A stretch of DNA of 64,000 nt, taken from Burkholderiales bacterium. Its GTDB lineage: Bacteria > Pseudomonadota > Gammaproteobacteria > Burkholderiales > SG8-41. The stretch spans positions 62,001 to 126,000 of the forward strand of contig JAHCAG010000003.1 in NCBI GenBank assembly GCA_019635015.1, written 5' to 3'. The notes under the pieces were generated by a model. The model saw only the letters and a program-made list of their open reading frames with translations. It made no database searches and had not been told where the DNA came from. Made by a program: the position numbers and the translations under genes. Of the stretch, positions 1-64,000 are shown one piece after another. Position 1 is the stretch's first letter. Each line of letters opens with the position of its first letter.

Positions 1-1775
1 AACTTGCCGTCGGTGTAACCCTCGATGTTGCATATCTTCTCCATCTCGAAGAAGTCGAGCACAGGCTGGCTGACTTCGAGGCGGATCGGCGGATTCATTT
101 CGTCGATGCCCAGCAGGTTCGGCTTCGGGCCGATGAAGGACACCAGAGAAGTCACCAGCTCTTCACGGATCGGGTCAATCGGCGGATTCGTCACCTGAGC
201 GAAAAGCTGCTTGAAATACTGGTAGAGCCCCTTGTTCTTGTTCGACAGCACGGCTGGCGGCGAGTCATTGCCCATGGAGCCGATCGGCTCTTCACCGTTG
301 GCGGCCATCGGCATCATCAGGAACTTGAGATCTTCCTGGGTGTAGCCGAAGGCCTGCTGGCGGTCGAGCAGCGGCACTGCACTGCGTTCCGGCTGTGCTT
401 TCTGGCTTTCGACATCGTCGAGCTTGACGCGGATGCGTTCCATCCATTCGACGTAGGGTTTGCTTGATGCCAGGGACTCCTTCAGCTCCCGGTCGTCAAT
501 GATGCGGCCCTTCTCCAGGTCCACCAGGAACATCTTGCCCGGCTGCAGGCGCCATTTCTTGGTGATCTTCTCCTCGGGAATCGGCAGGCAACCGCATTCC
601 GAGCCCATGATCACCAGGTCATCGTCGGTAACGATGTAGCGTGCCGGACGCAGGCCGTTGCGATCAAGGGTCGCACCGATCTGGCGGCCATCACTGAAGG
701 CGATCGCAGCCGGGCCGTCCCAGGGTTCCATCATCGCTGCGTGGTATTCGTAAAACGCCCGGCGGCTCGGGTCCATCAGGCTGTGGCCTTCCCAGGCTTC
801 GGGGATCATCATCATCACCGCGTGGGCGATGGAATAGCCGCCCATCACCAGCAGCTCAAGCGCGTTGTCAAAGGACGCGGAGTCGGACTGGCCGGGAAAG
901 ATCAACGGCCACAGCTTGTCGATGTCCTTGCCCAGCACCGGGCTGGAGATGGCGCCCTGGCGCGCGCGGACCCAGTTCACGTTGCCGCGCACGGTGTTGA
1001 TTTCGCCGTTGTGGGCGATCATGCGGAACGGATGCGCGAGGTCCCAGGTCGGGAAGGTGTTGGTCGAAAAACGCTGGTGCACCAGCGCGAGCGCCGAGAC
1101 CACGCGCGGATCCTGCAGGTCCCTGTAGTAGGTGCCAACCTGCGAGGGCAGCAGCATGCCCTTGTAGACGATGGTGCGCGCCGACATCGAGGGCACAAAA
1201 TATTCGGTGCCATGCGCCAGTTTCAGCGCGCGGATGGCGTGGCTGGCGCTTTTGCGGATCACATACAGCTTGCGCTCAAGCGCATCGGTCACACGGATTG
1301 CCGAACTGCGCCCGATGAAGACCTGACGGATGACCGGCTCGACCTTTTTTACCGATTCGCCAAGGTCCGAGCTGTCGACAGGCACGTCGCGCCAGCCAAT
1401 GAGTGTTTGCCCCTCATCCTTGATCGCGCGTTCTATCTCGTATTCGCAGGCGATGCGCGACGCCGGCTCGCGCGGCAAAAACACCATGCCGATGCCGTAG
1501 TGGCCGGCGGGGGGCAGTTTGATTCCCTGTTTGGCCATTTCCTCGCGGAAAAAGGCATCCGGGATCTGGATCAGGATGCCCGCGCCGTCGGAAGCCTTGG
1601 GGTCTGCGCCGACCGCACCACGGTGCGTCAGGTTGCGCAGTATGGTCAGCCCCTGATCAACGATGTCGTGGCTTTTCTTGCCCTTGATATGGGCAACAAA
1701 ACCGACGCCGCAGGCGTCGTGTTCATGGGCCCCGTCGTACAGGCCTTGGGGTTCCGGCAGATTTGGGTGAGCCAT
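1..1775 (-). CDS. gltB: Glutamate synthase (NADPH) large subunit, N-terminal part (cut by window edge)
   Basis: The large subunit of glutamate synthase makes two glutamates from glutamine and 2-oxoglutarate with the GltD subunit. About 591 codons are present, roughly the first 40 percent of a usual 1500-residue protein. After a 21-residue propeptide the nucleophile Cys22 begins the class II amidotransferase domain (HDACGVGFVAH). Family motifs follow, such as HQRFSTNTFPTW, RMIAHNGEINT and the DRNGLRPARY stretch. The ATG at 1773-1775 is preceded by GAGG at a suitable distance. The gene lies downstream of dgt on the same strand. The 168 bases between dgt and gltB hold no promoter I can defend. 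Confidence 0.96.
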   Translation of the reverse strand, partial: MAHPNLPEPQGLYDGAHEHDACGVGFVAHIKGKKSHDIVDQGLTILRNLTHRGAVGADPKASDGAGILIQIPDAFFREEMAKQGIKLPPAGHYGIGMVFLPREPASRIACEYEIERAIKDEGQTLIGWRDVPVDSSDLGESVKKVEPVIRQVFIGRSSAIRVTDALERKLYVIRKSASHAIRALKLAHGTEYFVPSMSARTIVYKGMLLPSQVGTYYRDLQDPRVVSALALVHQRFSTNTFPTWDLAHPFRMIAHNGEINTVRGNVNWVRARQGAISSPVLGKDIDKLWPLIFPGQSDSASFDNALELLVMGGYSIAHAVMMMIPEAWEGHSLMDPSRRAFYEYHAAMMEPWDGPAAIAFSDGRQIGATLDRNGLRPARYIVTDDDLVIMGSECGCLPIPEEKITKKWRLQPGKMFLVDLEKGRIIDDRELKESLASSKPYVEWMERIRVKLDDVESQKAQPERSAVPLLDRQQAFGYTQEDLKFLMMPMAANGEEPIGSMGNDSPPAVLSNKNKGLYQYFKQLFAQVTNPPIDPIREELVTSLVSFIGPKPNLLGIDEMNPPIRLEVSQPVLDFFEMEKICNIEGYTDGK

Positions 1776-1943
1776 CGGGCGCCTCGTCAAAAACACATTA
1801 ATAATCAACAGGTTATGCGCTATATTGTTGCGCCGCGCCAGAGCCCGGAGTTCAATGTGCGAAAAACGGAGTGAAACCCGATAAGTCTACCTGCATCAAG
1901 GAGTTGGTTCAACCGCCGGAAGCAGCAACTTGAGGAGAAAATC

Positions 1944-3068
1944 TCAGCTGATGTCGATGGCAAACAGGCGCCGATGTTCAACGATGGCGTAGCGGTCGGT
2001 CATGCCGGCGATGTAATCGGCGATGGCCCGGGGCGTGTCGGAGCGGGCACGTTCCTGGAATTCAGGAGGCAACAGACCGGGTTCCGCGAGGAAAGCCTGG
2101 AACAGTTCGGTGACGATGCGGCGCGCCTTGCTGCTCATCCGGGATACCCGGTAGTGCCGGTACAGGTTGGTGTGCAGGAACTGCTTCAGTTCGGTCTGTT
2201 CCCGGCGAATGCGTTCGGAGAAGCGGATCATCGGCGGGCTCTGCCGCACGTCGTTCACGGAAGCCGGCGCATATTCCCGGATGGTGGCTGCGCTCTGCCG
2301 CACCAGGTCCGTGATCAACGTGTCAATCATGCGGCGGACGGTTTCGTGGACCAGCCGCCGCCCCTCTATCTTCGGGAATTCGCGCAGCGCAGCACGCATG
2401 TGGCGGCGGAAGATTCCAACCGTGGACAGCTGTTCCATCTGCAGAAGGCCGGAACGCAGGCCATCGTCGACGTCGTGGTTGTTGTAGGCGATTTCATCCG
2501 CCAGGTTGGCGATCTGTGCTTCCAGTCCCGGCCGTTGCCGCCTGATGAAGCGCTCGCCGACGTCGCCAAGCGTGCGTGCGTTCTTGAGCGAACAATGCTT
2601 GAGTATGCCTTCGCGCGTTTCGAAGGTCAGGTTGAGGCCGTCAAAGGCGCCGTAACGCTGTTCGAGTACGTCGACGACACGCAGCGACTGAAGGTTGTGC
2701 TCGAAACCGCCATAAGGTTTCATGCATGCGTTCAAGGCATCCTGCCCGGTGTGGCCGAAGGGTGTATGGCCGAGATCGTGTGCCAGCGTAATGGCTTCGG
2801 TGAGATCTTCGTCCAGCCGGAGATGGCGAGCGACCGAGCGTCCGATTTGCGCGACTTCGAGACTGTGAGTCAGGCGCGTGCGGAACAGGTCGCCTTCGTG
2901 GTTCACGAAAACCTGGGTTTTGTATTCGAGTCGCCGGAAAGCGGTGGAATGAATGATGCGGTCGCGGTCGCGCTGGTATTCGGAACGGCCGCGGGGCGGC
3001 GGTTCACGCAGCCTGCGACCGCGGGAATTTTCCGGGACCGAGGCATAAGGCGCCCTGTCAGCGATCAT
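1944..3068 (-). CDS. dgt: Deoxyguanosinetriphosphate triphosphohydrolase-like HD protein
   Basis: This is an HD-domain dNTP triphosphohydrolase of the dGTPase-like group, which cleaves dNTPs to deoxynucleoside and triphosphate. Metal-binding residues are visible as RLTHSLEV (His68) and [12 protein letters not shown] (His97-Asp98). The N-terminus carries the family's RTxFxRD-like segment, here [20 protein letters not shown]. The protein is 374 residues, normal for the group. An in-frame GTG nine bases upstream would sit almost on top of the GGAGG, whereas the ATG at 3066-3068 lies eight bases from it, so ATG is chosen. The start overlaps the end of aroB, which implies translational coupling. 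The exact substrate is not readable from sequence. Confidence 0.93.
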
Positions 3069-4167
3069 CGACCCCACCTCCCCCGAGCACGGCTTTCAGC
3101 GCCGCATCCGGCACGGCATCGCTGATGAACGCCTTGCCGATGCCGCGCAGCAGGATGAAGCGCATCCTGCCGCCCTCGACCTTCTTGTCGTGCGCCATCA
3201 GCTCGAGGTAACGGTCCGTGCCCAGCGCCGGACCCCTTACCGGCAGCCGCGCCCGGCGCAGCAGGTCGATGGTGCGTTCGACGCAGCGATCGTCGATCAG
3301 TCCCATGTGCCGCGAGACGCGGGCGGCGATGGCCATTCCCGCACCCACGGCTTCGCCGTGCAGCCATTCGCCATAACCAAGTCCGGATTCGATGGCATGA
3401 CCGAAGGTGTGGCCGAAGTTGAGCAAGGCGCGAACGCCCTCTTCGCGCTCGTCGCTGGCCACGATGGCCGCCTTGTTGCGGCATGACACTCCGATTGCCC
3501 GGGTCAGGGCCGCGGGATCGCGCGCCATCAGGCGCTCCATGTTGGCCTCCAGCCAGTCAAAGAACGCGGCATCACCGATCAATCCGTATTTGATGATCTC
3601 GGCGATGCCCGCTGAAAGTTCGCGATCCGGCAGCGTGCGCAGTGTCTCGGTGTCGGCAATGACCACCCGCGGCTGGTAGAACGCCCCGATCATGTTTTTG
3701 CCTTGAGGGTGGTTAATCGCGGTTTTGCCGCCGACCGAGGAATCCACCTGGGCAAGCAGGGTGGTCGGAATCTGCACGAACGGCGCACCTCTCTGGAATA
3801 CCGCTGCGGCAAACCCCGTCAGATCGCCGATGACCCCGCCGCCGAGCGCGATCAGCGTGGTTTTCCGTTCCGCGCGAAAATCCATCAGTGTGTCAAACAC
3901 CTGGTTGAGGGTGCGCCAGTCCTTGTGCTCTTCGCCGTCGGGCAGCACGATGGCCTTTGCAGCAATCCGCTGCCGCTCCAGACTTTCCTGCAGTTTGTCC
4001 AGATACAGTGGCGCGACGACGGTATTGGTGACGACCACCGCGCTGCGCTGGGGCAGGTGGGGATCGATCAAATCCCCCCTGCCCAGCAGGCCGGGACCGA
4101 TATGGATCGGATAGCTGCGATCGCCCAGTTCGACTTTCACTGTGGAGGCCGGATCAGCGTTCGCCAT
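3058..4167 (-). CDS. aroB: 3-dehydroquinate synthase
   Basis: AroB converts DAHP to 3-dehydroquinate, the second step of the shikimate pathway, using NAD and zinc in the cytoplasm. The NAD-binding run [19 protein letters not shown], the loop [18 protein letters not shown] and the zinc-site segments [12 protein letters not shown] and [10 protein letters not shown] are all intact. Length is 369 residues, the usual size. Its ATG overlaps the 3' end of aroK by 14 bases and its end overlaps dgt, so aroK-aroB-dgt appear to be one transcriptional unit. Nothing looks broken. Confidence 0.97.
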
Positions 4168-4753
4168 GTCCTGTTCCTTGCCCTGCAGCGGGGACCGGGG
4201 TATCGAGTTGGCCCAGCAGGGCCTGAATCTGCGAGGTCAGCGTCCCCACGCTTTGAGCGCCGGTGTCCACCACCAGGTCCGCGACTTCGGTGTAAAAGGG
4301 GTCGCGTTGCGTGTGCAGTTCCCTCAGTCGTGCCAGGGGATTTGCGGTTTGCAGCAAAGGCCGGTTGCGATCCCGGCGCGTGCGGCGCCAAAGATCCTCC
4401 GGCGCGGCGCGCAGGTAAATGACCCGGCCGTGTTTTTTCAGGCAGGCGCGGTTTGCCGGGGACAGTACCGCGCCGCCGCCGGTGGCCAGCACGATACCCT
4501 GCAGCGCAGTCAGTTTTTCGATCATTTTTTCCTCCCGCGCACGGAAACCGGCCTCGCCTTCGATGTCGAAAATCACCGGGATTTTGACACCCGTGGTTTT
4601 TTCGATTTCCGCGTCGGCATCGTAAAAATCGCGGTTAATGCGCCTGGCGAGCATGCGGCCAACCGAAGTTTTGCCGGCACCCATCAATCCCACCAGAAAT
4701 ATGTTCTGCGGGTAGCCGGGGACCGGTGAAGGGGCTTCATGTTGCCGGGACAT
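4154..4753 (-). CDS. aroK: Shikimate kinase
   Basis: AroK phosphorylates shikimate at the 3-OH with ATP. The P-loop GLMGAGKTS spans residues 22-30 (Lys28). The shikimate-binding FYDAD region and the GGGAVL loop follow, then the lid segment with RDRNRPLL. The frame stays open upstream to a TTG at 4804, but that lies in the U-tract of the pilQ terminator, so the ATG at 4751-4753 is taken as the start, giving 199 residues. No strong ribosome binding site precedes it. Because a terminator separates it from pilQ, aroK must have its own promoter or depend on read-through. Confidence 0.95.
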
Positions 4754-4800
4754 GGGTGTGATTCTAGCGGAAGCACCGTGCCGGACGGTCGCAGCCTCAA

Positions 4801-4829
4801 ACAAAAAGGGCGGCGCCGCAGCGCCGCCC
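4801..4829 (-). terminator. Intrinsic terminator after pilQ
   Basis: Read on the minus strand, a perfect 9-bp stem (GGGCGGCGC with GCGCCGCCC) and a 4-base loop are followed by TTTTTGT. It lies 19 bases after the pilQ stop codon and before the aroK start, so it ends the pilMNOPQ transcript. Confidence 0.9.
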
Positions 4830-4847
4830 TGATTCAGGTGAGACCGG

Positions 4848-6953
4848 TCAGCGCAGCGTCGCGCCGTCCTTGAGAATCTTCGGCGAGATGAAAATCAGCA
4901 GTTCGCGGCGGTCGTCGACCCGCTGGTTGTTCTTGAACAGGAAGCCGACATAAGGCAGATCGCCCAGAACCGGAACCTTGGTGGTGGTCGAACGCTCGTC
5001 CTGGGTGTAAATGCCGCCGATGACAACAGTGCCGCCGTTCTCGACCAGCACCTCGGTGACCACCTGCTTGGTGTCGATGGAGGGGCCGGACAGGGTGTTC
5101 TGGCCGACGCTGTCCTTGTTGACCCGCAGGCTCATGATCACGTTGTCGTCCGGCGTGATCTGGGGCTTCACTTTCAGCGACAGGGTTGCCTTGCGGAAGG
5201 ACACACTGGTGGCGCCGCTTGACGTTGCCTGCTGGTAGGGAATTTCCGTGCCCTGCTCGATCGTGGCCTCGATCTTGTCGGCCGTGATCACGCGGGGGCT
5301 GGAAATGATCTTGCCCTTGCCGTCAGCCTGCAGCGCGGAGAGTTCCAGGTTCAGAAACTTGGTGCTGCGGTCATTGAACAACAGGAACGAGAACACGCCG
5401 GGGTTCGCTCCCGACAGACCCTGGGCCGGGAGGTTGACGAAAAGTCCGTCGTTGAAGGATCCCGCGGTGGCGTTCTGTCCCGAACCCGCCGCATTGTTTG
5501 CCAGGCTGCCACCGATCGAGCCCTGCAGGGCGTTGCCGCTGCCGACACGGAAACCCTGGCCCGTGGTGTCATTGAATCCCAGGCGGGCGCCGAGGTTGCG
5601 GCTGAATGTATCGTTGGCTTCGACGATCCGCGATTCGATCATCACCTGGCGCACGGGAATGTCGATCTGCTTCAGCAGCTTGCGGATCTCTTCGAGCCGG
5701 CTCGGTGTGTCCTGCACGAACACCGTGTTGGTGCGGACATCAACGACGGCGCTGCCCCGCTTGGAGAGGATTTTCTGGGCAGGATCCGACAGCAATTTCT
5801 GGAAATCGGCCGCCTTCTGGTAATTGACCTGCATGCTTTCGGTGCGCAGCGGCTCGAGATCGGCGATCTGGGAGCGCGCTTCCAGCGCCAGCTTTTCGCG
5901 AGTTGCCAGCTCATCGCGGGGAGCGATCCAGACGACATTGCCGGTCTTGCGCATGTCGAGGCCCTTGCTCTGCAGGATGATGTCGAGCGCCTGATCCCAG
6001 GGCACGTCTTTCAGCCTCAGCGTCAGGCTGCCGCCGACAGTGTCACTGGTGATGACATTAAGTCCGGTGAAATCGGCAATGACCTGAAGCACGGCACGGA
6101 CTTCAACGTTCTGGAAGTTGAGCGAAAGTTTTTCCCCGGAGAAGCCGGGCTGGACCAGACGATTGGCATCATCGGCGACCTTCTTCACTTCGATGATGAA
6201 GCGATTGTCGGTCTGGTAGGCGGAATGCTCCCACGCGCCACGCGGTGTAATCACCATCCGCGTATTGCCGCCCTGGGTGAAGGTTTCGATGCTGTCCACC
6301 GGAGTGCCGAAATCGACCACATCTAGCCTGCGCTCCAGGTTCTTCGGCACCGCGGTATTGATGAAGTCGATGATCAGCGAGCGGCCCTGGCTGCGCAGGT
6401 CGATGCCGACCTGGTTGTCGGAGAGATCCACCACCACGCGTCCCTCGCCGGTGCGTCCGCGGCGGAAATCGATATCACGCAGGCTGTGCCTGCCGTCGCC
6501 GGGCTGCACCTGGGCAAAGGTTTGCGCGGCAGGTGCCGGAGCGGAGGCGCCTGCTGTGGCTGCTCCGCCAAGGGTGATCAGAATTGCATTGCCTTCGATT
6601 TTCGCGTCATAACCCAGCGGCCGCGAAGTTTCCAGAACCAGGCGTGAACGATTGCCGGCCTGGACGATGTTGATGCGCCGGACATCCCCCTCGCCGATTT
6701 CCTGGACGTTCTTGCCCGAGCCGTTGGTCGTGTTGGGAAAGTCGAATGCGATGCGCGGCGGGCTGTTTACCGCAAAACTGGCAGGAGCCGCTGCAGGAGC
6801 GCTCTTGAGCATGACCTTGATCACCGTGGCCCCGCCCTGCTGGCCGGCCACGCTGACGGATTCGATGCTGTTCTGGGCGTGTGCCGCCATGGCAAAACCC
6901 GCCGCGAAAAGCAAAGCGGAAACATGTTTCATTGACCTGAAAAATCGAATCAT
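4848..6953 (-). CDS. pilQ: Type IV pilus secretin PilQ
   Basis: PilQ is the outer-membrane secretin channel through which type IV pili pass. A signal peptide covers roughly residues 1-26 (cleavage after AHA). Two AMIN domains for peptidoglycan attachment follow (about 28-130 and 158-256), then an STN/N0 domain (about 270-350), one N1/KH-like domain (about 370-440) and the secretin barrel domain (about 500-698), which contains VPVLGDLPYVGFLF and ends in LLIFISPKIL. A Gly/Asn/Ala-rich insert near 460-510 is typical of the barrel's variable loop. The start overlaps pilP as ATGA. Length is 701 residues, normal for a beta-proteobacterial PilQ. Confidence 0.97.
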   Translation of the reverse strand: MIRFFRSMKHVSALLFAAGFAMAAHAQNSIESVSVAGQQGGATVIKVMLKSAPAAAPASFAVNSPPRIAFDFPNTTNGSGKNVQEIGEGDVRRINIVQAGNRSRLVLETSRPLGYDAKIEGNAILITLGGAATAGASAPAPAAQTFAQVQPGDGRHSLRDIDFRRGRTGEGRVVVDLSDNQVGIDLRSQGRSLIIDFINTAVPKNLERRLDVVDFGTPVDSIETFTQGGNTRMVITPRGAWEHSAYQTDNRFIIEVKKVADDANRLVQPGFSGEKLSLNFQNVEVRAVLQVIADFTGLNVITSDTVGGSLTLRLKDVPWDQALDIILQSKGLDMRKTGNVVWIAPRDELATREKLALEARSQIADLEPLRTESMQVNYQKAADFQKLLSDPAQKILSKRGSAVVDVRTNTVFVQDTPSRLEEIRKLLKQIDIPVRQVMIESRIVEANDTFSRNLGARLGFNDTTGQGFRVGSGNALQGSIGGSLANNAAGSGQNATAGSFNDGLFVNLPAQGLSGANPGVFSFLLFNDRSTKFLNLELSALQADGKGKIISSPRVITADKIEATIEQGTEIPYQQATSSGATSVSFRKATLSLKVKPQITPDDNVIMSLRVNKDSVGQNTLSGPSIDTKQVVTEVLVENGGTVVIGGIYTQDERSTTTKVPVLGDLPYVGFLFKNNQRVDDRRELLIFISPKILKDGATLR

Positions 6954-7480
6954 TTCTTAGCCTCCTGTTCTTGCAGCAGCAGCGCCTGGTCTTTTTCTTC
7001 CCAGTTGCCGCCGCTGTCCTGAACGATTTCCTTGAGTTTGATGTCTGTTTCCGTGATGCCGACAATCCGGCCGAAATTCTGACCGAGGTAGTTTCCCGAA
7101 CTGACACGGTACAACCCCTTGTCGGGAGCCCTGACCAGGGCGAACATCTTGCCTTTCTGCTGCAGGGTTCCCACCATCGCCAGGTTTTCCAGCGGAAAAG
7201 CTTCCAGTGCCTCGCGCTGCCGGTTGAGATCGGGCTGTATGCCGCCTTTGACGGCTGATTTGGGCGGTTCGATCTTGCGCGGGCGGAACGGATCCGTCAG
7301 GTCGTAGGCATTGTAGGCAAACGGCTCGTACGGCTTGACTTCCGGCAGGGGCGGAATGCGTCCGCCCGGCATCTTGTCGGATTCCCTGACGAATTCGCGC
7401 AGGTCGGAATGTTCTTCGCCGCTGCAGGCGGTCAAAACGGTTGCGCTGAGGGCGGCGAGAAGAATCAGTCTCGGGCTCAT
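6950..7480 (-). CDS. pilP: Type IV pilus inner-membrane lipoprotein PilP
   Basis: PilP is a lipoprotein that links the inner-membrane PilN/PilO alignment complex to the PilQ secretin. The N-terminus has a lipobox LTAC with Cys19 as the lipidated residue. A proline-rich linker follows, then the C-terminal beta domain with the family pattern around LENLAMVGTLQQKGKMFALV and GNYLGQNFGRI. The length of 176 residues is usual. It overlaps pilQ (ATGA) downstream and pilO upstream by four bases, as expected for a tightly coupled pil operon. Confidence 0.95.
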   Translation of the reverse strand: MSPRLILLAALSATVLTACSGEEHSDLREFVRESDKMPGGRIPPLPEVKPYEPFAYNAYDLTDPFRPRKIEPPKSAVKGGIQPDLNRQREALEAFPLENLAMVGTLQQKGKMFALVRAPDKGLYRVSSGNYLGQNFGRIVGITETDIKLKEIVQDSGGNWEEKDQALLLQEQEAKK

Positions 7481-8103
7481 TTCCGGGCTCCCGGCGCCGG
7501 TTTTTTGCGCGCAGCGGCAATTTCCGCTTCGTCGAGGTAGCGGAAGGTCTTGGCCGTCGCGTCCAGGGTCAGTCCGCCGTCCTTGGCCGCCGACAGGGCG
7601 ATATCGTTCAGCGTGACAATCCTCGAAAGCCTGCCGATGTCGCTGGCGAAGGCGCCGAGGTCATGATAATTGCCGGTGACCCGGATGGTGATCGGCAGCT
7701 CCGCATAGAAGTCGCGGGCCGTTTCCTGAGATGCGGGACGGAACAGCTCAAACTGCAGGCCGCGGCCGAGTCCCGCCTGATTGATATCGGTCAGCAGCGC
7801 ATCCATTTCGGATTTTCCCGGCAGTTGCTTGAGCAGCGCTCCGAACTGCGATTCGATGTCCACCAACTGCTTGCGATAGGCCGGCAGATCAATGGCCTGC
7901 TTCTTTTTGGCGAGGAAGGTGCTGCGCAACTGTTCTTCCTTGGCCCGCGCGTTGTCGATTTGCGCGATCTGGTCTTGCCAGTCGAACCAGTAGGCGGCGA
8001 AAACCAGCAGCAGCAGCAATCCCAGCAGGACGCCGAATTTGGGAAGTATCGGCCAGCTGCCGATTTTTTTGGGGTCGAGGCGCTTGAGTTCATCAAGGGT
8101 CAT
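7477..8103 (-). CDS. pilO: Type IV pilus alignment protein PilO
   Basis: PilO is a bitopic inner-membrane protein that dimerises with PilN and bridges the PilM ring to PilP/PilQ. A single membrane segment lies at about residues 23-42 (FGVLLGLLLLLVFAAYWF). A coiled-coil region runs from about 45 to 105, and a ferredoxin-like periplasmic domain with LFRPASQETARDFYAELPI follows. Length is 208 residues. It starts three bases after the pilN stop and overlaps pilP at its end. Confidence 0.95.
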   Translation of the reverse strand: MTLDELKRLDPKKIGSWPILPKFGVLLGLLLLLVFAAYWFDWQDQIAQIDNARAKEEQLRSTFLAKKKQAIDLPAYRKQLVDIESQFGALLKQLPGKSEMDALLTDINQAGLGRGLQFELFRPASQETARDFYAELPITIRVTGNYHDLGAFASDIGRLSRIVTLNDIALSAAKDGGLTLDATAKTFRYLDEAEIAAARKKPAPGARK

Positions 8104-8106
8104 GGT

Positions 8107-8688
8107 CTAGCCCTTCCTGCCGCTTTTCTTGTCATCGGGAGCTGCTGCACGTATCACGTCGATGTTCATGGTGAACTCGTTGATTCGTGCACCACCGACT
8201 GTCGCAGCCTTGATTTCGACCAGATTGGCGTTCTGGATGTACTGGGAGCCTTCCAGGTTGCGCATCAGCGTCGAAACCCTCGCCTGCGACTGGGTATATC
8301 CGCTGATGGCGACCTTGGTGCCGCTCTGTTTTATGGACCTGAGATACATGCCGTCGGGCAGCTGCCGGATGAGCTGGTCCATCAGGTGCACGACTTCGGC
8401 GCGGTTGCTCTGCAGCGTTTCCACGACCTGCTTGCGTTTCAGCAGCGCCGCCGTCTGTTCCTTGAGTTTGTTGATTTCGGCGATTTCCTTGTCGAGCTTG
8501 ACGATTTCGTCCGACAGGTATTTGTTGCGCGCCTCCTGATTGGTGAACTGCCCGTCCAGGTAGGAGTGGACCGCAAACCAGATCGCGCCACTGATGGCGA
8601 CAACCACGCCGAGCATGACGAAGAACTGCTGCTGTTGCTGCTTGCGCCGCATCTCCCGATGCGGGAGCAGATTGATGCGAGTGGTCAT
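8107..8688 (-). CDS. pilN: Type IV pilus alignment protein PilN
   Basis: PilN carries the conserved cytoplasmic N-terminal peptide INLLPHREMRRK, which docks into PilM. One membrane segment follows at about residues 23-45, then a coiled coil and a periplasmic domain (YLRSIKQSGTKVAISGYTQS). It is 193 residues long. Its ATG overlaps the pilM stop by four bases. Position, size and docking peptide make the call secure. Confidence 0.96.
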   Translation of the reverse strand: MTTRINLLPHREMRRKQQQQQFFVMLGVVVAISGAIWFAVHSYLDGQFTNQEARNKYLSDEIVKLDKEIAEINKLKEQTAALLKRKQVVETLQSNRAEVVHLMDQLIRQLPDGMYLRSIKQSGTKVAISGYTQSQARVSTLMRNLEGSQYIQNANLVEIKAATVGGARINEFTMNIDVIRAAAPDDKKSGRKG

Positions 8689-9791
8689 TTGTCAAACCTC
8701 CGCATGGCGAGGCCGCAGGCGACCATCAGCGAGGGCGCGTCCTGCTTGAGGCTTTTCTCGCGGATGCGATTGGACAGGGACATGCCGGAAAACGGGTTGG
8801 CGACCGAGGTTTCCACCTGCGTCCTCTTGGCCACCGCTTCGTCCATGCCGGGGATGGCTGCGCAGCCTCCGGAGAGAACAATGTGGTCGATCTTGTTGAA
8901 CTGGGTCGATGAGAAAAAGAACTGTATGGCCCGGGCGACTTCCTGGCCCAGCGTATCCATGAACGGCTGCAGCACTTCCGATTCGTAGTTTTCCGGCAAT
9001 CCGCCTGCGCGCTTGGCGGCTTCGGCTTCCTCGGCGGAAAGCCCGAACTTGTTCTGGATTTCCTGGGTCAGCTGCACGCCGCCAAAGGGCTGCTCGCGCA
9101 TGTACACCGACTGGTCGTTGCGCAATACATTGACATTCATCATGGAAGCGCCAATGTCGACGACCGCGATGTTGAGGTCGCGGCCGCGCTCCGGCATGCC
9201 GGCTTCGATCAGCTCGAAGGCCGACTGCGCGGCGAAAAGATCGACGTCCATCACCAGGGCCTTGAGGCCGGCGCCCTCGGCAACGGCAACCCGGTCTTCG
9301 ATCTTGTCCTTGCGCGAGGCGGCGATGAGGACCTCGACGTCTTCGGCGCTGTTTGGCGCAGGGCCGAGCACCTGGTAGTCGAGGTTCACTTCCTCGATCG
9401 CAAAAGGGATGTATTCGTTGGCGGCACGTTCGACGTCCAGTTCAAGGTCGTCTTCACTCTGGCCCGCAGGAACGAGCACCTTCTTGCTGATCACCGCCGC
9501 ATTCGGCAGTGCCAGGGCGAGATTCTTCAAATTGCTGCCCAGACGCTTGTGGCAGCGTTTGACGGCCTCGATCACCGCGTCCAGATTGTTGATGTTGCCT
9601 TCAACCACCGACTCGCTGGGCAGGGGCTCAATGGCATATTTCTCGAGGCGGTAAACACCCTTTCCGGCGTCGGCAATCTCGACCATCTTGACGGCGGAAG
9701 AACTGATGTCGGCGCCAATCAATGGCGGCATCTTGGGTTTGAACAGACCCTCGATGGCGTCAAAGTTTATATTGAATTTTCCTTTGGCCAT
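8685..9791 (-). CDS. pilM: Type IV pilus actin-like ATPase PilM
   Basis: PilM is a cytoplasmic actin-fold protein that binds ATP and the PilN tail and forms the inner ring of the pilus machine. The phosphate-1 motif reads IGADISSSAVKMVEI near residue 25. The phosphate-2 region is AVVDIGASMMNVNV and the adenosine motif is VLSGGCAAIPGM. Length is 368 residues, the family norm. It is the first gene of the pil operon and is divergent from mrcA across a 230-base spacer. No strong Shine-Dalgarno sequence precedes the ATG. Confidence 0.96.
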   Translation of the reverse strand: MAKGKFNINFDAIEGLFKPKMPPLIGADISSSAVKMVEIADAGKGVYRLEKYAIEPLPSESVVEGNINNLDAVIEAVKRCHKRLGSNLKNLALALPNAAVISKKVLVPAGQSEDDLELDVERAANEYIPFAIEEVNLDYQVLGPAPNSAEDVEVLIAASRKDKIEDRVAVAEGAGLKALVMDVDLFAAQSAFELIEAGMPERGRDLNIAVVDIGASMMNVNVLRNDQSVYMREQPFGGVQLTQEIQNKFGLSAEEAEAAKRAGGLPENYESEVLQPFMDTLGQEVARAIQFFFSSTQFNKIDHIVLSGGCAAIPGMDEAVAKRTQVETSVANPFSGMSLSNRIREKSLKQDAPSLMVACGLAMRRFDK

Positions 9792-9870
9792 ATGTTTTTA
9801 GCGCGAATTCCCCACAACTTACTTTAGACAGTAGCAGCAACCTTTTATTACGTAAAGGTTTTATGCTGCG

Positions 9871-9899
9871 TTCCCTTTGCGGTTCGATCCACCTATAAT
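9871..9899 (+). promoter_or_regulatory. Possible sigma-70 promoter for mrcA in the pilM/mrcA spacer
   Basis: A perfect TATAAT lies at 9894-9899. The -35 position 17 bases upstream is a weak TTCCCT (9871-9876). It would give a leader of about 115 bases before mrcA. The rest of the AT-rich 9792-10021 spacer shows no other confident site, and the promoter that must drive pilM on the other strand is not identified. Confidence 0.4.
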
Positions 9900-10021
9900 G
9901 CAGCGGCGACACTTGCTACTGTGCAGTATTTTCAGCGTACTAGCAATAAGATTTTGCATTAGATGTGGCGCGTAACCCACAGATTAATTTGACTTTTTTC
10001 ACAAAAGCAGTTTTCCACTAG

Positions 10022-12331
10022 ATGTCCGTTCGTTGGTGGGCCTTCCCACTATTACTGGTGTTTTCGCTGCTTGCAGCCGGGAGTCTGGTTGTCGGTTTCG
10101 CTGCGGTCGTCATCTATCCGACGCTGCCGACACTTGATGTCCTGACCGATTACCAGCCCAAAATCCCCCTGCGCATCTACAGCGCTGACGGCCAGCTGAT
10201 TGGCGAGTTTGGCGAGGAACGCCGCGCCGTGGTTTCGCTGGACCAGGTTCCCGGGAGTCTGGTCGATGCCATCGTCGCCGCCGAAGACGAGCGGTTTTAC
10301 CAGCACGGCGGGGTCGATTATGTGGGTGTTGCCAGGGCTGCCCTGTCCAATTTCGCTTCCGGCGGTGTGCGCCAGGGGGCATCCACGATCACGATGCAGG
10401 TCGCGCGCAACTTCTTCCTGACCAAGGAAAAAACGCTGACCCGCAAGTTCAACGAGATGCTGCTGGCGTTCAAGATCGAGTCCAGCCTGAGCAAGCAGCA
10501 GATCCTTGAACTCTACATAAACCAGATTTTCCTGGGACAACGCGCTTACGGTTTTGCCGCCGCCGCGCAGATCTACTATGGCAAGCCGCTGGCACAACTC
10601 ACACTGGCAGAACATGCGATGCTTGCCGGCCTGCCCAAGGCGCCATCGCGGTTCAACCCGGTCACCAATCCGGCACGCGCAAAACTGCGCCAGCAATACG
10701 TGCTCAGGCGCATGCGCGAACTCGGCATGATCACCGAGGCGCAATTCGCCGATGCCGCGGCGGCAGTCCCGCCGGCACGGCAGTCCTTCAACGAAAATGC
10801 CGTGCGTGCCGACTTTTTTGCCGAAATGGTGCGGGCACAGATGTTCGAGCGTTTCGGTGAAGCAACCTACACCCGCGGACTGCGGGTTTACACGACGCTG
10901 TTGTCCGAGCATCAGCGCGCAGCCTATCTTGCCTTGCGCAAGGGGGTGATCGACTACGACCGGCGGCATGGTTACCGCGGACCCGAAGCCTATGTCGACC
11001 TCGCCGGCGAATTGACCGATGAACGGCTGGAAGACGCCCTTCAGGATTATTCCGACAGCGATGACCTGCTGGTGGCCGTCGTGCTGGACGCCGCACCGAA
11101 ACAGGTCCGTGTATATCGCCCCGGCGGGGAACGGATCGTGATTGCAGAGGACGGACTGAAGTTTGCCGCCCGCATGCTCGGCGAAAAGGCGGCACCCAAC
11201 CAGCGCATCCGTCGTGGTGCCGTCGTGCGCATCAACAGGGACGAAAAAGGGCGCTGGCACCTGACGCAGATACCGGCGGCAGAATCCGCGCTGGTGGCGG
11301 CTGATCCACGCACCGGCGCCATCCGCGCACTGGTCGGCGGTTTTGATTTCAACCGCAACCAGTTCAACCATGTCACCCAGGCCATGCGCCAGCCCGGCTC
11401 CAGTTTCAAGCCCTTCATTTATTCCGCGGCGCTGGAGAAAGGATTCACCGCGGCCACGGTGATCAACGATGCGCCGCTGACCTTCACGGCCGCGCAGACC
11501 GGGTCCGAGCCCTGGGAGCCGAAAAACTACGACGGAAAATTCGACGGTCCGATGCGCCTGCGCACTGCGCTGGCGAAATCGAAGAATCTGGTCTCGGTCC
11601 GCGTGCTGCAGGCGATCACGCCCCAGTATGCCCAGGATTACATCGGCCGCTTCGGTTTCGACCCCAAACTGCACCCGCCGTACCTGACCATGGCGCTGGG
11701 CGCAGGCACGGTGACGCCGATGCAGATGCTGGGCGCCTACTCGGTGTTCGCCAACGGCGGTTATCGCGTGAGCCCGCATTTCATCGAACGTGTGGAAGAC
11801 GGCAAGGGCAACGTGCTGCTGGTCAACCAGCCCCAGGTTGCCGGCGAATCCGCCGAGCGCGTGATCGATGCCCGCAACGCGTTCATCATGTCGAGCATCA
11901 TGCGTGATGTGGTGCGCGCGGGCACTGCGACGCGGGCAATGCGTCTCAAACGCGGCGATCTGGCCGGCAAAACCGGAACCACCAATGAGTTTGTCGATGC
12001 CTGGTTCTGCGGTTTCCAGCCGAATCTTGTGGCGGTGGCCTGGGTGGGTTTCGACCGGCCAAGAACGCTCGGACGCAACGAAACCGGCGGCAACACCGCG
12101 TTGCCGATCTGGATTGATTACATGTCGGCAGCGCTGAAAAATGTGCCGGAAGAGCCTTTCGGCCCTCCGGCCGGGGTCATGGCCATGCAGGTCGATCCGG
12201 AAACCGGGGTGCGCACGACGGGTGGCGGGGTCAGCGAGTATTTCTATCAGGAGTTTCCCGCGCCTGATCATGCCGAGGCCGTGCCGGGCTCCGAGAAACT
12301 GCCCGACGACGCCCGGAACCAGCTGTTCTAG
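10022..12331 (+). CDS. mrcA: Penicillin-binding protein 1A (bifunctional transglycosylase/transpeptidase)
   Basis: This class A PBP polymerises and cross-links peptidoglycan in the periplasm. An N-terminal membrane anchor covers about residues 7-32. The GT51 glycosyltransferase domain has EDERFYQHGG with catalytic Glu88 and the QGASTITMQ motif. The PBP1A-type OB-like insert lies around residues 310-420. The transpeptidase domain shows SSFK with nucleophile Ser460, the SKN motif in AKSKNLVSV and the KTGT box at 650-653. Length is 769 residues, slightly short for PBP1A but with all motifs present. No clear ribosome binding site precedes the ATG. Divergent location next to pilM is common in proteobacteria. 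Confidence 0.96.
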   Translation: MSVRWWAFPLLLVFSLLAAGSLVVGFAAVVIYPTLPTLDVLTDYQPKIPLRIYSADGQLIGEFGEERRAVVSLDQVPGSLVDAIVAAEDERFYQHGGVDYVGVARAALSNFASGGVRQGASTITMQVARNFFLTKEKTLTRKFNEMLLAFKIESSLSKQQILELYINQIFLGQRAYGFAAAAQIYYGKPLAQLTLAEHAMLAGLPKAPSRFNPVTNPARAKLRQQYVLRRMRELGMITEAQFADAAAAVPPARQSFNENAVRADFFAEMVRAQMFERFGEATYTRGLRVYTTLLSEHQRAAYLALRKGVIDYDRRHGYRGPEAYVDLAGELTDERLEDALQDYSDSDDLLVAVVLDAAPKQVRVYRPGGERIVIAEDGLKFAARMLGEKAAPNQRIRRGAVVRINRDEKGRWHLTQIPAAESALVAADPRTGAIRALVGGFDFNRNQFNHVTQAMRQPGSSFKPFIYSAALEKGFTAATVINDAPLTFTAAQTGSEPWEPKNYDGKFDGPMRLRTALAKSKNLVSVRVLQAITPQYAQDYIGRFGFDPKLHPPYLTMALGAGTVTPMQMLGAYSVFANGGYRVSPHFIERVEDGKGNVLLVNQPQVAGESAERVIDARNAFIMSSIMRDVVRAGTATRAMRLKRGDLAGKTGTTNEFVDAWFCGFQPNLVAVAWVGFDRPRTLGRNETGGNTALPIWIDYMSAALKNVPEEPFGPPAGVMAMQVDPETGVRTTGGGVSEYFYQEFPAPDHAEAVPGSEKLPDDARNQLF

Positions 12332-12340
12332 GAGCGGCAG

Positions 12341-12943
12341 ATGTCCAGAGAGCGGGGCCGCGACGACACACGCCGCGCGATAGCGGTACACGCGGCGCGG
12401 TTGATGGCGCAGGACGGCATCGAAGATTATCGCCTGGCCAAGCGCAAGGCCGCGAAACTGCTGGGGATTCCCGATGCGCGACGGCTGCCGAACAACGACG
12501 AGATTGACGCCGCGTTGCGCGAGTACCGGGACATTTACCAGGGGGAAGGCCACGGCCTGCGAATCCGCCGGTTGCGTGAGCGGGCGCTGCAGGCGATGCG
12601 GGAACTTGCGGATTTCGAACCGCATCTGACCGGCTCGGTGCTGTCAGGGATTGCCGGTCCCTATGCCGTGATCCACCTGCAACTGTTTACCGAAAACCCG
12701 AAGGCGGTCGAACTGTTCCTGATCGATCGCGGCATCGCTTACAGAACCAGCCAGGTCCGGCTCTACGCCGGGCAGGAACTGCGGGTGCTGCCGGTATTCA
12801 GTCTGGAAGGCGAAGAGGCGGAAATCGAAATTACCGTACTTGATGCACGCGACCTGCGCGCGCCGATACGGGCCACCGCGGAAGGTCGCACCATTGATCG
12901 CGCAAGATTGAATGCCGTGGAGGTGCTCCTGCAGGAACCATAG
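12341..12943 (+). CDS. Conserved-looking protein, possibly with a degenerate nucleotidyltransferase fold
   Basis: I cannot name this 200-residue cytoplasmic protein. The first 70 residues are basic and helical (LAKRKAAKLLGIPDARRLPNNDEID). The middle segment TGSVLSGIAGPYAVIHLQLF resembles the start of a nucleotidyltransferase fold (GS, turn, strand), but the positions where catalytic aspartates would sit are Val, His and Gln, so any such activity is doubtful. A good GGAG overlaps the mrcA stop region nine bases upstream, so it is probably cotranscribed with mrcA. It ends facing hemB with an 18-base gap. Confidence 0.8.
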   Translation: MSRERGRDDTRRAIAVHAARLMAQDGIEDYRLAKRKAAKLLGIPDARRLPNNDEIDAALREYRDIYQGEGHGLRIRRLRERALQAMRELADFEPHLTGSVLSGIAGPYAVIHLQLFTENPKAVELFLIDRGIAYRTSQVRLYAGQELRVLPVFSLEGEEAEIEITVLDARDLRAPIRATAEGRTIDRARLNAVEVLLQEP

Positions 12944-12961
12944 GGGCGACCGGTCCGGTGT

Positions 12962-14031
<1,070 letters not shown>

Positions 14032-14037
14032 CCCGAT

Positions 14038-14160
14038 TATAGCCGTCTGATATTGCAGACGGCTTTGGCTGTCTCCCGCTTCTCCTCCCTGAGCGGGTGC
14101 CTTAATTCTAGTTAAGGCTCTTCGCCCCCGGTTTACTCCCCTTATAACCGGGGGCTTTTT
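14038..14160 (+). ncRNA. Probable small RNA with four hairpins and anti-Shine-Dalgarno loops
   Basis: On the plus strand, four perfect hairpins follow one another: 14041-14064 (9 bp, loop ATATTG), 14075-14097 (6 bp, loop TCTCCTCCCTG), 14099-14118 (7 bp) and 14124-14155 (10 bp, loop TACTCCCCTTAT), the last followed by TTTTT. The order is that of a roughly 120-nt transcript ending in an intrinsic terminator. The flanking genes hemB and engB are both on the minus strand, so no annotated plus-strand mRNA needs this terminator. Loop 2 carries CTCCTCCC, which includes the CCTCC anti-Shine-Dalgarno core, and loop 4 is also C-rich. The U-tract overlaps the engB stop codon. From memory, a toxic small RNA with this kind of loop has been described from betaproteobacteria, but I cannot confirm family membership here. 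Confidence 0.75.
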
Positions 14161-14752
14161 ATTTTCTCAGCCAGCGGGTGATGACCGCCTGGGCTTCACG
14201 CACGCCGGTCTTGTCGGTGCCGGAAAAAATCTGCACGGTCGCTTCCCCCGGATGGCGGGCAAGCTCGAGTCGGGTCTGCTTCAGCATGGCCTCCGCATCC
14301 CGCCGGTTCAGCTTGTCGGACTTGGTCAACAGCACATGCACGGGTTTGTTGCTGGGCGCCAGCCACGCCAGCATCTGCCGGTCGAGTTCAGTCAGTCCAC
14401 GCCGTATGTCAACAATAATTATCAATAAAATCAATGAGTTACGATTAGAGATGTAAGTGCCAATTAACTCATCCCAGCGTTCCTGTTCGGGGCGCGGCAC
14501 TTTGGCATAACCGTAGCCGGGCAAATCCACCAGCGAGCAGTGGTTGCCCATGTCGAAAAAATTGATGGCCTGGGTGCGCCCCGGCGTTTTGCTGACGAAG
14601 GCCAGTTTTTTACGGTTGGCCAGGGCATTGATGGCGGTCGACTTGCCGGAGTTGGAACGGCCGGCGAACGCCACCTCGGCGCCCTGATCGGGCGGCATGT
14701 CGCCGAGCTGGTGGACGGCGTAACGGAATTCGAGTTGCGAAAACAGGGACAC
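14159..14752 (-). CDS. engB: Ribosome biogenesis GTP-binding protein EngB/YihA
   Basis: EngB is an essential TRAFAC GTPase that helps assemble the large ribosomal subunit. The P-loop GRSNSGKST is at residues 31-39. The G3 motif is DLPGYGYAKV and the G4 motif is TKSDK. It is 197 residues with a GTG start at 14750-14752. Around residues 99-115 the segment NSLILLIIIVDIRRG is encoded by strikingly AT-rich codons unlike the rest of the gene, and the usual Gly after SLx is Leu. Length relative to the family is unchanged there, so the patch is a substitution and not an insertion. Confidence 0.95.
   Translation of the reverse strand: MSLFSQLEFRYAVHQLGDMPPDQGAEVAFAGRSNSGKSTAINALANRKKLAFVSKTPGRTQAINFFDMGNHCSLVDLPGYGYAKVPRPEQERWDELIGTYISNRNSLILLIIIVDIRRGLTELDRQMLAWLAPSNKPVHVLLTKSDKLNRRDAEAMLKQTRLELARHPGEATVQIFSGTDKTGVREAQAVITRWLRK
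14411..14440 (-). repeat. AT-rich motif copy inside engB
   Basis: Read on the minus strand, TTGATTTTATTGATAATT matches the intergenic sequence at 34717-34734 in 17 of 18 positions. It lies inside coding sequence of otherwise high GC. Confidence 0.4.
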
Positions 14753-14842
14753 TGCCCATTATCGCCCGCCATCGCAGTGCACGGGGCAAAATACTATAAA
14801 ATACAACCCTTTTTTACCGATTGCATGAACCGAGGAGCACGC

Positions 14843-15505
14843 ATGGAACACTGCCAACCGACCCGCAGCCCGCAAATCTGGCGACCCTTACTCGCCGCGG
14901 CACTGCTGCTGGTGGCGCAGGGCGTTGTCGCGCAAGGCGTGATCAAGGGAGACCCGGCCAAGGCGCAGCAGATCATCACCCAGCTCTGTGTGGCCTGCCA
15001 TGCTGCTGACGGCAACAGTCCGATTCCGGCGAATCCCAGCCTGGCGGCCCAGCATCCGGAGTACACCTACAGGCAGCTGATGAACTTCAAGCCGCAGGGT
15101 GGCAAGCCGGCCGAACGCAACAATGCCGTGATGGCCGGCATGGTGGCCAGCCTGTCCGAAGATGACATGAAGAACATCGCGGCCTATTTTGCGGCGCAGA
15201 AAGCCAGGCCGGGCGTCGCGCGCGACGCCAACCTCGCCAAGCAGGGCGAGGCCATCTACCGCGGCGGCATCATGGCCAAGGGCGTTGCAGCCTGCGCGTC
15301 CTGTCATGCGCCCAATGGTGCCGGCATGCCTGCGCAGTACCCGCGGCTGGCCGGCCAGCATGCCGAGTACACTGCGGGCCAGCTCAAGGCCTTCCGCTCC
15401 GGGCAGCGCGCCAACGATCCTGCAAAGATGATGCGCGGGGTCGCCGCAAGACTGAGCGATCAGGAAATCGCCGCAGTGTCCGAATACATCGCGGGCCTGC
15501 GCTGA
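14843..15505 (+). CDS. Diheme cytochrome c4 family protein
   Basis: This is a periplasmic electron carrier of two class I cytochrome c domains, typically feeding terminal oxidases. A signal peptide covers about residues 1-31. Heme attachment motifs are CVACH at 49-53 and CASCH at 151-155, with candidate axial methionines in NNAVMAGM and DPAKMMRG. The start at 14843 is chosen because GAGGAG sits five bases upstream; an in-frame ATG at 14825 lacks this. The mature part resembles c4 in length (about 190 residues) and internal duplication. The AT-rich spacer 14753-14842, with TATAAA at 14795, probably holds its promoter. An intrinsic terminator follows the gene. Confidence 0.94.
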   Translation: MEHCQPTRSPQIWRPLLAAALLLVAQGVVAQGVIKGDPAKAQQIITQLCVACHAADGNSPIPANPSLAAQHPEYTYRQLMNFKPQGGKPAERNNAVMAGMVASLSEDDMKNIAAYFAAQKARPGVARDANLAKQGEAIYRGGIMAKGVAACASCHAPNGAGMPAQYPRLAGQHAEYTAGQLKAFRSGQRANDPAKMMRGVAARLSDQEIAAVSEYIAGLR

Positions 15506-15536
15506 CAGCCGTAACGTTGCTGTTCTGCCGCACCGG

Positions 15537-15563
15537 GGGAGACTGCACCAGTCTCCCTTTTTT
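15537..15563 (+). terminator. Intrinsic terminator after cytochrome c4
   Basis: GGGAGACTG and CAGTCTCCC form a perfect 9-bp stem with a CAC loop followed by six T residues. It separates the cytochrome c4 gene from resB. Confidence 0.9.
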
Positions 15564-15590
15564 ATCTGCGTTCAGTTGACCGTCCATCCA

Positions 15591-17636
15591 ATGGCCCAGC
15601 ACACCCGAACCCGCGCCGCATATGACCTGCTGTCGTCGATGCGTTTCGCAATCAGCCTGCTCACCGTTCTGGCGATTGCCTCGGTGGTCGGCACCGTACT
15701 GAAGCAGGCCGAGCCCTATCCCAACTACATCTCGCAGTTCGGCCCGTTCTGGTTCCCGGTGTTCGAAATGCTGGGGCTCTACGACGTGTACCACGCGGCA
15801 TGGTTCCTCGCGATTCTCGGATTCCTGGTGCTGTCCACCAGCCTGTGCATCTATCGCAACGGTCCGGCGATGCTTCGGGAAATGCGCAATTTCCGCGAAC
15901 AGGCCACCGAGCGTTCCCTGCAGCACATCCGGCATCGCGCGGAATATGAGCTTGCGACGCCGGCCGCGGCTGTACTGCAGCGGGCAACTGCTTACCTGGC
16001 GGCGCAGGGATTCCGGTTCCGCACGACAGTGCGCGGCGAGGACACGCTGATCGCGGCCAAGGCCGGCAGCTATCACCGCAGTGGTTACCTGCTGACCCAT
16101 TGCGGCATTGTCGTGATCTGCGTCGGCGGCCTGCTCGACGGCAACGTTCCGCTGAAGCTGCGGCAGCTGGCCGGCCAGGTCGTGCTGGAAACCCGCGATG
16201 TGCCGCAAAGCCAGGTGCCGCCGCAAAGCCGCCTGTCGCCCTCCAATCCGTCGTTCCGCGGCAACGTCAACATTCCCGAAGGCACCAGTGCCAATGTCGT
16301 TTTCCAGAACGTCGCCGATGGTTACCTGGTGCAGGACCTGCCCTTTACCATCGCCCTGAAAAAATTCCACATAGAGCATTATTCGACGGGACAGCCGCGT
16401 GATTTCGCCAGCGACATCGTCGTCGTCGATCACGAGACCGGCGAACGTTTCGAACGCACCATCCGCGTCAATCACCCGTTTGTCCACAGGGGCATCGCCA
16501 TCTACCAGGCAAGTTTCGCCGACGGCGGCACCCGCATGCAGCTGAAGGGCTGGCCATTGCTCTCGCCGAAGGTTGCGCCCTTCGATGTGGCCGGCGCGGT
16601 CAACCAGGCGACCCGCATCACCAGCGGCGACACCGAAATCCGGGTCGAGCTCTCGGACTTCCGGCCGTTCAACATCGAGGACCTCAGCGCCAATTCCGCC
16701 GAGAGCTCGCGCATTGAAGTCGCCAGCGTATCGAAAAAAGTGCTTGCCCAGCTGGGCTCCGGCGCAGCCGACCTTTCAAAAAAGGACTTGCGCAACGTCG
16801 GACCGAGTTTCCAGTACCGGCTACGCGATGCCCAGGGCCAGGCTCGCGAGTTCAGCAATTACATGCTGCCGCTGCAGCTTGAGGGCTCCTGGTACCTGAT
16901 GACCGGAGTGCGTTCAAATCCCAATGAAGGTTTCCGTTTTTTGCGCCTGCCACTTGATCCGGACGGCCGCATCGACGGGCACATGCAGCTGCGCGCCGTG
17001 CTGCTCGACGAAAAAGCCTGGCCGGAAATAGGGCGCCGCTTCGCGCGCAATGCAGTGAGCGGCTCGACGGTGCCGGCGGAGATGCGGGCGCGGCTCGCCG
17101 AGAGCGCGGAGAAGGTGTTGCAGTTGTTCGCCATGCGCGGCTTTGAATCTGTCGGCCAGTTCATCGAGAAAGGCATTCCCCGGGCGGAGCAGGAGAAAGC
17201 CGCCGATGTCTACGTGAAGGTGCTGGAAGGTGCGGCGCTGGAGGCCCTGCAGCTCGCTCGCGAGCGGGCGAAGCTGCCGCCGGCGACCTTCGAACCGCAG
17301 ACCCTGCGTTTTGTCCGCGACACACTGACCTCGGTCAGCGACAGCTTTGCCTATGGTGCGCCGGTCTACCTGCAGCTGGTCCAGTACGAGGAAGTGAAGG
17401 CCTCCGGCCTGCAGCTGACCCGCGCCCCCGGCCAGAACATCGTCTACGGCGGTTCGCTGATGCTGGTGCTGGGGGTGTTCGCGATGCTCTACATCCGCGA
17501 ACGGCGGATCTGGTTGCTGGTCAAACCGGCGCAGGGCAAGATGCTGCTGGCGATGGCCACCAACCGCCAGACGCTGGAAAATGAACGTGAATTCGAACGC
17601 CACAAGGCCGCCCTGGCCGGGGCCGTGAAAGGTTGA
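15591..17636 (+). CDS. resB: Cytochrome c biogenesis protein ResB (Ccs1 family)
   Basis: ResB works with CcsA in system II cytochrome c maturation, delivering heme to apocytochromes at the outer face of the inner membrane. Membrane segments are visible near residues 17-38, 65-85 and 158-178, and a last one near the C-terminus (GGSLMLVLGVFAMLYI). A large periplasmic domain lies between the third and the last, including NVNIPEGTSANVVFQN and HPFVHRGIAIYQASF. The ATG at 15591 (681 residues) is preferred over an upstream in-frame TTG at 15576. Its stop is separated from the ccsA ATG by two bases. Confidence 0.94.
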   Translation: MAQHTRTRAAYDLLSSMRFAISLLTVLAIASVVGTVLKQAEPYPNYISQFGPFWFPVFEMLGLYDVYHAAWFLAILGFLVLSTSLCIYRNGPAMLREMRNFREQATERSLQHIRHRAEYELATPAAAVLQRATAYLAAQGFRFRTTVRGEDTLIAAKAGSYHRSGYLLTHCGIVVICVGGLLDGNVPLKLRQLAGQVVLETRDVPQSQVPPQSRLSPSNPSFRGNVNIPEGTSANVVFQNVADGYLVQDLPFTIALKKFHIEHYSTGQPRDFASDIVVVDHETGERFERTIRVNHPFVHRGIAIYQASFADGGTRMQLKGWPLLSPKVAPFDVAGAVNQATRITSGDTEIRVELSDFRPFNIEDLSANSAESSRIEVASVSKKVLAQLGSGAADLSKKDLRNVGPSFQYRLRDAQGQAREFSNYMLPLQLEGSWYLMTGVRSNPNEGFRFLRLPLDPDGRIDGHMQLRAVLLDEKAWPEIGRRFARNAVSGSTVPAEMRARLAESAEKVLQLFAMRGFESVGQFIEKGIPRAEQEKAADVYVKVLEGAALEALQLARERAKLPPATFEPQTLRFVRDTLTSVSDSFAYGAPVYLQLVQYEEVKASGLQLTRAPGQNIVYGGSLMLVLGVFAMLYIRERRIWLLVKPAQGKMLLAMATNRQTLENEREFERHKAALAGAVKG

Positions 17637-17638
17637 TC

Positions 17639-18784
17639 ATGGAACTTGCACAGACACTGCCACAACAGCAATCCTGGCTGCGCCGGCTGTCCTGGTTTGA
17701 CTGGGCCTATGCTGTCGCGCTGCTCGCAGGCGCTGTTGTCGCGCTGAAACTCTACGGCGACTACATGGACGGCTACGAACAGGCCATTCTTGTCGGCACC
17801 GCTCTGTCAGTCGCCGGGCTCGGCTGGCACTGGAAAGCCGTGCGCGTGCTGATGATCGTGCTGGTGGCGGTCAGCCTGTGGAGCATCTCGCTGTACCAGG
17901 GCGACCTTGCCCGCGCCGAGCAGGTGTTTTTCCTCAAGTACATGATCTCCAGCCAGACCGCGATCATGTGGATGTGTTTCCTCTACGCGATGTCCGGCGT
18001 CGCCTACTGGGCCGGCCTGCTGGCGCGCGCCGACGGGCTTGCCCGTGCCGGCACCGGCTTCGCCTGGAGCGCCACCGCGATGGGCTTCATCGGCCTGCTG
18101 GTGCGCTGGTACGAGTCTTACCTGATCGGTACCGACGTCGGCCACATCCCGATCAGCAACCTCTACGAAGTGTTCGTGCTGTTCTGCATCGTCACCGCGC
18201 TGCTCTATCTCTATTACGAAGGCCGCTACGCGACGCGCCGGCTCGGCGCTTTCGTGCTGCTGATCATCCTTGCGGCGGTGTGGTTCATCCTCTGGTACAC
18301 CTTCGACCGCGGCGCGCATGAAATCCAGCCGCTGGTGCCGGCGCTGCAGTCCTGGTGGATGAAAATCCACGTGCCGGCCAACTTCGTCGGTTACGGCGCA
18401 TTTTCAATTGCCGCGATGGTCGGTGTCGCCTACCTGCTTGCGGACAAGGGGCTGCTCAAGAGGGTGTTGCCACCCGCGGAGCTGATGGATGACGTGATGT
18501 ACAAGTGCATCGCCATCGGCTTCGTATTTTTCACCATCGCCACCATCCTCGGCGCGATGTGGGCGGCCGAGGCCTGGGGCGGCTACTGGTCCTGGGATCC
18601 AAAGGAAACCTGGGCGCTGATCGTCTGGCTGAATTACGCGGCCTGGCTGCACACGCGGCTGATCAAGGGCCTGCGCGGGCCGATACTGGCCTGGTGGGCG
18701 ATTGTCGGGCTGCTGGTGACGACCTTTGCCTTCATCGGCGTCAACATGTTCCTGTCCGGGCTGCATTCCTACGGCAGCCTGTAG
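17639..18784 (+). CDS. ccsA: Cytochrome c biogenesis protein CcsA (ResC/CcsB type)
   Basis: CcsA is the heme-handling polytopic partner of ResB. The tryptophan-rich WWD motif reads WGGYWSWDPKETWALIVW near residue 315. Conserved histidines lie before it (KIHVPANFVGYG) and after it (NYAAWLHTRL). About eight membrane segments can be counted over 381 residues. The ATG at 17639 is chosen; the frame extends two codons further to a TTG that overlaps the resB stop. No membrane thioredoxin (CcsX/ResA) gene is next to it in this window. Confidence 0.95.
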   Translation: MELAQTLPQQQSWLRRLSWFDWAYAVALLAGAVVALKLYGDYMDGYEQAILVGTALSVAGLGWHWKAVRVLMIVLVAVSLWSISLYQGDLARAEQVFFLKYMISSQTAIMWMCFLYAMSGVAYWAGLLARADGLARAGTGFAWSATAMGFIGLLVRWYESYLIGTDVGHIPISNLYEVFVLFCIVTALLYLYYEGRYATRRLGAFVLLIILAAVWFILWYTFDRGAHEIQPLVPALQSWWMKIHVPANFVGYGAFSIAAMVGVAYLLADKGLLKRVLPPAELMDDVMYKCIAIGFVFFTIATILGAMWAAEAWGGYWSWDPKETWALIVWLNYAAWLHTRLIKGLRGPILAWWAIVGLLVTTFAFIGVNMFLSGLHSYGSL

Positions 18785-18789
18785 GCGGG

Positions 18790-19767
18790 TCAGGGCGTGA
18801 GCGGTGTCGCGGGCGGCAGTGCCAGCCCGCGTTCCGCGGCAAGCCGGCGCAGGCGGTCGGGGTAATCGGAAATGATGCCGTCGACGCCCCAGTCGATCAT
18901 TCGCGCGATATCGGCGTCATCGTTGACGGTCCACACGACCACTTTCAGCCCGAGCTGATGCGCCTCGCGCAGTTGTTCTCGGATCAGGTCGCCGAAATGG
19001 GGCGACCATACGGCACCCCCCGCCGCTTTCACCATCCGTGCCACCGAACCACCGTAATTGCCGACGTGAAAACCGGCGGTCCATGGCGAAGAAACATCGT
19101 GTGCACGGATGTTATCGAGCCATGGCTGCTGCGCGCTGAGGTACACCGTGGCGATGCCCGGGGCTTCGCGCTGCACCAGCTGCAGCGTGCGCCAGTCGAA
19201 GGACTGTATCGTGACCCGCGATTCGAGCTTCTCCGAACGGATCAGCCCGATCAGCGTCCGCGCAAAAACCGCAGGTGATGCGGTCAGCCGGGGTTGTTCC
19301 GGCGAGATCTTGGTTTCGATGTTGAAACGCACGCTGCTGTTGCCGGCACGGCGAGCCAGATCAAATACCTCGGACAGCCGCGGGATGCGGGCGCCGTCGA
19401 CCGGTTGCTGGGTGGGGAAACGCTGCGCGTAGACCGTCTGCGGCCGGATGCGGCCCACGTCATAGGCCTGCAGTTCCTGCCAGCTCAGCGCATGGATGGC
19501 ATGATCGTTGCGGGTGATCCAGGCACCGCCGGGGCCGCGCGTGATGTCCGGATTCAGCGTCGCGTCGTGGCTGACCACGACCACTCCGTCACGGGTGATC
19601 GCGGTGTCCAGTTCCAGCGTGGTGACCCCGATCGCCAGCGCGCGGGCGAATCCCGGCAGGGTGTTTTCCGGCAGCAGGCCGCGCGCACCGCGGTGGCCCT
19701 GCAGATCAAGGCCCGCCGCGCCACCTGCGGCCATCAGCAGGGCTGCGGCGAGCAGGATCCGGCGCAT
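18790..19767 (-). CDS. glpQ: Glycerophosphodiester phosphodiesterase (periplasmic)
   Basis: This GDPD-family enzyme hydrolyses glycerophosphodiesters to glycerol 3-phosphate and an alcohol. A signal peptide covers about residues 1-19. The catalytic motif HRGARGLLPENT starts at His25, with LELDTAITRDGVVVVSHD carrying metal ligands and the second His. The C-terminal VVVWTVNDDADIARMIDWGVDGIISDYP is the typical end of the TIM barrel. Length is 325 residues. It is the last gene of a three-gene minus-strand unit and converges on ccsA with five bases between. Confidence 0.93.
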   Translation of the reverse strand: MRRILLAAALLMAAGGAAGLDLQGHRGARGLLPENTLPGFARALAIGVTTLELDTAITRDGVVVVSHDATLNPDITRGPGGAWITRNDHAIHALSWQELQAYDVGRIRPQTVYAQRFPTQQPVDGARIPRLSEVFDLARRAGNSSVRFNIETKISPEQPRLTASPAVFARTLIGLIRSEKLESRVTIQSFDWRTLQLVQREAPGIATVYLSAQQPWLDNIRAHDVSSPWTAGFHVGNYGGSVARMVKAAGGAVWSPHFGDLIREQLREAHQLGLKVVVWTVNDDADIARMIDWGVDGIISDYPDRLRRLAAERGLALPPATPLTP

Positions 19768-19779
19768 GCGGGCTTCATG

Positions 19780-20487
19780 TCATTCGCCGGCGGCCAGGAA
19801 GGAGGTCAGCCGCCAGCCGGCCTCGCCCTTGCGGAAACAGGCCAGATGCTCGAGCGGACTGCGGATATGTTCTTCGGGAATGAAGCCCTCGCGCTCCCCG
19901 GCGCTGATCTTCACCCATTTCTGCCGGTTGTCGGCATCGCTGTCGGCAACTTCCCAGTCGATGACGCGGACGATGGAATAACCGAGGCTGGCTAGAATCT
20001 CCACGCTGCCCGAAGGCGCGGCACGCAGCGCGGTTTCCCTGGCGGTGATCGCCCCGTAGCCGTGCGGATCCGCATCTTTCGGCCAGTGCGGCAGCACGTA
20101 GGGCGCGCAAAGGCTGCGCGGCATTTTTTCATGGCTGTACCAGGCGGCGCCGAGATGCAATGCGCGCGGCAACTCGCGCCACAGCGGGCTGTCTTCGGCA
20201 TTGATGTCCCACTGGCGTATGAACTCTTCGTGCCCCGCAGGCTGCTCAAGGCCGTTGCGCACGTTGCGGGCGACGATGCCGAGCACGAATTTCCTGTCGC
20301 GCTCCTGCACAGCCTGCAGCAGGCGGTCGCGGAAACGCGTCCACGACGGATCGCTGGCGGCCTCGTCGCGCGGCGCGAACACGCCGTCCTGCGGCTTGGC
20401 CGGAGGTTTTTTCTGCTGGGCCTGTGCCGGCAATGCCGGTATCACAGCCAGCAACAGCATGCAGATGCCGCGTCTCAGGATGCGCAT
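19780..20487 (-). CDS. Periplasmic SH3-like domain protein of unknown function
   Basis: The protein of 235 residues starts with a signal peptide (cleavage likely after PAQAQ at about 24). A helical N-terminal half precedes an SH3b-like beta domain from about residue 140 (ITARETALRAAPSGSVEILASLGYSIVRV and KWVKISAGEREGFIPEEHI), as found in proteins that bind cell wall or have a structural role. Its ATG overlaps the upstream crotonase stop, and glpQ follows 12 bases later, so the three are cotranscribed. I do not recognise a specific family. Confidence 0.82.
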   Translation of the reverse strand: MRILRRGICMLLLAVIPALPAQAQQKKPPAKPQDGVFAPRDEAASDPSWTRFRDRLLQAVQERDRKFVLGIVARNVRNGLEQPAGHEEFIRQWDINAEDSPLWRELPRALHLGAAWYSHEKMPRSLCAPYVLPHWPKDADPHGYGAITARETALRAAPSGSVEILASLGYSIVRVIDWEVADSDADNRQKWVKISAGEREGFIPEEHIRSPLEHLACFRKGEAGWRLTSFLAAGE

Positions 20488-21293
20488 CAGTGGCCCTTGA
20501 ACTCGCCCCTGCGCTTGTCGAAAAACGCCTGCAGGGCTTCCTGGTGGTCTTCGGTCTTGTGGCAGATCGCCTGGAAGGCCGAGCAGGTGTCCAGGTGTTC
20601 GCTGAGCTGCTGGCGCTGCGCAAGCTTCAGCAGGCGCTTCGCGTAACGCACGGTCTGCGGCGGCTTGGCGGCAATCCTGGTGGCCATTTTTTTTGCGGCG
20701 GCCATCAGTTCGCCGGGCTCGGTGACTTCGAGCAGGATGCCCAGCGCCTTCGCCTCATCGGCCTTGAGCACGCGGCCGGTCAGCGTCAGTTCCGCGGCGC
20801 GCTGGTAGCCGAGCAGCTGGTTGAGGAACCAGGCGCCGCCGTCACCGGGGATGATGCCGAGGTTGATGAAGGTTTCGCCGAATTGCGCTTCGGTGGAGCC
20901 GATGCGGATGTCGCACATGTTGGCCAGGTCGAAGCCGGCGCCGATCGCCGGGCCGTTGACCGCGGCAATCACCGGAATGTCGGTGTCCTGCATCGCCAGC
21001 GGGATGCGCTGGATGCCGGTGCGGTAGTTGCGCTGCAGCTCATGCGGCGGCGCCTTCGCGCGTTCGCCCATGGTCTTGATGTTGCCGCCGGCGGAAAACG
21101 CGCTGCCGGCCCCGGTGATGATCAGTACCGAAGCGTCGAGGCAGCCGTTCGCCCAGTCCAGCGTGTTGACGATGTCCGACACCAGTTCGGTGCTGGTCAG
21201 CGCGTTGCGCACGTCGTCGCGGTTGAAGGTCAGCGTCGCGATGCGGCCTTCGAGCGCCAGCGTGGCATCCGTCAGTTTGGGCAGTGCGGTCAT
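20487..21293 (-). CDS. Crotonase-fold protein (enoyl-CoA hydratase/isomerase family), atypical active site
   Basis: The 268-residue protein has the crotonase fold with the oxyanion-hole segments FSAGGNIKTM and NGPAIGAGFDLANMCD. In rat enoyl-CoA hydratase the two catalytic glutamates lie in GGGCEL and FGQPEI. Here the aligned positions are Asp122 (GAGFDL) and Phe142 (FGETFI), so ordinary hydratase chemistry is unlikely. Isomerase, hydrolase or dehalogenase-like activity is possible. The ATG at 21291-21293 is used since the upstream extension is low-complexity. It is probably the first gene of a unit with the SH3-like protein and glpQ. Confidence 0.88.
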   Translation of the reverse strand: MTALPKLTDATLALEGRIATLTFNRDDVRNALTSTELVSDIVNTLDWANGCLDASVLIITGAGSAFSAGGNIKTMGERAKAPPHELQRNYRTGIQRIPLAMQDTDIPVIAAVNGPAIGAGFDLANMCDIRIGSTEAQFGETFINLGIIPGDGGAWFLNQLLGYQRAAELTLTGRVLKADEAKALGILLEVTEPGELMAAAKKMATRIAAKPPQTVRYAKRLLKLAQRQQLSEHLDTCSAFQAICHKTEDHQEALQAFFDKRRGEFKGH

Positions 21294-21378
21294 GGCATGG
21301 ATTTCCGGTGGAGGTGGCGCGAAGGGCGCTATCTTAAGCGCCGCCGCAGGGGTGCACAACCGAGGGGAACGGCCGGGC

Positions 21379-22089
21379 TCAGGCGCTTTGTGCGCGCAGA
21401 TGTTCAGCCGCGGCGTCGCGCGAATCGATCACACGCTGGCGCGCGATGCGTTCCGCGGCATCGCCGTTGCCATCGCGGATGGCCTGCAGCAGGCTTTGCC
21501 AGTTGCGCGCGGACTGCTGCCGGCGCTGCGGCGTGGACAGGCCCAGCCGCGTGTAGCGCACGGTTTGCACCGCGAGCGAACCGAGAATGGCCTGCAGGCG
21601 ATGATTGCCGGCGGCCTGGGTCAGCAGCCGGTTCAGGCGCAGCACGATGTCAATGTATTCGTCACCGGGGCCGGGGTTCGCCGCGGTTTCGGCCAGCCTG
21701 GCAATGTCCTGCTCAAGCACGGGAATCAGTTGCACGCGCTGCGGCCCTTCGGCGATCAGCCGGTCGCGCAGGCCGTTGAGCATCGCCCGGATATCGAAGA
21801 TTTCGTTGACTTCCTCGATGCTCGGATTGGTGACCTGCGCACCGCGCCGCGGCAGGATCATCACCAGGCCGTCTTTTTCAAGCAAGCGCAAAGCCTCCCG
21901 CACCGGCCCCCGGCTGACCTCGAATTCCTCGGCGACGTTTTGCTCCATGATGCGCTGGCCCGGCGTGTAGGCGCCGGAGACGATGCGCTCGGACAGGCGG
22001 GCCGCGATCTGCTCGGGAAGGGACTGCGTCAGCGGTGCCGACTGGCGCAGGTGCGTGGACATTTCGGCAACAGGCATGGGCGAGGCCAT
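21379..22089 (-). CDS. GntR family transcriptional regulator, FCD (FadR-like) subgroup
   Basis: A winged helix-turn-helix occupies about residues 25-90 (IVSGAYTPGQRIMEQNVAEEF and VSRGPVREALRLLEKDGLV). An all-helical FCD ligand-binding domain follows to residue 236. FCD regulators usually sense organic acids or CoA-pathway intermediates and repress a neighbouring operon. The gene is divergent from the biotin-carrier/carboxylase operon, and repeats in the shared spacer overlap the operon's promoter, so it very likely controls that operon. Internal ATGs at codons 5 and 10 are alternative starts. Confidence 0.93.
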   Translation of the reverse strand: MASPMPVAEMSTHLRQSAPLTQSLPEQIAARLSERIVSGAYTPGQRIMEQNVAEEFEVSRGPVREALRLLEKDGLVMILPRRGAQVTNPSIEEVNEIFDIRAMLNGLRDRLIAEGPQRVQLIPVLEQDIARLAETAANPGPGDEYIDIVLRLNRLLTQAAGNHRLQAILGSLAVQTVRYTRLGLSTPQRRQQSARNWQSLLQAIRDGNGDAAERIARQRVIDSRDAAAEHLRAQSA

Positions 22090-22143
22090 CCATCAACAAA
22101 TGGGGAGCGAGCGAATGTTAAGACAATACGCAGCATTTGTATT

Positions 22144-22170
22144 ATTGTCAACAATCTTCTTGACAACAAT
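22144..22170. promoter_or_regulatory. Probable GntR operator region
   Basis: The palindrome ATTGTCAACAAT (22144-22155) is followed at 15-bp spacing by TTGACAACAAT (22160-22170), a direct repeat of TTGTCAACAAT with one mismatch. The TTGTCAA and TTGACAA halves also face each other as an inverted repeat. The second copy contains the -35 box of the operon promoter. Confidence 0.6.
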
Positions 22171-22187
22171 ATTAGGTCGAGCATAAT
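22160..22187 (+). promoter_or_regulatory. Sigma-70 promoter of the carboxylase operon
   Basis: A perfect -35 TTGACA (22160-22165) and -10 CATAAT (22182-22187) are separated by 16 bases. Transcription would start near 22194, giving a leader of about 38 bases with GAGGAG before the biotin-carrier ATG. Confidence 0.75.
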
Positions 22188-22231
22188 ATTCTACGCATCA
22201 CCATTTTCCCCACTTTTCGAGGAGCAGCATC

Positions 22232-22453
22232 ATGGCCCGCATCGAAGTCAAATCCGAAATCACCGGCACTGTCTGGCAGCTGAAAGCCAAACCCGGCGAT
22301 AAAGTCGAAGGCGGAGACACGCTGATCGTCATCGAGTCCATGAAAATGGAAATCCCGGTGATCACCGAGGATGGCGGCACGGTCACTGAAATCCTGGTCA
22401 AGGAAAAGGATCCCGTATCTGAAGGCCAGGTTGTCGCCATCATTGAAGAGTAA
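22232..22453 (+). CDS. Stand-alone biotin carboxyl carrier protein (BCCP-like)
   Basis: This 73-residue protein is a lone biotinyl/lipoyl domain. The biotinylation motif ESMKMEIP places the modified lysine at Lys38. Hydrophobic and glycine positions (ITGTVWQLKAKPGDKV and EGQVVAIIEE) match both halves of the hammerhead fold. It would carry carboxybiotin between the biotin carboxylase at 25878 and the carboxyltransferases at 22535 and 24245, none of which contains its own BCCP. It is the first gene of the operon, right behind a strong promoter and Shine-Dalgarno site. Confidence 0.93.
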   Translation: MARIEVKSEITGTVWQLKAKPGDKVEGGDTLIVIESMKMEIPVITEDGGTVTEILVKEKDPVSEGQVVAIIEE

Positions 22454-22534
22454 GTGTTTGCCACTGTTTTAAAGCGGGCACACACTTACAATATAACTTA
22501 TTATTTTTAAAAATATATTTAGAGTTTTCGCCGC

Positions 22535-24103
22535 ATGAGCTGGCAACCCGAGATCGACGAACTGCAGCGCCGCCGGACTCTGGCTGAAGCCTGTGGCGGC
22601 CCGGAATCCGTGGCCCGGCATCATGCCCAGAGCAAGCTGACGGTGAGGGAGCGTGTCGCTGCCCTGGCTGATCCGGGCTCGTTCCGCGAGGTCGGCAAAC
22701 TGGCCGGAAAGGCCACTTACGATGCGGCCGGGCAGTTGAAGGGTTTTGAGCCGGCGCCTTACGTCATGGGCCTCGCCCGGATCAACGGCCGGCCGGTCGC
22801 CATCGGCGGTGAGGATTACACCATCCGCGCCGGCACCGGTTTCGGCAGTGACCGCCGCAAGGGCGGGCAGGGCGGATTCATCGAGGATCTGGCTTTTGAA
22901 TACCGCATTCCGCTGGTCAACCTGATCGACGGCACCGGCGGCACGGTCAATACCGCCAAACGCAAGGGCTACACGGTGGTGCCTGGTTATGGCCAGGATG
23001 GCATCGAGCGTTCGGTCGAACTGATGGGACAGGTGCCGGTGGTGTCGGCGGTGATGGGTACCACGGCCGGCGGGCCCTCGATGCGCGCGATCCTTGCGCA
23101 CTGGTCGATCATGGTCAAAGGCACCGGACAGATTTTCGCCGCCGGTCCGCCGGTCGTCGAACGCGCCTTTGGCGAAAAACTGCACAAGGATGAACTTGGC
23201 GGCACGAAGGTCGCGGTCGATACCGCAGGCACCATCGACAACGTCGCCGAGAACGAACAGGACTGTTTTGAGCAGATCCGCCGCTTCCTGTCGTACATGC
23301 CGCAGAACGTGTGGGAACTGCCGCCGGTCGAGAACAACGGCGATCCGGTGGACCGCTGCGAAGACGCGCTGGCGGGCATCGTGCCGCGCTCGAACCGCCA
23401 GGCCTACAACATGAAAAAGCTGGTCGGCATGATCGTCGATCGCGATTCTTTTTTCGAGATCCAGCCGACTTTCGGCAAGGCGGTGATCACGGCGCTGGCG
23501 CGGATGAACGGCAAGGTTGTCGGCATCATCGCCAGCAACCCGATGGTCGGCGGCATCATGGATTACAAGGCCGCGCGCAAGCAGGGGCATTTCGCCGAGC
23601 TCTGCGACATGTTCAACATCCCGATCATCCTCTTTGCCGACATTCCCGGGCTGATGGTCGGCCGGGATTCGGAAGCCGACGCGATCCTGCGCGAGGGCGT
23701 GCGCACACGCTACATCCTGGGCCAGGCCAAGGTGCCGATGTTCACGGTGATCGTGCGCAAATGTTACGGCGTTGCCGGCGGCGGCTTCATCGACCGTGCC
23801 GGACTCAATTTCAAGATTGCATGGCCTTCGGGTGAGTGGGGTTCACTGCCGGTTGAAGGCGGTGTGAAGGCAGCCTACCGGCGGGAAATCGAAAGCGCGC
23901 CCGACCCCGTTGCGCGCGAGCGCGAGATCGAAGCCGAATTGAAACAGCTGGCTTCACCTTTCCGCACCGCCGAGGCCTTTGCCATCGAAGACCTGATCGA
24001 CCCGCGCGAGACGCGTCCCTACCTGTGCCAGTTCATTGACGCACTGCAGGGACGGCTGGCCAGCCAGCTCGGACCCAAATATCGCGCCGGCGTCAGGCCT
24101 TAA
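22535..24103 (+). CDS. Acyl-CoA carboxylase carboxyltransferase subunit (first of two)
   Basis: The 522-residue protein has both crotonase-like halves of the PCC/MCC beta family. The N-half includes LAGKATYDAAGQ and GRPVAIGGEDYTIRAG. The C-half includes RMNGKVVGIIASNP, DIPGLMVG and VIVRKCYGVAGGGFIDRAGL. Such subunits transfer CO2 from carboxybiotin to an acyl-CoA. The acceptor acyl group cannot be read. Compared with the second carboxyltransferase at 24245 it is clearly a distant paralog and not a duplicate. The ribosome binding site is weak, and the 81 bases upstream are AT-rich. Confidence 0.92.
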   Translation: MSWQPEIDELQRRRTLAEACGGPESVARHHAQSKLTVRERVAALADPGSFREVGKLAGKATYDAAGQLKGFEPAPYVMGLARINGRPVAIGGEDYTIRAGTGFGSDRRKGGQGGFIEDLAFEYRIPLVNLIDGTGGTVNTAKRKGYTVVPGYGQDGIERSVELMGQVPVVSAVMGTTAGGPSMRAILAHWSIMVKGTGQIFAAGPPVVERAFGEKLHKDELGGTKVAVDTAGTIDNVAENEQDCFEQIRRFLSYMPQNVWELPPVENNGDPVDRCEDALAGIVPRSNRQAYNMKKLVGMIVDRDSFFEIQPTFGKAVITALARMNGKVVGIIASNPMVGGIMDYKAARKQGHFAELCDMFNIPIILFADIPGLMVGRDSEADAILREGVRTRYILGQAKVPMFTVIVRKCYGVAGGGFIDRAGLNFKIAWPSGEWGSLPVEGGVKAAYRREIESAPDPVAREREIEAELKQLASPFRTAEAFAIEDLIDPRETRPYLCQFIDALQGRLASQLGPKYRAGVRP

Positions 24104-24115
24104 AAAACGAAAAGC

Positions 24116-24208
24116 AGCCACAGAGGACACAGGGAACTACAACAGCGAAGCGGAGGGGCAACATGGATGTGCAGGGTTTTCTCTCTGATCTCTGTGCCCT
24201 CTGGGGCT
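24116..24208. repeat. Palindromic intergenic repeat, copy 1 (CACAGAGGACACAG family)
   Basis: Left arm AGCCACAGAGGACACAG and right arm CTCTGTGCCCTCTGGGGCT form an imperfect inverted repeat filling the gap between the two carboxyltransferase genes. A second, perfect copy lies at 56024-56103. Confidence 0.7.
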
Positions 24209-24244
24209 AAATTTTTTGACCTTGATTTGATTCGAAAGCACAAC

Positions 24245-25780
24245 ATGGCCCACGAAGCATTGCTGCAGGAGTACGAAGCCCGCCGCGCCAGGGCGCTGGC
24301 CGGTGGTGGCGAGGAAAAATACGCCAGGCGCACGGCCAAGGGCGTGTGGAACGCGCGCCAGCGCATCGACTACCTGATGGACCCCGGTTCTTTCATCGAG
24401 TCCGGATTGTTCGGTTCCTCAGCCGTGTATCCGGAGATGGAGAACGAGACCCAGACCGACGGCAAACTGGCCGGCTTCGGCCGCATTGATGGCCGCGACG
24501 TCTGCCTGGTGGTCAACGATTTTACGGTGAAGGGCGCGTCGACCTCGGCCACCAACAGCAAAAAAATCGGTCACATGAAGCGCACCGCGATCGAGCGCGG
24601 CATGCCGCTGGTGCTGATCGGCGAATCCACCGGTGCGCGCCTGCCCGATGCGATGGGCTCGCGCGGCATGGGCCTGCTGCTCGGCAACGACAACACCCAG
24701 TTCCGCCGCCTGCGCGAAGTGCCGACTGCGGCTGCCGCTTTCGGTCCGTCCTTCGGTTCCTCGACCTGGCTGATGTGCCAGTCCGACTTCGCGATCATGC
24801 ACAAGAGCGCGATCATGGCGGTGTCCAGTCCGGGACTGGTGTCGATGGCGCTGGGTGAGAAGGTGTCCGCCGAAGAGCTTGGCGGCTGGCGCCTGCATGC
24901 CGAGGTCACGGGCCTGATCGACCAGTTTGCCGACACCGAGGAAGAGGTGTTCGACCAGATCAGGAAATTCCTGTCGTACATGCCCAGCCACCACAGGGAG
25001 GCGCCGGCCGATGTACCGGTACCGGCGGGCTCCGGCGCCGACATGGCAAAAGTGTTCGACATCCTGCCGGAAAGCCGCACCCAGGTCTACGACATGAAGC
25101 GCGTCATCAAGTGCATCGTCGACAAGGACTCGCTGTTCGAGATGAAGCCGCGTTTCGGCAAAAGCGCGGTCACCGCGCTGGCGCGGCTGGGCGGCAAGTC
25201 GGTCGGCATCATCGCCAACAACCCGCTGCACCGCGGCGGCGCGCTTGATGCCGATGCCTGCCGCAAGATCGTCGATTTCATCGTCATGTGCGATTCCTTC
25301 AACATCCCCTTCGTGATGCTGGTCGACACTCCGGGCTTCCAGATCGGGACCGAGGCGGAGCGCGCCGGCGCACCGGGAAAGATCATGAACTTCATGAACG
25401 CGATGACGCTGGTCACCGTGCCGCATATCTCGGTGATCGTGCGCAAGAGTTACGGCCGAGCCTATGTCTGCATGGGTGGCGGCCGCCATTCCGACGAGGT
25501 CGGCGCCTGGCCCTCGGCCGAGGTCAGCTTCATGAGCCCCGACTTCGCGACCAAGATCGTGCACGGAGTCGGCCACGGCGAACCCGGGTTCGAGGAGGCG
25601 CTGGCTGACATCCGCAAGGGCGCCGATGTCTGGGGACTTGCCGCCGTGTATGCGGCGCAGTCGGTGATCCGCCCGCAGGACACCCGCGATTACCTGATCC
25701 GCATGCTCGATGTCTACAAGCTGCGCATGAGCAAGGGTGTCGGCCAGCACTTGATGCGCAGCTGGCCGACGAGCTACTAG
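24245..25780 (+). CDS. Acyl-CoA carboxylase carboxyltransferase subunit (second of two)
   Basis: The 511-residue protein belongs to the same PCC/MCC beta family, with ATNSKKIGHMKRTAIERGMP and GESTGARLPDAMGSRGMG in the N-half. The C-half has RLGGKSVGIIANNP, DTPGFQIGTEAER and VIVRKSYGRAYVCMGGGRH. The ATG at 24245 is chosen because upstream codons run into the palindromic repeat. Two non-identical beta subunits beside one biotin carboxylase and one carrier suggest either a hetero-oligomeric transferase or two substrate specificities sharing one biotin module. Confidence 0.92.
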   Translation: MAHEALLQEYEARRARALAGGGEEKYARRTAKGVWNARQRIDYLMDPGSFIESGLFGSSAVYPEMENETQTDGKLAGFGRIDGRDVCLVVNDFTVKGASTSATNSKKIGHMKRTAIERGMPLVLIGESTGARLPDAMGSRGMGLLLGNDNTQFRRLREVPTAAAAFGPSFGSSTWLMCQSDFAIMHKSAIMAVSSPGLVSMALGEKVSAEELGGWRLHAEVTGLIDQFADTEEEVFDQIRKFLSYMPSHHREAPADVPVPAGSGADMAKVFDILPESRTQVYDMKRVIKCIVDKDSLFEMKPRFGKSAVTALARLGGKSVGIIANNPLHRGGALDADACRKIVDFIVMCDSFNIPFVMLVDTPGFQIGTEAERAGAPGKIMNFMNAMTLVTVPHISVIVRKSYGRAYVCMGGGRHSDEVGAWPSAEVSFMSPDFATKIVHGVGHGEPGFEEALADIRKGADVWGLAAVYAAQSVIRPQDTRDYLIRMLDVYKLRMSKGVGQHLMRSWPTSY

Positions 25781-25787
25781 AAGAGGT

Positions 25788-25860
25788 GATTGGTGACTGG
25801 TAATTGGTAAGTGGAAAGTTCCATCACCAATCACCAGCCACCGATTACCAGTCACCAATC
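25788..25860. repeat. Long inverted repeat (GATTGGTGACTGGTAAT arms)
   Basis: A perfect 17-bp inverted repeat, 25788-25804 against 25844-25860, fills the gap between the second carboxyltransferase and the biotin carboxylase. The intervening bases repeat related ACCAATCACCAG units. It lies within the operon, so it would fold in the mRNA. Confidence 0.7.
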
Positions 25861-25877
25861 AACAAAGTCAGACTCCA

Positions 25878-27227
25878 ATGTTCAACAAAGTACTGGTAGC
25901 CAACCGCGGCGCCGTCGCCGCCCGCGTGCTGCGCGCGCTGAATGCGATGAACATCCCCTCGGTGGCGCTGTATTCCGAGGCCGACAACCATGCGCCGTAT
26001 CTGGAGATGGCCAGCCAGACTTTTGCCATCGGCCCGGCGCCGGCGCGCGAAAGTTACCTCGACCAGGAGGCGATCGTTGCGGTGCTGAAACAGTCCGGCG
26101 CCGACGGCCTGCACCCCGGTTACGGTTTCCTGTCGGAGAATGCCGCATTTGCGCAGAAGGTCATCGATGCCGGTGTGTCATTCATCGGACCCTCGCCGAA
26201 ATGGATCGATGCGATGGGCCACAAGACCCGCGCACGCGACATCGCGGCGCAGTACGGCATGCCGATGTCGCAGGGTTCGGGTGTGCTGCCCGATGACAAC
26301 GACGCGATCATCGCGGCGGCCCGGAAAATCGGCTTTCCGGTTCTGGTCAAACCCGCGGGCGGCGGCGGCGGCATCGGCATGCTGCCGGCAAAGGACGAGA
26401 CCGAGCTGCTGACCGCGGTCGAGCGTTCGCGCTCGATGGCCAGCCGCGGTTTCGGCACCGCCGAGGTTTACCTGGAAAAACTCATCGAGCGGCCGCGCCA
26501 CGTGGAATTCCAGATCCTTGGTGACCGGCACGGAGGCGCGATGCATCTGTTCGAGCGCGACTGCTCGACCCAGCGCCGCAACCAGAAAGTCATCGAGGAG
26601 GCGCCGGGTCCGCTGATTCCGCGCGACAAGGCGATCGGTGTTGCCGAGCAGATCACCGGCATCATGAAAAGCATGGGGTACGACAACATCGGCACCGTCG
26701 AGATGCTGCTTGGCGCCGACGGTTCTTTCAACTTCCTCGAAATGAACACCCGGCTGCAGGTCGAACACGGTGTCACCGAGGAGGTGACCGGAGTCGATCT
26801 GGTGCGTGCGCAGATCCGATCCGCAGCCGGCGAAAAACTCGCCGATATCCTGCCGGGGAAAGCGGAAGTGAAGGGCCATGCAATCCAGGCGCGGGTTTAT
26901 GCCGAGGACCCGAAAAACTTTTTCCCGTCGCCGGGAAAGCTGACGGTGTTCCGTCCGCCCGAAGGCGAGGGCATCCGCATCGACACCGGTTACGCCGAAG
27001 GCCGCGACGTCACGCCGCATTACGACCCGATGATCGCCAAGGTCATTGTCCGCGCGGCGACCCGCGAAGCCGCGATCGACAAACTGATTGATGCGCTCGG
27101 CGGATTCGACATCCAGGGCCTAAAGCACAACATCCCCGCGGTGGTGAACATCCTGAGTTCTTCCCAGTTTCGCGAAGGACGTGTCCACACCGGTATCATC
27201 GGCGAAGTGACGGGAAGAAAAATATGA
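25878..27227 (+). CDS. Biotin carboxylase subunit of an acyl-CoA carboxylase
   Basis: This 449-residue ATP-grasp enzyme carboxylates biotin using ATP and bicarbonate. The N-terminal FNKVLVANRGAVAARVLRAL and GLHPGYGFLSENAAFA are characteristic. The ATP-binding glycine loop is KPAGGGGGIGM. The metal and bicarbonate region is FNFLEMNTRLQVEHGVTEEV, with both glutamates and the conserved Arg. There is no C-terminal biotinyl domain, which fits the separate carrier at 22232. The last codons overlap the next ATG (ATGA), so it is coupled to the acyl-CoA synthetase subunit. Confidence 0.94.
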   Translation: MFNKVLVANRGAVAARVLRALNAMNIPSVALYSEADNHAPYLEMASQTFAIGPAPARESYLDQEAIVAVLKQSGADGLHPGYGFLSENAAFAQKVIDAGVSFIGPSPKWIDAMGHKTRARDIAAQYGMPMSQGSGVLPDDNDAIIAAARKIGFPVLVKPAGGGGGIGMLPAKDETELLTAVERSRSMASRGFGTAEVYLEKLIERPRHVEFQILGDRHGGAMHLFERDCSTQRRNQKVIEEAPGPLIPRDKAIGVAEQITGIMKSMGYDNIGTVEMLLGADGSFNFLEMNTRLQVEHGVTEEVTGVDLVRAQIRSAAGEKLADILPGKAEVKGHAIQARVYAEDPKNFFPSPGKLTVFRPPEGEGIRIDTGYAEGRDVTPHYDPMIAKVIVRAATREAAIDKLIDALGGFDIQGLKHNIPAVVNILSSSQFREGRVHTGIIGEVTGRKI

Positions 27228-27931
27228 TTAATAATCAACTAGATACGATTGTATCCGGAGCAAAGGCCGCAGGCCGTGGCGCGCTCGACGAAAGCGCTGG
27301 CAAACAGCTGCTGGCGACCCACGGCATCCGCGTGCCGCAGTCGCGGGTGGCCAAAGGTGTCGCTGACGTGGATGCGGTGATGAGCGGCCTGCAGATGCCG
27401 GTGGTGGTCAAGATCATGTCGCCCGACATCCTGCACAAGAGTGATGCCGGCGGCGTGAAGATCAACCTGCGTTCCGCGGCCGAGGTCAAAGCCGCGATCG
27501 AGGGCATGCTCAATGCGCCGAAGATCAAAGGCGCGCGTATCGAGGGTTTCCTGGTCGAGGAAATGGCCCCGGCCGGCCATGAGCTGGTGATCGGCGGTCT
27601 GCGTGATCCGCAGTTCGGCCCGCTGGTGATGGTCGGACTCGGCGGCATCTTTGTCGAAATCCTCAAGGACGTGTCCTTCCGCCTGTGCCCGATCGCGCGC
27701 ATTGACGCCGAGGAGATGCTCGACGAACTGAAGGGCGCCGCGATCCTCAAGGGCGCGCGCGGCGGCAAACCCGCCTCGCGCGAAGCCATCATCGACGTGC
27801 TGCTGAAAATGGGCGGCGAAGACGGCCTGCTGCTGAAACATGCCGCCGACATCAGCGAGGCCGACATCAACCCGCTGATCGTGTCCGATAGCGCGGCAGT
27901 CGCGGTTGATGCGCGCTTCATCCTCGGCTGA
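27224..27931 (+). CDS. ADP-forming acyl-CoA synthetase, beta (ATP-grasp) subunit
   Basis: The 235-residue protein matches the beta subunit of ADP-forming acetyl-CoA synthetases. The phosphate-binding region reads PVVVKIMSPDILHKSDAGGVKINL, then VGLGGIFVEILKDVSFRLCPI and EADINPLIV. It would pass phosphate between ATP and the catalytic His of the alpha subunit encoded next. The first dozen codons are AT-rich relative to the rest. It overlaps the biotin carboxylase stop by four bases, which links CoA activation of an acid to its carboxylation. Confidence 0.92.
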   Translation: MINNQLDTIVSGAKAAGRGALDESAGKQLLATHGIRVPQSRVAKGVADVDAVMSGLQMPVVVKIMSPDILHKSDAGGVKINLRSAAEVKAAIEGMLNAPKIKGARIEGFLVEEMAPAGHELVIGGLRDPQFGPLVMVGLGGIFVEILKDVSFRLCPIARIDAEEMLDELKGAAILKGARGGKPASREAIIDVLLKMGGEDGLLLKHAADISEADINPLIVSDSAAVAVDARFILG

Positions 27932-27941
27932 CCACGGAACC

Positions 27942-29384
27942 ATGAGCATGAACATCATCGAAGAATTCACTCCGCTGTTCGCGCCGAAAACCGTTGCGGT
28001 GATCGGCGCCTCGACCAAGGGCAATGCACTGCCCAACGTGTTCATCCGCCGCATCCGCGAATTCGGCTTCAGCGGCGACATCTATCCGATCCATCCCGGT
28101 GCCGCCGAGATCGATGGCCTCACCGCGTACAAGACCCTGGCCGATACCCCGAAGCCGGTGGATTACGCCTACATCGCGGTGTCCGGCGCGCAGATTCCCG
28201 GCATGCTCGCAGCGGCCAAGGGCCATGTGCGGTTTGCGCAGGTGATCTCCAGCGGATTCGGCGAGGTTGACGAGGGCAAGGGCCTGCAGGATGAGCTGGT
28301 CAGCGCCGCGCGCGCCGGCGGCATGCGCCTGCTCGGCCCCAATTGCCTGGGCATCTACACGCCGCGCGGCGGCGTGACGTTTGCCGAAATCGGTCCGAAG
28401 GAAGTCGGGCATGTCGGCATCGTGTCGCAGAGCGGGGGCCTGGGCACAGACATCATCCGCCGCGGCCTGTCACGGGGCGTGAAGTTTTCCGGTCTTGTCA
28501 CCGTCGGCAACTGCGCCGACGTGACGCCCTCCGACCTGCTCGAGTTCTACCTCGCCGATCCGCAGACCAAAGTCATCGGCATGTACATCGAGACGGCGAA
28601 AGACGGCCGCCGCCTGTTCGACATCCTGCGCAACGCGAAAGCTTCGAAACCGGTGGTGATCCTGAAGGGCGGCCGCACGCAGCAGGGCCTTGCGGCGGCG
28701 GCCTCGCACACCGGTTCACTCGCCGGCGACGACCGTGTCTGGGTGGCGCTGGCGCGGCAGACCGGCTGCATGCTGGTCGACACGCTGGATCATTTCATCG
28801 ACACGCTGCTGATTTTCCAGACCCTGACGCCGCGGCCGCAGCGTCCGACGCGCAAGGTCGTGCTGTTCGGCAATGGCGGCGGCACCAGCGTGCTCGCCAC
28901 GGATTACTTCTCCCGCCTCGGCCTTGACGTGCTGCCTTTCGAGCAGGGCCCGATCGACGCGCTGGCGGCACTGAAGCTGCCACCGGGCACCAGCATCACC
29001 AATCCGGTGGATTGCCCGGTCGGCACGCTGCAGCAGGACGATGGCCGCGTCGCTGAAAAAATCCTCGACATCATCTGTGGCCAAGGCAAGCCCGAGGCGC
29101 TGGTGATGCACCTCAACCTGTCGGCGTTCGTGGGACGCACCAAGCCCGAGGTGCTGGATAACCTGGTGGCTGCCGCGATGCGGGTGCAGGAAAAATATCC
29201 GGGACAGTCGCATTTCATCCTGGTGCTGCGTTCCGACGGCGAGCCGGTGCTCGAAGCGCGCAAGCGCGAGTTCCGCGACAAGGCGGTGGCGCTGGGCGTG
29301 CCGGTCTACGACGAGATGGCCAGCGCCGGCCATCCGCTGGCGGCGCTGGCTGCTTTCGAACGTTACAAGGCCGTACGCGCCTGA
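27942..29384 (+). CDS. ADP-forming acyl-CoA synthetase, alpha (CoA-binding/ligase) subunit
   Basis: The 480-residue protein has the CoA-binding Rossmann domain (KTVAVIGASTKGNALPNVFIRR), the VGIVSQSGGLGTDII loop and the SHTGSLAG segment with the phosphorylated His of this family. It activates a carboxylic acid to its CoA thioester with its beta partner at 27224. The order beta then alpha as separate genes differs from the fused version at 53925-56000 in the same window. ATG at 27942 is used; an ATG two codons later is possible. The next gene starts on the last base of its stop codon. Confidence 0.92.
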   Translation: MSMNIIEEFTPLFAPKTVAVIGASTKGNALPNVFIRRIREFGFSGDIYPIHPGAAEIDGLTAYKTLADTPKPVDYAYIAVSGAQIPGMLAAAKGHVRFAQVISSGFGEVDEGKGLQDELVSAARAGGMRLLGPNCLGIYTPRGGVTFAEIGPKEVGHVGIVSQSGGLGTDIIRRGLSRGVKFSGLVTVGNCADVTPSDLLEFYLADPQTKVIGMYIETAKDGRRLFDILRNAKASKPVVILKGGRTQQGLAAAASHTGSLAGDDRVWVALARQTGCMLVDTLDHFIDTLLIFQTLTPRPQRPTRKVVLFGNGGGTSVLATDYFSRLGLDVLPFEQGPIDALAALKLPPGTSITNPVDCPVGTLQQDDGRVAEKILDIICGQGKPEALVMHLNLSAFVGRTKPEVLDNLVAAAMRVQEKYPGQSHFILVLRSDGEPVLEARKREFRDKAVALGVPVYDEMASAGHPLAALAAFERYKAVRA

Positions 29385-30583
29385 TGGCGTACCGGCACGA
29401 CTTTCGCGCCACCGGTTACCCGCTGCGGCTCTACAGCGGCAGGGATGCATTGGAAAACCTGCCGGCGGAACTGAAGCGCCATCGTTCGCAGCGTGCCTTC
29501 GTGATCTGCGGCCGCAGCGTGTCGCGCAGGACCGGACTGGTTGAGCGCATCGCGGCGATCCTTGGCCCGGCCTATGCCGGACGTTACGACGAAATCGAAA
29601 AGGACACGACCCTGGCCTCGGTGCAGGCCGCGGCGGCGGCCGCGCGCCTGGCGAAAGCCGACCTGCTGATCGGAGTCGGTGCCGGCAGTGTGATCCAGGG
29701 CACACGCGTGGTGGCGATCCTGCTCGCCGAGCAGGCGCCCGTGGATCAATTGATCACGCAGTACCCCGACAACGCGCCGGCGATCAGCCCGAAGCTGCTG
29801 GCGCCGAAGTTGCCGGTCATCAATGTGTTGACCGCGGCAACAACGGCACAGAACCGCGCCGGCTCGGCGGTCAAGGATCCGGCGCGGCCGAACCGGATGG
29901 AGTTCTTCGATCCGAAGACCCGGCCTGTCGCGCTGTTCTGGGATGAAGAGGCTTTGCTCACTGCGCCGGCATCATTGGCGCGCACCACCGGCACCTCCGT
30001 ATTCTGGCGCGCGATCATGAACCTTGGTGCTCCGCGCATGGCCCCGCTGTCGGAAGGTGACCGCCTGCAGGCCTTCCGCCTCGCGCGCGTTGCGCTGCCG
30101 CGGATGGGCGATCCGCCCGACGCCGCTGCGCGCATCGAGATGTGCGCAGCGGCCTTCCTGCAGAACCGCGACGCCGATGATGGCGGCGCGCTGACCGAGA
30201 AGCACTGGCCGGCACGCGTGACCTATGCGCTGGCCACCGCGCTGTTCAACCGCCATGCCCATGTCGGACAGGGTGAGGCCAACTCGGCGCTGACCGCGAC
30301 CGTGATCCGCCATTTCGGCATGCGCGACCCCGAAGCGATGGCACTGATTGCCGAAGCATTTGAAGCCACCGGCCCGCGCCCGTCGCATGAGCGTGCCGCG
30401 GATGCCGTGGAGCGCGCTTTTGCACAGGCGGGCATGCCGGTGCGGCTGGGGGAACTGGGCATATCGCAGGACAGCCTGGGTGAGGTGCTGGAAGCTTCGC
30501 TGAAAAATTTCAATGCCGATCCGAAGCGCGAGTTCCTGCGTGAGCGCGATGCGCTGATGGCGGCCTTGCAGGCCGCCTGGTAG
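29384..30583 (+). CDS. Iron-containing alcohol dehydrogenase fold protein lacking the metal ligands
   Basis: The 399-residue protein has the two-domain fold of group III alcohol dehydrogenases. The N-terminal nucleotide-binding part includes ADLLIGVGAGSVIQGTR and PVINVLTAATTAQNRAGSAV. By eye, the four usual metal ligands are replaced. The DALxHAxE helix reads SVFWRAIM, giving Ser205 for Asp and Arg209 for His. The first of the two later histidines is Tyr281. The HG pair in the next helix is Gln296-Gly297. It may be a metal-independent relative or a non-catalytic subunit. Its ATG overlaps the acyl-CoA synthetase stop, so it is the last gene of the carboxylase operon. Confidence 0.85.
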   Translation: MAYRHDFRATGYPLRLYSGRDALENLPAELKRHRSQRAFVICGRSVSRRTGLVERIAAILGPAYAGRYDEIEKDTTLASVQAAAAAARLAKADLLIGVGAGSVIQGTRVVAILLAEQAPVDQLITQYPDNAPAISPKLLAPKLPVINVLTAATTAQNRAGSAVKDPARPNRMEFFDPKTRPVALFWDEEALLTAPASLARTTGTSVFWRAIMNLGAPRMAPLSEGDRLQAFRLARVALPRMGDPPDAAARIEMCAAAFLQNRDADDGGALTEKHWPARVTYALATALFNRHAHVGQGEANSALTATVIRHFGMRDPEAMALIAEAFEATGPRPSHERAADAVERAFAQAGMPVRLGELGISQDSLGEVLEASLKNFNADPKREFLRERDALMAALQAAW

Positions 30584-30703
30584 GGCCGTCCTCCACAGTG
30601 CGGTCTGGTGCTTGACGCTGCCGGACATGCGGCAGAGACTTGATCAAGAAAAAACAGCGGCATCAGCCGCGGCCCCGTCGAATTTTGCCAGGAGGAGCTA
30701 CCC

Positions 30704-31717
30704 ATGCATTCGCAAAGTGTTACGGGCTGCCGGTCCCTGCGGCCCCTGCTTTCCCGGTTGCTGTGTTGTTGCGCCGCGTTGCTCGCCGCAACACTGATCC
30801 CGGCCGCGTCGGCACAGCAATTCCCTCAGCGCCCTGTTCGTTTCATCATTCCGCTCGCACCGGGTGGTGGTGTGGACATTACCGCGCGTACCGTCGCGCC
30901 GCGGCTCGGCGCGCTGTGGGGACAGACCGTGGTCGTCGATAACAGGCCGGGCGGCACCGGGGCCATCGGACTGGAAACGGCTGCCCGCGCGCAGCCGGAC
31001 GGGCACACCATCGTGATGATTACCGGGACCCATACCGCGCGCCGCGCCACGCATCACGGCCGTCTGTCGTATGACTTGCTGAAAGATTTCAGGGCGGTCA
31101 CCCAGATGACCCAGCAATCGTATGTGCTGGTCCTGCATCCCGGCGTCGCCGCAAAATCAATCCCGGAGCTGCTGGCGCTGGCCAAAGCCAAACCCGGCGG
31201 CCTGACCTACGGTTCAGCCGGACAGGGGAGCCTGCAGCACCTGTCCGGGGCATTGCTGGGGTCGCTGACGAACACCAACCTGCTGCATGTGGCCTACAAG
31301 GGCGGCGGCCCCGCGCTCGCCGATGTCCTGGGAGGACAGATCAGCATGGTCTTTGCCACGCCCCTCGAATCAGTTCCCCATATCAAAAGCGGACGCCTGC
31401 GCGCTCTCGCGGTCACCAGCCCCAAACGTTCACCCGCAATGCCTGATTTGCCGTCAATCGCGGAAACCGGTGTGGCGGGATACGAGGTGACCAACTGGTA
31501 CGGCGTGCTGGCTCCTGCGGCGACCCCGGCAACGATCATCAACATACTGAACCGCGGGATTGTCGACGTTCTGCGCACGCCGGAAATGCAGGAGCGATTC
31601 AAGGCCGACGGCGTGGAACTGGTGGGATCGACACCGGGGGAATACCAGAAACATATTTCCGCCGAAATCGTGAAGTGGGAAGGTGTCGTGAAAAAAGCGG
31701 GAATCCAGGTGGATTGA
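30704..31717 (+). CDS. Bug/TctC family solute-binding protein 1
   Basis: This periplasmic receptor of the Bug family binds a small organic acid or related compound. A signal peptide ends near residue 38 (AASAQQ). The family core follows: PVRFIIPLAPGGGVDITAR, VVVDNRPGGTGAIGLE, LLHVAYKGGGPALADVLGGQ and SGRLRALAV. A strong AGGAGGAG lies six bases upstream. It is separated by 120 bases from the Fe-ADH-like gene and precedes a beta-hydroxyacid dehydrogenase. No TctA/TctB membrane genes lie nearby. Confidence 0.94.
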   Translation: MHSQSVTGCRSLRPLLSRLLCCCAALLAATLIPAASAQQFPQRPVRFIIPLAPGGGVDITARTVAPRLGALWGQTVVVDNRPGGTGAIGLETAARAQPDGHTIVMITGTHTARRATHHGRLSYDLLKDFRAVTQMTQQSYVLVLHPGVAAKSIPELLALAKAKPGGLTYGSAGQGSLQHLSGALLGSLTNTNLLHVAYKGGGPALADVLGGQISMVFATPLESVPHIKSGRLRALAVTSPKRSPAMPDLPSIAETGVAGYEVTNWYGVLAPAATPATIINILNRGIVDVLRTPEMQERFKADGVELVGSTPGEYQKHISAEIVKWEGVVKKAGIQVD

Positions 31718-31751
31718 TGACGACAATGCCTGATGGGCAAAGGAGCAGAAG

Positions 31752-32672
31752 ATGCGAGTGGGATTCATAGGGCTGGGCACAATGGGGGCTTCGATCGCAC
31801 TGAACGCGATGAAGGGTGGTTTCGCACTGACGGTGCACGATGTGCGCAAGGAGGCCGCGGCGCCCCACCTCAAGACGGGTGCGGTGTGGGCGGACAGTGT
31901 CGAGGATGCCGGTCGCGATGCCGACGTGGTGCTGACTTCGCTGCCGGGACCGAAGGAAGTGAAGGCGGTGGCCGAAGGTTTGATCAAAACCATGCGCCCG
32001 GGCACGGTGTGGTTCGACCTGTCGACCAATTCGCCGACCGTGATACGCGATCTGCACGCACGTTTCGCCGGCAGGAAAATATCCCTGCTCGACGCACCGG
32101 TCAGCGGTGGACCTTCGGGCGCGAAGTCCGGCAAGATGGCGCTGTGGGTCGGCGGCGACAAGGCCGAGTTCGAGCGCTGCCGCAAGGTGCTGGATGCCGT
32201 CGGCGACCAGGTGATCTACATCGGGCCGGTCGGCGCCGGTTCGGTGGCGAAACTGGTGCACAACTGCGCCGGTTATTCGATGCAGCTGGCATTGGCCGAA
32301 CTGTTCACGATGGGCGTCAAGGCCGGGGTCGAACCGCTGCCGCTGTGGGCGGCGATCCGCCAGGGCGCGCTCGGCCGCAAGCGTACATTTGACCGCATCG
32401 GCGAGCAGTTCCTGCAGGGCAAATTCGATCCGCCGAACTTCGCACTGGCGCTCGCGCACAAGGACGTCACGCTGGCCACCGAGCTGGCGCGCGAGATCGG
32501 CGTGCCGATGCGGCTGGCGAACCTGACCTACGCCGAAATGACCGATGCGCTGAACCGTGGCTGGGCCCATCGGGACTCCCGCTCCTACCTGATCCTGCAG
32601 CAGGAGCGTGCCGGTATAAGCATCAAGGTCCCGGCAGAGGACATCGAGGCGGTGCTGAATCGCGACGGCTGA
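31752..32672 (+). CDS. NAD(P)-dependent beta-hydroxyacid dehydrogenase (3-hydroxyisobutyrate dehydrogenase family)
   Basis: The 306-residue enzyme oxidises a beta-hydroxyacid or reduces tartronate semialdehyde-like substrates. The dinucleotide motif GLGTMG opens the protein and DAPVSGGPSGA is the substrate loop. The catalytic lysine segment GAGSVAKLVHN is intact. An AAAGGAG precedes the ATG, and the gene lies 34 bases after the Bug receptor, which suggests the receptor delivers its substrate. Whether it acts on 3-hydroxyisobutyrate, tartronate semialdehyde or another acid cannot be told. Confidence 0.92.
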   Translation: MRVGFIGLGTMGASIALNAMKGGFALTVHDVRKEAAAPHLKTGAVWADSVEDAGRDADVVLTSLPGPKEVKAVAEGLIKTMRPGTVWFDLSTNSPTVIRDLHARFAGRKISLLDAPVSGGPSGAKSGKMALWVGGDKAEFERCRKVLDAVGDQVIYIGPVGAGSVAKLVHNCAGYSMQLALAELFTMGVKAGVEPLPLWAAIRQGALGRKRTFDRIGEQFLQGKFDPPNFALALAHKDVTLATELAREIGVPMRLANLTYAEMTDALNRGWAHRDSRSYLILQQERAGISIKVPAEDIEAVLNRDG

Positions 32673-32741
32673 ACCGCTACGGGATGCGTTCCCGCCCGGC
32701 GCGGAGTAGAGTGCGGCTTCAGCCACCGGAACCGCATCGCC

Positions 32742-33074
32742 ATGACCGATCGGGCAAAACGCCGGAAGTTATGCAGCCTGTTGCCGTGGGCGGCGGCCGT
32801 TCTGGCATCGCCCTTGGCCGCGGCAGCCGGACTTGCCGACTACAAGGAACGCCGGGTCGTGATGTACGCCACCAGCTGGTGTCCCTATTGCCAGCAGGCA
32901 CGCAATTATTTCCGCCAGCGGGGCATCCCGTATGTCGAGCATGACATCGAGAAGGACGCCGCTGCCCATCGCGACTACAAGGCCTTCGGCGGCAGGGGCG
33001 TCCCGGTCATATTCGTCGACAAGCGCCGGATGAACGGATTCAGCATCAGCGGCTTCGAGAAGATCTACCGGTGA
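32742..33074 (+). CDS. Exported glutaredoxin-like protein
   Basis: The 110-residue protein has a positively charged N-terminus and hydrophobic segment (signal peptide or anchor, about residues 1-30), then a glutaredoxin fold. The redox motif is SWCPYC, and GGRGVPVIFVDKRRMNGF contains the cis-Pro loop and the glycine that shapes the glutathione site. Most glutaredoxins are cytoplasmic, so an exported one is notable. It overlaps the next gene by four bases (GTGA), pointing to a shared job. Confidence 0.88.
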   Translation: MTDRAKRRKLCSLLPWAAAVLASPLAAAAGLADYKERRVVMYATSWCPYCQQARNYFRQRGIPYVEHDIEKDAAAHRDYKAFGGRGVPVIFVDKRRMNGFSISGFEKIYR

Positions 33075-33658
33075 CCGGGCTGCGGTTTGTGCTGATCGCA
33101 TTGGCGACCTGTCCGGCCATGGCCCAGCCACCGGTCGAAGCCGTGGCGCTGCCGGCCGAAGTCGCGCCCTTTGTCGAGGCGGGCAGCATCCCGATTGCCC
33201 TGGAGAAAGCCGATCTTGACCGCGACGGCCGCGCCGACTGGCTGCTGGTGCTCGAATATGCACGGCCGCGGATCGATCCCGCGAACCGGTTCGAGGAAGA
33301 GGGGCCGCGCGCCCTGCTGCTGCTCCGGCGCGGGGCCGACGGCCGGCTGGTGATGGCGGCGCGCAATGACCGCGTGGTCTATTGCCGTGGCTGCGGCGGC
33401 ATGATGGGCGATCCCTTCCAGGGGGTGGAGGCGGCTGCCGGCCGCTTTACCGTGACCAATGCCGGCGGCAGCCGCTACCGCTGGTCGCGTGCCTTCACCT
33501 TTGCCTGGTCACGCAGCGATGCAGCCTGGCAGCTGGTGCGGGTCGAAGACGGCAGCCTCGATATCCATGATCCGCGGCAACGCGAGAAACGCAGCGTGCG
33601 CCGGCCGCCCAAAGACTATGGGAAAATCGACTTCAAGGCTTATGTGCCGGAGCAATAA
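33071..33658 (+). CDS. Exported protein of unknown function with a Ca-binding-like loop
   Basis: The 195-residue protein begins at a GTG that overlaps the glutaredoxin stop. A short signal peptide covers about residues 1-18. The segment ADLDRDGRADWLLVLEY resembles an FG-GAP/EF-like DxDxDG calcium loop. A CRGC motif (in VVYCRGCGGMMG) could be redox-active and would be a natural partner for the adjacent exported glutaredoxin. No specific family is recognised. Confidence 0.8.
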   Translation: MTGLRFVLIALATCPAMAQPPVEAVALPAEVAPFVEAGSIPIALEKADLDRDGRADWLLVLEYARPRIDPANRFEEEGPRALLLLRRGADGRLVMAARNDRVVYCRGCGGMMGDPFQGVEAAAGRFTVTNAGGSRYRWSRAFTFAWSRSDAAWQLVRVEDGSLDIHDPRQREKRSVRRPPKDYGKIDFKAYVPEQ

Positions 33659-33715
33659 GCCGCAGAGGTCCGCGACAGCCGGGCAGCAGTCGACAATCAG
33701 CAGGGGGATCCAGTC

Positions 33716-33955
33716 ATGTTTGCAATCGTCAGCAAATCCGATGGTTATCCGGTCAGCCGCAGTGTCGGCGGCGGCCAGCCTGATCTCGTGGTGACCTGGA
33801 CTTCCGGGGACGGGGCAAAAGCCTTCCTCGCCGCGAAAGGCATTGAAGCTGAATATTCAGTGGTGGCGCTCACCGAAGATGCGCTGGCCGGCATGGCCAG
33901 GGCGCTGGGCTGCGACGCCGATGCCATTGCCTTCGACGCCTATCCCGAAAAATGA
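33716..33955 (+). CDS. Small protein of unknown function
   Basis: This 79-residue soluble protein (MFAIVSKSDGYPVSRSVGGG) has no signal peptide and no recognisable domain. A GGGGGA precedes the ATG by about eight bases. Alternating hydrophobic pattern and GC-rich codon use agree with a real gene. It lies between the exported redox pair and a small membrane protein, with 13 bases to the latter, so these may be cotranscribed. Confidence 0.62.
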   Translation: MFAIVSKSDGYPVSRSVGGGQPDLVVTWTSGDGAKAFLAAKGIEAEYSVVALTEDALAGMARALGCDADAIAFDAYPEK

Positions 33956-33968
33956 CGGCACAGCCCGG

Positions 33969-34247
33969 ATGAAGTATGTCGCCTGTCTCGGCATCCCGCT
34001 GCTGCTGCAGGCCCTGCTGACACTGATTTTCGGCCAGGCGGCATCCGGCGGATCCTTTGCCGGCCTCGGGGCGATGCTGTTGGCCGTGGTCGGCATCCCG
34101 CTGACCCTGATCGTCAATTTCGCGCTGATCCGTTCCTATCCCGCACAGAGCATCGCCGCACATTTCAACCGCTCCTTTCTGCTGGGCCTGATCCTGCCGG
34201 GCCTGCAACTCGCGCTGCTGCTGGCGGTTTCCATCGGACGCTGGTGA
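33969..34247 (+). CDS. Small membrane protein of unknown function
   Basis: The 92-residue protein has three predicted membrane segments (about residues 3-20, 32-52 and 67-88) and no recognisable motif. The ATG at 33969 is chosen since upstream codons in this frame overlap the previous gene. Function unknown. Confidence 0.65.
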   Translation: MKYVACLGIPLLLQALLTLIFGQAASGGSFAGLGAMLLAVVGIPLTLIVNFALIRSYPAQSIAAHFNRSFLLGLILPGLQLALLLAVSIGRW

Positions 34248-34305
34248 TCGGCCGCCTGCGGCAGCTACAATGCCCGCGGCTCAACAAGGCAGGGATGGAT
34301 CACGA

Positions 34306-34692
34306 ATGGATACGTTGCAGAGCGGGATGAAACTCACCGTTGAACGCGAAGTCACCGAGGCGATGACCACGCAGCGCGGCGAGTACAAGGTTTTTTCCAC
34401 GCCGAACATGGTGCAGTTCTGCGAAAGTGCCGCTGGACAACTGGTGGCGCCGCATCTCAAGCCGGGTCAGGGACAGGTCGGCATGGTGGTGACCATCCGC
34501 CACATGGGGCCGACGCCGATGGGCAAACGCGTGCGCGCCGAAGTTGAACTCACCGGCATTGACCGGCGGCGCCTGAGCTTCAAGATCAGGGTTTTCGATG
34601 ACGTGGAGCAGGTCGGTGAATGCGATCACGACCGTTTCGTCGTCGATCTCGACAAGTACCAGGCAAAGCTGAAGAAAAAAATAGAAGGCTGA
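34306..34692 (+). CDS. Hotdog-fold thioesterase of the FlK (fluoroacetyl-CoA thioesterase) type
   Basis: The 128-residue protein is a single hotdog domain. FlK of Streptomyces cattleya uses Thr42, Glu50 and His76. Here Thr32 (STPNMV), Glu40 (CESAA) and His66 (IRHMGPTP) are spaced identically at 8 and 26 residues. This suggests a thioesterase that protects against a toxic or dead-end acyl-CoA. An AGGGA lies upstream of the ATG at 34306. It ends convergent with the EamA gene over an AT-rich 30-base gap. Confidence 0.88.
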   Translation: MDTLQSGMKLTVEREVTEAMTTQRGEYKVFSTPNMVQFCESAAGQLVAPHLKPGQGQVGMVVTIRHMGPTPMGKRVRAEVELTGIDRRRLSFKIRVFDDVEQVGECDHDRFVVDLDKYQAKLKKKIEG

Positions 34693-34709
34693 CGCCCGGG
34701 AATGTTTTA

Positions 34710-34740
34710 CAAGTATTTGATTTTATTGATTATTTTTTAA
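34710..34740 (+). repeat. AT-rich dispersed motif, fullest copy
   Basis: CAAGTATTTGATTTT followed by ATTGATTATTTTTT lies between two convergent genes. Related segments occur on the minus strand at 14411-14440, 46101-46130 and 60621-60635. The role is unknown. Confidence 0.4.
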
Positions 34741-35616
34741 GGTGCTGCGGCGGGCGAGCACGATGCCGGTGAGCACCAGTGCCGCCCCGGCGAACTGCAG
34801 CGCGCCCAGGGTTTCCCCGAGCAGCAGCCAGGCGAACAGCGTGGCCATCACCGGCTGCAGCAGCAGCCCCACCGACGAAAACACCGCCGCCAGGTGGGCC
34901 ATCGCCCAGGCGATCAGGCTTTGCCCGATGACCTGGGCGAACAGCGCGATGCCGATCAGTTTCAGCCAGCCCGCACCGCTGTCGGGCAGCAACTGCTCAC
35001 CGGACAGCCAGGCGACCGGCAGCAGCAACAGCGCCATGACCGTGCTGCTCCAGGCCATCAGGCTTGCCGTGGGCATGTGCGCGCGCAAACGGGTCACCGC
35101 AATCTGGTACGCCGCGTAGAACATCGCGGTGATGACGCCAAGGCCGTCGCCGAGCAGCGCCGTGCCGCCCTGGCCGAAGCTGGCGCCGACCAGCAGCAGC
35201 GTGCCGGCCATCGCAGCGGCCAGTCCGGCGACGAAGAGTTTTCGCGGGACCTGCCGGTAGAGCAGCCAGGCCGCTGCGGTGACAAAAATCGGCGCCAGGT
35301 TGGCCAGCAGCGTGGTGTTGGCGATCGAGGTCAGCAGGATCGACCAGTGCCACACGGCAAGATCGCCGGCAAAGAAGGCGCCGGTGGCGAAGAGTTTGCC
35401 GCGGTGCGCGCGGAAATGCTCCGCCTGCCGCGCCACACCCTCGCTGGCCAGGGTCCACAGCCACAGCAGCGGCAGCGCGAGGAAGACGCGCCAGAACGCG
35501 GTGGCCACCGGCCCGGTTTCGCTGACCTTGACGAACAGCGGTGCCGTGGCAATGGCGGTTGCGCCCGCGAACAACGCGGCCAGCGCCAGCCATTCACGGG
35601 ACGGAGACAGCTTCAT
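34723..35616 (-). CDS. EamA/DMT superfamily transporter
   Basis: The 297-residue protein has ten hydrophobic segments in two repeats of five, the EamA arrangement. Repeat 1 includes ATAPLFVKVSETGPVATAFWR and repeat 2 includes GDGLGVITAMFYAAYQIAV. Such proteins export amino acids or metabolites, or act as permeases. The substrate is unknown. The stop codon lies in the AT-rich dispersed motif. Confidence 0.9.
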   Translation of the reverse strand: MKLSPSREWLALAALFAGATAIATAPLFVKVSETGPVATAFWRVFLALPLLWLWTLASEGVARQAEHFRAHRGKLFATGAFFAGDLAVWHWSILLTSIANTTLLANLAPIFVTAAAWLLYRQVPRKLFVAGLAAAMAGTLLLVGASFGQGGTALLGDGLGVITAMFYAAYQIAVTRLRAHMPTASLMAWSSTVMALLLLPVAWLSGEQLLPDSGAGWLKLIGIALFAQVIGQSLIAWAMAHLAAVFSSVGLLLQPVMATLFAWLLLGETLGALQFAGAALVLTGIVLARRSTLKNNQ

Positions 35617-35643
35617 GCGCGGGGCGGGGCGCCCGCCCGGGGA

Positions 35644-36420
35644 TTACCGGCCGCTGAACTTCGGCTTGCGTTTTTCAATGAATGCCGCCATGCCTTCCTT
35701 CTGGTCCTGCGAGGCGAACAGCATCTGCAGCGTGCGTGTTTCCAGGGTGAGTCCGGTTTCCAGCGACGCGTCCATGCCGCGGATCACGGATTCCTTGGTC
35801 TGCTGGATGGCCAGCGGCGCCAGTTCGGCAATCTGTGCGGCCATGGCCACGGCGCGCTTCTCGACCTCGGCATCGGGCACGATCTCGCTGACCAGCCCCA
35901 TCTCGTTGGCTTCCTTCGCGCCGAACAGATCGCCGGTCAGCACGTAACGCATGGCCTTGTACTTGCCGACGGTGCGCGGAAAACGCTGGGTGCCGCCGCC
36001 GCCGGGAATGATGCCGATCTTCACTTCCGGCTGGCCGAACTTCGCCGACTCGCCGGCGATGATGATGTCGCAGGTCATCGCCAGTTCGCAGCCCCCGCCG
36101 AGCGCGAAGCCGCTGACCGCGGCGATCACCGGTTTCGGGCAGGCGTAGATGGTGCGCCACATTTTCTGGGTGCCGCGCAGCAGCATGTCGATGGTCGACG
36201 CGTTCGCCATCTCCTTGATGTCGGCGCCTGCGGCAAAAGCCTTCTCGTTGCCGGTGAGCACGATGCAGCGCACGGACTCGTCGTCGCTCATCTCCGTCAG
36301 GTACTGGCCGATCAGCCGCCGCACCTCGAGGTTGAGCGCGTTGCGCGCTTCGGGCCGGTTGATGCGGATCAGGCCCACGCCTTCGGCGGGGCGTTCGGTG
36401 ATGACGACGGGTGCATTCAT
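35644..36420 (-). CDS. Enoyl-CoA hydratase
   Basis: The 258-residue crotonase has the complete hydratase site: GGGCELAMTCD with Glu112 and FGQPEVKIGIIPGGGG with Glu132, plus the oxyanion loop FAAGADIKEM. It hydrates trans-2-enoyl-CoA in beta-oxidation. AGGAG precedes the ATG. A terminator separates it from the Bug receptor gene upstream, so it is probably transcribed separately. Contrast it with the crotonase at 20487, which lacks both glutamates. Confidence 0.94.
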   Translation of the reverse strand: MNAPVVITERPAEGVGLIRINRPEARNALNLEVRRLIGQYLTEMSDDESVRCIVLTGNEKAFAAGADIKEMANASTIDMLLRGTQKMWRTIYACPKPVIAAVSGFALGGGCELAMTCDIIIAGESAKFGQPEVKIGIIPGGGGTQRFPRTVGKYKAMRYVLTGDLFGAKEANEMGLVSEIVPDAEVEKRAVAMAAQIAELAPLAIQQTKESVIRGMDASLETGLTLETRTLQMLFASQDQKEGMAAFIEKRKPKFSGR

Positions 36421-36473
36421 GAACGGACTCCTGGTTGCATTTTTCGGTGACAGTACTGCCAGATCAACAAAAC

Positions 36474-36503
36474 AAGAAAAAACGGGCTCCGCGCGGAGCC
36501 CGT
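36474..36503 (-). terminator. Intrinsic terminator after Bug receptor 2
   Basis: The perfect palindrome at 36482-36503 (ACGGGCTCCGC arms) is followed on the minus strand by TTTTTTCTT. It lies 18 bases after the stop codon at 36522 and closes the dehydrogenase-Bug-Bug unit. Confidence 0.9.
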
Positions 36504-36521
36504 TTCCATCGGCTCCGCCGC

Positions 36522-37499
36522 TTACTGCTTGGCGAGGCCGATGTCGACCAGCACGGCCTTGATGTCGTTGTAATCCTTGGCGATATCCTTGCTGAACTGG
36601 GCGTGGCCGACGAAGTCGTCCGACCAGTAGTTCTTCTCGAGGTCAGCCTTCCAGTCCGGGTTTGATACCACCTTGCGCAGCACGCCTTCCCAATAGGCGA
36701 TCTGCGCCGGTGTGATGTCTTTCGGCGCCATGATCGCGCGCCAGCCGCCGTAGACCAGGTTTGCACCCTGTTCCTTCCAGGTCGGGACATTGGCGAAGGC
36801 ACCGGGGAACCGTTTTTCCGCGGACACGCCGATCACGCGCAGCCGGCCTTCGGCGACATGCCCCGCGACATTGCCTGCCGCGGTGGTCACCAGGTCGATA
36901 TGGCCGCCCAGCACCTGGGTGATGGCTTCCGCCGATCCCTTGAAGGCGATGGCTTTCAGGTTGCGCGCGTTGACGCCGACGCTTTTCGCCAGCAGGCCGG
37001 CCGCGATGTGGTTATGGCTGCCCAGCGTGGTGGCGAAAGCGATCGACACCGATTGCGGATTTTCCTTCAGCTTCGCGATCAGGTCCTTGCCGGTCTTGAT
37101 CGGCGAATTGGCATTGACCGCGAACACCACGTAATCGTTGAACAGCGAGGCCACCGGCGTGAAATCCATGTAGCTCAGCGCGCTGGTGCCGACGATGTGG
37201 TTGGTCAGCAGCGCGGTGGTGCCGATCAGCAGCGTGTGCGGATCGCCCTTCTTCTGGTTGACGTAATTGAAGGCGATCGTGCTGCCGCCGCCGGGGCGGT
37301 TGACCACGGTCAGCGAAACCGGGAGCAGCTTGCCCTCGACGATGGCCCTCTCGACCGTGCGGGCGGTCTTGTCGTTGCTGCCGCCGGGCGCGGAACCGAC
37401 GACGATTTCGACGTTGCGGCTGGGTGACCAGCTCTGCTGGGCCTGGGCTGCGGGTACCGCCAGGATGGCGACGGAAAAAAATGCAATCAGCGATTTCAA
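36522..37499 (-). CDS. Bug/TctC family solute-binding protein 2
   Basis: A 325-residue periplasmic receptor with a signal peptide cut near residue 20 (PAAQAQ). Family segments are EIVVGSAPGGSNDKTAR, TVVNRPGGGSTIAFNYV and ITQVLGGHIDLV. The start is a TTG at 37497-37499. AGGAG lies eight bases before it and the signal peptide requires it, so the rare start codon looks genuine. The gene is 26 bases downstream of another Bug gene. The two are divergent in sequence, so they likely bind different ligands. Confidence 0.92.
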   Translation of the reverse strand: MKSLIAFFSVAILAVPAAQAQQSWSPSRNVEIVVGSAPGGSNDKTARTVERAIVEGKLLPVSLTVVNRPGGGSTIAFNYVNQKKGDPHTLLIGTTALLTNHIVGTSALSYMDFTPVASLFNDYVVFAVNANSPIKTGKDLIAKLKENPQSVSIAFATTLGSHNHIAAGLLAKSVGVNARNLKAIAFKGSAEAITQVLGGHIDLVTTAAGNVAGHVAEGRLRVIGVSAEKRFPGAFANVPTWKEQGANLVYGGWRAIMAPKDITPAQIAYWEGVLRKVVSNPDWKADLEKNYWSDDFVGHAQFSKDIAKDYNDIKAVLVDIGLAKQ

Positions 37500-37525
37500 G
37501 GGAAATTCTCCTTGCTGGGGGTGGA

Positions 37526-38491
37526 TTAAAGCGGCTTGATGCCGGCTCGTTTGATGACGTTGGCGTACTTCTCGGTTTCGGCGCGGATGAATTTGCCGAA
37601 GTCCTCGGGAGTGCCGCCCTTGGTGATCACGCCATCACGGTCAAAACGCTCGCGGACATCCTTCATCGCCAGCGCCTTGTTCACATCGGCGTTGACCTTG
37701 CTGATGATGTCCTTAGACACCTTGATCGGCGCCATCAGTCCGAACCAGTTGCTGGCTTCGTAACCCTTGACGCCCGACTCGTGGAAAGTGGGGATCTCGG
37801 GCACCGCGGGGAAACGTTCGATGCTGCTGATGGCGATCGGGCGCAGGCGGCCGCTCTTGATATGCGGCACCAGCGCCGGCACGCCACTGAACACCATCTC
37901 GACGTGGCCCGCGATGGCGTCCGTGATGGACGGCGTGTTGCCTTTGTAAGGCACGTGCACGATCCGGATGCCGGCCATGAAATTGAGCAGCTCGCCGGCC
38001 ATGTGGTTGGAGCTGCCCAGCCCGGCGTGGCCGTAGTTGAGCTGTCCGGGGCGCGACTTGGCCAGGGCGATCAGTTCTTTCGCGTTTTTTGCCGGCAGGG
38101 AGGGATGCGCGGCAAGCAATGCCGCACCCTGCACGCACCACACCACCGGCGCAAAATCCCGCTCCGTGTTGTACGGCGGCTTGGCGTAGAGCGTCATGTT
38201 GATCGCGTTGGAGGCGCCGCCCATGAACAGCGTGTAACCGTCGGGCGCGGCCGTGGCCGCCAGCTCCGAGCCGATGTTGGTGCCGCCGCCGGGCCGGTTA
38301 TCGACGATCACCTGCTGGCCCCACATTTCGGCGACCTTGGCGCCGACGGTGCGCGCCGTGTAATCCGTATTGCCGCCGGCGGCGTAGGGCACGATGATGC
38401 GCACCGTGCGTGCGGGCCAGTTCTGGGCCAGCACCGGTGCTGCTGCCATCAGCAGCCCGAGACCCGCGATCAAACAATTGATTTTCCTCAT
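37526..38491 (-). CDS. Bug/TctC family solute-binding protein 3
   Basis: A 321-residue receptor with signal peptide (MRKINCLIAGLGLLMAAAP, cut near AQN). It has the canonical VRIIVPYAAGGNTDYTAR, VIVDNRPGGGTNIGSELA, VHVPYKGNTPSITDAIAG and SGRLRPIAI motifs. A GGAGG four bases before the ATG fixes the start. It follows the 2-hydroxyacid dehydrogenase by ten bases and precedes the second Bug gene, so all three share a transcript. Confidence 0.94.
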   Translation of the reverse strand: MRKINCLIAGLGLLMAAAPVLAQNWPARTVRIIVPYAAGGNTDYTARTVGAKVAEMWGQQVIVDNRPGGGTNIGSELAATAAPDGYTLFMGGASNAINMTLYAKPPYNTERDFAPVVWCVQGAALLAAHPSLPAKNAKELIALAKSRPGQLNYGHAGLGSSNHMAGELLNFMAGIRIVHVPYKGNTPSITDAIAGHVEMVFSGVPALVPHIKSGRLRPIAISSIERFPAVPEIPTFHESGVKGYEASNWFGLMAPIKVSKDIISKVNADVNKALAMKDVRERFDRDGVITKGGTPEDFGKFIRAETEKYANVIKRAGIKPL

Positions 38492-38501
38492 CTTTCCTCC
38501 T

Positions 38502-39500
38502 TTATTGTGCGGTTGCCCGCACTTCGTTGTTGAGCGGCTTGCCGAGTTGCCAGCGCTCCAGGTTGGCCAGAAACATCTCGTACACCCGGCCGTCGTTGCC
38601 CTGCGCAGCAGCCGAATTGTGCGGTGAAACCAGCACATTGGGCAGTGCCCACAGTGGCGATTCCGCGGCCAGCGGCTCTTTTTCGAACACGTCGAGATAG
38701 GCGCCGCCAAGCCGGCCTTCGCCCAGTGCCGCGACCAGCGCAGTTTCGTCGATGATCTCGCCGCGCGCAACATTGATGATGCGTGCCCCGGGGGGCAGGC
38801 GCGAGAGCATGTCCGCATTGATCAGGCCGCGGGTTTCGTCGGTCAGCGGCGCTGCAAGCACCAGCCAGTCGGCGCGCGGCAGCAGCGCCGCCAGCTGCTG
38901 CGGGGGATGCAGTTCATCGACCGGATCGCCGGCTTGCCGCGGGCTGCGGCGGATGCCGATGACTTTGAGTCCCAGCGCCCGTGCCAGGCGGGCGATTTCG
39001 CGGCCGATGCTGCCGAGCCCGTAAACCACGACCGTCTGCCCGACAAGATCGCGCGGGAAGTCCGGCGACCGCATCGGATCCCAGCGGTGTTCCTGCTGGC
39101 CGCGCAGCCAGCGCGGGACATTGCGCGCCAGCATCAGCAGCCCGGTGATGGCGGTCTGGGCAATCGGCACTGCAGTGGAGCCGGCGGAAGTGCTCAGGCG
39201 CACGCCGCGCTGGAGCATCTCGGTGAACACCGGATGGTCGACGCCGGCATTGAACACATGCAGCCACTTCAGCGCGGGGGCCTTGCGCGCGGTCGAAAAA
39301 AACTGCCGCGAGTGCAGCGGGAAAATGTCGGAGGAAAAAAAGGCGAGCTCCAGCCGTGCGAGATCGGCTTCGGCCAGCCGCCCCTCGGGGTCCGCCGGCA
39401 GCACGATCTGTTCCAGCATGATGCCGAGCTGTTGCGCGCGGACGGCCAGATCGGCGCCACGCGTGACATGCAGTTGATGGGAAACCAGCAGGGTTGTCAT
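38502..39500 (-). CDS. D-2-hydroxyacid dehydrogenase
   Basis: The 332-residue NAD(P)-dependent enzyme has the Rossmann motif VVVYGLGSIGREIA. Catalytic residues are in VARGEIIDE (Arg), DVFEKEPL (Glu) and SPHNSA (His). It interconverts a D-2-hydroxyacid and a 2-oxoacid. ATG at 39498-39500 is preferred to an upstream GTG. It is first in a unit with two Bug receptors, which suggests the receptors bring in a hydroxy- or oxoacid. It is divergent from dapE. Confidence 0.92.
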   Translation of the reverse strand: MTTLLVSHQLHVTRGADLAVRAQQLGIMLEQIVLPADPEGRLAEADLARLELAFFSSDIFPLHSRQFFSTARKAPALKWLHVFNAGVDHPVFTEMLQRGVRLSTSAGSTAVPIAQTAITGLLMLARNVPRWLRGQQEHRWDPMRSPDFPRDLVGQTVVVYGLGSIGREIARLARALGLKVIGIRRSPRQAGDPVDELHPPQQLAALLPRADWLVLAAPLTDETRGLINADMLSRLPPGARIINVARGEIIDETALVAALGEGRLGGAYLDVFEKEPLAAESPLWALPNVLVSPHNSAAAQGNDGRVYEMFLANLERWQLGKPLNNEVRATAQ

Positions 39501-39609
39501 TGCAGGGGATGTACAGGACGCGGCCACGGGAGAAGGGAGATTTTAACCGCTCTTTGTTAACATTCAGGGCATGACCGCAGTGCAACATCCACCTTTGGAA
39601 GTCCATTCG

Positions 39610-40740
39610 ATGGAAATCAGTACCCTGGAGCTCGCACAGCAGCTGATCGCGCGTCATTCCGTGTCGCCGGAAGACGCCGGCTGCCTGGACCTGGTGATGG
39701 CGCAGCTGAAGCCGCTGGGCTTTGACTGCGAGATCATCGCCAGCAACGGCACCACCAACCTCTGGGCGCGGCGCGGCCGTGCCGCGCCGCTGGTCTGCTT
39801 TGCCGGGCACACCGATGTCGTGCCCACCGGCCCCGTTGAAAACTGGGGCATTGACCCGTTCACGCCGACGATCCGCGACGGGGTGTTGTACGGCCGCGGC
39901 GCCTCCGACATGAAAACCTCGATTGCGGCATTTGTCGTGGCCATCCGCGGGTTTGTCGAAGCGAATCCCGATCACCCCGGTTCGCTGGCGGTCATGTTCA
40001 CTTCCGACGAGGAAGGCCCCGCCACCGATGGCACTGTTCGGGTGGTCGAGGCACTGGCGCGGCGCGGCGAAAAACTTGATTACTGCATCGTCGGCGAACC
40101 CACCTCGGTCAAACAGTTCGGCGACACCATCAAGAACGGCCGCCGCGGCTCGCTGACCGGCATCCTCACCGTCGAGGGCGTGCAGGGCCATGTCGCGTAT
40201 CCGCAGATGGCGCGCAACCCGATCCACGAAGTCGCGCCGGCGATCGCCGAGCTTGCCGCCGCGGAATGGGACCGCGGCAACGAATATTTTCCGCCGACCA
40301 CCTGGCAGATTTCGAACTTCAACGCCGGCACCGGCGCCAACAACGTCATTCCCGGCACCGCGCGCGTGCAGTTCAATTTCCGTTTCTCCACCGCCAGCAC
40401 GGTCGAGTCGCTGCAGACCCGGGTCCACGGCATCCTCGACAAACATGATCTCCGCTACGATCTCGAATGGCGGCTCGACGGCCGGCCCTTCCTGACGCCG
40501 AAGGGCGATCTCGTCGCGGCGGTGGCGCAGGCGATCCGGGAGGTCACCGGTGTCGACACCGAACTGTCGACCACCGGCGGCACCTCCGACGGCCGTTTCA
40601 TCGCCGACATCTGCCCGCAGGTCGTCGAGTTCGGGCCGACCAATGCCACCATCCACAAGGTCAACGAATGCCTGCCGGTGGCGGAGGTCGAACCGCTGCG
40701 GCGGGTCTATCAGAGGACGCTGGAGCTGCTGCTGCGCTGA
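39610..40740 (+). CDS. dapE: Succinyl-diaminopimelate desuccinylase
   Basis: DapE releases succinate from N-succinyl-LL-diaminopimelate in lysine and cell-wall precursor synthesis. This M20 metallopeptidase-family protein shows the zinc site residues in [41 protein letters not shown] and EPTS, and the [19 protein letters not shown] lid region. Using the ATG at 39610, with GGAAG eight bases upstream, gives 376 residues, matching the usual size. A 13-codon longer form from 39571 is possible. Confidence 0.96.
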
Positions 40741-40772
40741 CTTGCGCGGCGCCCGCGAGCGAGGGCGGCAAT

Positions 40773-41843
40773 ATGCGCGCACCACTGCCTGACAACGAGG
40801 CTGACCGGCTGGCCGCCCTGCAGCGTTACGAAATTCTCGACAGCCAGTCCGAACAGGCCTACGACGACCTGACCCGGATGGCGGCGTATATCGCCGGCAC
40901 GCCGATGGCGCTGATCAGCCTGATCGACAGCGACCGTCAATGGTTCAAATCGAAAATCGGCCTCGATGCCGAAGATACTCCCCGCGACCTCGCGTTCTGC
41001 GCTCATGCCATCCTGCAGCCGGACAGCACGCTGGTGGTTCCCGACGCGACGAGGGATGTGCGGTTTTCCGGCAACCCTGCGGTGACCGGCGATCTGCATG
41101 TAAGGTTCTATGCCGGAGCACCGCTCGTGACGGCCGACCGCTATGCGCTGGGCACGCTGTGCGTGATCGACCGCCAGCCGCGCCAACTCGAGCCGGAACG
41201 CCTTGCTGCGCTGCAGGCGCTGTCACGGCAGGTCGTGGCATTGCTCGAACTGCGCCGCATTGCCGCTGAGCTGCGCCGGGCGATGGCCGATCGCGAGGTC
41301 TATCTCGACAAGCTGCGCGAGCACCAGAAAACGATCGAGCAGGCCAACATCGACCTGCAGCGCTCCAGCCTTACCGACGCGCTGACCGGTGTCGGCAACC
41401 GCGCCGCGTTTGACCAGCGGCTCGACGAGGAAATCCACCGTGCGCGGCGTTATGGCAGCGCATTGTCGCTGTTGCTGCTCGATATCGACCGTTTCAAGGA
41501 GTACAACGACACTTGGGGCCACCCGGCCGGCGATGCCGCGCTGCGGCAGTTCGCCGGCATTTTGCGCGGTCGCGCGCGGCCCAGCGACGTGGTCGCCCGT
41601 TACGGCGGCGAAGAGTTTGCGCTTGTGCTGCCGGCGACTGATCGCAAGGGCGCCGCGAAGGTCGGCGAAGCGATGCGTGCCGCCGTCGAACAGGCGGAAT
41701 TCCCGAACCGGCAGGTTACGGTCAGTGTCGGCGTCGCCACGCTGCCAGGCGAAGAGATGGACCGCGACGGGCTGGTCAAGGCAGCCGACCATGCGCTTTA
41801 TGCAGCCAAGCGCGGTGGACGCAACCGGGTGGTTTCAGCCTGA
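40773..41843 (+). CDS. GAF-domain diguanylate cyclase
   Basis: The 356-residue cytoplasmic protein has an N-terminal GAF sensor (about 20-165, with [19 protein letters not shown] and [18 protein letters not shown]). A coiled-coil linker (about 165-205) leads to a GGDEF domain (about 200-356). The active site is GGEEF at 278-282, preceded by an intact inhibitory I-site RPSD (269-272) five residues upstream. It should make c-di-GMP under feedback control. The signal for the GAF domain is unknown. It starts 32 bases after dapE. Confidence 0.94.
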
Positions 41844-41848
41844 GTGAG

Positions 41849-43081
41849 TCATCCGCTGGCGCGCAGATGCACCAGTGCTCCCGCGCCCGCCGCCCGCCCG
41901 GTCGCAAAACACGCCGTCAGCAGATAACCCCCGGTCGGCGCCTCCCAGTCGAGCATCTCGCCGGCGCAGAACACGCCGGGCAGTGCCTTCAGCATCAGCT
42001 GTTCATCCAGCGCCTCGAAAGGCAGGCCGCCGGCGCTGCTGATGGCCTCGTCGAGCGGGCGCGGCGCGGTCAGCCGCAGCGGCAGGGCCTTGATCGTTGC
42101 GGCCAGGGTCTGCGCATCGTTCATCGCCGCCGCAGTCAGCGCCTCGCGCAGCAGGCCGGACTTGATGCCCTTGATACCGAGCCGGCTCTGCAGGTGGCTG
42201 CTCAGCGAGCGCGAGCCCCGCGGATGGGTGACCGCAGCGGCGACACGCGCCGCGTCGTGGTCGGGCAGCAGGTCCAGCATCAGGGTGACCCCGCCCTGTG
42301 CCGTGATGGTGTCGCGCAGTGGCGCCGACAGCGCATAGACCAGGCTGCCCTCGACACCGTAGTCGCTGACCAGCAGTTCGCCGCTGCGCCGGTGAGTCGT
42401 GCCCGCGGCATCGACGAAGGAGGCGGTGACTGCTTTCACCGGCTGTCCGGCAAAACGCCCGCGGAAATGCGTGCTCCATGCCAGCTCGAAACCGCAGTTC
42501 GCCGGGCGCAGCGGGGCGACCGCAACACCGCGCGCTTCCAGCAGCGGCACCCAGGCGCCGTCGGAACCGAGTCGCGCCCAGCTGCCGCCGCCGAGAGCCA
42601 GTACGGTGGCGGCCGCGTGCACCGTGATTTCCCCCTGTGGCGTCGCGAAACGCAGCGCACCGTCCCCGGTCCAGCCCAGCCAGCGATGGCGCGCGTGGAT
42701 GCGCAGTCCGGCCGCGCGCAGCCGCTGCAGCCAGGCGCGCAGCAGGGGCGCCGCTTTCATTTCCTTCGGGAACACCCGCTGCGAAGTGCCGGTGAAGGTC
42801 TCGATGCCGAGGCCGTGCACCCAGTCGCGCAGTTGCGTGGCGCCGAAACCGGAGAGCATTTTTTCGAGCCGGGTTGCGCGCTCGCCGTAACGGGTCAGAA
42901 ACTTTTCCGGGGCTTCAGCATGGGTGATATTGAGGCCGCCCCTGCCGGCGAGCAGGAATTTGCGGCCGACTGAAGGCATCGCGTCGTAGAGGCCGACCGC
43001 GAAGCCGCCAGCGAGCAGCGTCTCCGCCGCCATCAGCCCGGCCGGACCGCCGCCGATGACGACGGCGCCGGTTAAAGCCAC
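41849..43081 (-). CDS. HI0933/YhiN-family flavoprotein
   Basis: The 410-residue FAD-dependent oxidoreductase has the dinucleotide motif AVVIGGGPAGLMAAETLL, then the family signatures GRKFLLAGRGGLNITH, LALGGGSWARLGSDG and, at the C-terminus, GVFCAGEMLDWEAPTGGYLLT. The substrate is unknown. A GTG at 43079-43081 with AAGG upstream gives the normal length and a short overlap with corA. An ATG at 43162 would overlap corA by 91 bases and add an unrelated tail, so it is rejected. Confidence 0.93.
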   Translation of the reverse strand: MALTGAVVIGGGPAGLMAAETLLAGGFAVGLYDAMPSVGRKFLLAGRGGLNITHAEAPEKFLTRYGERATRLEKMLSGFGATQLRDWVHGLGIETFTGTSQRVFPKEMKAAPLLRAWLQRLRAAGLRIHARHRWLGWTGDGALRFATPQGEITVHAAATVLALGGGSWARLGSDGAWVPLLEARGVAVAPLRPANCGFELAWSTHFRGRFAGQPVKAVTASFVDAAGTTHRRSGELLVSDYGVEGSLVYALSAPLRDTITAQGGVTLMLDLLPDHDAARVAAAVTHPRGSRSLSSHLQSRLGIKGIKSGLLREALTAAAMNDAQTLAATIKALPLRLTAPRPLDEAISSAGGLPFEALDEQLMLKALPGVFCAGEMLDWEAPTGGYLLTACFATGRAAGAGALVHLRASG

Positions 43082-44037
43082 TTCGCCTTGCGGAAACGCC
43101 AGAACAGGTAACCGTCGATGGCCACCATGACGCCGAGCACCAGCGGATAACCCCAGGGCCATTGCAGCTCCGGCATGTGCTCGAAGTTCATGCCGTAGAT
43201 GCCTGCAATCATCGTCGGCACCGCAACGAGCGCCGCGTAGCTGGCGAGGCGTTTGGTGACTTCGGTCTCCTGCACCGTGATCATCGCCAGGGTTACCGAC
43301 ATGGCCGTGGTCACCATGTCGCGTGCCGCATCGATGCTCTGGTTGATGCGGCCCAGATGGTCGGCGACGTCGCGGTAGTAGTCCCCAAGCCCCGCGCAGA
43401 TCTGCGGAACCCGCCCGCCATACAGCTTGCCGACGGCTTCATGCAGCGGAGCGGTCGCATGCTTGAGCGTCATCAGCTTCTGCTTCAGGTCGTAGAGGGC
43501 TTCGATGTTGGCGCGCGGCGATTTGCCGGCGAATATCTGCTCCTCGATGAGCTCCAGCCGGGTCTCGATGTCATCGAGGATCGGAAAATAGCGGTCGACC
43601 ACCGCGTCCATCAGCGCGTAGAGGATGTAGCCGGTGCCGTGGCGCAGCAGCTCGGGTTCGCGCTCGCAACGGCTGCGCACGTCCTGGAAATTGCGCTCGC
43701 TGCGGCTGCGCACCGACAGCACGTAGTTGCGGGCGACGAAGATATCGACCTCGCCGACCCGCAGCTCGTCGCCGTCCGGCTCCAGCATGTGCAGCACGAA
43801 AAACAGCGAGTCGCCGTATTCCTCGAACTTCGGCCGCTGGTGCCCGTGGCGGGCATCCTCCACCGCCAGCGGATGGAGGTCGAACTGTTCTTCCAGTTTT
43901 TCGAGTTCGTGGGGCTCCGGGTCGCGCACGGCCACCCACAGGATGCCGTCGTTGCGCGCGAGCCAGGTGTGGATTTCCTCCTGTGCGACATCGGCGACTT
44001 TTTTGCCGTCCTTGTAGGCGACGCTGTTGACCAGCAT
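43072..44037 (-). CDS. corA: CorA family magnesium/divalent cation transporter
   Basis: The 321-residue protein has the long cytoplasmic helical domain of CorA and two C-terminal membrane helices. The signature GMN is present in IYGMNFEHMPELQWPWGYP. The tail RFRKAKWL is the usual basic end. CorA forms a pentameric channel for Mg2+ and sometimes Co2+ or Ni2+. It starts 25 bases after the LeuD-like gene on the same strand and may be transcribed with it. Confidence 0.94.
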   Translation of the reverse strand: MLVNSVAYKDGKKVADVAQEEIHTWLARNDGILWVAVRDPEPHELEKLEEQFDLHPLAVEDARHGHQRPKFEEYGDSLFFVLHMLEPDGDELRVGEVDIFVARNYVLSVRSRSERNFQDVRSRCEREPELLRHGTGYILYALMDAVVDRYFPILDDIETRLELIEEQIFAGKSPRANIEALYDLKQKLMTLKHATAPLHEAVGKLYGGRVPQICAGLGDYYRDVADHLGRINQSIDAARDMVTTAMSVTLAMITVQETEVTKRLASYAALVAVPTMIAGIYGMNFEHMPELQWPWGYPLVLGVMVAIDGYLFWRFRKAKWL

Positions 44038-44062
44038 GGAAACTCCGGGTGCCGTCGTCCGC

Positions 44063-44677
44063 TCAGGCGAGCCAGGGCCGCCCGGCGTGGTAGTTTTTTT
44101 CGAAACCCTCGATTGCCGGCGTGTTCTCCAGCACGAGGCCGATGTCGTCGAGCCCCTTCAGCAGCCGCTCCTTGTATACCGCATCGATCATGAAGGGATG
44201 CGCCGTGCCTTCGGTGTCGGTGACCGTCTGCGCCGGCAGGTCGATTGCCAGCGTCGCGCCGGGCTGCGCCTGCAGCTGGCTGCGCAGGCCGCGGCAGATT
44301 TCCTCGGGCAGCGTCACCGGCAACATGCCGTTCTGCAGCTCGTTGGCGTAGTGGATGTCGCCGAAGGAGGGTGCGATCACCGCGCGGATGCCGTAGTCGA
44401 GCAGCGCGTAGACCGCGCCCTCGCGCGAGGAACCGCAGCCGAAGTTGGCGCCGGCCACGAGAATCCCCGCCTTGCGGTACGCCGGACGGTTGAGCACGAA
44501 ATCCGCAATCTCGTTGCCGCTGTTGTCGAAGCGCATGTCGTGGAACAGGTAGGGGTCGTAGCCGGCTTTTTCATTGCGCAGCTTGCGCAGGAAACGCACC
44601 GGGATGATGCGGTCGGTGTCGATGTTCGCCATGTCGATCGGCGCGGCGACCGCGGTGAGCGTGGTGAAGGGTTTCAT
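44063..44677 (-). CDS. LeuD-like hydro-lyase small subunit (3-isopropylmalate dehydratase family)
   Basis: The 204-residue swivel-domain subunit resembles LeuD: NIDTDRIIPVRFL, NFGCGSSREG, IAPSFGDIHYANELQNGMLPV. In LeuD of isopropylmalate isomerase the specificity loop reads SSREHAPWAL; here it is SSREGAVYAL (83-92), so the substrate may differ from isopropylmalate. It starts one base after the LeuC-like gene ends. No leuB follows, and the operon instead contains a Bug receptor and an isocitrate-lyase-family enzyme. The leucine role cannot be excluded. Confidence 0.9.
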   Translation of the reverse strand: MKPFTTLTAVAAPIDMANIDTDRIIPVRFLRKLRNEKAGYDPYLFHDMRFDNSGNEIADFVLNRPAYRKAGILVAGANFGCGSSREGAVYALLDYGIRAVIAPSFGDIHYANELQNGMLPVTLPEEICRGLRSQLQAQPGATLAIDLPAQTVTDTEGTAHPFMIDAVYKERLLKGLDDIGLVLENTPAIEGFEKNYHAGRPWLA

Positions 44678-44678
44678 G

Positions 44679-46094
44679 TCAGTTTCCCGAAAGCAGGGTG
44701 CGCACGTCGGTGACGCGGCCGGTGACCATCGCCGCGGCGGCCATCGCCGGGCTCATCAGGTGGGTGCGCGCGCCCTTGCCCTGGCGGCCCTCGAAATTGC
44801 GGTTGGAGGTCGAAGCGCAGCGCAGGCCCGGCGGCACCTTGTCGCCGTTCATTGCCGCGCAGCTGGAGCAACCCGAGGCGCGCCATTCGACACCGGCGTC
44901 GAGGAAGATCCGGTGCAGGCCTTCGGCCTCGGCCTGCGCCTTCAGCGTGGTCGAGCCGGGGGAAATCCAGGCCGGGATCATCGACTTGCGGCCCTTCAGC
45001 ACCGCCGCAGCGGCGCGCAGGTCCTCGATGCGGCCGTTGGTGCAGCTGCCGATGAAGGCGCGGTCGATGCGGATGTCGGTCAGTGCCATGCCGGGTTTGA
45101 GGTCCATGTAGGCCAGTGCCTGCAGCGCATGCGCGCGCTTGTCGGCGTCACCCAGCGACTGCGGATCGGGGATGCGGCCGGAGACCGGCAGGGCTTCCTC
45201 CGGGCTGGTCCCCCAGGTCAGCATCGGCTCCAGCGCGGCGCCGTCAAGCGTGACTTCACGGTCAAAGCGCGCGCCCTCGTCGCTTGGGAGCGCGCGCCAC
45301 TGTGCCAGCGCGCGCTCCCAGTCGGCACCCTTCGGTGCATATTCGCGGCCGTGCAGGTATTCGTAGACCGCATCGTCCGGCGCAATCATGCCGGCGCGGC
45401 CGCCGGCTTCGATCGCCATGTTGCAGACCGTCAGCCGGCCCTCGATGCTGAGGCCGCGGATCGCCGGACCGGCGAACTCGATCACATGGCCGGTGGCGCC
45501 GGCGGTGCCGATTTTGGCGATGATCGCCAGCACCACGTCCTTGCCGGTGACGTTCGCGGCGAGGCTGCCGTTGACGGTCACGCGCAGCGTTTTCGGTTTT
45601 TTCAGCCACAGGCACTGCGTGGCGAGGATCTGCTTCAGCTGCGAGGCGCCGGTGCCGAAGGCATAGGCGCCGAGCGCGCCGTGTGTGGAGGTATGCGAAT
45701 CGCCGCAGGTGATGGTCAGCCCCGGCTGCGTGATGCCGAGTTCGGGGCCGATCACGTGGACGATGCCCTGGCGTTCGTCGTTCATGCCGAAATGGACGAT
45801 GTCGTTGACGCGGCAATTCTCTTCGAGCAGCTGGATCATGTGCCGCGCATCGGTGTCCTCGGCCGCGTCAAGGCCGCGTTCGCGGCCGACGGTCGGTACG
45901 TAATGATCGGCCACCGCAAAGTTCTGCCGTGGCTTGCGTACCTTGTGGCCCTCCTTCGCCAGCGCGCCGAAGGCATGGAAGGAGCCTTCGTGCACGAAAT
46001 TGCGGTCGATGTGCAGCAGGGCATCACCGCCGGGCCGTTCGGTGATGACGTGGCTGTTCCAGATTTTGTCAAACAGTGTTTGCGGAGAAACCAT
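44679..46094 (-). CDS. LeuC-like hydro-lyase large subunit (3-isopropylmalate dehydratase family)
   Basis: The 471-residue aconitase-fold subunit holds a 4Fe-4S cluster through cysteines in FIGSCTNGR and ASGCSSCAAMNGD. ITCGDSHTSTHGALGA and TSNRNFEGRQGKGARTHL are conserved. It isomerises or hydrates a hydroxy-diacid. It is close to bacterial LeuC in length and motifs but has deviations such as FAVADHYVPT. It is transcribed with LeuD and with the lyase upstream (30-base gap, AT-rich). It may act in leucine synthesis or with the lyase in catabolism. Confidence 0.92.
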   Translation of the reverse strand: MVSPQTLFDKIWNSHVITERPGGDALLHIDRNFVHEGSFHAFGALAKEGHKVRKPRQNFAVADHYVPTVGRERGLDAAEDTDARHMIQLLEENCRVNDIVHFGMNDERQGIVHVIGPELGITQPGLTITCGDSHTSTHGALGAYAFGTGASQLKQILATQCLWLKKPKTLRVTVNGSLAANVTGKDVVLAIIAKIGTAGATGHVIEFAGPAIRGLSIEGRLTVCNMAIEAGGRAGMIAPDDAVYEYLHGREYAPKGADWERALAQWRALPSDEGARFDREVTLDGAALEPMLTWGTSPEEALPVSGRIPDPQSLGDADKRAHALQALAYMDLKPGMALTDIRIDRAFIGSCTNGRIEDLRAAAAVLKGRKSMIPAWISPGSTTLKAQAEAEGLHRIFLDAGVEWRASGCSSCAAMNGDKVPPGLRCASTSNRNFEGRQGKGARTHLMSPAMAAAAMVTGRVTDVRTLLSGN

Positions 46095-46100
46095 AAAATA

Positions 46101-46130
46101 TCCAATATAAACAAATACTTAAAATCAAAG
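46101..46130 (-). repeat. AT-rich dispersed motif, copy before the LeuC-like gene
   Basis: On the minus strand AAGTATTTG and TTTATATTGGA follow one another, matching the fuller copy at 34711-34730 at about 17 of 20 positions. It occupies the gap between the lyase and the LeuC-like gene. Confidence 0.35.
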
Positions 46131-47030
46131 GGCAGCGCGCTGGTCTTCCGGCAGGCCGTAGAGTTTTTCCAGTTCCTGGATTTCGGGCAACCCCGCGATG
46201 TCGGTGAACTGCTTGAAGTCCGCGACCTTGTTGCGCATGTGGGCGATCGACCCGGTTTTCTTCAGTTCGCGCAGCAGGTTCTGCATGGCCGGGATCGCCG
46301 CAAGCATCACCCAGTTCGGATAGATCGCGATCTTGAAGCCGAGTTTGCCCAGTTCATCCGCGGGCAGATCCGGCGTCTTGCCGCTGGAGGCCATGTTGTA
46401 GAGCAGCGGCACACCCTTGAAACGTTTCGAGACGATCTCGACCTGCTCGCGGCCCACCGGCGCCTCGATGAACAGCACGTCGGCGCCAGCCTCGCGGTAA
46501 CGTTCACCGCGTTCCAGCGCTGCGTCCATGCCTTCGACGGCAATCGCGTCGGTGCGGGTGATGATGACGAAATCATCATCGCGCCGCGCGTCGCAGGCGG
46601 CCTTGATCTTGCCGACCATTTCCGCGGTCGGTATCACGCGTTTGCCGGCGAGGTGACCGCAGCGTTTGGGCCAGGCCTGGTCTTCCAGGTGCACGCCGGC
46701 AACACCGGCCTTTTCGTAATCGCGGATGGTGCGCCGCGTGTTGATGGCATTGCCGTAACCGGTGTCGGCATCGGCGATCACCGGCAATCCAGAGGCATCG
46801 ACGATGCGGCTGGCATTGTCGATCATTTCGCTGGCGGTCAGCAGGCCGACGTCGGGCATGCCCAGCCGGCTCAGCGTGGTGCCGAAGCCGGTCATGTAGA
46901 CGGCTTCGAAACCTTCCATTTTCACCATGCGTGCGGCAAAGGCATCCGCGACACCGGGGGCGACGAGGCAGCCGGGGCGCGCCAGCAGTGTGCGCATGCG
47001 CGTGGTTGAACGTTCCATATTCTTGCTCAT
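46125..47030 (-). CDS. Isocitrate lyase/PEP mutase superfamily lyase (methylisocitrate-lyase-like)
   Basis: The 301-residue enzyme has the superfamily core VIADADTGYGNAINTRRTI, GVHLEDQAWPKRCGH (KRCGH at 122-126, Cys124 catalytic) and VIITRTDAIAVEGMDAALER. Members cleave a C-C bond in 2-methylisocitrate, 2,3-dimethylmalate or oxaloacetate-like acids. The start ATG at 47028-47030 has GGGA eight bases upstream; an ATG two codons earlier is possible. It lies 29 bases after a Bug receptor and 30 bases before the LeuC-like gene, so receptor, lyase and hydro-lyase form one unit. Confidence 0.92.
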   Translation of the reverse strand: MSKNMERSTTRMRTLLARPGCLVAPGVADAFAARMVKMEGFEAVYMTGFGTTLSRLGMPDVGLLTASEMIDNASRIVDASGLPVIADADTGYGNAINTRRTIRDYEKAGVAGVHLEDQAWPKRCGHLAGKRVIPTAEMVGKIKAACDARRDDDFVIITRTDAIAVEGMDAALERGERYREAGADVLFIEAPVGREQVEIVSKRFKGVPLLYNMASSGKTPDLPADELGKLGFKIAIYPNWVMLAAIPAMQNLLRELKKTGSIAHMRNKVADFKQFTDIAGLPEIQELEKLYGLPEDQRAAL

Positions 47031-47059
47031 TGGCATTTTCCCGTCGTTGTTTCGTTGGA

Positions 47060-48025
47060 CTACTCGAATTTCAGGTTGAGTTTTTTCACCAGCGCCTGCC
47101 ATTGCAGCAGTTCGTCGCGGATGCGCGCGCTGAATTCCTCCGGTGAACTGGCGCCGGGATTGGCGCCGAGTCCGCGGAAACGCTCGGCCACTGCGGTGTT
47201 GTCCATCACCTTGCGCACCGCCGCGTTGAGTTTCGCAACCACCGGCTTGGGTGTGCCGGCCGGCGCCAGCAGGCCGAGCAGCGTCGCCGCCTGGTAACCC
47301 TTGTAGCCGAGTTCATCCAGCGTTGGCACGTTCGGCAGCGCCGCGGCGCGCTGCCGCGTGGTCACTGCAAGCACTTTCAGCCGACCATCCTTGACGTAGC
47401 CGATCGAGGCCGCGAGCTGATCGACCATGGTTTCCACCTGGCCGCCGAGCAATTCCGAGAGCGCGGGGCCGCTGCCCTTGTAAGGCACGTGCAGCACTTT
47501 CACGCCGGCCATGCTGGCGAACAGTTCGATCGCGAAATGGTTGGTGGTGCCAGCACCCGCCGAAGCCATGGTCAGTTTGCCCGGCCGCGACTTCGCCGCG
47601 GTGACCAGGTCGGCCACCGAGCCGATCGCGGATTTCTGCCCTGCGAGCACCACCAGTGGCACTGCCTGCACGGTGGACAGCGGCGCGAAATCCTTCAGCG
47701 AATCGTAAGGCAGGTTCCTGAAGATCACCGGATTCACCGACAGCGGGCCGCTTGAACCGACCAGCAGCGTATGGCCGTCCGGCGTTGATTTCGCCACCAG
47801 CGAAGCACCGAGGTTGCCGCCGCCACCGGGGCGGTTATCGACCACCACCGTCTGTCCCAGCGCCTCGGCCAGCGGCGGCGCGATGATGCGCGCGGAAATG
47901 TCGACGTTGCCGCCCGGTGCATAGGGCACGACCATGCGGATCGGACGCGACGGGAAGGTTTCCGCGGCGAATGCAGGCAATACCAGTGCCGCGAGCGCAA
48001 GCAAAGCCACGGGTTTGTTGTTCAT
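47060..48025 (-). CDS. Bug/TctC family solute-binding protein 4
   Basis: A 321-residue receptor with signal peptide (ALAALVLPAFAAE). It has the motifs IRMVVPYAPGGNVDISAR, VVVDNRPGGGGNLGASLV, VLHVPYKGSGPALSELLGGQ and DGRLKVLAV. It is first in the operon with the isocitrate-lyase-family enzyme and the LeuC/LeuD pair, so its ligand is likely a di- or tricarboxylic acid consumed by them. That assignment is inferred from context only. GAGG lies nine bases before the ATG. Confidence 0.94.
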   Translation of the reverse strand: MNNKPVALLALAALVLPAFAAETFPSRPIRMVVPYAPGGNVDISARIIAPPLAEALGQTVVVDNRPGGGGNLGASLVAKSTPDGHTLLVGSSGPLSVNPVIFRNLPYDSLKDFAPLSTVQAVPLVVLAGQKSAIGSVADLVTAAKSRPGKLTMASAGAGTTNHFAIELFASMAGVKVLHVPYKGSGPALSELLGGQVETMVDQLAASIGYVKDGRLKVLAVTTRQRAAALPNVPTLDELGYKGYQAATLLGLLAPAGTPKPVVAKLNAAVRKVMDNTAVAERFRGLGANPGASSPEEFSARIRDELLQWQALVKKLNLKFE

Positions 48026-48142
48026 CTGCGGGATCCTCAGGATGGCGGCACTGGCGGATGCGGCGTCGCGCCTGTTGTTCTGCCGGAATCGCAGTCATTT
48101 TATCGCGGTTCCCCGCGCCGCGGGCTGTTGCGGGAGGCGGAG

Positions 48143-48688
48143 TTACAGCGACGAGATCTGCCAGCGGCCGTCGGCGGCAGGCGTGAACAGCAGCGGCAGT
48201 CCGTTCTGCACGGGCGCAGCCTGCGGCGGCAGGCCCAGCCATTCGCCGAGCACGCGGAAGGTGCCCGAGTGGGCGACGATCAGCGGCAGGCGGCCGGAGC
48301 GGACTTGTTGCAGGCCCCTGCGTGTGCGCTCACGGAAGGTGTCGGGGCTTTCGCCGCCGGGTGGCGTGACTCCGCGCACCCGCAGTTCGCGCGGCTGGTT
48401 TTCGAGTGCGCCCCAGTTGCGTTCGGCCAGATCGTCGATGATCACCGGCGTGATGCCCAGCACATCGGCGACGCAGGCTGCCGTGTCGCGGGCCCGCTGC
48501 AGCGGGCTGCAGCAGATCGTGTCGACCGCGCTGCCGGCGAGGCGCGCCGCCGCGGCCTGCGCCTGTGCCCGGCCGGCGGCGTTCAGCGGCACATCGCTGG
48601 CACCGGCAACCAGCCCCAGCCGGTTGTGCTCGGTTTCGCCGTGGCGCAGGAAGCAGAAGGGGCCGGTGAACGGCGGCACTGCAGTCAC
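48143..48688 (-). CDS. Histidine phosphatase family protein
   Basis: The 181-residue protein has the phosphohistidine motif FLRHGETEHN, the SPLQRARDTA segment, and the second active-site His in LIVAHSGTFRVL. It belongs to the phosphoglycerate-mutase-like branch and could act on a sugar phosphate, alpha-ribazole phosphate or another ester. The GTG start overlaps the stop of the MBL gene (GTGA), so the two are coupled. Confidence 0.9.
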   Translation of the reverse strand: MTAVPPFTGPFCFLRHGETEHNRLGLVAGASDVPLNAAGRAQAQAAAARLAGSAVDTICCSPLQRARDTAACVADVLGITPVIIDDLAERNWGALENQPRELRVRGVTPPGGESPDTFRERTRRGLQQVRSGRLPLIVAHSGTFRVLGEWLGLPPQAAPVQNGLPLLFTPAADGRWQISSL

Positions 48689-49770
48689 AGTGCGACGCTT
48701 CCCGTGGTCGGCACCCGCGCCGGCGCAAATGCGCGCTGCCAGGTCTTGCGGTGTTTTGCATCGCCGAAGGCGGGCAGCACGCTGCGCGCGCCGGTGGACT
48801 GCACAAGGGTGATGTTGTCCGACAGCCGCGGATGGACGTTCCAGCGCAGGTATTGCGCGCGGCCGCTGCGAGTCAGTTCGGCGGCCGGCGTGCCCGGCGG
48901 CAGGTAACCGGTGAACACGATGGCCGGCGTATCACGCGGTGCCCATTGTGCGAGCAGATCTGCGGCCTCGCCCGCGGTGCCGTCGGCACGGCTGGCCAGC
49001 GTGATTCCCCGCGGCTCGCCGGCCTTGGGCGCACCCTCGGCGATGCGCGCGAGTTCCTCTGCGACGCCGGGACAGAGACAGGCCGCATCCGCGGTGGGGA
49101 GCCGCTGCAGCGCTGCGCGGATGCGGTCGTCGATGCGCGGCAGCGGAAAGCCGCTGCGCAGCAGATGCAGCGCGATTTCCGGACCGCGTCCGTTTTCCGG
49201 CGCGGGCAGCAGCACGCCGCCGCCGTCGAAAAACGGCAGCAGCGACTTTTGGCATTCCGCCAGTGGCGTGTCGTAGTCGCCATAGGAGGCGTCGATGATC
49301 ACCGTGCCGGCCGCAGGCGGGGTGTCGCAGGCGTAGAGCGCGGATTCGATCGAGTTGTCGCCCATGTAGAGCAGGCCGTCGCCCAGCGCGAGGTGGATCC
49401 ACACGCCGCCCGGCGCATGGCCGGAGCGCCCGGTGGTGACCCGCAGTCCCAGCACATCGGTGCTGCCGCTGAGCGGCAGCGGCCGCACGGCAATGTGGGA
49501 TGGCAGGCCGCGGGCGACGATGTCCGTGGCATAGACCGGCGGGTTGCCGATCTCCGGCAGCAGTTTCAGTCCGCCGGCATGGTCGGCGTGGCCGTGCGAC
49601 AGCAGCAGGGCGTCGATGCGGCCGACCCGGCTGACGTCGGGCCACAGTCCCGGCTGCGGCCCGTAGCCGAGGTCCAGCATCAGCCGCCAGTTGCCGGCTT
49701 CGACGACAAAACAGGCCGGGCCTTTGCTCCCGCAGCCGGACACGGGCACCACTGCGGGAACTGCGCTCAT
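48685..49770 (-). CDS. MBL-fold metallo-hydrolase with a beta-CASP-like region
   Basis: The 361-residue protein has the metal motif SHGHADH at 58-64 and further ligands around SGHAPGG and LYMGDNSIES. The middle section and the C-terminal FTGYLPPGTPAAEL resemble the beta-CASP insert of RNA-processing MBL enzymes. The ATG at 49768-49770 is used. It lies between mgtC (five-base gap) and the histidine phosphatase (four-base overlap). A nuclease or phosphodiesterase role is possible but not shown. Confidence 0.87.
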   Translation of the reverse strand: MSAVPAVVPVSGCGSKGPACFVVEAGNWRLMLDLGYGPQPGLWPDVSRVGRIDALLLSHGHADHAGGLKLLPEIGNPPVYATDIVARGLPSHIAVRPLPLSGSTDVLGLRVTTGRSGHAPGGVWIHLALGDGLLYMGDNSIESALYACDTPPAAGTVIIDASYGDYDTPLAECQKSLLPFFDGGGVLLPAPENGRGPEIALHLLRSGFPLPRIDDRIRAALQRLPTADAACLCPGVAEELARIAEGAPKAGEPRGITLASRADGTAGEAADLLAQWAPRDTPAIVFTGYLPPGTPAAELTRSGRAQYLRWNVHPRLSDNITLVQSTGARSVLPAFGDAKHRKTWQRAFAPARVPTTGSVAL

Positions 49771-49775
49771 CGCCT

Positions 49776-50468
49776 TCAATCGCTGGTGGGCGTGATCTGG
49801 AAACCCTTGACTGTTTCCATGTCCGACAGTGTCGCCGCAAGGGCGCGCAGGTTGCGGGTGTCGAGGGTGCGCAGCACCATGCGGTATTCGAAACTCTCGC
49901 CCTCGTCGCGCAGGCGGTAGGTCACGTGGGCGACGCTGAAATGATGCCTGGCGACCAGCTTGCGCAGCTCATCCTCGCCCAGTTCGTGGCTGCGCTGCAC
50001 GCGCACGCTGAAGATCGCGTACTGCTCGGTGCGCATCCGGCCCTCGATCCAGCGGAAGCCGGACAGCGTGCCCAGGGTCAGCACGGTGGCCAGCGCCGCC
50101 GGCAGGTAGAAGCCGATGCCGACGAGGATGCCGATGGCCGAGGTGATCCAGATCGATGCGGCGGTGGTCAGCCCGCGCACCGAGGTGCCTTCCTTCATGA
50201 TCACGCCGGCGCCGAGGAAACCGATGCCGGTCATGATGCCCTGTGCCATGCGCGTCGGGTCGACCACCACCCGCGAGTTGCCGTCGGGCTGGAACCACTG
50301 GCTTTCGTAGACCGTGACCAGCATCAGCAGGCTGGAGGCGACACAGACCAGCGCGTGGGTGCGGAAGCCGGCGGGCCGGCCGCGGTAGCTGCGTTCAAGG
50401 CCGATCAGGGCGCCGACGCCCAGCGCGCCGGTCAGGCGGATGCAGATTTCGATGAAGTCGCCGCTCAT
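49776..50468 (-). CDS. MgtC/SapB family membrane protein
   Basis: The 230-residue protein has four to five N-terminal membrane segments with the family signature GVGALIGLERSYRGRPAGFRTH and GIGFLGAGVIMKEG, then WITSAIGILVGIGFY and a cytoplasmic ACT-like C-terminal domain from about residue 150. MgtC-like proteins affect Mg2+ and ATP homeostasis. ATG at 50466-50468 is chosen. It is divergent from the RpiR-family gene, with the two palindromic operator-like sites in the shared 152-base spacer. Confidence 0.92.
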   Translation of the reverse strand: MSGDFIEICIRLTGALGVGALIGLERSYRGRPAGFRTHALVCVASSLLMLVTVYESQWFQPDGNSRVVVDPTRMAQGIMTGIGFLGAGVIMKEGTSVRGLTTAASIWITSAIGILVGIGFYLPAALATVLTLGTLSGFRWIEGRMRTEQYAIFSVRVQRSHELGEDELRKLVARHHFSVAHVTYRLRDEGESFEYRMVLRTLDTRNLRALAATLSDMETVKGFQITPTSD

Positions 50469-50510
50469 GGTCAGGTATTTTCCCGGTTGGTGCCGCAGTT
50501 GCCACAATTC

Positions 50511-50526
50511 TGCAACAAATATTGCA
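50511..50526. promoter_or_regulatory. Operator-like palindrome 1 (TGCAA-N6-TTGCA)
   Basis: A perfect inverted repeat with 5-base arms and a 6-base spacer. It is repeated with the same spacing at 50542-50557, 31 bp away centre to centre, or about three helical turns. Confidence 0.6.
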
Positions 50527-50541
50527 TAACTTCCGGCATGT

Positions 50542-50557
50542 TGCAATGAACATTGCA
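50542..50557. promoter_or_regulatory. Operator-like palindrome 2 (TGCAA-N6-TTGCA)
   Basis: The second identical-arm palindrome overlaps the candidate -35 box of the RpiR-family gene, so binding there would block transcription. This fits autoregulation by the adjacent regulator. Confidence 0.6.
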
Positions 50558-50581
50558 GCAGGCGGATCTCCGTGCTGTAAT
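50553..50581 (+). promoter_or_regulatory. Candidate promoter of the RpiR-family gene
   Basis: TTGCAG (50553-50558) and TGTAAT (50576-50581) are exactly 17 bases apart. The -10 box matches five of six consensus positions. Transcription would start about 33 bases before the ATG. Confidence 0.5.
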
Positions 50582-50620
50582 CACCCGCACCTTAACCCGT
50601 GGTGTAACGCGCAACAAGCC

Positions 50621-51463
50621 ATGCCCCTGCATGAACTCCTGGCCCGCTTCGACCGGAAGCTGACGGCGGCCGACCGCCGGCTGGCGGAGGTGCTGCTCGC
50701 CGCGCCCCGCGAAACCGCCTTCCTGTCCGCGGGCGAAGTCGCGCAGCGCGCCGGCGTCAATGCCGCCACCGCGGTGCGTTTTGCACGCAAGCTGGGCTGC
50801 GCCGGTTATCCCGAACTGCGCGGGCTTCTGCGCGAGGAACTGTTCGGTGTTTCCGACGCCGCCGGCCGCATGCGCGAACGCATGCGCAAGCTGGCCGGCC
50901 GGTCAGTGCTGAGGACTTTCGTCGAGAACGAAATCGCCAATCTTGCCCGGCTGCCCGAGCAGATCAGCGATGCCGACCTGCGCGCCGCCGCGCGCGCGGT
51001 GAAGCGCGCCGGGCAGGTCTGCCTGTATGCCGTCGGTCATGCCGCCGCGCTCGCCCGCCTGCTCGATTCCAGGCTGGGGCGGTCCGGTTTCCGCACCCGC
51101 ATCCTGTCGCCGGTGGCCCGCGACATGGCGGCTGATCTCGCGCAACTGCGCCGGCATGATGTGCTGGTCCTGTTTGCGCTGAACGCGCTGCCGCCGCTGA
51201 TGCCGAAGATCGTCGCCGAGGCCCGTGCCGCCGGGGCCGTCTGCGTGCTGATCACCGACATCCCCGCGCCGCCGCTCAAGCCCGTGCCGCAGATCGTGCT
51301 GTCCGCGGGCCGCGGCCTCGCCGGAGAACCGCGCTCGCTGGCGGTGCCGATGACGCTGTGCAATGCGCTGGTGCTGCATTTGTCGCGGCTTGATCCGCGG
51401 CGCACCCTGTCCAGCCTGGAGAAGCTGGACAGGGTGCGCCGCAAGCTCGGAGAAACATCCTGA
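50621..51463 (+). CDS. MurR/RpiR family transcriptional regulator
   Basis: The 280-residue protein has an N-terminal HTH (about 1-75: LTAADRRLAEVLLAAP, GEVAQRAGVNAATAVRFARKLG) and a C-terminal SIS domain (about 120-250) that usually senses a phosphosugar or related ligand. The ATG at 50621 aligns with the family's start; upstream codons lie in the operator region. It is followed after 26 bases by a Bug receptor, which it probably regulates, possibly together with the divergent mgtC unit. Confidence 0.92.
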   Translation: MPLHELLARFDRKLTAADRRLAEVLLAAPRETAFLSAGEVAQRAGVNAATAVRFARKLGCAGYPELRGLLREELFGVSDAAGRMRERMRKLAGRSVLRTFVENEIANLARLPEQISDADLRAAARAVKRAGQVCLYAVGHAAALARLLDSRLGRSGFRTRILSPVARDMAADLAQLRRHDVLVLFALNALPPLMPKIVAEARAAGAVCVLITDIPAPPLKPVPQIVLSAGRGLAGEPRSLAVPMTLCNALVLHLSRLDPRRTLSSLEKLDRVRRKLGETS

Positions 51464-51489
51464 TCACCACAGTACAGGGAGAAACCATC

Positions 51490-52464
51490 ATGATCTGCAT
51501 CCGGAAACTCGTACTCGCCGCCTGCGGCCTCGCGCTTGCCGCGCCGGTGGCCACCGTACTGGCGCAGGCCTATCCCGACCGCCCGATCCGTTTCATCGTG
51601 CCATTCCCGCCGGGCGGCGGCAACGACATCGTCGGCCGCATCGTCGCGCAGAAGCTGGCCGAGGGCCTCAAGCAGACGGTGGTGGTCGACAACCGCGGCG
51701 GCGCCGGCGGCACCATCGGCACCGACATGACGGCCAAGGCCCCGGCCGACGGTCACACCATGCTGGTCAACAACATCAGCCTCGCGGTCAACGCGACGCT
51801 GATTCCCAAGCTGCCCTACGACACGCTGCGCCAGCTGGCGCCGGTGTCGATCATCGGCCGCCAGCCCAACATTCTCGTTGTGCATCCCGGCGTGAAGGCG
51901 AAAAACGTGAAGGAGCTGCTCGATCTCGCGCGCGCCAGGCCCGGAGGCGTCAACTACGGCTCCGGCGGCATCGGCACCGCTTCGCACCTTGCCACCGAGC
52001 TGCTGCAGCTCACGACCGGCACGAAGATGACCCACGTGCCCTACAAGGGTCTGGGTCCGGCGCTGATCGACCTGATGGGCGGGCGCACCGAATTCATCAT
52101 CTCGACCATGGCTTCGGCACTGCCGCAGCTCAAATCAGGCAAGCTGCGGCCGCTCGCGGCAACGACCGTCAAGCGTTCGGCGTTTTTCCCGGAAGTGCCG
52201 ACGATGATCGAATCCGGTGTCGCCGGCTACGACTTTACCACCTGGTACGCGCTGGTCGTGCCGGCCGGCGTGCCGAAGCCGGTGATGGCGCGGCTCAACA
52301 GCGAACTGAAGGCGATCGCGGAGATGCCCGCGGTGAAGGAGCAGTTCTCGGCCCAGGGTCTCGAGACTGCGCATACCGGCAGCGACGAGGCGCAGAAATA
52401 CCTCGCCGCCGAGGTGGCCAAGTGGGGCAAGGTGATCAAGGCCTCGGGCGCGAAGCCGGACTGA
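51490..52464 (+). CDS. Bug/TctC family solute-binding protein 5
   Basis: A 324-residue receptor with signal peptide (cut near VLAQAYP). Motifs are IRFIVPFPPGGGNDIVGR, VVVDNRGGAGGTIGTDM, MTHVPYKGLGPALIDLMGGR and SGKLRPLAA. GGGAG precedes the ATG. It is cotranscribed with the RpiR-type regulator. Its ligand is unknown, though the regulator's SIS domain hints at a sugar acid or sugar phosphate. Confidence 0.94.
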   Translation: MICIRKLVLAACGLALAAPVATVLAQAYPDRPIRFIVPFPPGGGNDIVGRIVAQKLAEGLKQTVVVDNRGGAGGTIGTDMTAKAPADGHTMLVNNISLAVNATLIPKLPYDTLRQLAPVSIIGRQPNILVVHPGVKAKNVKELLDLARARPGGVNYGSGGIGTASHLATELLQLTTGTKMTHVPYKGLGPALIDLMGGRTEFIISTMASALPQLKSGKLRPLAATTVKRSAFFPEVPTMIESGVAGYDFTTWYALVVPAGVPKPVMARLNSELKAIAEMPAVKEQFSAQGLETAHTGSDEAQKYLAAEVAKWGKVIKASGAKPD

Positions 52465-52468
52465 AGGG

Positions 52469-52491
52469 CCGCCCGGCTTCGCGCCGGGCGG
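52469..52491. terminator. Stem-loop at convergent gene ends
   Basis: A perfect 9-bp GC-only stem (CCGCCCGGC with GCCGGGCGG) and a TTCGC loop lie between the ends of Bug receptor 5 and the PrpD-like gene. There is no U-tract in either direction, so it may stabilise 3' ends or act as an imperfect bidirectional terminator. Confidence 0.45.
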
Positions 52492-52504
52492 GTGCAACGG
52501 GCAG

Positions 52505-53863
52505 TCAGCCTGCCGCGCGTTTGGCGCCGGCGCCGGTATCGTAATCGACGTTGGCCAGTTTCTCGGTATCCCACAGCTGCTTCAGCAGCGACGCGGCCGC
52601 CGGCTTGCCCAGCACCGGCTCGGCGAGTTCGGTGAACTTGTCGTTCAGTTCCTCGTCAGTCAGCGGCAGCTCGGGGTCACCCTTGCGGTAGGGCTGGAAG
52701 TGCTCCAGTTTGCGGCCGTCGTTCAACTCGATTTCGACGCGTGACTCGCGGCGGTTGGGATAACCGGCCGAGATCTCCGGATCGGCGATCGGCTCGATTT
52801 TCTTCAGCAGCGCGCGCACGTCCGGATCGTTCAGGTGGTCCGGGTCGAAGGCGTTCAGACGCACGCTGCCGCGCACCAGCGCATGGGCGACCGTGTACTG
52901 GATGCTGAACTTGGCCTGGTATTCGCCTTCGGGATTGTTGTTGTCGATGATGTTGAGGCCGGCCTTGTAGGTGTGCAGCCGGATGTGCTTCACGTCCTTG
53001 TACGAGAAGCCGTGCTGCTTCTGCAAATGCAGCGCGCCGTCGATCGACGGGAAGGTGTGGCCGCAGCAGCCGTGGTTTTTGAAGGTCATCTGGATGATGT
53101 GGTAATCGCTACCCAGGCCCTTCGTCGCCTTGCTCCAGTCCGGGTTCACGCTCATCGCATTGCCGAAGCCGACCTCGCCCTCGATCATGTCGAGCGCGCC
53201 GGTGAGGCCCTTCATCGCCGCCATCGCCGCCCAGCAGCCGGCGTCCGCCGCGTGGCCACCGTGCAGCGGCTTGGTCATCGCCTGCGAACGGAAGGCCTGC
53301 TGCAGACCCGAGGCGAAGCTGCCGACCGTTGCCAGCGCGTGCATGAACTGTTCCTTGTTGGCGCCGAGGATCGTGGCCGCCGCCGCCGCCGCGCCGAAGG
53401 AGCCGACGGTGCCGGTGGTGTGCCAGTACTTGTAGTGCGAGGGCATGATGGCCTCGCCGATGCGGGTCGAGATTTCATAACCGACGATCACGCCGCGCAG
53501 GAATTTGTCGCCACTGGCGCCGCTGGCCTGGGCCGCGGCCAGCGCCGCGGAGATCACCGGGCTGCCGGGGTGGTAGCCGGCGTCGCGGTAGATGTCGTCG
53601 AACTCGACCGAGTGCGAGGCCGCGCCGTTGATCAGCGCGGCGGCGCGCAGCGTCGCGCGGCGGCCGGTGGCCAGCCTTGCGCGGCCGCGGTCGAGATCCT
53701 CGGCGAAGGCTTCTTCCATCAGTTTTGCCGGGTTGACGATGCTGCCCGGCAGCAGCGCCGCGTACCAGTCGATCACCGCGCGTTTGGCGTGGTGGATGAC
53801 CTGGGGCGGCAGTTTCGAAGTCTGTTCGCGGATCGCGTAATCGGCCAGTTGTTGCAGCAGCAT
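52505..53863 (-). CDS. MmgE/PrpD family protein, copy 1
   Basis: The 452-residue protein belongs to the family of 2-methylcitrate dehydratase and cis-aconitate decarboxylase. Family features are AVIDWYAALLPGS, the NGAASHSVEFDDIY segment, HPGSPVISAALAAA and the KNHGCCGHTFPSIDGA region. It would dehydrate or decarboxylate a tricarboxylic acid-like substrate. GGAG precedes the ATG. It is the last gene of the six-gene minus-strand operon and follows the fused acyl-CoA synthetase by 61 bases. A second, different PrpD-like gene is at 58428. Confidence 0.92.
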   Translation of the reverse strand: MLLQQLADYAIREQTSKLPPQVIHHAKRAVIDWYAALLPGSIVNPAKLMEEAFAEDLDRGRARLATGRRATLRAAALINGAASHSVEFDDIYRDAGYHPGSPVISAALAAAQASGASGDKFLRGVIVGYEISTRIGEAIMPSHYKYWHTTGTVGSFGAAAAAATILGANKEQFMHALATVGSFASGLQQAFRSQAMTKPLHGGHAADAGCWAAMAAMKGLTGALDMIEGEVGFGNAMSVNPDWSKATKGLGSDYHIIQMTFKNHGCCGHTFPSIDGALHLQKQHGFSYKDVKHIRLHTYKAGLNIIDNNNPEGEYQAKFSIQYTVAHALVRGSVRLNAFDPDHLNDPDVRALLKKIEPIADPEISAGYPNRRESRVEIELNDGRKLEHFQPYRKGDPELPLTDEELNDKFTELAEPVLGKPAAASLLKQLWDTEKLANVDYDTGAGAKRAAG

Positions 53864-53924
53864 GATGGGTCTCCTCCGTTCGGCTCGGTGTATCGTGACT
53901 GTGCCAGTACTGCGGTTTTCCTGC

Positions 53925-56000
53925 TCAGCGGCGGACGATCAGACCGTCCACCGCCACCACGCCTTCGCCTTCCTTCCTGACAATCAGCGGGTTGATCTCG
54001 GCTTCGGCGATGTCTTCGAAGGCGGCCAGCTGTGAGAAGGCGGCCACGGTTTCGGCCAGCGCCTTGCAGTCGCCTTTGGTCATGCCGCGGTAGCCGCGGA
54101 TCACCGCCAGGCCCTTGACCTCTTCGACCATCTGCAGCGCGGTCTCCGGCGTGACGGGTGCCAGGCGCATTGCGAAGTCCTTGTAGATCTCGGCCAGCAC
54201 GCCGCCGACGCCGATCACCACCAGCGGGCCCACCTGCGGATCGCGCTTGAAGCCGACGATGATTTCCGCCAGCCCGCGCTCCATGCGCTGCACCAGGATG
54301 CCGTTGAGTTTTGCCTGCGGATGCTTCGCCTTCACGCTGGCGAAGATCTTGTCGGCCGCCTGCTTCAGCTGGGCCGCGTCGCCGATGTTCAATACCACGC
54401 CGCCGGCGTCGGTCTTGTGCGCGATGTCCGGCGACAGGATCTTCGCCACCACCGGATAACTCATCTCGACTTTTGCATTTGCATCGGCCATTACCGCGGT
54501 CTGCGCCTGCGGCACACCCAGCGCACCGAATACGGCGCAGGCCTGCTGTTCATTGAGCTGCTTGCCGCTGGCGGTCTTCAGCAGGGCGCCCGCCGCGGCG
54601 CATTTCTGCGCGTCGGCCTTGGGGATATCCACCGGCGGCACCCACTGCTTCCAGGCGCGGATCGAATCGGCGCAGGATTCCGGCGTGCGGAAACCGGCGA
54701 TGCCGGCCTGGGCCAGCAGCTTCAGCGAGGCTTCGGCATGCGGCGCGAGGAAGACCGCGATCGCCTTGTCGCGGCGGTCAGCCTCGACCAGCGGCTCCAC
54801 CGCGATCTGCGGCTGGAACTGAGCCGAGCTGCCGGCGACGGCCAGCACCAGGTCGCAGTGATCGGAGGCGAGCAGGGCGTTCAGCACGCCGCCGTAGATT
54901 TCTTTTTTCGCGCCGGCCAGCGTCAGGTCGGTGATGCGTGATTTGCTGATGCTGATGTTCTTTTGCGCCAGTGCCGCAACCAGGGCATCGGTGGGGCCGA
55001 CAACATCGACGCCGTAGGTGCCGATGCGGTCGACCACGCAGGCCGCGCCGCCACCGGTGGTGGTCATCGCGGCGACCCGGTGCTGCCTGTTCGGCTTGCG
55101 GCCCTGCACCAGCGCCGGCAGCTCGAACAGCGCTTCCAGCGTGTCCACGCGCAGCATGCCGTGGGCCTTGAAGAAGGCATCCACCGCCTCGTCGGCGCCG
55201 GCCATCGCGCCGGTATGCGACGCGGCGAGATCCTGCCCCACTTCGGAGCGGCCCAGCTTGTAGACGATCACCGGCTTGTTGACCGCATAGGCGCGGCGCG
55301 CGGCCTCGGCCAGGTGCGGGGCGTCACGGATGGTTTCCATGAACAGTAGGATGGCCTGGGTATGCGGATCATCGACCAGCAGGCCGGCGAGTTCACCGAC
55401 GCCGAGATCGGCCTCGTTGCCGACGGAGATCAGTTTCGAGAAACCGACACCACGGCCCAGCCCGCGCGACATCAACCCCCCCATCATGCTGCCCGACTGT
55501 GACACGATCGCCAGCCCGCCGGGCGTGATGTCGAGTTTTTCCAGCACCGCATTCACCGACAGCGCGAGATGGGTCTGGGTGCTCAGCAGGCCGATGCAGT
55601 TGGGGCCGACCAGGCGCGTCTGGCTGCCGCGGATGATGTCGTTCAGTTCCTGCTGCTTCGCGCGGCCGGCCTCACCGGTTTCGGCGAAACCGTCGCTGTA
55701 GACCGTGACCACCGGGATTTTTTTCTCGACGCACTGCTTCAGCGCCGCCGGCACGGCCTTCGCCGGCACCATCACGAAGGCATGGTCGACTTCGCCGGGT
55801 ATCGAGGCGACGTCGGGGTAGGCCTTCTCGCCGAAAACCTCGTCACGGCCCGGATTTACCGGGATCAGTTTGCCCTGGTAACCGTGGCGCTTCAGGTAAC
55901 GCTGCGGGCGCGAGGTGTTTTTTTTCTCGTCGCTCGAAGCGCCGATCAGCGCGATGGAACGGGGGTCAAAGACGGCTTGATAGAGTTTGTTGTTGGACAT
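53925..56000 (-). CDS. Fused ADP-forming acyl-CoA synthetase (alpha plus beta)
   Basis: The 691-residue protein joins the CoA-binding/ligase part (residues about 10-460: RSIALIGASSDEKKN, LAIVSQSGSMMGG, AASHTGAMAG with the phosphorylated His) to an ATP-grasp part (about 480-691: YPVVAKILSPDIAHKTDAGGVVLN, VIGVGGVLAEIYKDF, EAEINPLIV). It activates a carboxylic acid to acyl-CoA with ADP and phosphate as products. The ATG at 55998-56000 is used. It sits between the acyl-CoA dehydrogenase and PrpD copy 1, with a palindromic repeat just upstream. Confidence 0.94.
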   Translation of the reverse strand: MSNNKLYQAVFDPRSIALIGASSDEKKNTSRPQRYLKRHGYQGKLIPVNPGRDEVFGEKAYPDVASIPGEVDHAFVMVPAKAVPAALKQCVEKKIPVVTVYSDGFAETGEAGRAKQQELNDIIRGSQTRLVGPNCIGLLSTQTHLALSVNAVLEKLDITPGGLAIVSQSGSMMGGLMSRGLGRGVGFSKLISVGNEADLGVGELAGLLVDDPHTQAILLFMETIRDAPHLAEAARRAYAVNKPVIVYKLGRSEVGQDLAASHTGAMAGADEAVDAFFKAHGMLRVDTLEALFELPALVQGRKPNRQHRVAAMTTTGGGAACVVDRIGTYGVDVVGPTDALVAALAQKNISISKSRITDLTLAGAKKEIYGGVLNALLASDHCDLVLAVAGSSAQFQPQIAVEPLVEADRRDKAIAVFLAPHAEASLKLLAQAGIAGFRTPESCADSIRAWKQWVPPVDIPKADAQKCAAAGALLKTASGKQLNEQQACAVFGALGVPQAQTAVMADANAKVEMSYPVVAKILSPDIAHKTDAGGVVLNIGDAAQLKQAADKIFASVKAKHPQAKLNGILVQRMERGLAEIIVGFKRDPQVGPLVVIGVGGVLAEIYKDFAMRLAPVTPETALQMVEEVKGLAVIRGYRGMTKGDCKALAETVAAFSQLAAFEDIAEAEINPLIVRKEGEGVVAVDGLIVRR

Positions 56001-56023
56001 GGCACTCAAGGTCAAAAGCGTTT

Positions 56024-56103
56024 GCCACAGAGGACACAGAGTTCACAGAGAAAACCCGAAACCCGGGTTTGTGCTTTTTGCAGTTCTCTGTGTCCTCTGT
56101 GGC
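56024..56103. repeat. Palindromic intergenic repeat, copy 2 (CACAGAGGACACAG family)
   Basis: Perfect 18-bp arms, GCCACAGAGGACACAGAG at 56024-56041 and its complement at 56086-56103, fill the gap between the acyl-CoA synthetase and the acyl-CoA dehydrogenase. It is related to the imperfect copy at 24116-24208. Confidence 0.8.
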
Positions 56104-56122
56104 TAAAAAGGTTTTAAGGTTT

Positions 56123-57277
56123 TCAGGCTTTCGGCGGCCGCTGCGAGAACGTGCGTTCGAAAATGCCTTCGGCGATGCGGTTCTTCAGGATCTCGATCGA
56201 GCCGCCGGCAATCATCCAGCCGCGGCACTTGCGGAAGCAGTACTCGACCAGCGATTCATCGGTGTAGCCCATGCCGCCCATGATCTGCATCGCTTCGTTG
56301 CAGATGTCGAAACCGGCCTGGTTGCAGAAAGCCTTCGCGATCGCGGTGTCTTCCGCCGAGGGAATACCGCCGTCGGCGTTGACGGCGGCCTTGTAGAGCA
56401 GCAGCTGGCCGGCCTCGAGTTTCATTTTCATGTCGGCGAATTTCCACTGCAGGCCCTGGAATTCGCAGAGCAGGCGCCCGAACTGCTTGCGCTGCATCGC
56501 CCATTCGCGGGCGACGTTGTAGGCGTAACGGCCGAAGGCCAGCGAACGCGCGGTGTTGCCGATGCGCTCGACGTTGAAGCCCGCGATCTGCTTCTTGAAG
56601 CCGCCTTCCTTCAGCATCACGTTCTCGGGGCCGACGTAGACATTGTCGAGATAGGTCTGCACCCATTCCTCGCCGTTGAGGAATTTCGCCGGCGCGCCCT
56701 GCTTGAAGCCGGGCGCATCGCGCGGGATCAGCACCGAGCCGATGCCGCCGACGCCGGGACCGAAGCGCACATAGGTCAGCATCACGTCGGCATAGGAGGC
56801 GTGGGTCTGGAACACCTTGACGCCGTTGATGCGGTAACCCTCACCGTCAGGCGTGGCCGAGGTTTTGAGGTCAGTCACCGCCGAACCGGCTTCCGGCTCG
56901 GTCATGCCGACGGTGATCAGCGATTCACCGGCGAGGATCTTGTCGAGGTAGCGTTTTTTCTGGTCCGGTGTGCCGTACTCGGCAAGCACGCGCACCGGGC
57001 CGAAGTTGCCGGCCTGGATCACGTCGGCGCTGCGCGGGCACACCGAGGCGATGGTTTCGATGGCGATGATGGCGTCCATCAGCGAGCCGCCCTGGCCGCC
57101 GTCCTCTTCCTTCATCGTGATGCCCAGCAGGCCCTGTTCGGCCATCAGCTTGCCGACCTCCCAGGGATGCTCTTCCTGGTGCGCGCGCTTCAGTGCACCG
57201 TCGCGCAGGTGGCGCTCGGCAAAACCGCGCACGGCATCGCGGAACTGTTCCTGCTCGGGGGTGAATTTGAAATCCAT
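56123..57277 (-). CDS. Acyl-CoA dehydrogenase
   Basis: The 384-residue flavoprotein oxidises an acyl-CoA to its enoyl-CoA. Signatures include LITVGMTEPEAGSAVTDLKT (FAD/substrate loop), QTYLDNVYVGPENVML and KAFCNQAGFDICNEAMQIMGGMGYTDES. In the C-terminal region the usual YEGT catalytic glutamate is replaced (MIAGGSIEI). The helix-G glutamate in NVERIGNTARSLAF is present, as in isovaleryl-CoA dehydrogenase, so branched or unusual substrates are plausible. A good promoter lies upstream at 57308-57336. Confidence 0.93.
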   Translation of the reverse strand: MDFKFTPEQEQFRDAVRGFAERHLRDGALKRAHQEEHPWEVGKLMAEQGLLGITMKEEDGGQGGSLMDAIIAIETIASVCPRSADVIQAGNFGPVRVLAEYGTPDQKKRYLDKILAGESLITVGMTEPEAGSAVTDLKTSATPDGEGYRINGVKVFQTHASYADVMLTYVRFGPGVGGIGSVLIPRDAPGFKQGAPAKFLNGEEWVQTYLDNVYVGPENVMLKEGGFKKQIAGFNVERIGNTARSLAFGRYAYNVAREWAMQRKQFGRLLCEFQGLQWKFADMKMKLEAGQLLLYKAAVNADGGIPSAEDTAIAKAFCNQAGFDICNEAMQIMGGMGYTDESLVEYCFRKCRGWMIAGGSIEILKNRIAEGIFERTFSQRPPKA

Positions 57278-57307
57278 GATTTGAACCTGCGGGTTGGTGA
57301 GCTTTCG

Positions 57308-57336
57308 ATTTTACCGTCCGTTGCCCTGTGAGTCAG
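57308..57336 (-). promoter_or_regulatory. Probable sigma-70 promoter for the acyl-CoA dehydrogenase gene
   Basis: On the minus strand CTGACT (57331-57336) and TAAAAT (57308-57313) are exactly 17 bases apart, so the acyl-CoA dehydrogenase, synthetase and PrpD genes may have an internal promoter. A CGTCATGACG palindrome lies just upstream of the -35 box. Confidence 0.6.
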
Positions 57337-57406
57337 TACGTCATGACGAACCCACATCATGGAAAACTGCAAGCGATTTCAAAACGCCCGCAGTGCAGCG
57401 ATGCGC

Positions 57407-58309
57407 TCAGGGATACATTGCCCAGCCGATACGCCCGGTTTCTGCACGGAACAGGTGTCCGTCGGTGCTGGTGACAAACAGCGTGCTCATGTCCGGTCCG
57501 GCGAAACAGCAGTTGGTCGGACGGTTGCAGGGCACGGGATGGGTTTCCAGCACGCGGCCCGTCGGCGAGAACACATAGATCATCGGACCGGCGCCCGACA
57601 CTTCCCAGCCGGCGGTGGCGACGATGTTGCCATCACGATCCAGCGTCATGCCGTCGATGCCGCGATGGATGCCGCGGTAATCCTCGCCCCAGGTGAACAG
57701 GGTCTTGTACGACCCGAGGCTGCCGTCTTCGCGGATCGGGTAGGCGCGCAGCTCGCGCGCGATGCCGGCGGTGAAGCTGCTCTCGGCGACATACAAGGTG
57801 CTCTGGTCCTGCGACACCAGGATGCCGTTGGGCTGGGTGGTGTCGAAGACGACGCGGGTGATCGAGTAGCTGCCGTCTTTCTGCGGGTCGAGGCGGTAGA
57901 CCGATCGGTTGTCGAGTTCTTCCTTTTCCGTGGAGTCGATGTTGCCTTCATTCCAGGGATTGGTGAACCAGATACGGCCCTTGCGGTCGATCGCGAGGTC
58001 GTTCGGCGTATTGAGGCGCTTGCCCTCGAACTTGTCGGCGATCACGACGTTTTTACCATCGGGATCAAAACGCATCACGCTGCGCCCGCCCTGGCAGCAG
58101 CCGAACAGCCGTCCCTGCGCGTCGTGGGCGAGGCCGTTGACGCGGTCGAGTCCCGTGCGCCAGGGGGTGATGCTGTTGGTCTTCAGGTCGCAGCGGAAAA
58201 TCGTGCGGGCGTGGATGTGGGTGAAGTAGAGCTGTTCGCCGTCCCATACCGGGCCTTCGGTGATCGGCAGGCCTATGGGTTTTTTCAGTAACTCGAATTT
58301 CCAGGACAT
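57407..58309 (-). CDS. SMP-30/gluconolactonase family protein
   Basis: The 300-residue beta-propeller has metal-ligand segments of the family: ITEGPVWDGEQLYF (Glu), LNTPNDLAIDRKGRIWFTNPW (Asn), PNGILVS and IDGMTLDRDGNIV (Asp). Such proteins hydrolyse lactones, including sugar lactones and other cyclic esters. ATG at 58307-58309 with GGAAAG upstream is used. It lies between the second PrpD-like gene and the acyl-CoA dehydrogenase in the same orientation, so lactone opening may be a step of this pathway. Confidence 0.92.
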   Translation of the reverse strand: MSWKFELLKKPIGLPITEGPVWDGEQLYFTHIHARTIFRCDLKTNSITPWRTGLDRVNGLAHDAQGRLFGCCQGGRSVMRFDPDGKNVVIADKFEGKRLNTPNDLAIDRKGRIWFTNPWNEGNIDSTEKEELDNRSVYRLDPQKDGSYSITRVVFDTTQPNGILVSQDQSTLYVAESSFTAGIARELRAYPIREDGSLGSYKTLFTWGEDYRGIHRGIDGMTLDRDGNIVATAGWEVSGAGPMIYVFSPTGRVLETHPVPCNRPTNCCFAGPDMSTLFVTSTDGHLFRAETGRIGWAMYP

Positions 58310-58385
58310 GGGGGGCTTTCCAGGTAGCACACTGCGATTCTAAAAAGCGGTCAACAACCAGGCTTGCGGTAGCCCCTCACCCCAA

Positions 58386-58415
58386 CCCTCTCCCCATCAG
58401 GCGATGGGGAGAGGG
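58386..58415. repeat. Palindromic intergenic repeat (CCCTCTCCCCATC arms)
   Basis: Perfect 13-bp arms with an AGGC loop lie 12 bases beyond the stop of PrpD copy 2, next to CCCTCACCCCAA. The sequence type resembles widespread intergenic palindromes. There is no U-tract. Confidence 0.7.
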
Positions 58416-58427
58416 GGAGTGGATGGC

Positions 58428-59834
58428 TCAGGCTTTCAGCAGCGGACGCAGCTTGGTGACGTTGCCGACCTTCTCGAGACCCCACACTGCATCGCAGAGC
58501 CGGCGCGAGCGGGCCTTGCCGAGGATCGGCGCCATCAGGTGGTAACACTTCTCGTCGACCTGATCACGCGTCATCGGGTTCTGCGCCGTGCCGAGCACCG
58601 CCTTGACGTGTTTGCGCAGCATGCGGCCGTTCTTCAGCTTCAGCTCGATGATGCCCTGGCGCGAGGGCATCGCGCGGGTCAGCGCGTCGTCGCCGTAGAG
58701 CGTGATGCGTTTGCGCAGGTCGAGCACCTTCCGGTCATTCATGCGCTTCTCGTCGTGTGAAGACTCGAAGGTGACGATGCCGTCGATCAGCATCACCGCG
58801 CACATGTGCTGCATGCAGATGTCGGGCATGTTGCGGTTGTCGGTGGTGTTGGCGGCCTGGTGGGCGACACGGATCACCAGCTTGTCCACGTCCGCGGCCT
58901 TGATGCCGTGTTCGCGGATCAGCTCGAGCAGGCCGTCGAGCGGCGCCTGGATCGGCGAGCCGACCGACCAGCGCTTGATGTTGGTGTTCATGATCTCGTA
59001 GACCTTGCCCAGATCCTTGACCAGGCGCTCGGGCTGCGGCTTCTTGCCGATGCGGCGGGTCTCGTCGTAGGCGATGTAGAAATTGCGCTCGCCGGAGAAC
59101 ACGTCTTCCACTGCGGTGAAACCGCAGGACACCATCGATGCCGCCGCGGTGCCGTTCCTCGCCGGCATGCCGCCGAAGTCGAAGGCCTTCTCGATGTGCT
59201 CCTCGTCGCGCATCCAGCAGGAAATGCCCGAGCACTGCTGTGCGGTGTAGGACAGTGCATGGCGCATGCCGTTGTAGTTCAGTCCCGCCAGCAGCGAGGC
59301 GGCCGCCGCAGCGCCGAAGCTCGGCCCGAAGCTGTGGGTCGAGTGGCCGGCCTGGCGGAAGTCATAAGGATGCAGCGACAGGTTGATGCGCGCGCAGAGG
59401 TCGTAACCGAGTGCCACGGCGCGCAGCAGCTGCGTGCCGTTCGACTTCTCGCGTTCGGCCATCGCCATCGCGGCGGGCACGACCGCGCAGCCCGGGTGCG
59501 ACAGTGAGGGTGCGTGCGAATCGTCGGTTTCGTCGGCGTGCGCCAGCATGCCGTTGACATGCGCGGCCTGCTCGGCATTGGTCAGGATGTCCGATCCGAT
59601 CACCAGCGCCTGCGGCGCGCCGCCCAGCGTTTTTGCGTAGGCGATGGCCTTCTCGCCCGGCAGCAGGCGCGAGCCCGAGACCATCGCGGCGATGGTGTCG
59701 AGCAGGTGGTGCTTGGTTTTTTCCGCAACGGCTTTCGGCAGCGGCTTCTTCGCGGCGGCGGCCATATAGGTCGCCAGCTTCTGCATCAGCGGCGAAACGG
59801 TGGTCTTGGAATTGCTTTTCGATTTTTTGCTCAT
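58428..59834 (-). CDS. MmgE/PrpD family protein, copy 2
   Basis: The 468-residue protein is a second, divergent MmgE/PrpD member. Family segments are LLDTIAAMVSGSRLLPGEK, NGMLADETD-like HADETDDSHAPSLSHPG, and AAAAASLLAGLNYNGMRHALSYTAQQ. The N-terminus is unusually Lys/Ser-rich (MSKKSKSNSKTT). The ATG overlaps the SDR stop as ATGA. Its dehydratase or decarboxylase substrate is unknown. Having two different PrpD genes in one operon suggests two successive or alternative steps. Confidence 0.91.
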   Translation of the reverse strand: MSKKSKSNSKTTVSPLMQKLATYMAAAAKKPLPKAVAEKTKHHLLDTIAAMVSGSRLLPGEKAIAYAKTLGGAPQALVIGSDILTNAEQAAHVNGMLAHADETDDSHAPSLSHPGCAVVPAAMAMAEREKSNGTQLLRAVALGYDLCARINLSLHPYDFRQAGHSTHSFGPSFGAAAAASLLAGLNYNGMRHALSYTAQQCSGISCWMRDEEHIEKAFDFGGMPARNGTAAASMVSCGFTAVEDVFSGERNFYIAYDETRRIGKKPQPERLVKDLGKVYEIMNTNIKRWSVGSPIQAPLDGLLELIREHGIKAADVDKLVIRVAHQAANTTDNRNMPDICMQHMCAVMLIDGIVTFESSHDEKRMNDRKVLDLRKRITLYGDDALTRAMPSRQGIIELKLKNGRMLRKHVKAVLGTAQNPMTRDQVDEKCYHLMAPILGKARSRRLCDAVWGLEKVGNVTKLRPLLKA

Positions 59835-60607
59835 GGCATCAGTACTCCGCCGTTGACGTGGATGGATTGACCGGTGATGTAACGCGCGTCGGGTCCGCAC
59901 AGCATGCGCACCATCGCCGCGATTTCCTGGGGCTGGCCGCGCCGGCCGACCAGCGGCAGGGTCTTGCGGTGGTCCGGACGATCCGGCGCGCCGGGCAGGC
60001 CGCGCACGGTGTCGATCGGGCCCGGCACCACGCAGTTCACCGTGATGTTGTGTTCGGCGAGATCATGCGCCACCGCCTTGGCCATGGCCGCGAGGCCGCC
60101 CTTGGCTGTCACCACATGCGAGCGGTGCAGGGCGCCCTTGTGGCCGGTGAGGCCGCCGATGTAGACCAGCGAGCCGCCCCCGGCCTTGATCAGGTGGGGC
60201 AGCGCGGCCTGCGAGACCAGGAAGGCGCCGTCGAGCACGGTCGAGATCACGCGGCGCCATTCCTCGAGGGAAGTCTTGTCGAAAGGCGTTTCGGAACGGA
60301 TCGCGGCGTTGCTGACCACCATGTCGAGCCGGCCGAACTGCTTGATGGTTTCATCGACCAGGTGTTTCACTGCCGCGGGATCGGTGATGTCGCCCATGCA
60401 CAGCGCAGCCTTGCCGCCGGCCTTTTCGATCATCGCCACGGTTTCTTCGCCGGCTTCGCGCGAGGTATTGGCATTGATCATCACCGTCGCGCCGCCTGCA
60501 GCGAGCGCGCGCGAAATGGCGCGGCCGATGTTGCGCGCGCCGCCGGTGACCAGAGCGACCTTGCCGGCGAATTCATCGCCGCGACGCATCCCGATTTCGT
60601 AGCTCAT
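59831..60607 (-). CDS. SDR-family protein lacking the catalytic Ser and Tyr
   Basis: The 258-residue Rossmann protein has the cofactor motif TGGARNIGRAI at 21-31, an NAA (NAG-like) motif at 100-102 and the C-terminal PGPIDTVRG region of classical short-chain dehydrogenases. The catalytic lysine is present (Lys169 in VVTAKGG), but the position four residues before it is Val165 where Tyr is expected. The Ser position is Gly152. Normal dehydrogenase chemistry is therefore doubtful. The ATG at 60605-60607 has AAAGG eight bases upstream. It is first in the catabolic operon, across a 286-base spacer from purE. Confidence 0.87.
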   Translation of the reverse strand: MSYEIGMRRGDEFAGKVALVTGGARNIGRAISRALAAGGATVMINANTSREAGEETVAMIEKAGGKAALCMGDITDPAAVKHLVDETIKQFGRLDMVVSNAAIRSETPFDKTSLEEWRRVISTVLDGAFLVSQAALPHLIKAGGGSLVYIGGLTGHKGALHRSHVVTAKGGLAAMAKAVAHDLAEHNITVNCVVPGPIDTVRGLPGAPDRPDHRKTLPLVGRRGQPQEIAAMVRMLCGPDARYITGQSIHVNGGVLMP

Positions 60608-60893
60608 CAAAAATACCTTTATAATCAAATACTTGCAAATATGACCTGGTTGCCGCCGCAACAAGAACGGTCCCTGACCGCAGGACTGTGGCGTGATGAA
60701 GGCAAGGTGTTCGCGCAAAGCCCGGTGTGACGCGCCACTTCGAACATCGGCACACCGCGGTTGCAGCACGGCAATGCCGTGCTGCGGTGGCGGGATGTTT
60801 TTCGGTGGGCGCGCCGATTCTAGCAGCCCCCAAGCGCAACCGTCCGCCGATGTCCGTACTGTAAAATGCCGCTTTGCGCAGAGGGGTTTCGCA
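60608..60893. other. Divergent spacer between the SDR operon and purE
   Basis: The 286 bases hold an AT-rich end near the SDR gene, including the minus-strand motif CAAGTATTTGATTAT at 60621-60635 (14 of 15 identical to 34710-34724). A TAAAAT near 60862 may be a purE -10 box but has no good -35. No convincing gene or RNA was seen. Confidence 0.5.
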
Positions 60894-61388
60894 GTGAAAA
60901 AACCGAAGGTCGGCATTGTCATGGGCAGCCAGAGTGACTGGGACGTGATGCGCCATGCCGTCGCCATGATGCGCCAGTTCGGCGTGCCCTTCGAGGCCCA
61001 GGTGGTCTCGGCCCATCGCACGCCGGACCTGCTCTACCGTTATGCCGAGGGCGCAGAGGCCCGCGGCCTGCAGTGCATCATCGCCGGCGCCGGCGGTTCG
61101 GCGCATCTGCCGGGCATGCTCGCCGCCAAAACCATCGTCCCTGTGCTCGGCGTGCCGGTGACCTCGCGCGCACTGAAGGGCCTCGATTCCCTGCTCTCCA
61201 TTGTGCAGATGCCGAAGGGCGTGCCGGTGGCCACCTTTGCCGTCGGCGAAGCCGGCGCCGCCAATGCCGGCCTGTTCGCGGTGGCGATGCTCGCCCGGGA
61301 AGACGCCAAGCTCGCCAAAAAACTCGCGAGCTTCCGCAAGAAACAGGTTGCGACCGTGCGCGCGATGAAGCTGCCGGTCAAGAAATAG
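60894..61388 (+). CDS. purE: 5-(carboxyamino)imidazole ribonucleotide mutase
   Basis: PurE converts N5-CAIR to CAIR in purine synthesis. The N-terminal [14 protein letters not shown], the SAHRTPD loop and the [16 protein letters not shown] segment with its catalytic residues are intact. It starts at a GTG (60894) with AGAGGGG seven bases upstream, giving 164 residues. purK follows three bases later, as is usual. Confidence 0.96.
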
Positions 61389-61391
61389 GAC

Positions 61392-62528
61392 ATGATTTTT
61401 CCCGACGCCATGCTCGGCATGCTCGGCGGCGGCCAGCTGGGCCGCATGTTCACGCTCGCCGCGCACAGCATGGGATACCGCGTCACCGTGCTCGATCCCG
61501 ATCCGCTGAGCCCTGCCGGCGCCATTGCCGATGTGCACCTGAAGGCCGCCTACCAGGACGTCGAGGCACTGCAGCAGCTCGCCGACAGCTGCGAGGCGGT
61601 GACCACCGAGTTCGAGAACGTGCCCGCCGAGAGCCTGCGCTGGCTGGCGAAACACTGCGCCGTGCGTCCCGCCGGCGATGCGGTGGCGATCGCCCAGGAC
61701 CGCATCCGCGAAAAGGCCTTCGTCCGCTCCTGCGGCATCGAAGTCGCGCCTTATGCGGTCATCGAGAAAGAAAGCGACCTCGACACGGCCGATGCCGCGC
61801 TGTTTCCCGGCATCCTCAAACGCGCGCGTTTCGGCTACGACGGCAAGGGCCAGGCGCGGGTGGCGAATGTTGCCGAAGCGAAGAAAGCCTTCGCCGACAT
61901 GGGCGCCGAATCCTGCGTGCTGGAACAGCGCATCGCGCTGAAATGTGAAATCTCTGCGGTGGTCGCGCGCGGCGCTGACGGCGTGGGCCGCGGTTTCCCG
62001 GTCGCCGAGAACCGCCACCGCAACGGCATCCTCGATGTCAGCATCGTGCCGGCACGGGTGACGCCGGAACTCGCGCAGCGCGCCGAGCAGTGGGCGCTGA
62101 AGATCGCCGAAAAACTCGATTACTGCGGCGTGCTCGCAGTGGAGTTCTTCATCACCGAAGCCGGCGCGTTATTGGTGAACGAAATGGCGCCGCGCCCGCA
62201 CAACAGCGGCCACTACACCATCGACGCCTGCGCCACTTCGCAATTCGAGCAGCAGGTGCGCACGCTCTGCGGCCTGCCGCTGGGCGACACCCGGCTGCTG
62301 GCGCCGGTGGTGATGGTCAACCTGCTGGGCGAGGCCTGGCAGCGCGGCCAGCCGCAATGGGAGCGCGTGTTCCTCGCGCCCGAGGCCAAGCTGCATCTCT
62401 ACGGCAAACACGAAGCCCGCGACGGCCGCAAGATGGGCCATTACACGATGCTCGGCGCCACCGCCGACGCGGCGCTGCAGAAGGCGCTGGTGGTGCGCAG
62501 CGCCTTGTATCCCGACTGGCACGATTGA
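61392..62528 (+). CDS. purK: 5-(carboxyamino)imidazole ribonucleotide synthase
   Basis: PurK is the ATP-grasp enzyme that makes N5-CAIR from AIR, ATP and bicarbonate. It opens with MLGMLGGGQLGRMFTLAA and has the ATP-binding RFGYDGKGQ loop and the NEMAPRPHNSGHYTIDA signature. Length is 378 residues. It works directly before PurE and is cotranscribed with it. Confidence 0.97.
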   Translation: MIFPDAMLGMLGGGQLGRMFTLAAHSMGYRVTVLDPDPLSPAGAIADVHLKAAYQDVEALQQLADSCEAVTTEFENVPAESLRWLAKHCAVRPAGDAVAIAQDRIREKAFVRSCGIEVAPYAVIEKESDLDTADAALFPGILKRARFGYDGKGQARVANVAEAKKAFADMGAESCVLEQRIALKCEISAVVARGADGVGRGFPVAENRHRNGILDVSIVPARVTPELAQRAEQWALKIAEKLDYCGVLAVEFFITEAGALLVNEMAPRPHNSGHYTIDACATSQFEQQVRTLCGLPLGDTRLLAPVVMVNLLGEAWQRGQPQWERVFLAPEAKLHLYGKHEARDGRKMGHYTMLGATADAALQKALVVRSALYPDWHD

Positions 62529-62544
62529 CGCCAGGCTGCGCGCT

Positions 62545-62736
62545 GTGAAATCAAGGCCGCAATTGATTGTTTACTTGATTGGCATCGTTATTTTGGGATT
62601 GCTGTATGTTCCAGTGAAGTCGGCAGTCGAGGAACCTTGGTTGTTCGTTGTATTCGTCGGCATCTACTTGATTGCTTTACGGGTAATCGGGTTTTTAGTG
62701 ATTAAGCGGCGCATGCAAGAAGATACGAAGACTTGA
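62545..62736 (+). CDS. Small AT-rich membrane ORF between purK and purC
   Basis: A 63-residue frame from a GTG encodes two hydrophobic segments (LIVYLIGIVILGLLYVPV and WLFVVFVGIYLIALRVIGFL) with a basic tail. Its base composition is visibly more AT-rich than the flanking purine genes. No good ribosome binding site precedes the GTG. It may be a foreign small gene or a chance frame; the membrane pattern slightly favours a gene. Confidence 0.5.
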   Translation: MKSRPQLIVYLIGIVILGLLYVPVKSAVEEPWLFVVFVGIYLIALRVIGFLVIKRRMQEDTKT

Positions 62737-62797
62737 TACTTAAAGGCGCGCTAAAGGTGCCTTGGAATTCAAACATTATTTCTGAACTGAGCCGCAG

Positions 62798-63685
62798 ATG
62801 AGCGACACCCCGCTGTACAAAACCGACCTTAAAAGCCTGCCCTTCCTGCATCGCGGCAAGGTGCGCGACCTCTACGCCGTCGGCGACGACAAGCTGCTGG
62901 TGGTGCAGAGCGACCGGCTCTCCGCCTTCGACGTGATCCTCGATGATCCGATTCCCGGCAAGGGCCGCGTGCTGACCGAGGTCTCGTATTTCTGGTTCGA
63001 CAAACTCAAACACATCGTCCCCAACCACCTCACCGGCATCGACCCCGCGACCGTGGTCGCGCCGGAAGAACGCGCGCAGATCGCCGGCCGCGCGATGGTC
63101 GTGCACAAGTACCAACCGCTGATGGTTGAAGCCGTCGTGCGCGGCTACCTCATCGGTTCGGGCTGGAATGATTACCAGAAGACCGGCGCGATCTGCGGCA
63201 TCCAGCTGCCCGCGGGCCTCAAGCAGGCGGAACAACTCGCCGAACCGATTTTCACGCCGGCCTCGAAGGCGCCCGCCGGCCACCACGACGAGAACATCAC
63301 CTACGAAGACGTCGTCGCGACCATCGGCGCCGCGAATACCGCGAAAGTGAAAGAGATTTCGATCCGGCTCTACACCGAAGCCGCAGCCTTCGCCGCCACC
63401 CGCGGCATCATCATCGCCGACACCAAATTCGAATTCGGCACCGATGCCGCGGGCAACATCTTCCTGATCGACGAGGCGCTGACGCCGGATTCCTCGCGCT
63501 TCTGGCCTGCGTCTGAATATCGCACCGGCATCAGCCCGCCCAGTTTCGACAAGCAGTTCGTGCGCGACTGGCTGGAAACCCAGCCCTGGAACAAGAAGGC
63601 GCCCGCACCGCGGCTGCCCGCCGACGTGCTGGCGAAGACCGCGGAGAAATACCGCGAGGCCCAGCGCATGCTGACCGGCCGCTGA
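62798..63685 (+). CDS. purC: SAICAR synthase (phosphoribosylaminoimidazole-succinocarboxamide synthase)
   Basis: PurC joins aspartate to CAIR. Signatures are [40 protein letters not shown] and [19 protein letters not shown]. At 295 residues it is the longer PurC type. It follows purE and purK, separated from purK by the small AT-rich ORF, and precedes the dcd-like gene by one base. Confidence 0.96.
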
Positions 63686-63686
63686 G

Positions 63687-64000
63687 ATGTCGACCACGCC
63701 CGGCAAGCTGTTTCCCGAAGGCGGCAAATCCGAAGCCGCTGCGGTCACCACCGGCATCCTGCCCGACCGCGACATCGCGCGCCTGATCGACGGCGGACGC
63801 ATCAGCGCCGAAGGCGGCGTCGATCCCTCCCAGATCCAGCCGGCCAGCCTCGACCTGCGCCTGGGCGCCACCGCCTGGCGCGTGCGCGCGAGTTTCCTGC
63901 CGGGCAAGACCTCGACGGTGCAGGCCAAGATCGACCGCCTGCAGATGCACAAGATCGACCTGACGAAGCCGACGGTGCTGGAGAAAGGCTGCGTCTACAT
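63687..64000 (+). CDS. dcd: 2'-deoxycytidine 5'-triphosphate deaminase, long form (cut by window edge)
   Basis: About 104 codons are visible. GILPDRDIARLIDGGRI followed by QIQPASLDLRLG is the N-terminal signature of dCTP deaminases, which make dUTP. The pre-sequence and the longer spacing match the long-type enzyme of about 360 residues. The catalytic region lies beyond the window, so the call rests on the N-terminus alone. It starts one base after purC. Confidence 0.85.
   Translation, partial: MSTTPGKLFPEGGKSEAAAVTTGILPDRDIARLIDGGRISAEGGVDPSQIQPASLDLRLGATAWRVRASFLPGKTSTVQAKIDRLQMHKIDLTKPTVLEKGCVY

Follow-up and report, generated by a model that had tools for sequence, protein, structure and literature searches.

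A new member of the anti-hemB small RNA family between hemB and engB

The feature between hemB and engB in the window (the whole 64-kb stretch of Burkholderiales DNA that was analysed) is a new member of an already catalogued small RNA (sRNA) family, anti-hemB or ncS04, and comparison of more than 100 relatives at the sequence level suggests that the envelope-stress sigma factor turns this RNA on. The covariance-model search proposed in the original prediction was run against Rfam 15 and identified RF02837 (anti-hemB) at 14072-14162 on the plus strand, with 77 bits against a gathering cut-off of 49.5 and with model positions 1-81 of 81 aligned. This was the sole above-threshold Rfam match within the window, and a genome search showed that the RNA is single-copy in the source genome. 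RF02837 was matched in 299 of the 399 sampled genomes of the order (above the cut-off in 245), and the RNA of the window, as expected of the family, adjoins hemB on the opposite strand. By this match and the conservation of the locus, the original prediction was right to propose an independently transcribed sRNA conserved between hemB and engB, the transcript itself being a predicted one here, and right also that the repeats lie on the strand opposite both neighbours (Table 1). The RNA is directed away from hemB, and its predicted start lies about 85 nt upstream of the hemB start codon. In Nitrosospira briensis (L076, 666-906), two tandem anti-hemB copies were observed, with a sigma-E promoter on the first copy only.

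Transcript evidence for anti-hemB comes from B. cenocepacia only (PMC5688073), and the RNA has also been predicted in B. pseudomallei (PMC3521395). In B. cenocepacia J2315, ncS04 is a 105-nt RNA detected by Northern blot, its start having been mapped by dRNA-seq and its 3' end by RACE; Hfq binding is mentioned in the same paper with Ramos et al. 2013 as the cited source (PMC5688073). The open literature searched yielded no functional study of anti-hemB/ncS04, and a search combining hemB, engB and sRNA returned nothing. The RNA of the window resembles ncS04 in its full-length match, locus, strand, CCCGC hairpin, third hairpin, terminator and predicted length, which at about 105 nt would equal that measured for ncS04. 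It differs in its promoter, which is of the sigma-E type, in its covarying 5' hairpin and in the C-rich loop of its terminator, whereas the Burkholderia loci have a sigma-70-like extended -10 element, carry the 5' hairpin in only 2 of 11 cases and lack the C-rich terminator loop.

Table 1. Features of the hemB-engB region (positions are those of the window)
Feature	Position	Strand	Remarks
hemB (porphobilinogen synthase), divergent neighbour	12962..13972	-	NCBIfam NF006762, 510.8 bits
-35 element GGAACTA of sigma-E (ECF, RpoE-type) promoter	14023..14029	+	conserved motif at fixed distance
-10 element TCTGA	14046..14050	+	16 nt past -35
Predicted transcription start	14057 (about 14055-14058)	+	6-7 nt past -10; would give ~105-nt RNA
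5' hairpin AGACGGC-TTTG-GCTGTCT	14057..14074	+	compensatory changes at 7/7 pairs (51 sequences)
Anti-Shine-Dalgarno hairpin CCCGC-(TTCTCCTCCCTGA)-GCGGG	14075..14097	+	stem invariant in 51/51; within RF02837 match
Loop 2, CU-rich, TTCTCCTCCCTGA, putative mRNA-pairing site	14080..14092	+	alignment columns nearly invariant
Third hairpin GCCTTAAT-TCTA-GTTAAGGC	14099..14118	+	folded; 4/7 pairs changed on both sides
Rho-independent terminator hairpin	14124..14155	+	10-bp stem; 5/7 scored main-helix pairs covary
C-rich loop of the terminator, TACTCCCCTTAT, perhaps a second site of pairing	14134..14145	+	
U-tract (T5), RNA 3' end	14156..14160	+	sequence; overlaps last engB codon
engB/yihA/ysxC (ribosome-biogenesis GTPase), tail-to-tail neighbour	14159..14752	-	NCBIfam TIGR03598, 223.5 bits

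The stems covary and mark the plus strand as the RNA strand

Folding of 14056-14163 gave a free energy of -50.5 kcal/mol (z -6.83), far below that of dinucleotide shuffles. The compensatory changes in the stems that the original prediction had named as supporting evidence were found on aligning 51 diverse sequences: 18 stem pairs change on both sides, a number matched by none of 500 shuffles, and by every measure of conservation and covariation the observed value was reached by 0 of 500 shuffles. The pairs of the named structure were counted because RNAalifold omitted the third hairpin, probably as a result of misaligned gaps. G-U combinations outnumbered A-C combinations in the stems (65 vs 26), indicating that the plus strand is the RNA strand.

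Four hairpins are present, as originally described, and the inverted repeats exist, but the first hairpin had been misplaced. It was taken to be a 9-bp repeat, AGCCGTCTG-ATATTG-CAGACGGCT, at 14041-14064 on the plus strand, which overlaps the promoter's -10 box. A stem across this box is kept in only 15 of the 66 relatives with a sigma-E-type promoter (8% in shuffles), but 60 of these 66 have a hairpin immediately next to CCCGC, like that at 14057-14074. We therefore regard the latter as the first hairpin of the RNA, and the repeat over the -10 box very probably lies outside the transcript. The 5' hairpin is outside the Rfam model, yet covaries across lineages. The complementarity of loop 2 (TTCTCCTCCCTGA) and the terminator loop (TACTCCCCTTAT) to the Shine-Dalgarno sequence was confirmed, as was the run of five T residues after the last stem. 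The expected conservation of the C-rich loops held for loop 2, but the C-rich terminator loop is missing from Burkholderia and Comamonadaceae.

Apparently as a result of its derivation from Burkholderia, the RF02837 model begins downstream (3') of the covarying hairpin and has no C-rich loop in the terminator; it would gain from a wider seed. The Comamonadaceae seem to have a rewired form of the RNA: at their loci (e.g. L032, L040, L052), a GTGTGACAGC element is conserved within the third hairpin, and the promoter resembles the sigma-70 type.

A sigma-E-type promoter is conserved upstream of the RNA

The promoter had been placed at the first hairpin; a sigma-70 promoter scan of the window found none, and sigma-E-type boxes were found instead at 14023-14050. 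In the relatives, the consensus GGAACTT-N15-17-TCTNA lies at a fixed distance upstream of the core hairpin, and the window departs from it in the final base of the -35 element (A vs T). Among 89 non-redundant loci, from which the Burkholderia and Comamonadaceae promoter types were left out, 66 matched at least 9 of the 11 consensus positions, compared with 3.2% in shuffles. The strict pattern [GT]GAACT[TA]-N15-17-TC[TA] was present at 43 of the 89 loci, in about 0.2% of shuffles and in none of the reverse complements. The 250 nt upstream of rpoE served as a positive control: of 28 genomes, 18 had the strict pattern there, and this shared motif (L160, L194-L222) is probably the autoregulatory promoter of rpoE. 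The source genome encodes RpoE (326 bits), with TGAACTT-N16-TCA 150 nt upstream of its gene, and genomes of the same genus retain the GGGAACTA/GGGAACTAT boxes plus TCTGA at the anti-hemB locus. The position of the TCTGA element is the reason for expecting transcription to start near 14057.

Burkholderia, Paraburkholderia and Pandoraea have a GGTATAT(C/G)AT extended -10 element in place of the sigma-E boxes. In B. ambifaria, a start 7 nt past this element would give exactly 105 nt, equal to the length of ncS04. The Comamonadaceae promoters mostly have TTGAAA/TAAATT-like boxes of the sigma-70 type. The sigma-70-type promoter in Burkholderia explains how a link to sigma-E could be missed there.

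Candidate targets of loop 2

In each genome, loop 2 perfectly matched 9-nt sites beside an ATG at about 0-8 genes, which fits a limited target set better than the broad translational repression originally envisaged, a claim left unsupported by so few sites; pairing through short stretches of 5-6 nt of the Shine-Dalgarno sequence, and hence wider repression, may nevertheless occur. In the source genome, complements of loop 2 with at most one mismatch lie at plausible ribosome binding sites of about ten genes, mostly with envelope functions, in a comparison that was not matched for genes with strong Shine-Dalgarno sequences. They include four TctC receptors (one expanded family), an OmpA-family lipoprotein, a PpiD-like periplasmic chaperone and IspA/YciB; among the rest are genes for a TauD-type enzyme and for a sulfatase. 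A porin of family PF13609 was not found in the source genome, which is incomplete. Ribosome binding sites of porins from the same genus, a set that includes a few wrong starts, gave a mean of -11.3 kcal/mol with loop 2 vs -7.4 for the start regions of 34 open reading frames of the window, a crude control, and these values are no more than suggestive of a weak complementarity between porin ribosome binding sites and loop 2.

Homologues in Gammaproteobacteria occupy the polA-engB locus

RF02837 was also matched beyond the order, in 89 of 185 sampled genomes of the class at E <= 0.001, ten of them above the cut-off. In a set of 20 loci outside the order, polA was detected in 11 and engB in 14; polA was upstream and on the same strand, and engB downstream and tail-to-tail, in nearly all of these, and a single locus (L294) was the exception in both arrangements. 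A sigma-E-type promoter was present at 18 of the 20 loci (1.2% in shuffles), and a model made from the betaproteobacterial alignment alone recovered all 20. The same model had no match in Pseudomonas ErsA (L295) or E. coli spf.

ErsA lies between polA and engB in Pseudomonas (PMC8575079), depends on sigma-22, and represses the porin gene oprD and algC through Hfq (PMC7565897, PMC8575079, PMC8395346). When whole genomes were searched independently with the ErsA model, 8 of the 185 class genomes gave matches, all eight adjoining polA and/or engB and five coinciding with RF02837 positions. At one locus (L296, G571:C33, 1089-1844), four copies lie in tandem between polA and engB, scoring 36-42 bits with the anti-hemB model, 37 with the ErsA model and, for one copy, 48.3 with the sX13 model. 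At the genuine ErsA locus L295 (121 bits), TGAACTT-N17-TCATA is found upstream. The RNA of the window is greatly diverged from ErsA of Pseudomonas aeruginosa (RF01719, Pseudomon-1) in sequence, scoring 12 bits (E 7.7) against a cut-off of 50, and is preceded by hemB where ErsA is preceded by polA. The two RNAs are nevertheless alike in their engB-linked locus, in a promoter of the sigma-E/sigma-22 type (the conserved GGAACTA-N16-TCTGA motif in the window), in CU-rich unpaired regions and in a terminator with a C-rich loop; moreover, intermediate loci match both models, and the gammaproteobacterial homologues have polA on the side where the window has hemB. Such parallels, drawn from sequence comparison, suggest a distant kinship between anti-hemB and ErsA, the stress RNA of Pseudomonas.

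Xanthomonas sX13 is encoded downstream of polA and, through C-rich loops, represses mRNAs bearing G-rich motifs near the start codon without Hfq (PMC3771888). The RNA of the window shares with this Xanthomonadaceae RNA stable stems, C-rich loops and, by way of its homologues, a locus adjoining polA, but it scores 29.4 bits against the RF02232 cut-off of 50, and sX13 is Hfq-independent with no sigma-E control described in PMC3771888. The alphaproteobacterial ar14 model gave 27.5 bits against a cut-off of 58.8.

The E. coli Spot 42 gene (spf) lies between polA and yihA (= engB) and is placed and oriented with respect to yihA as the RNA of the window is. Spot 42 differs in being repressed by CRP and acting in carbon metabolism. 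Neither the window with RF00021 nor the spf region with RF02837 or the betaproteobacterial-alignment model gave a match; homology in sequence is thus not supported by the covariance models, and the parallel is a positional one. Spot 42 may represent one more RNA at the polA-engB locus, in rewired form.

We lean towards the reading that anti-hemB, ErsA and sX13 descend from a single ancient sRNA of Beta- and Gammaproteobacteria that lay tail-to-tail with engB, was ancestrally transcribed by sigma-E and targeted envelope mRNAs through CU-rich anti-Shine-Dalgarno loops, with Burkholderia and Comamonadaceae changing later to sigma-70 and hemB replacing polA in Betaproteobacteria. Rfam families that now carry three names, and of which each is known from a single lineage, would then be one old RNA, in which a change of promoter control can be traced while the pairing loop stays fixed.

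Proposed function and alternative explanations

Taken with its likeness to ErsA and sX13, these results make it probable that the anti-hemB sRNA is raised by RpoE from the sigma-E promoter at 14023-14050 and represses a limited number of mRNAs, mainly those of envelope and exported proteins, filling in Betaproteobacteria the place that ErsA has at the engB locus of Pseudomonas; for the source organism, we infer the activation, the targets and the repression alike. The RNA would be transcribed on the plus strand from the RpoE promoter to the terminator at about 14160, and envelope stress would raise its level through RpoE. The invariant CU-rich loop UUCUCCUCCCUGA, probably aided by Hfq, would then pair with purine-rich Shine-Dalgarno regions, the C-rich terminator loop may serve as an additional pairing site in the lineage of the window, and pairing would block translation of the limited mRNA set. 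For an RNA present in three quarters of the sampled Burkholderiales genomes, the sigma-E promoter and the locus shared with ErsA provide a first specific and testable hypothesis of function, that of an envelope-stress sRNA. The open literature searched contained no paper linking anti-hemB to sigma-E or to the ErsA/sX13 locus, and as far as that literature shows, the sigma-E promoter, the 5' hairpin missing from the model and the link to the ErsA/sX13 locus are new here.

The levels of ncS04 in B. cenocepacia were constant over seven conditions, including the stresses tested (PMC5688073), and, together with the sigma-70-like promoters of Burkholderia and Comamonadaceae, would agree with a constitutive housekeeping sRNA involved in tuning central metabolism, with an ECF sigma factor other than RpoE, or a house sigma factor, acting at the GGAACTT motif. 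We consider this unlikely, given that the motif matches that upstream of rpoE in the same order and is held at a fixed distance in most lineages, including Gammaproteobacteria. It is far less probable still that the RNA is a cis-acting element, either an attenuator or antisense regulator of hemB or the terminator of engB; the position between the two genes and the family name would fit, but transcription runs away from hemB, the G-U bias and the terminator U-tract are both on the plus strand, and Gammaproteobacteria carry the same RNA beside polA instead of hemB.

The original prediction had also named a growth-inhibiting betaproteobacterial sRNA as a possible relative, and we think it improbable that the RNA acts in the manner of that toxic family (RF02278) by titrating ribosome binding sites generally. 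Its two CU-rich loops are complementary to the Shine-Dalgarno sequence and so resemble the loops of RF02278, which mirror ribosome binding sites, and there is weak similarity to RF02278 at the same place. However, membership is rejected by a score of 21.2 bits against a cut-off of 50, compared with 77 bits for RF02837; the toxic RNAs are short, compact double hairpins of about 57-67 nt (ncS27 processed form) at other loci, whereas the window has four hairpins in ~105 nt; a locus elsewhere in the genome is more RF02278-like, at a still sub-threshold 35.3 bits; and perfect target sites are few. Another RNA considered as the growth-inhibiting one, ncS35, is a different sRNA with other neighbours. 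The 35.3-bit locus of the source genome (L002, G000:C7:17362-17428; cut-off 50) is a sub-threshold relative of the toxic double-hairpin sRNA with a CCTCCTCC loop.
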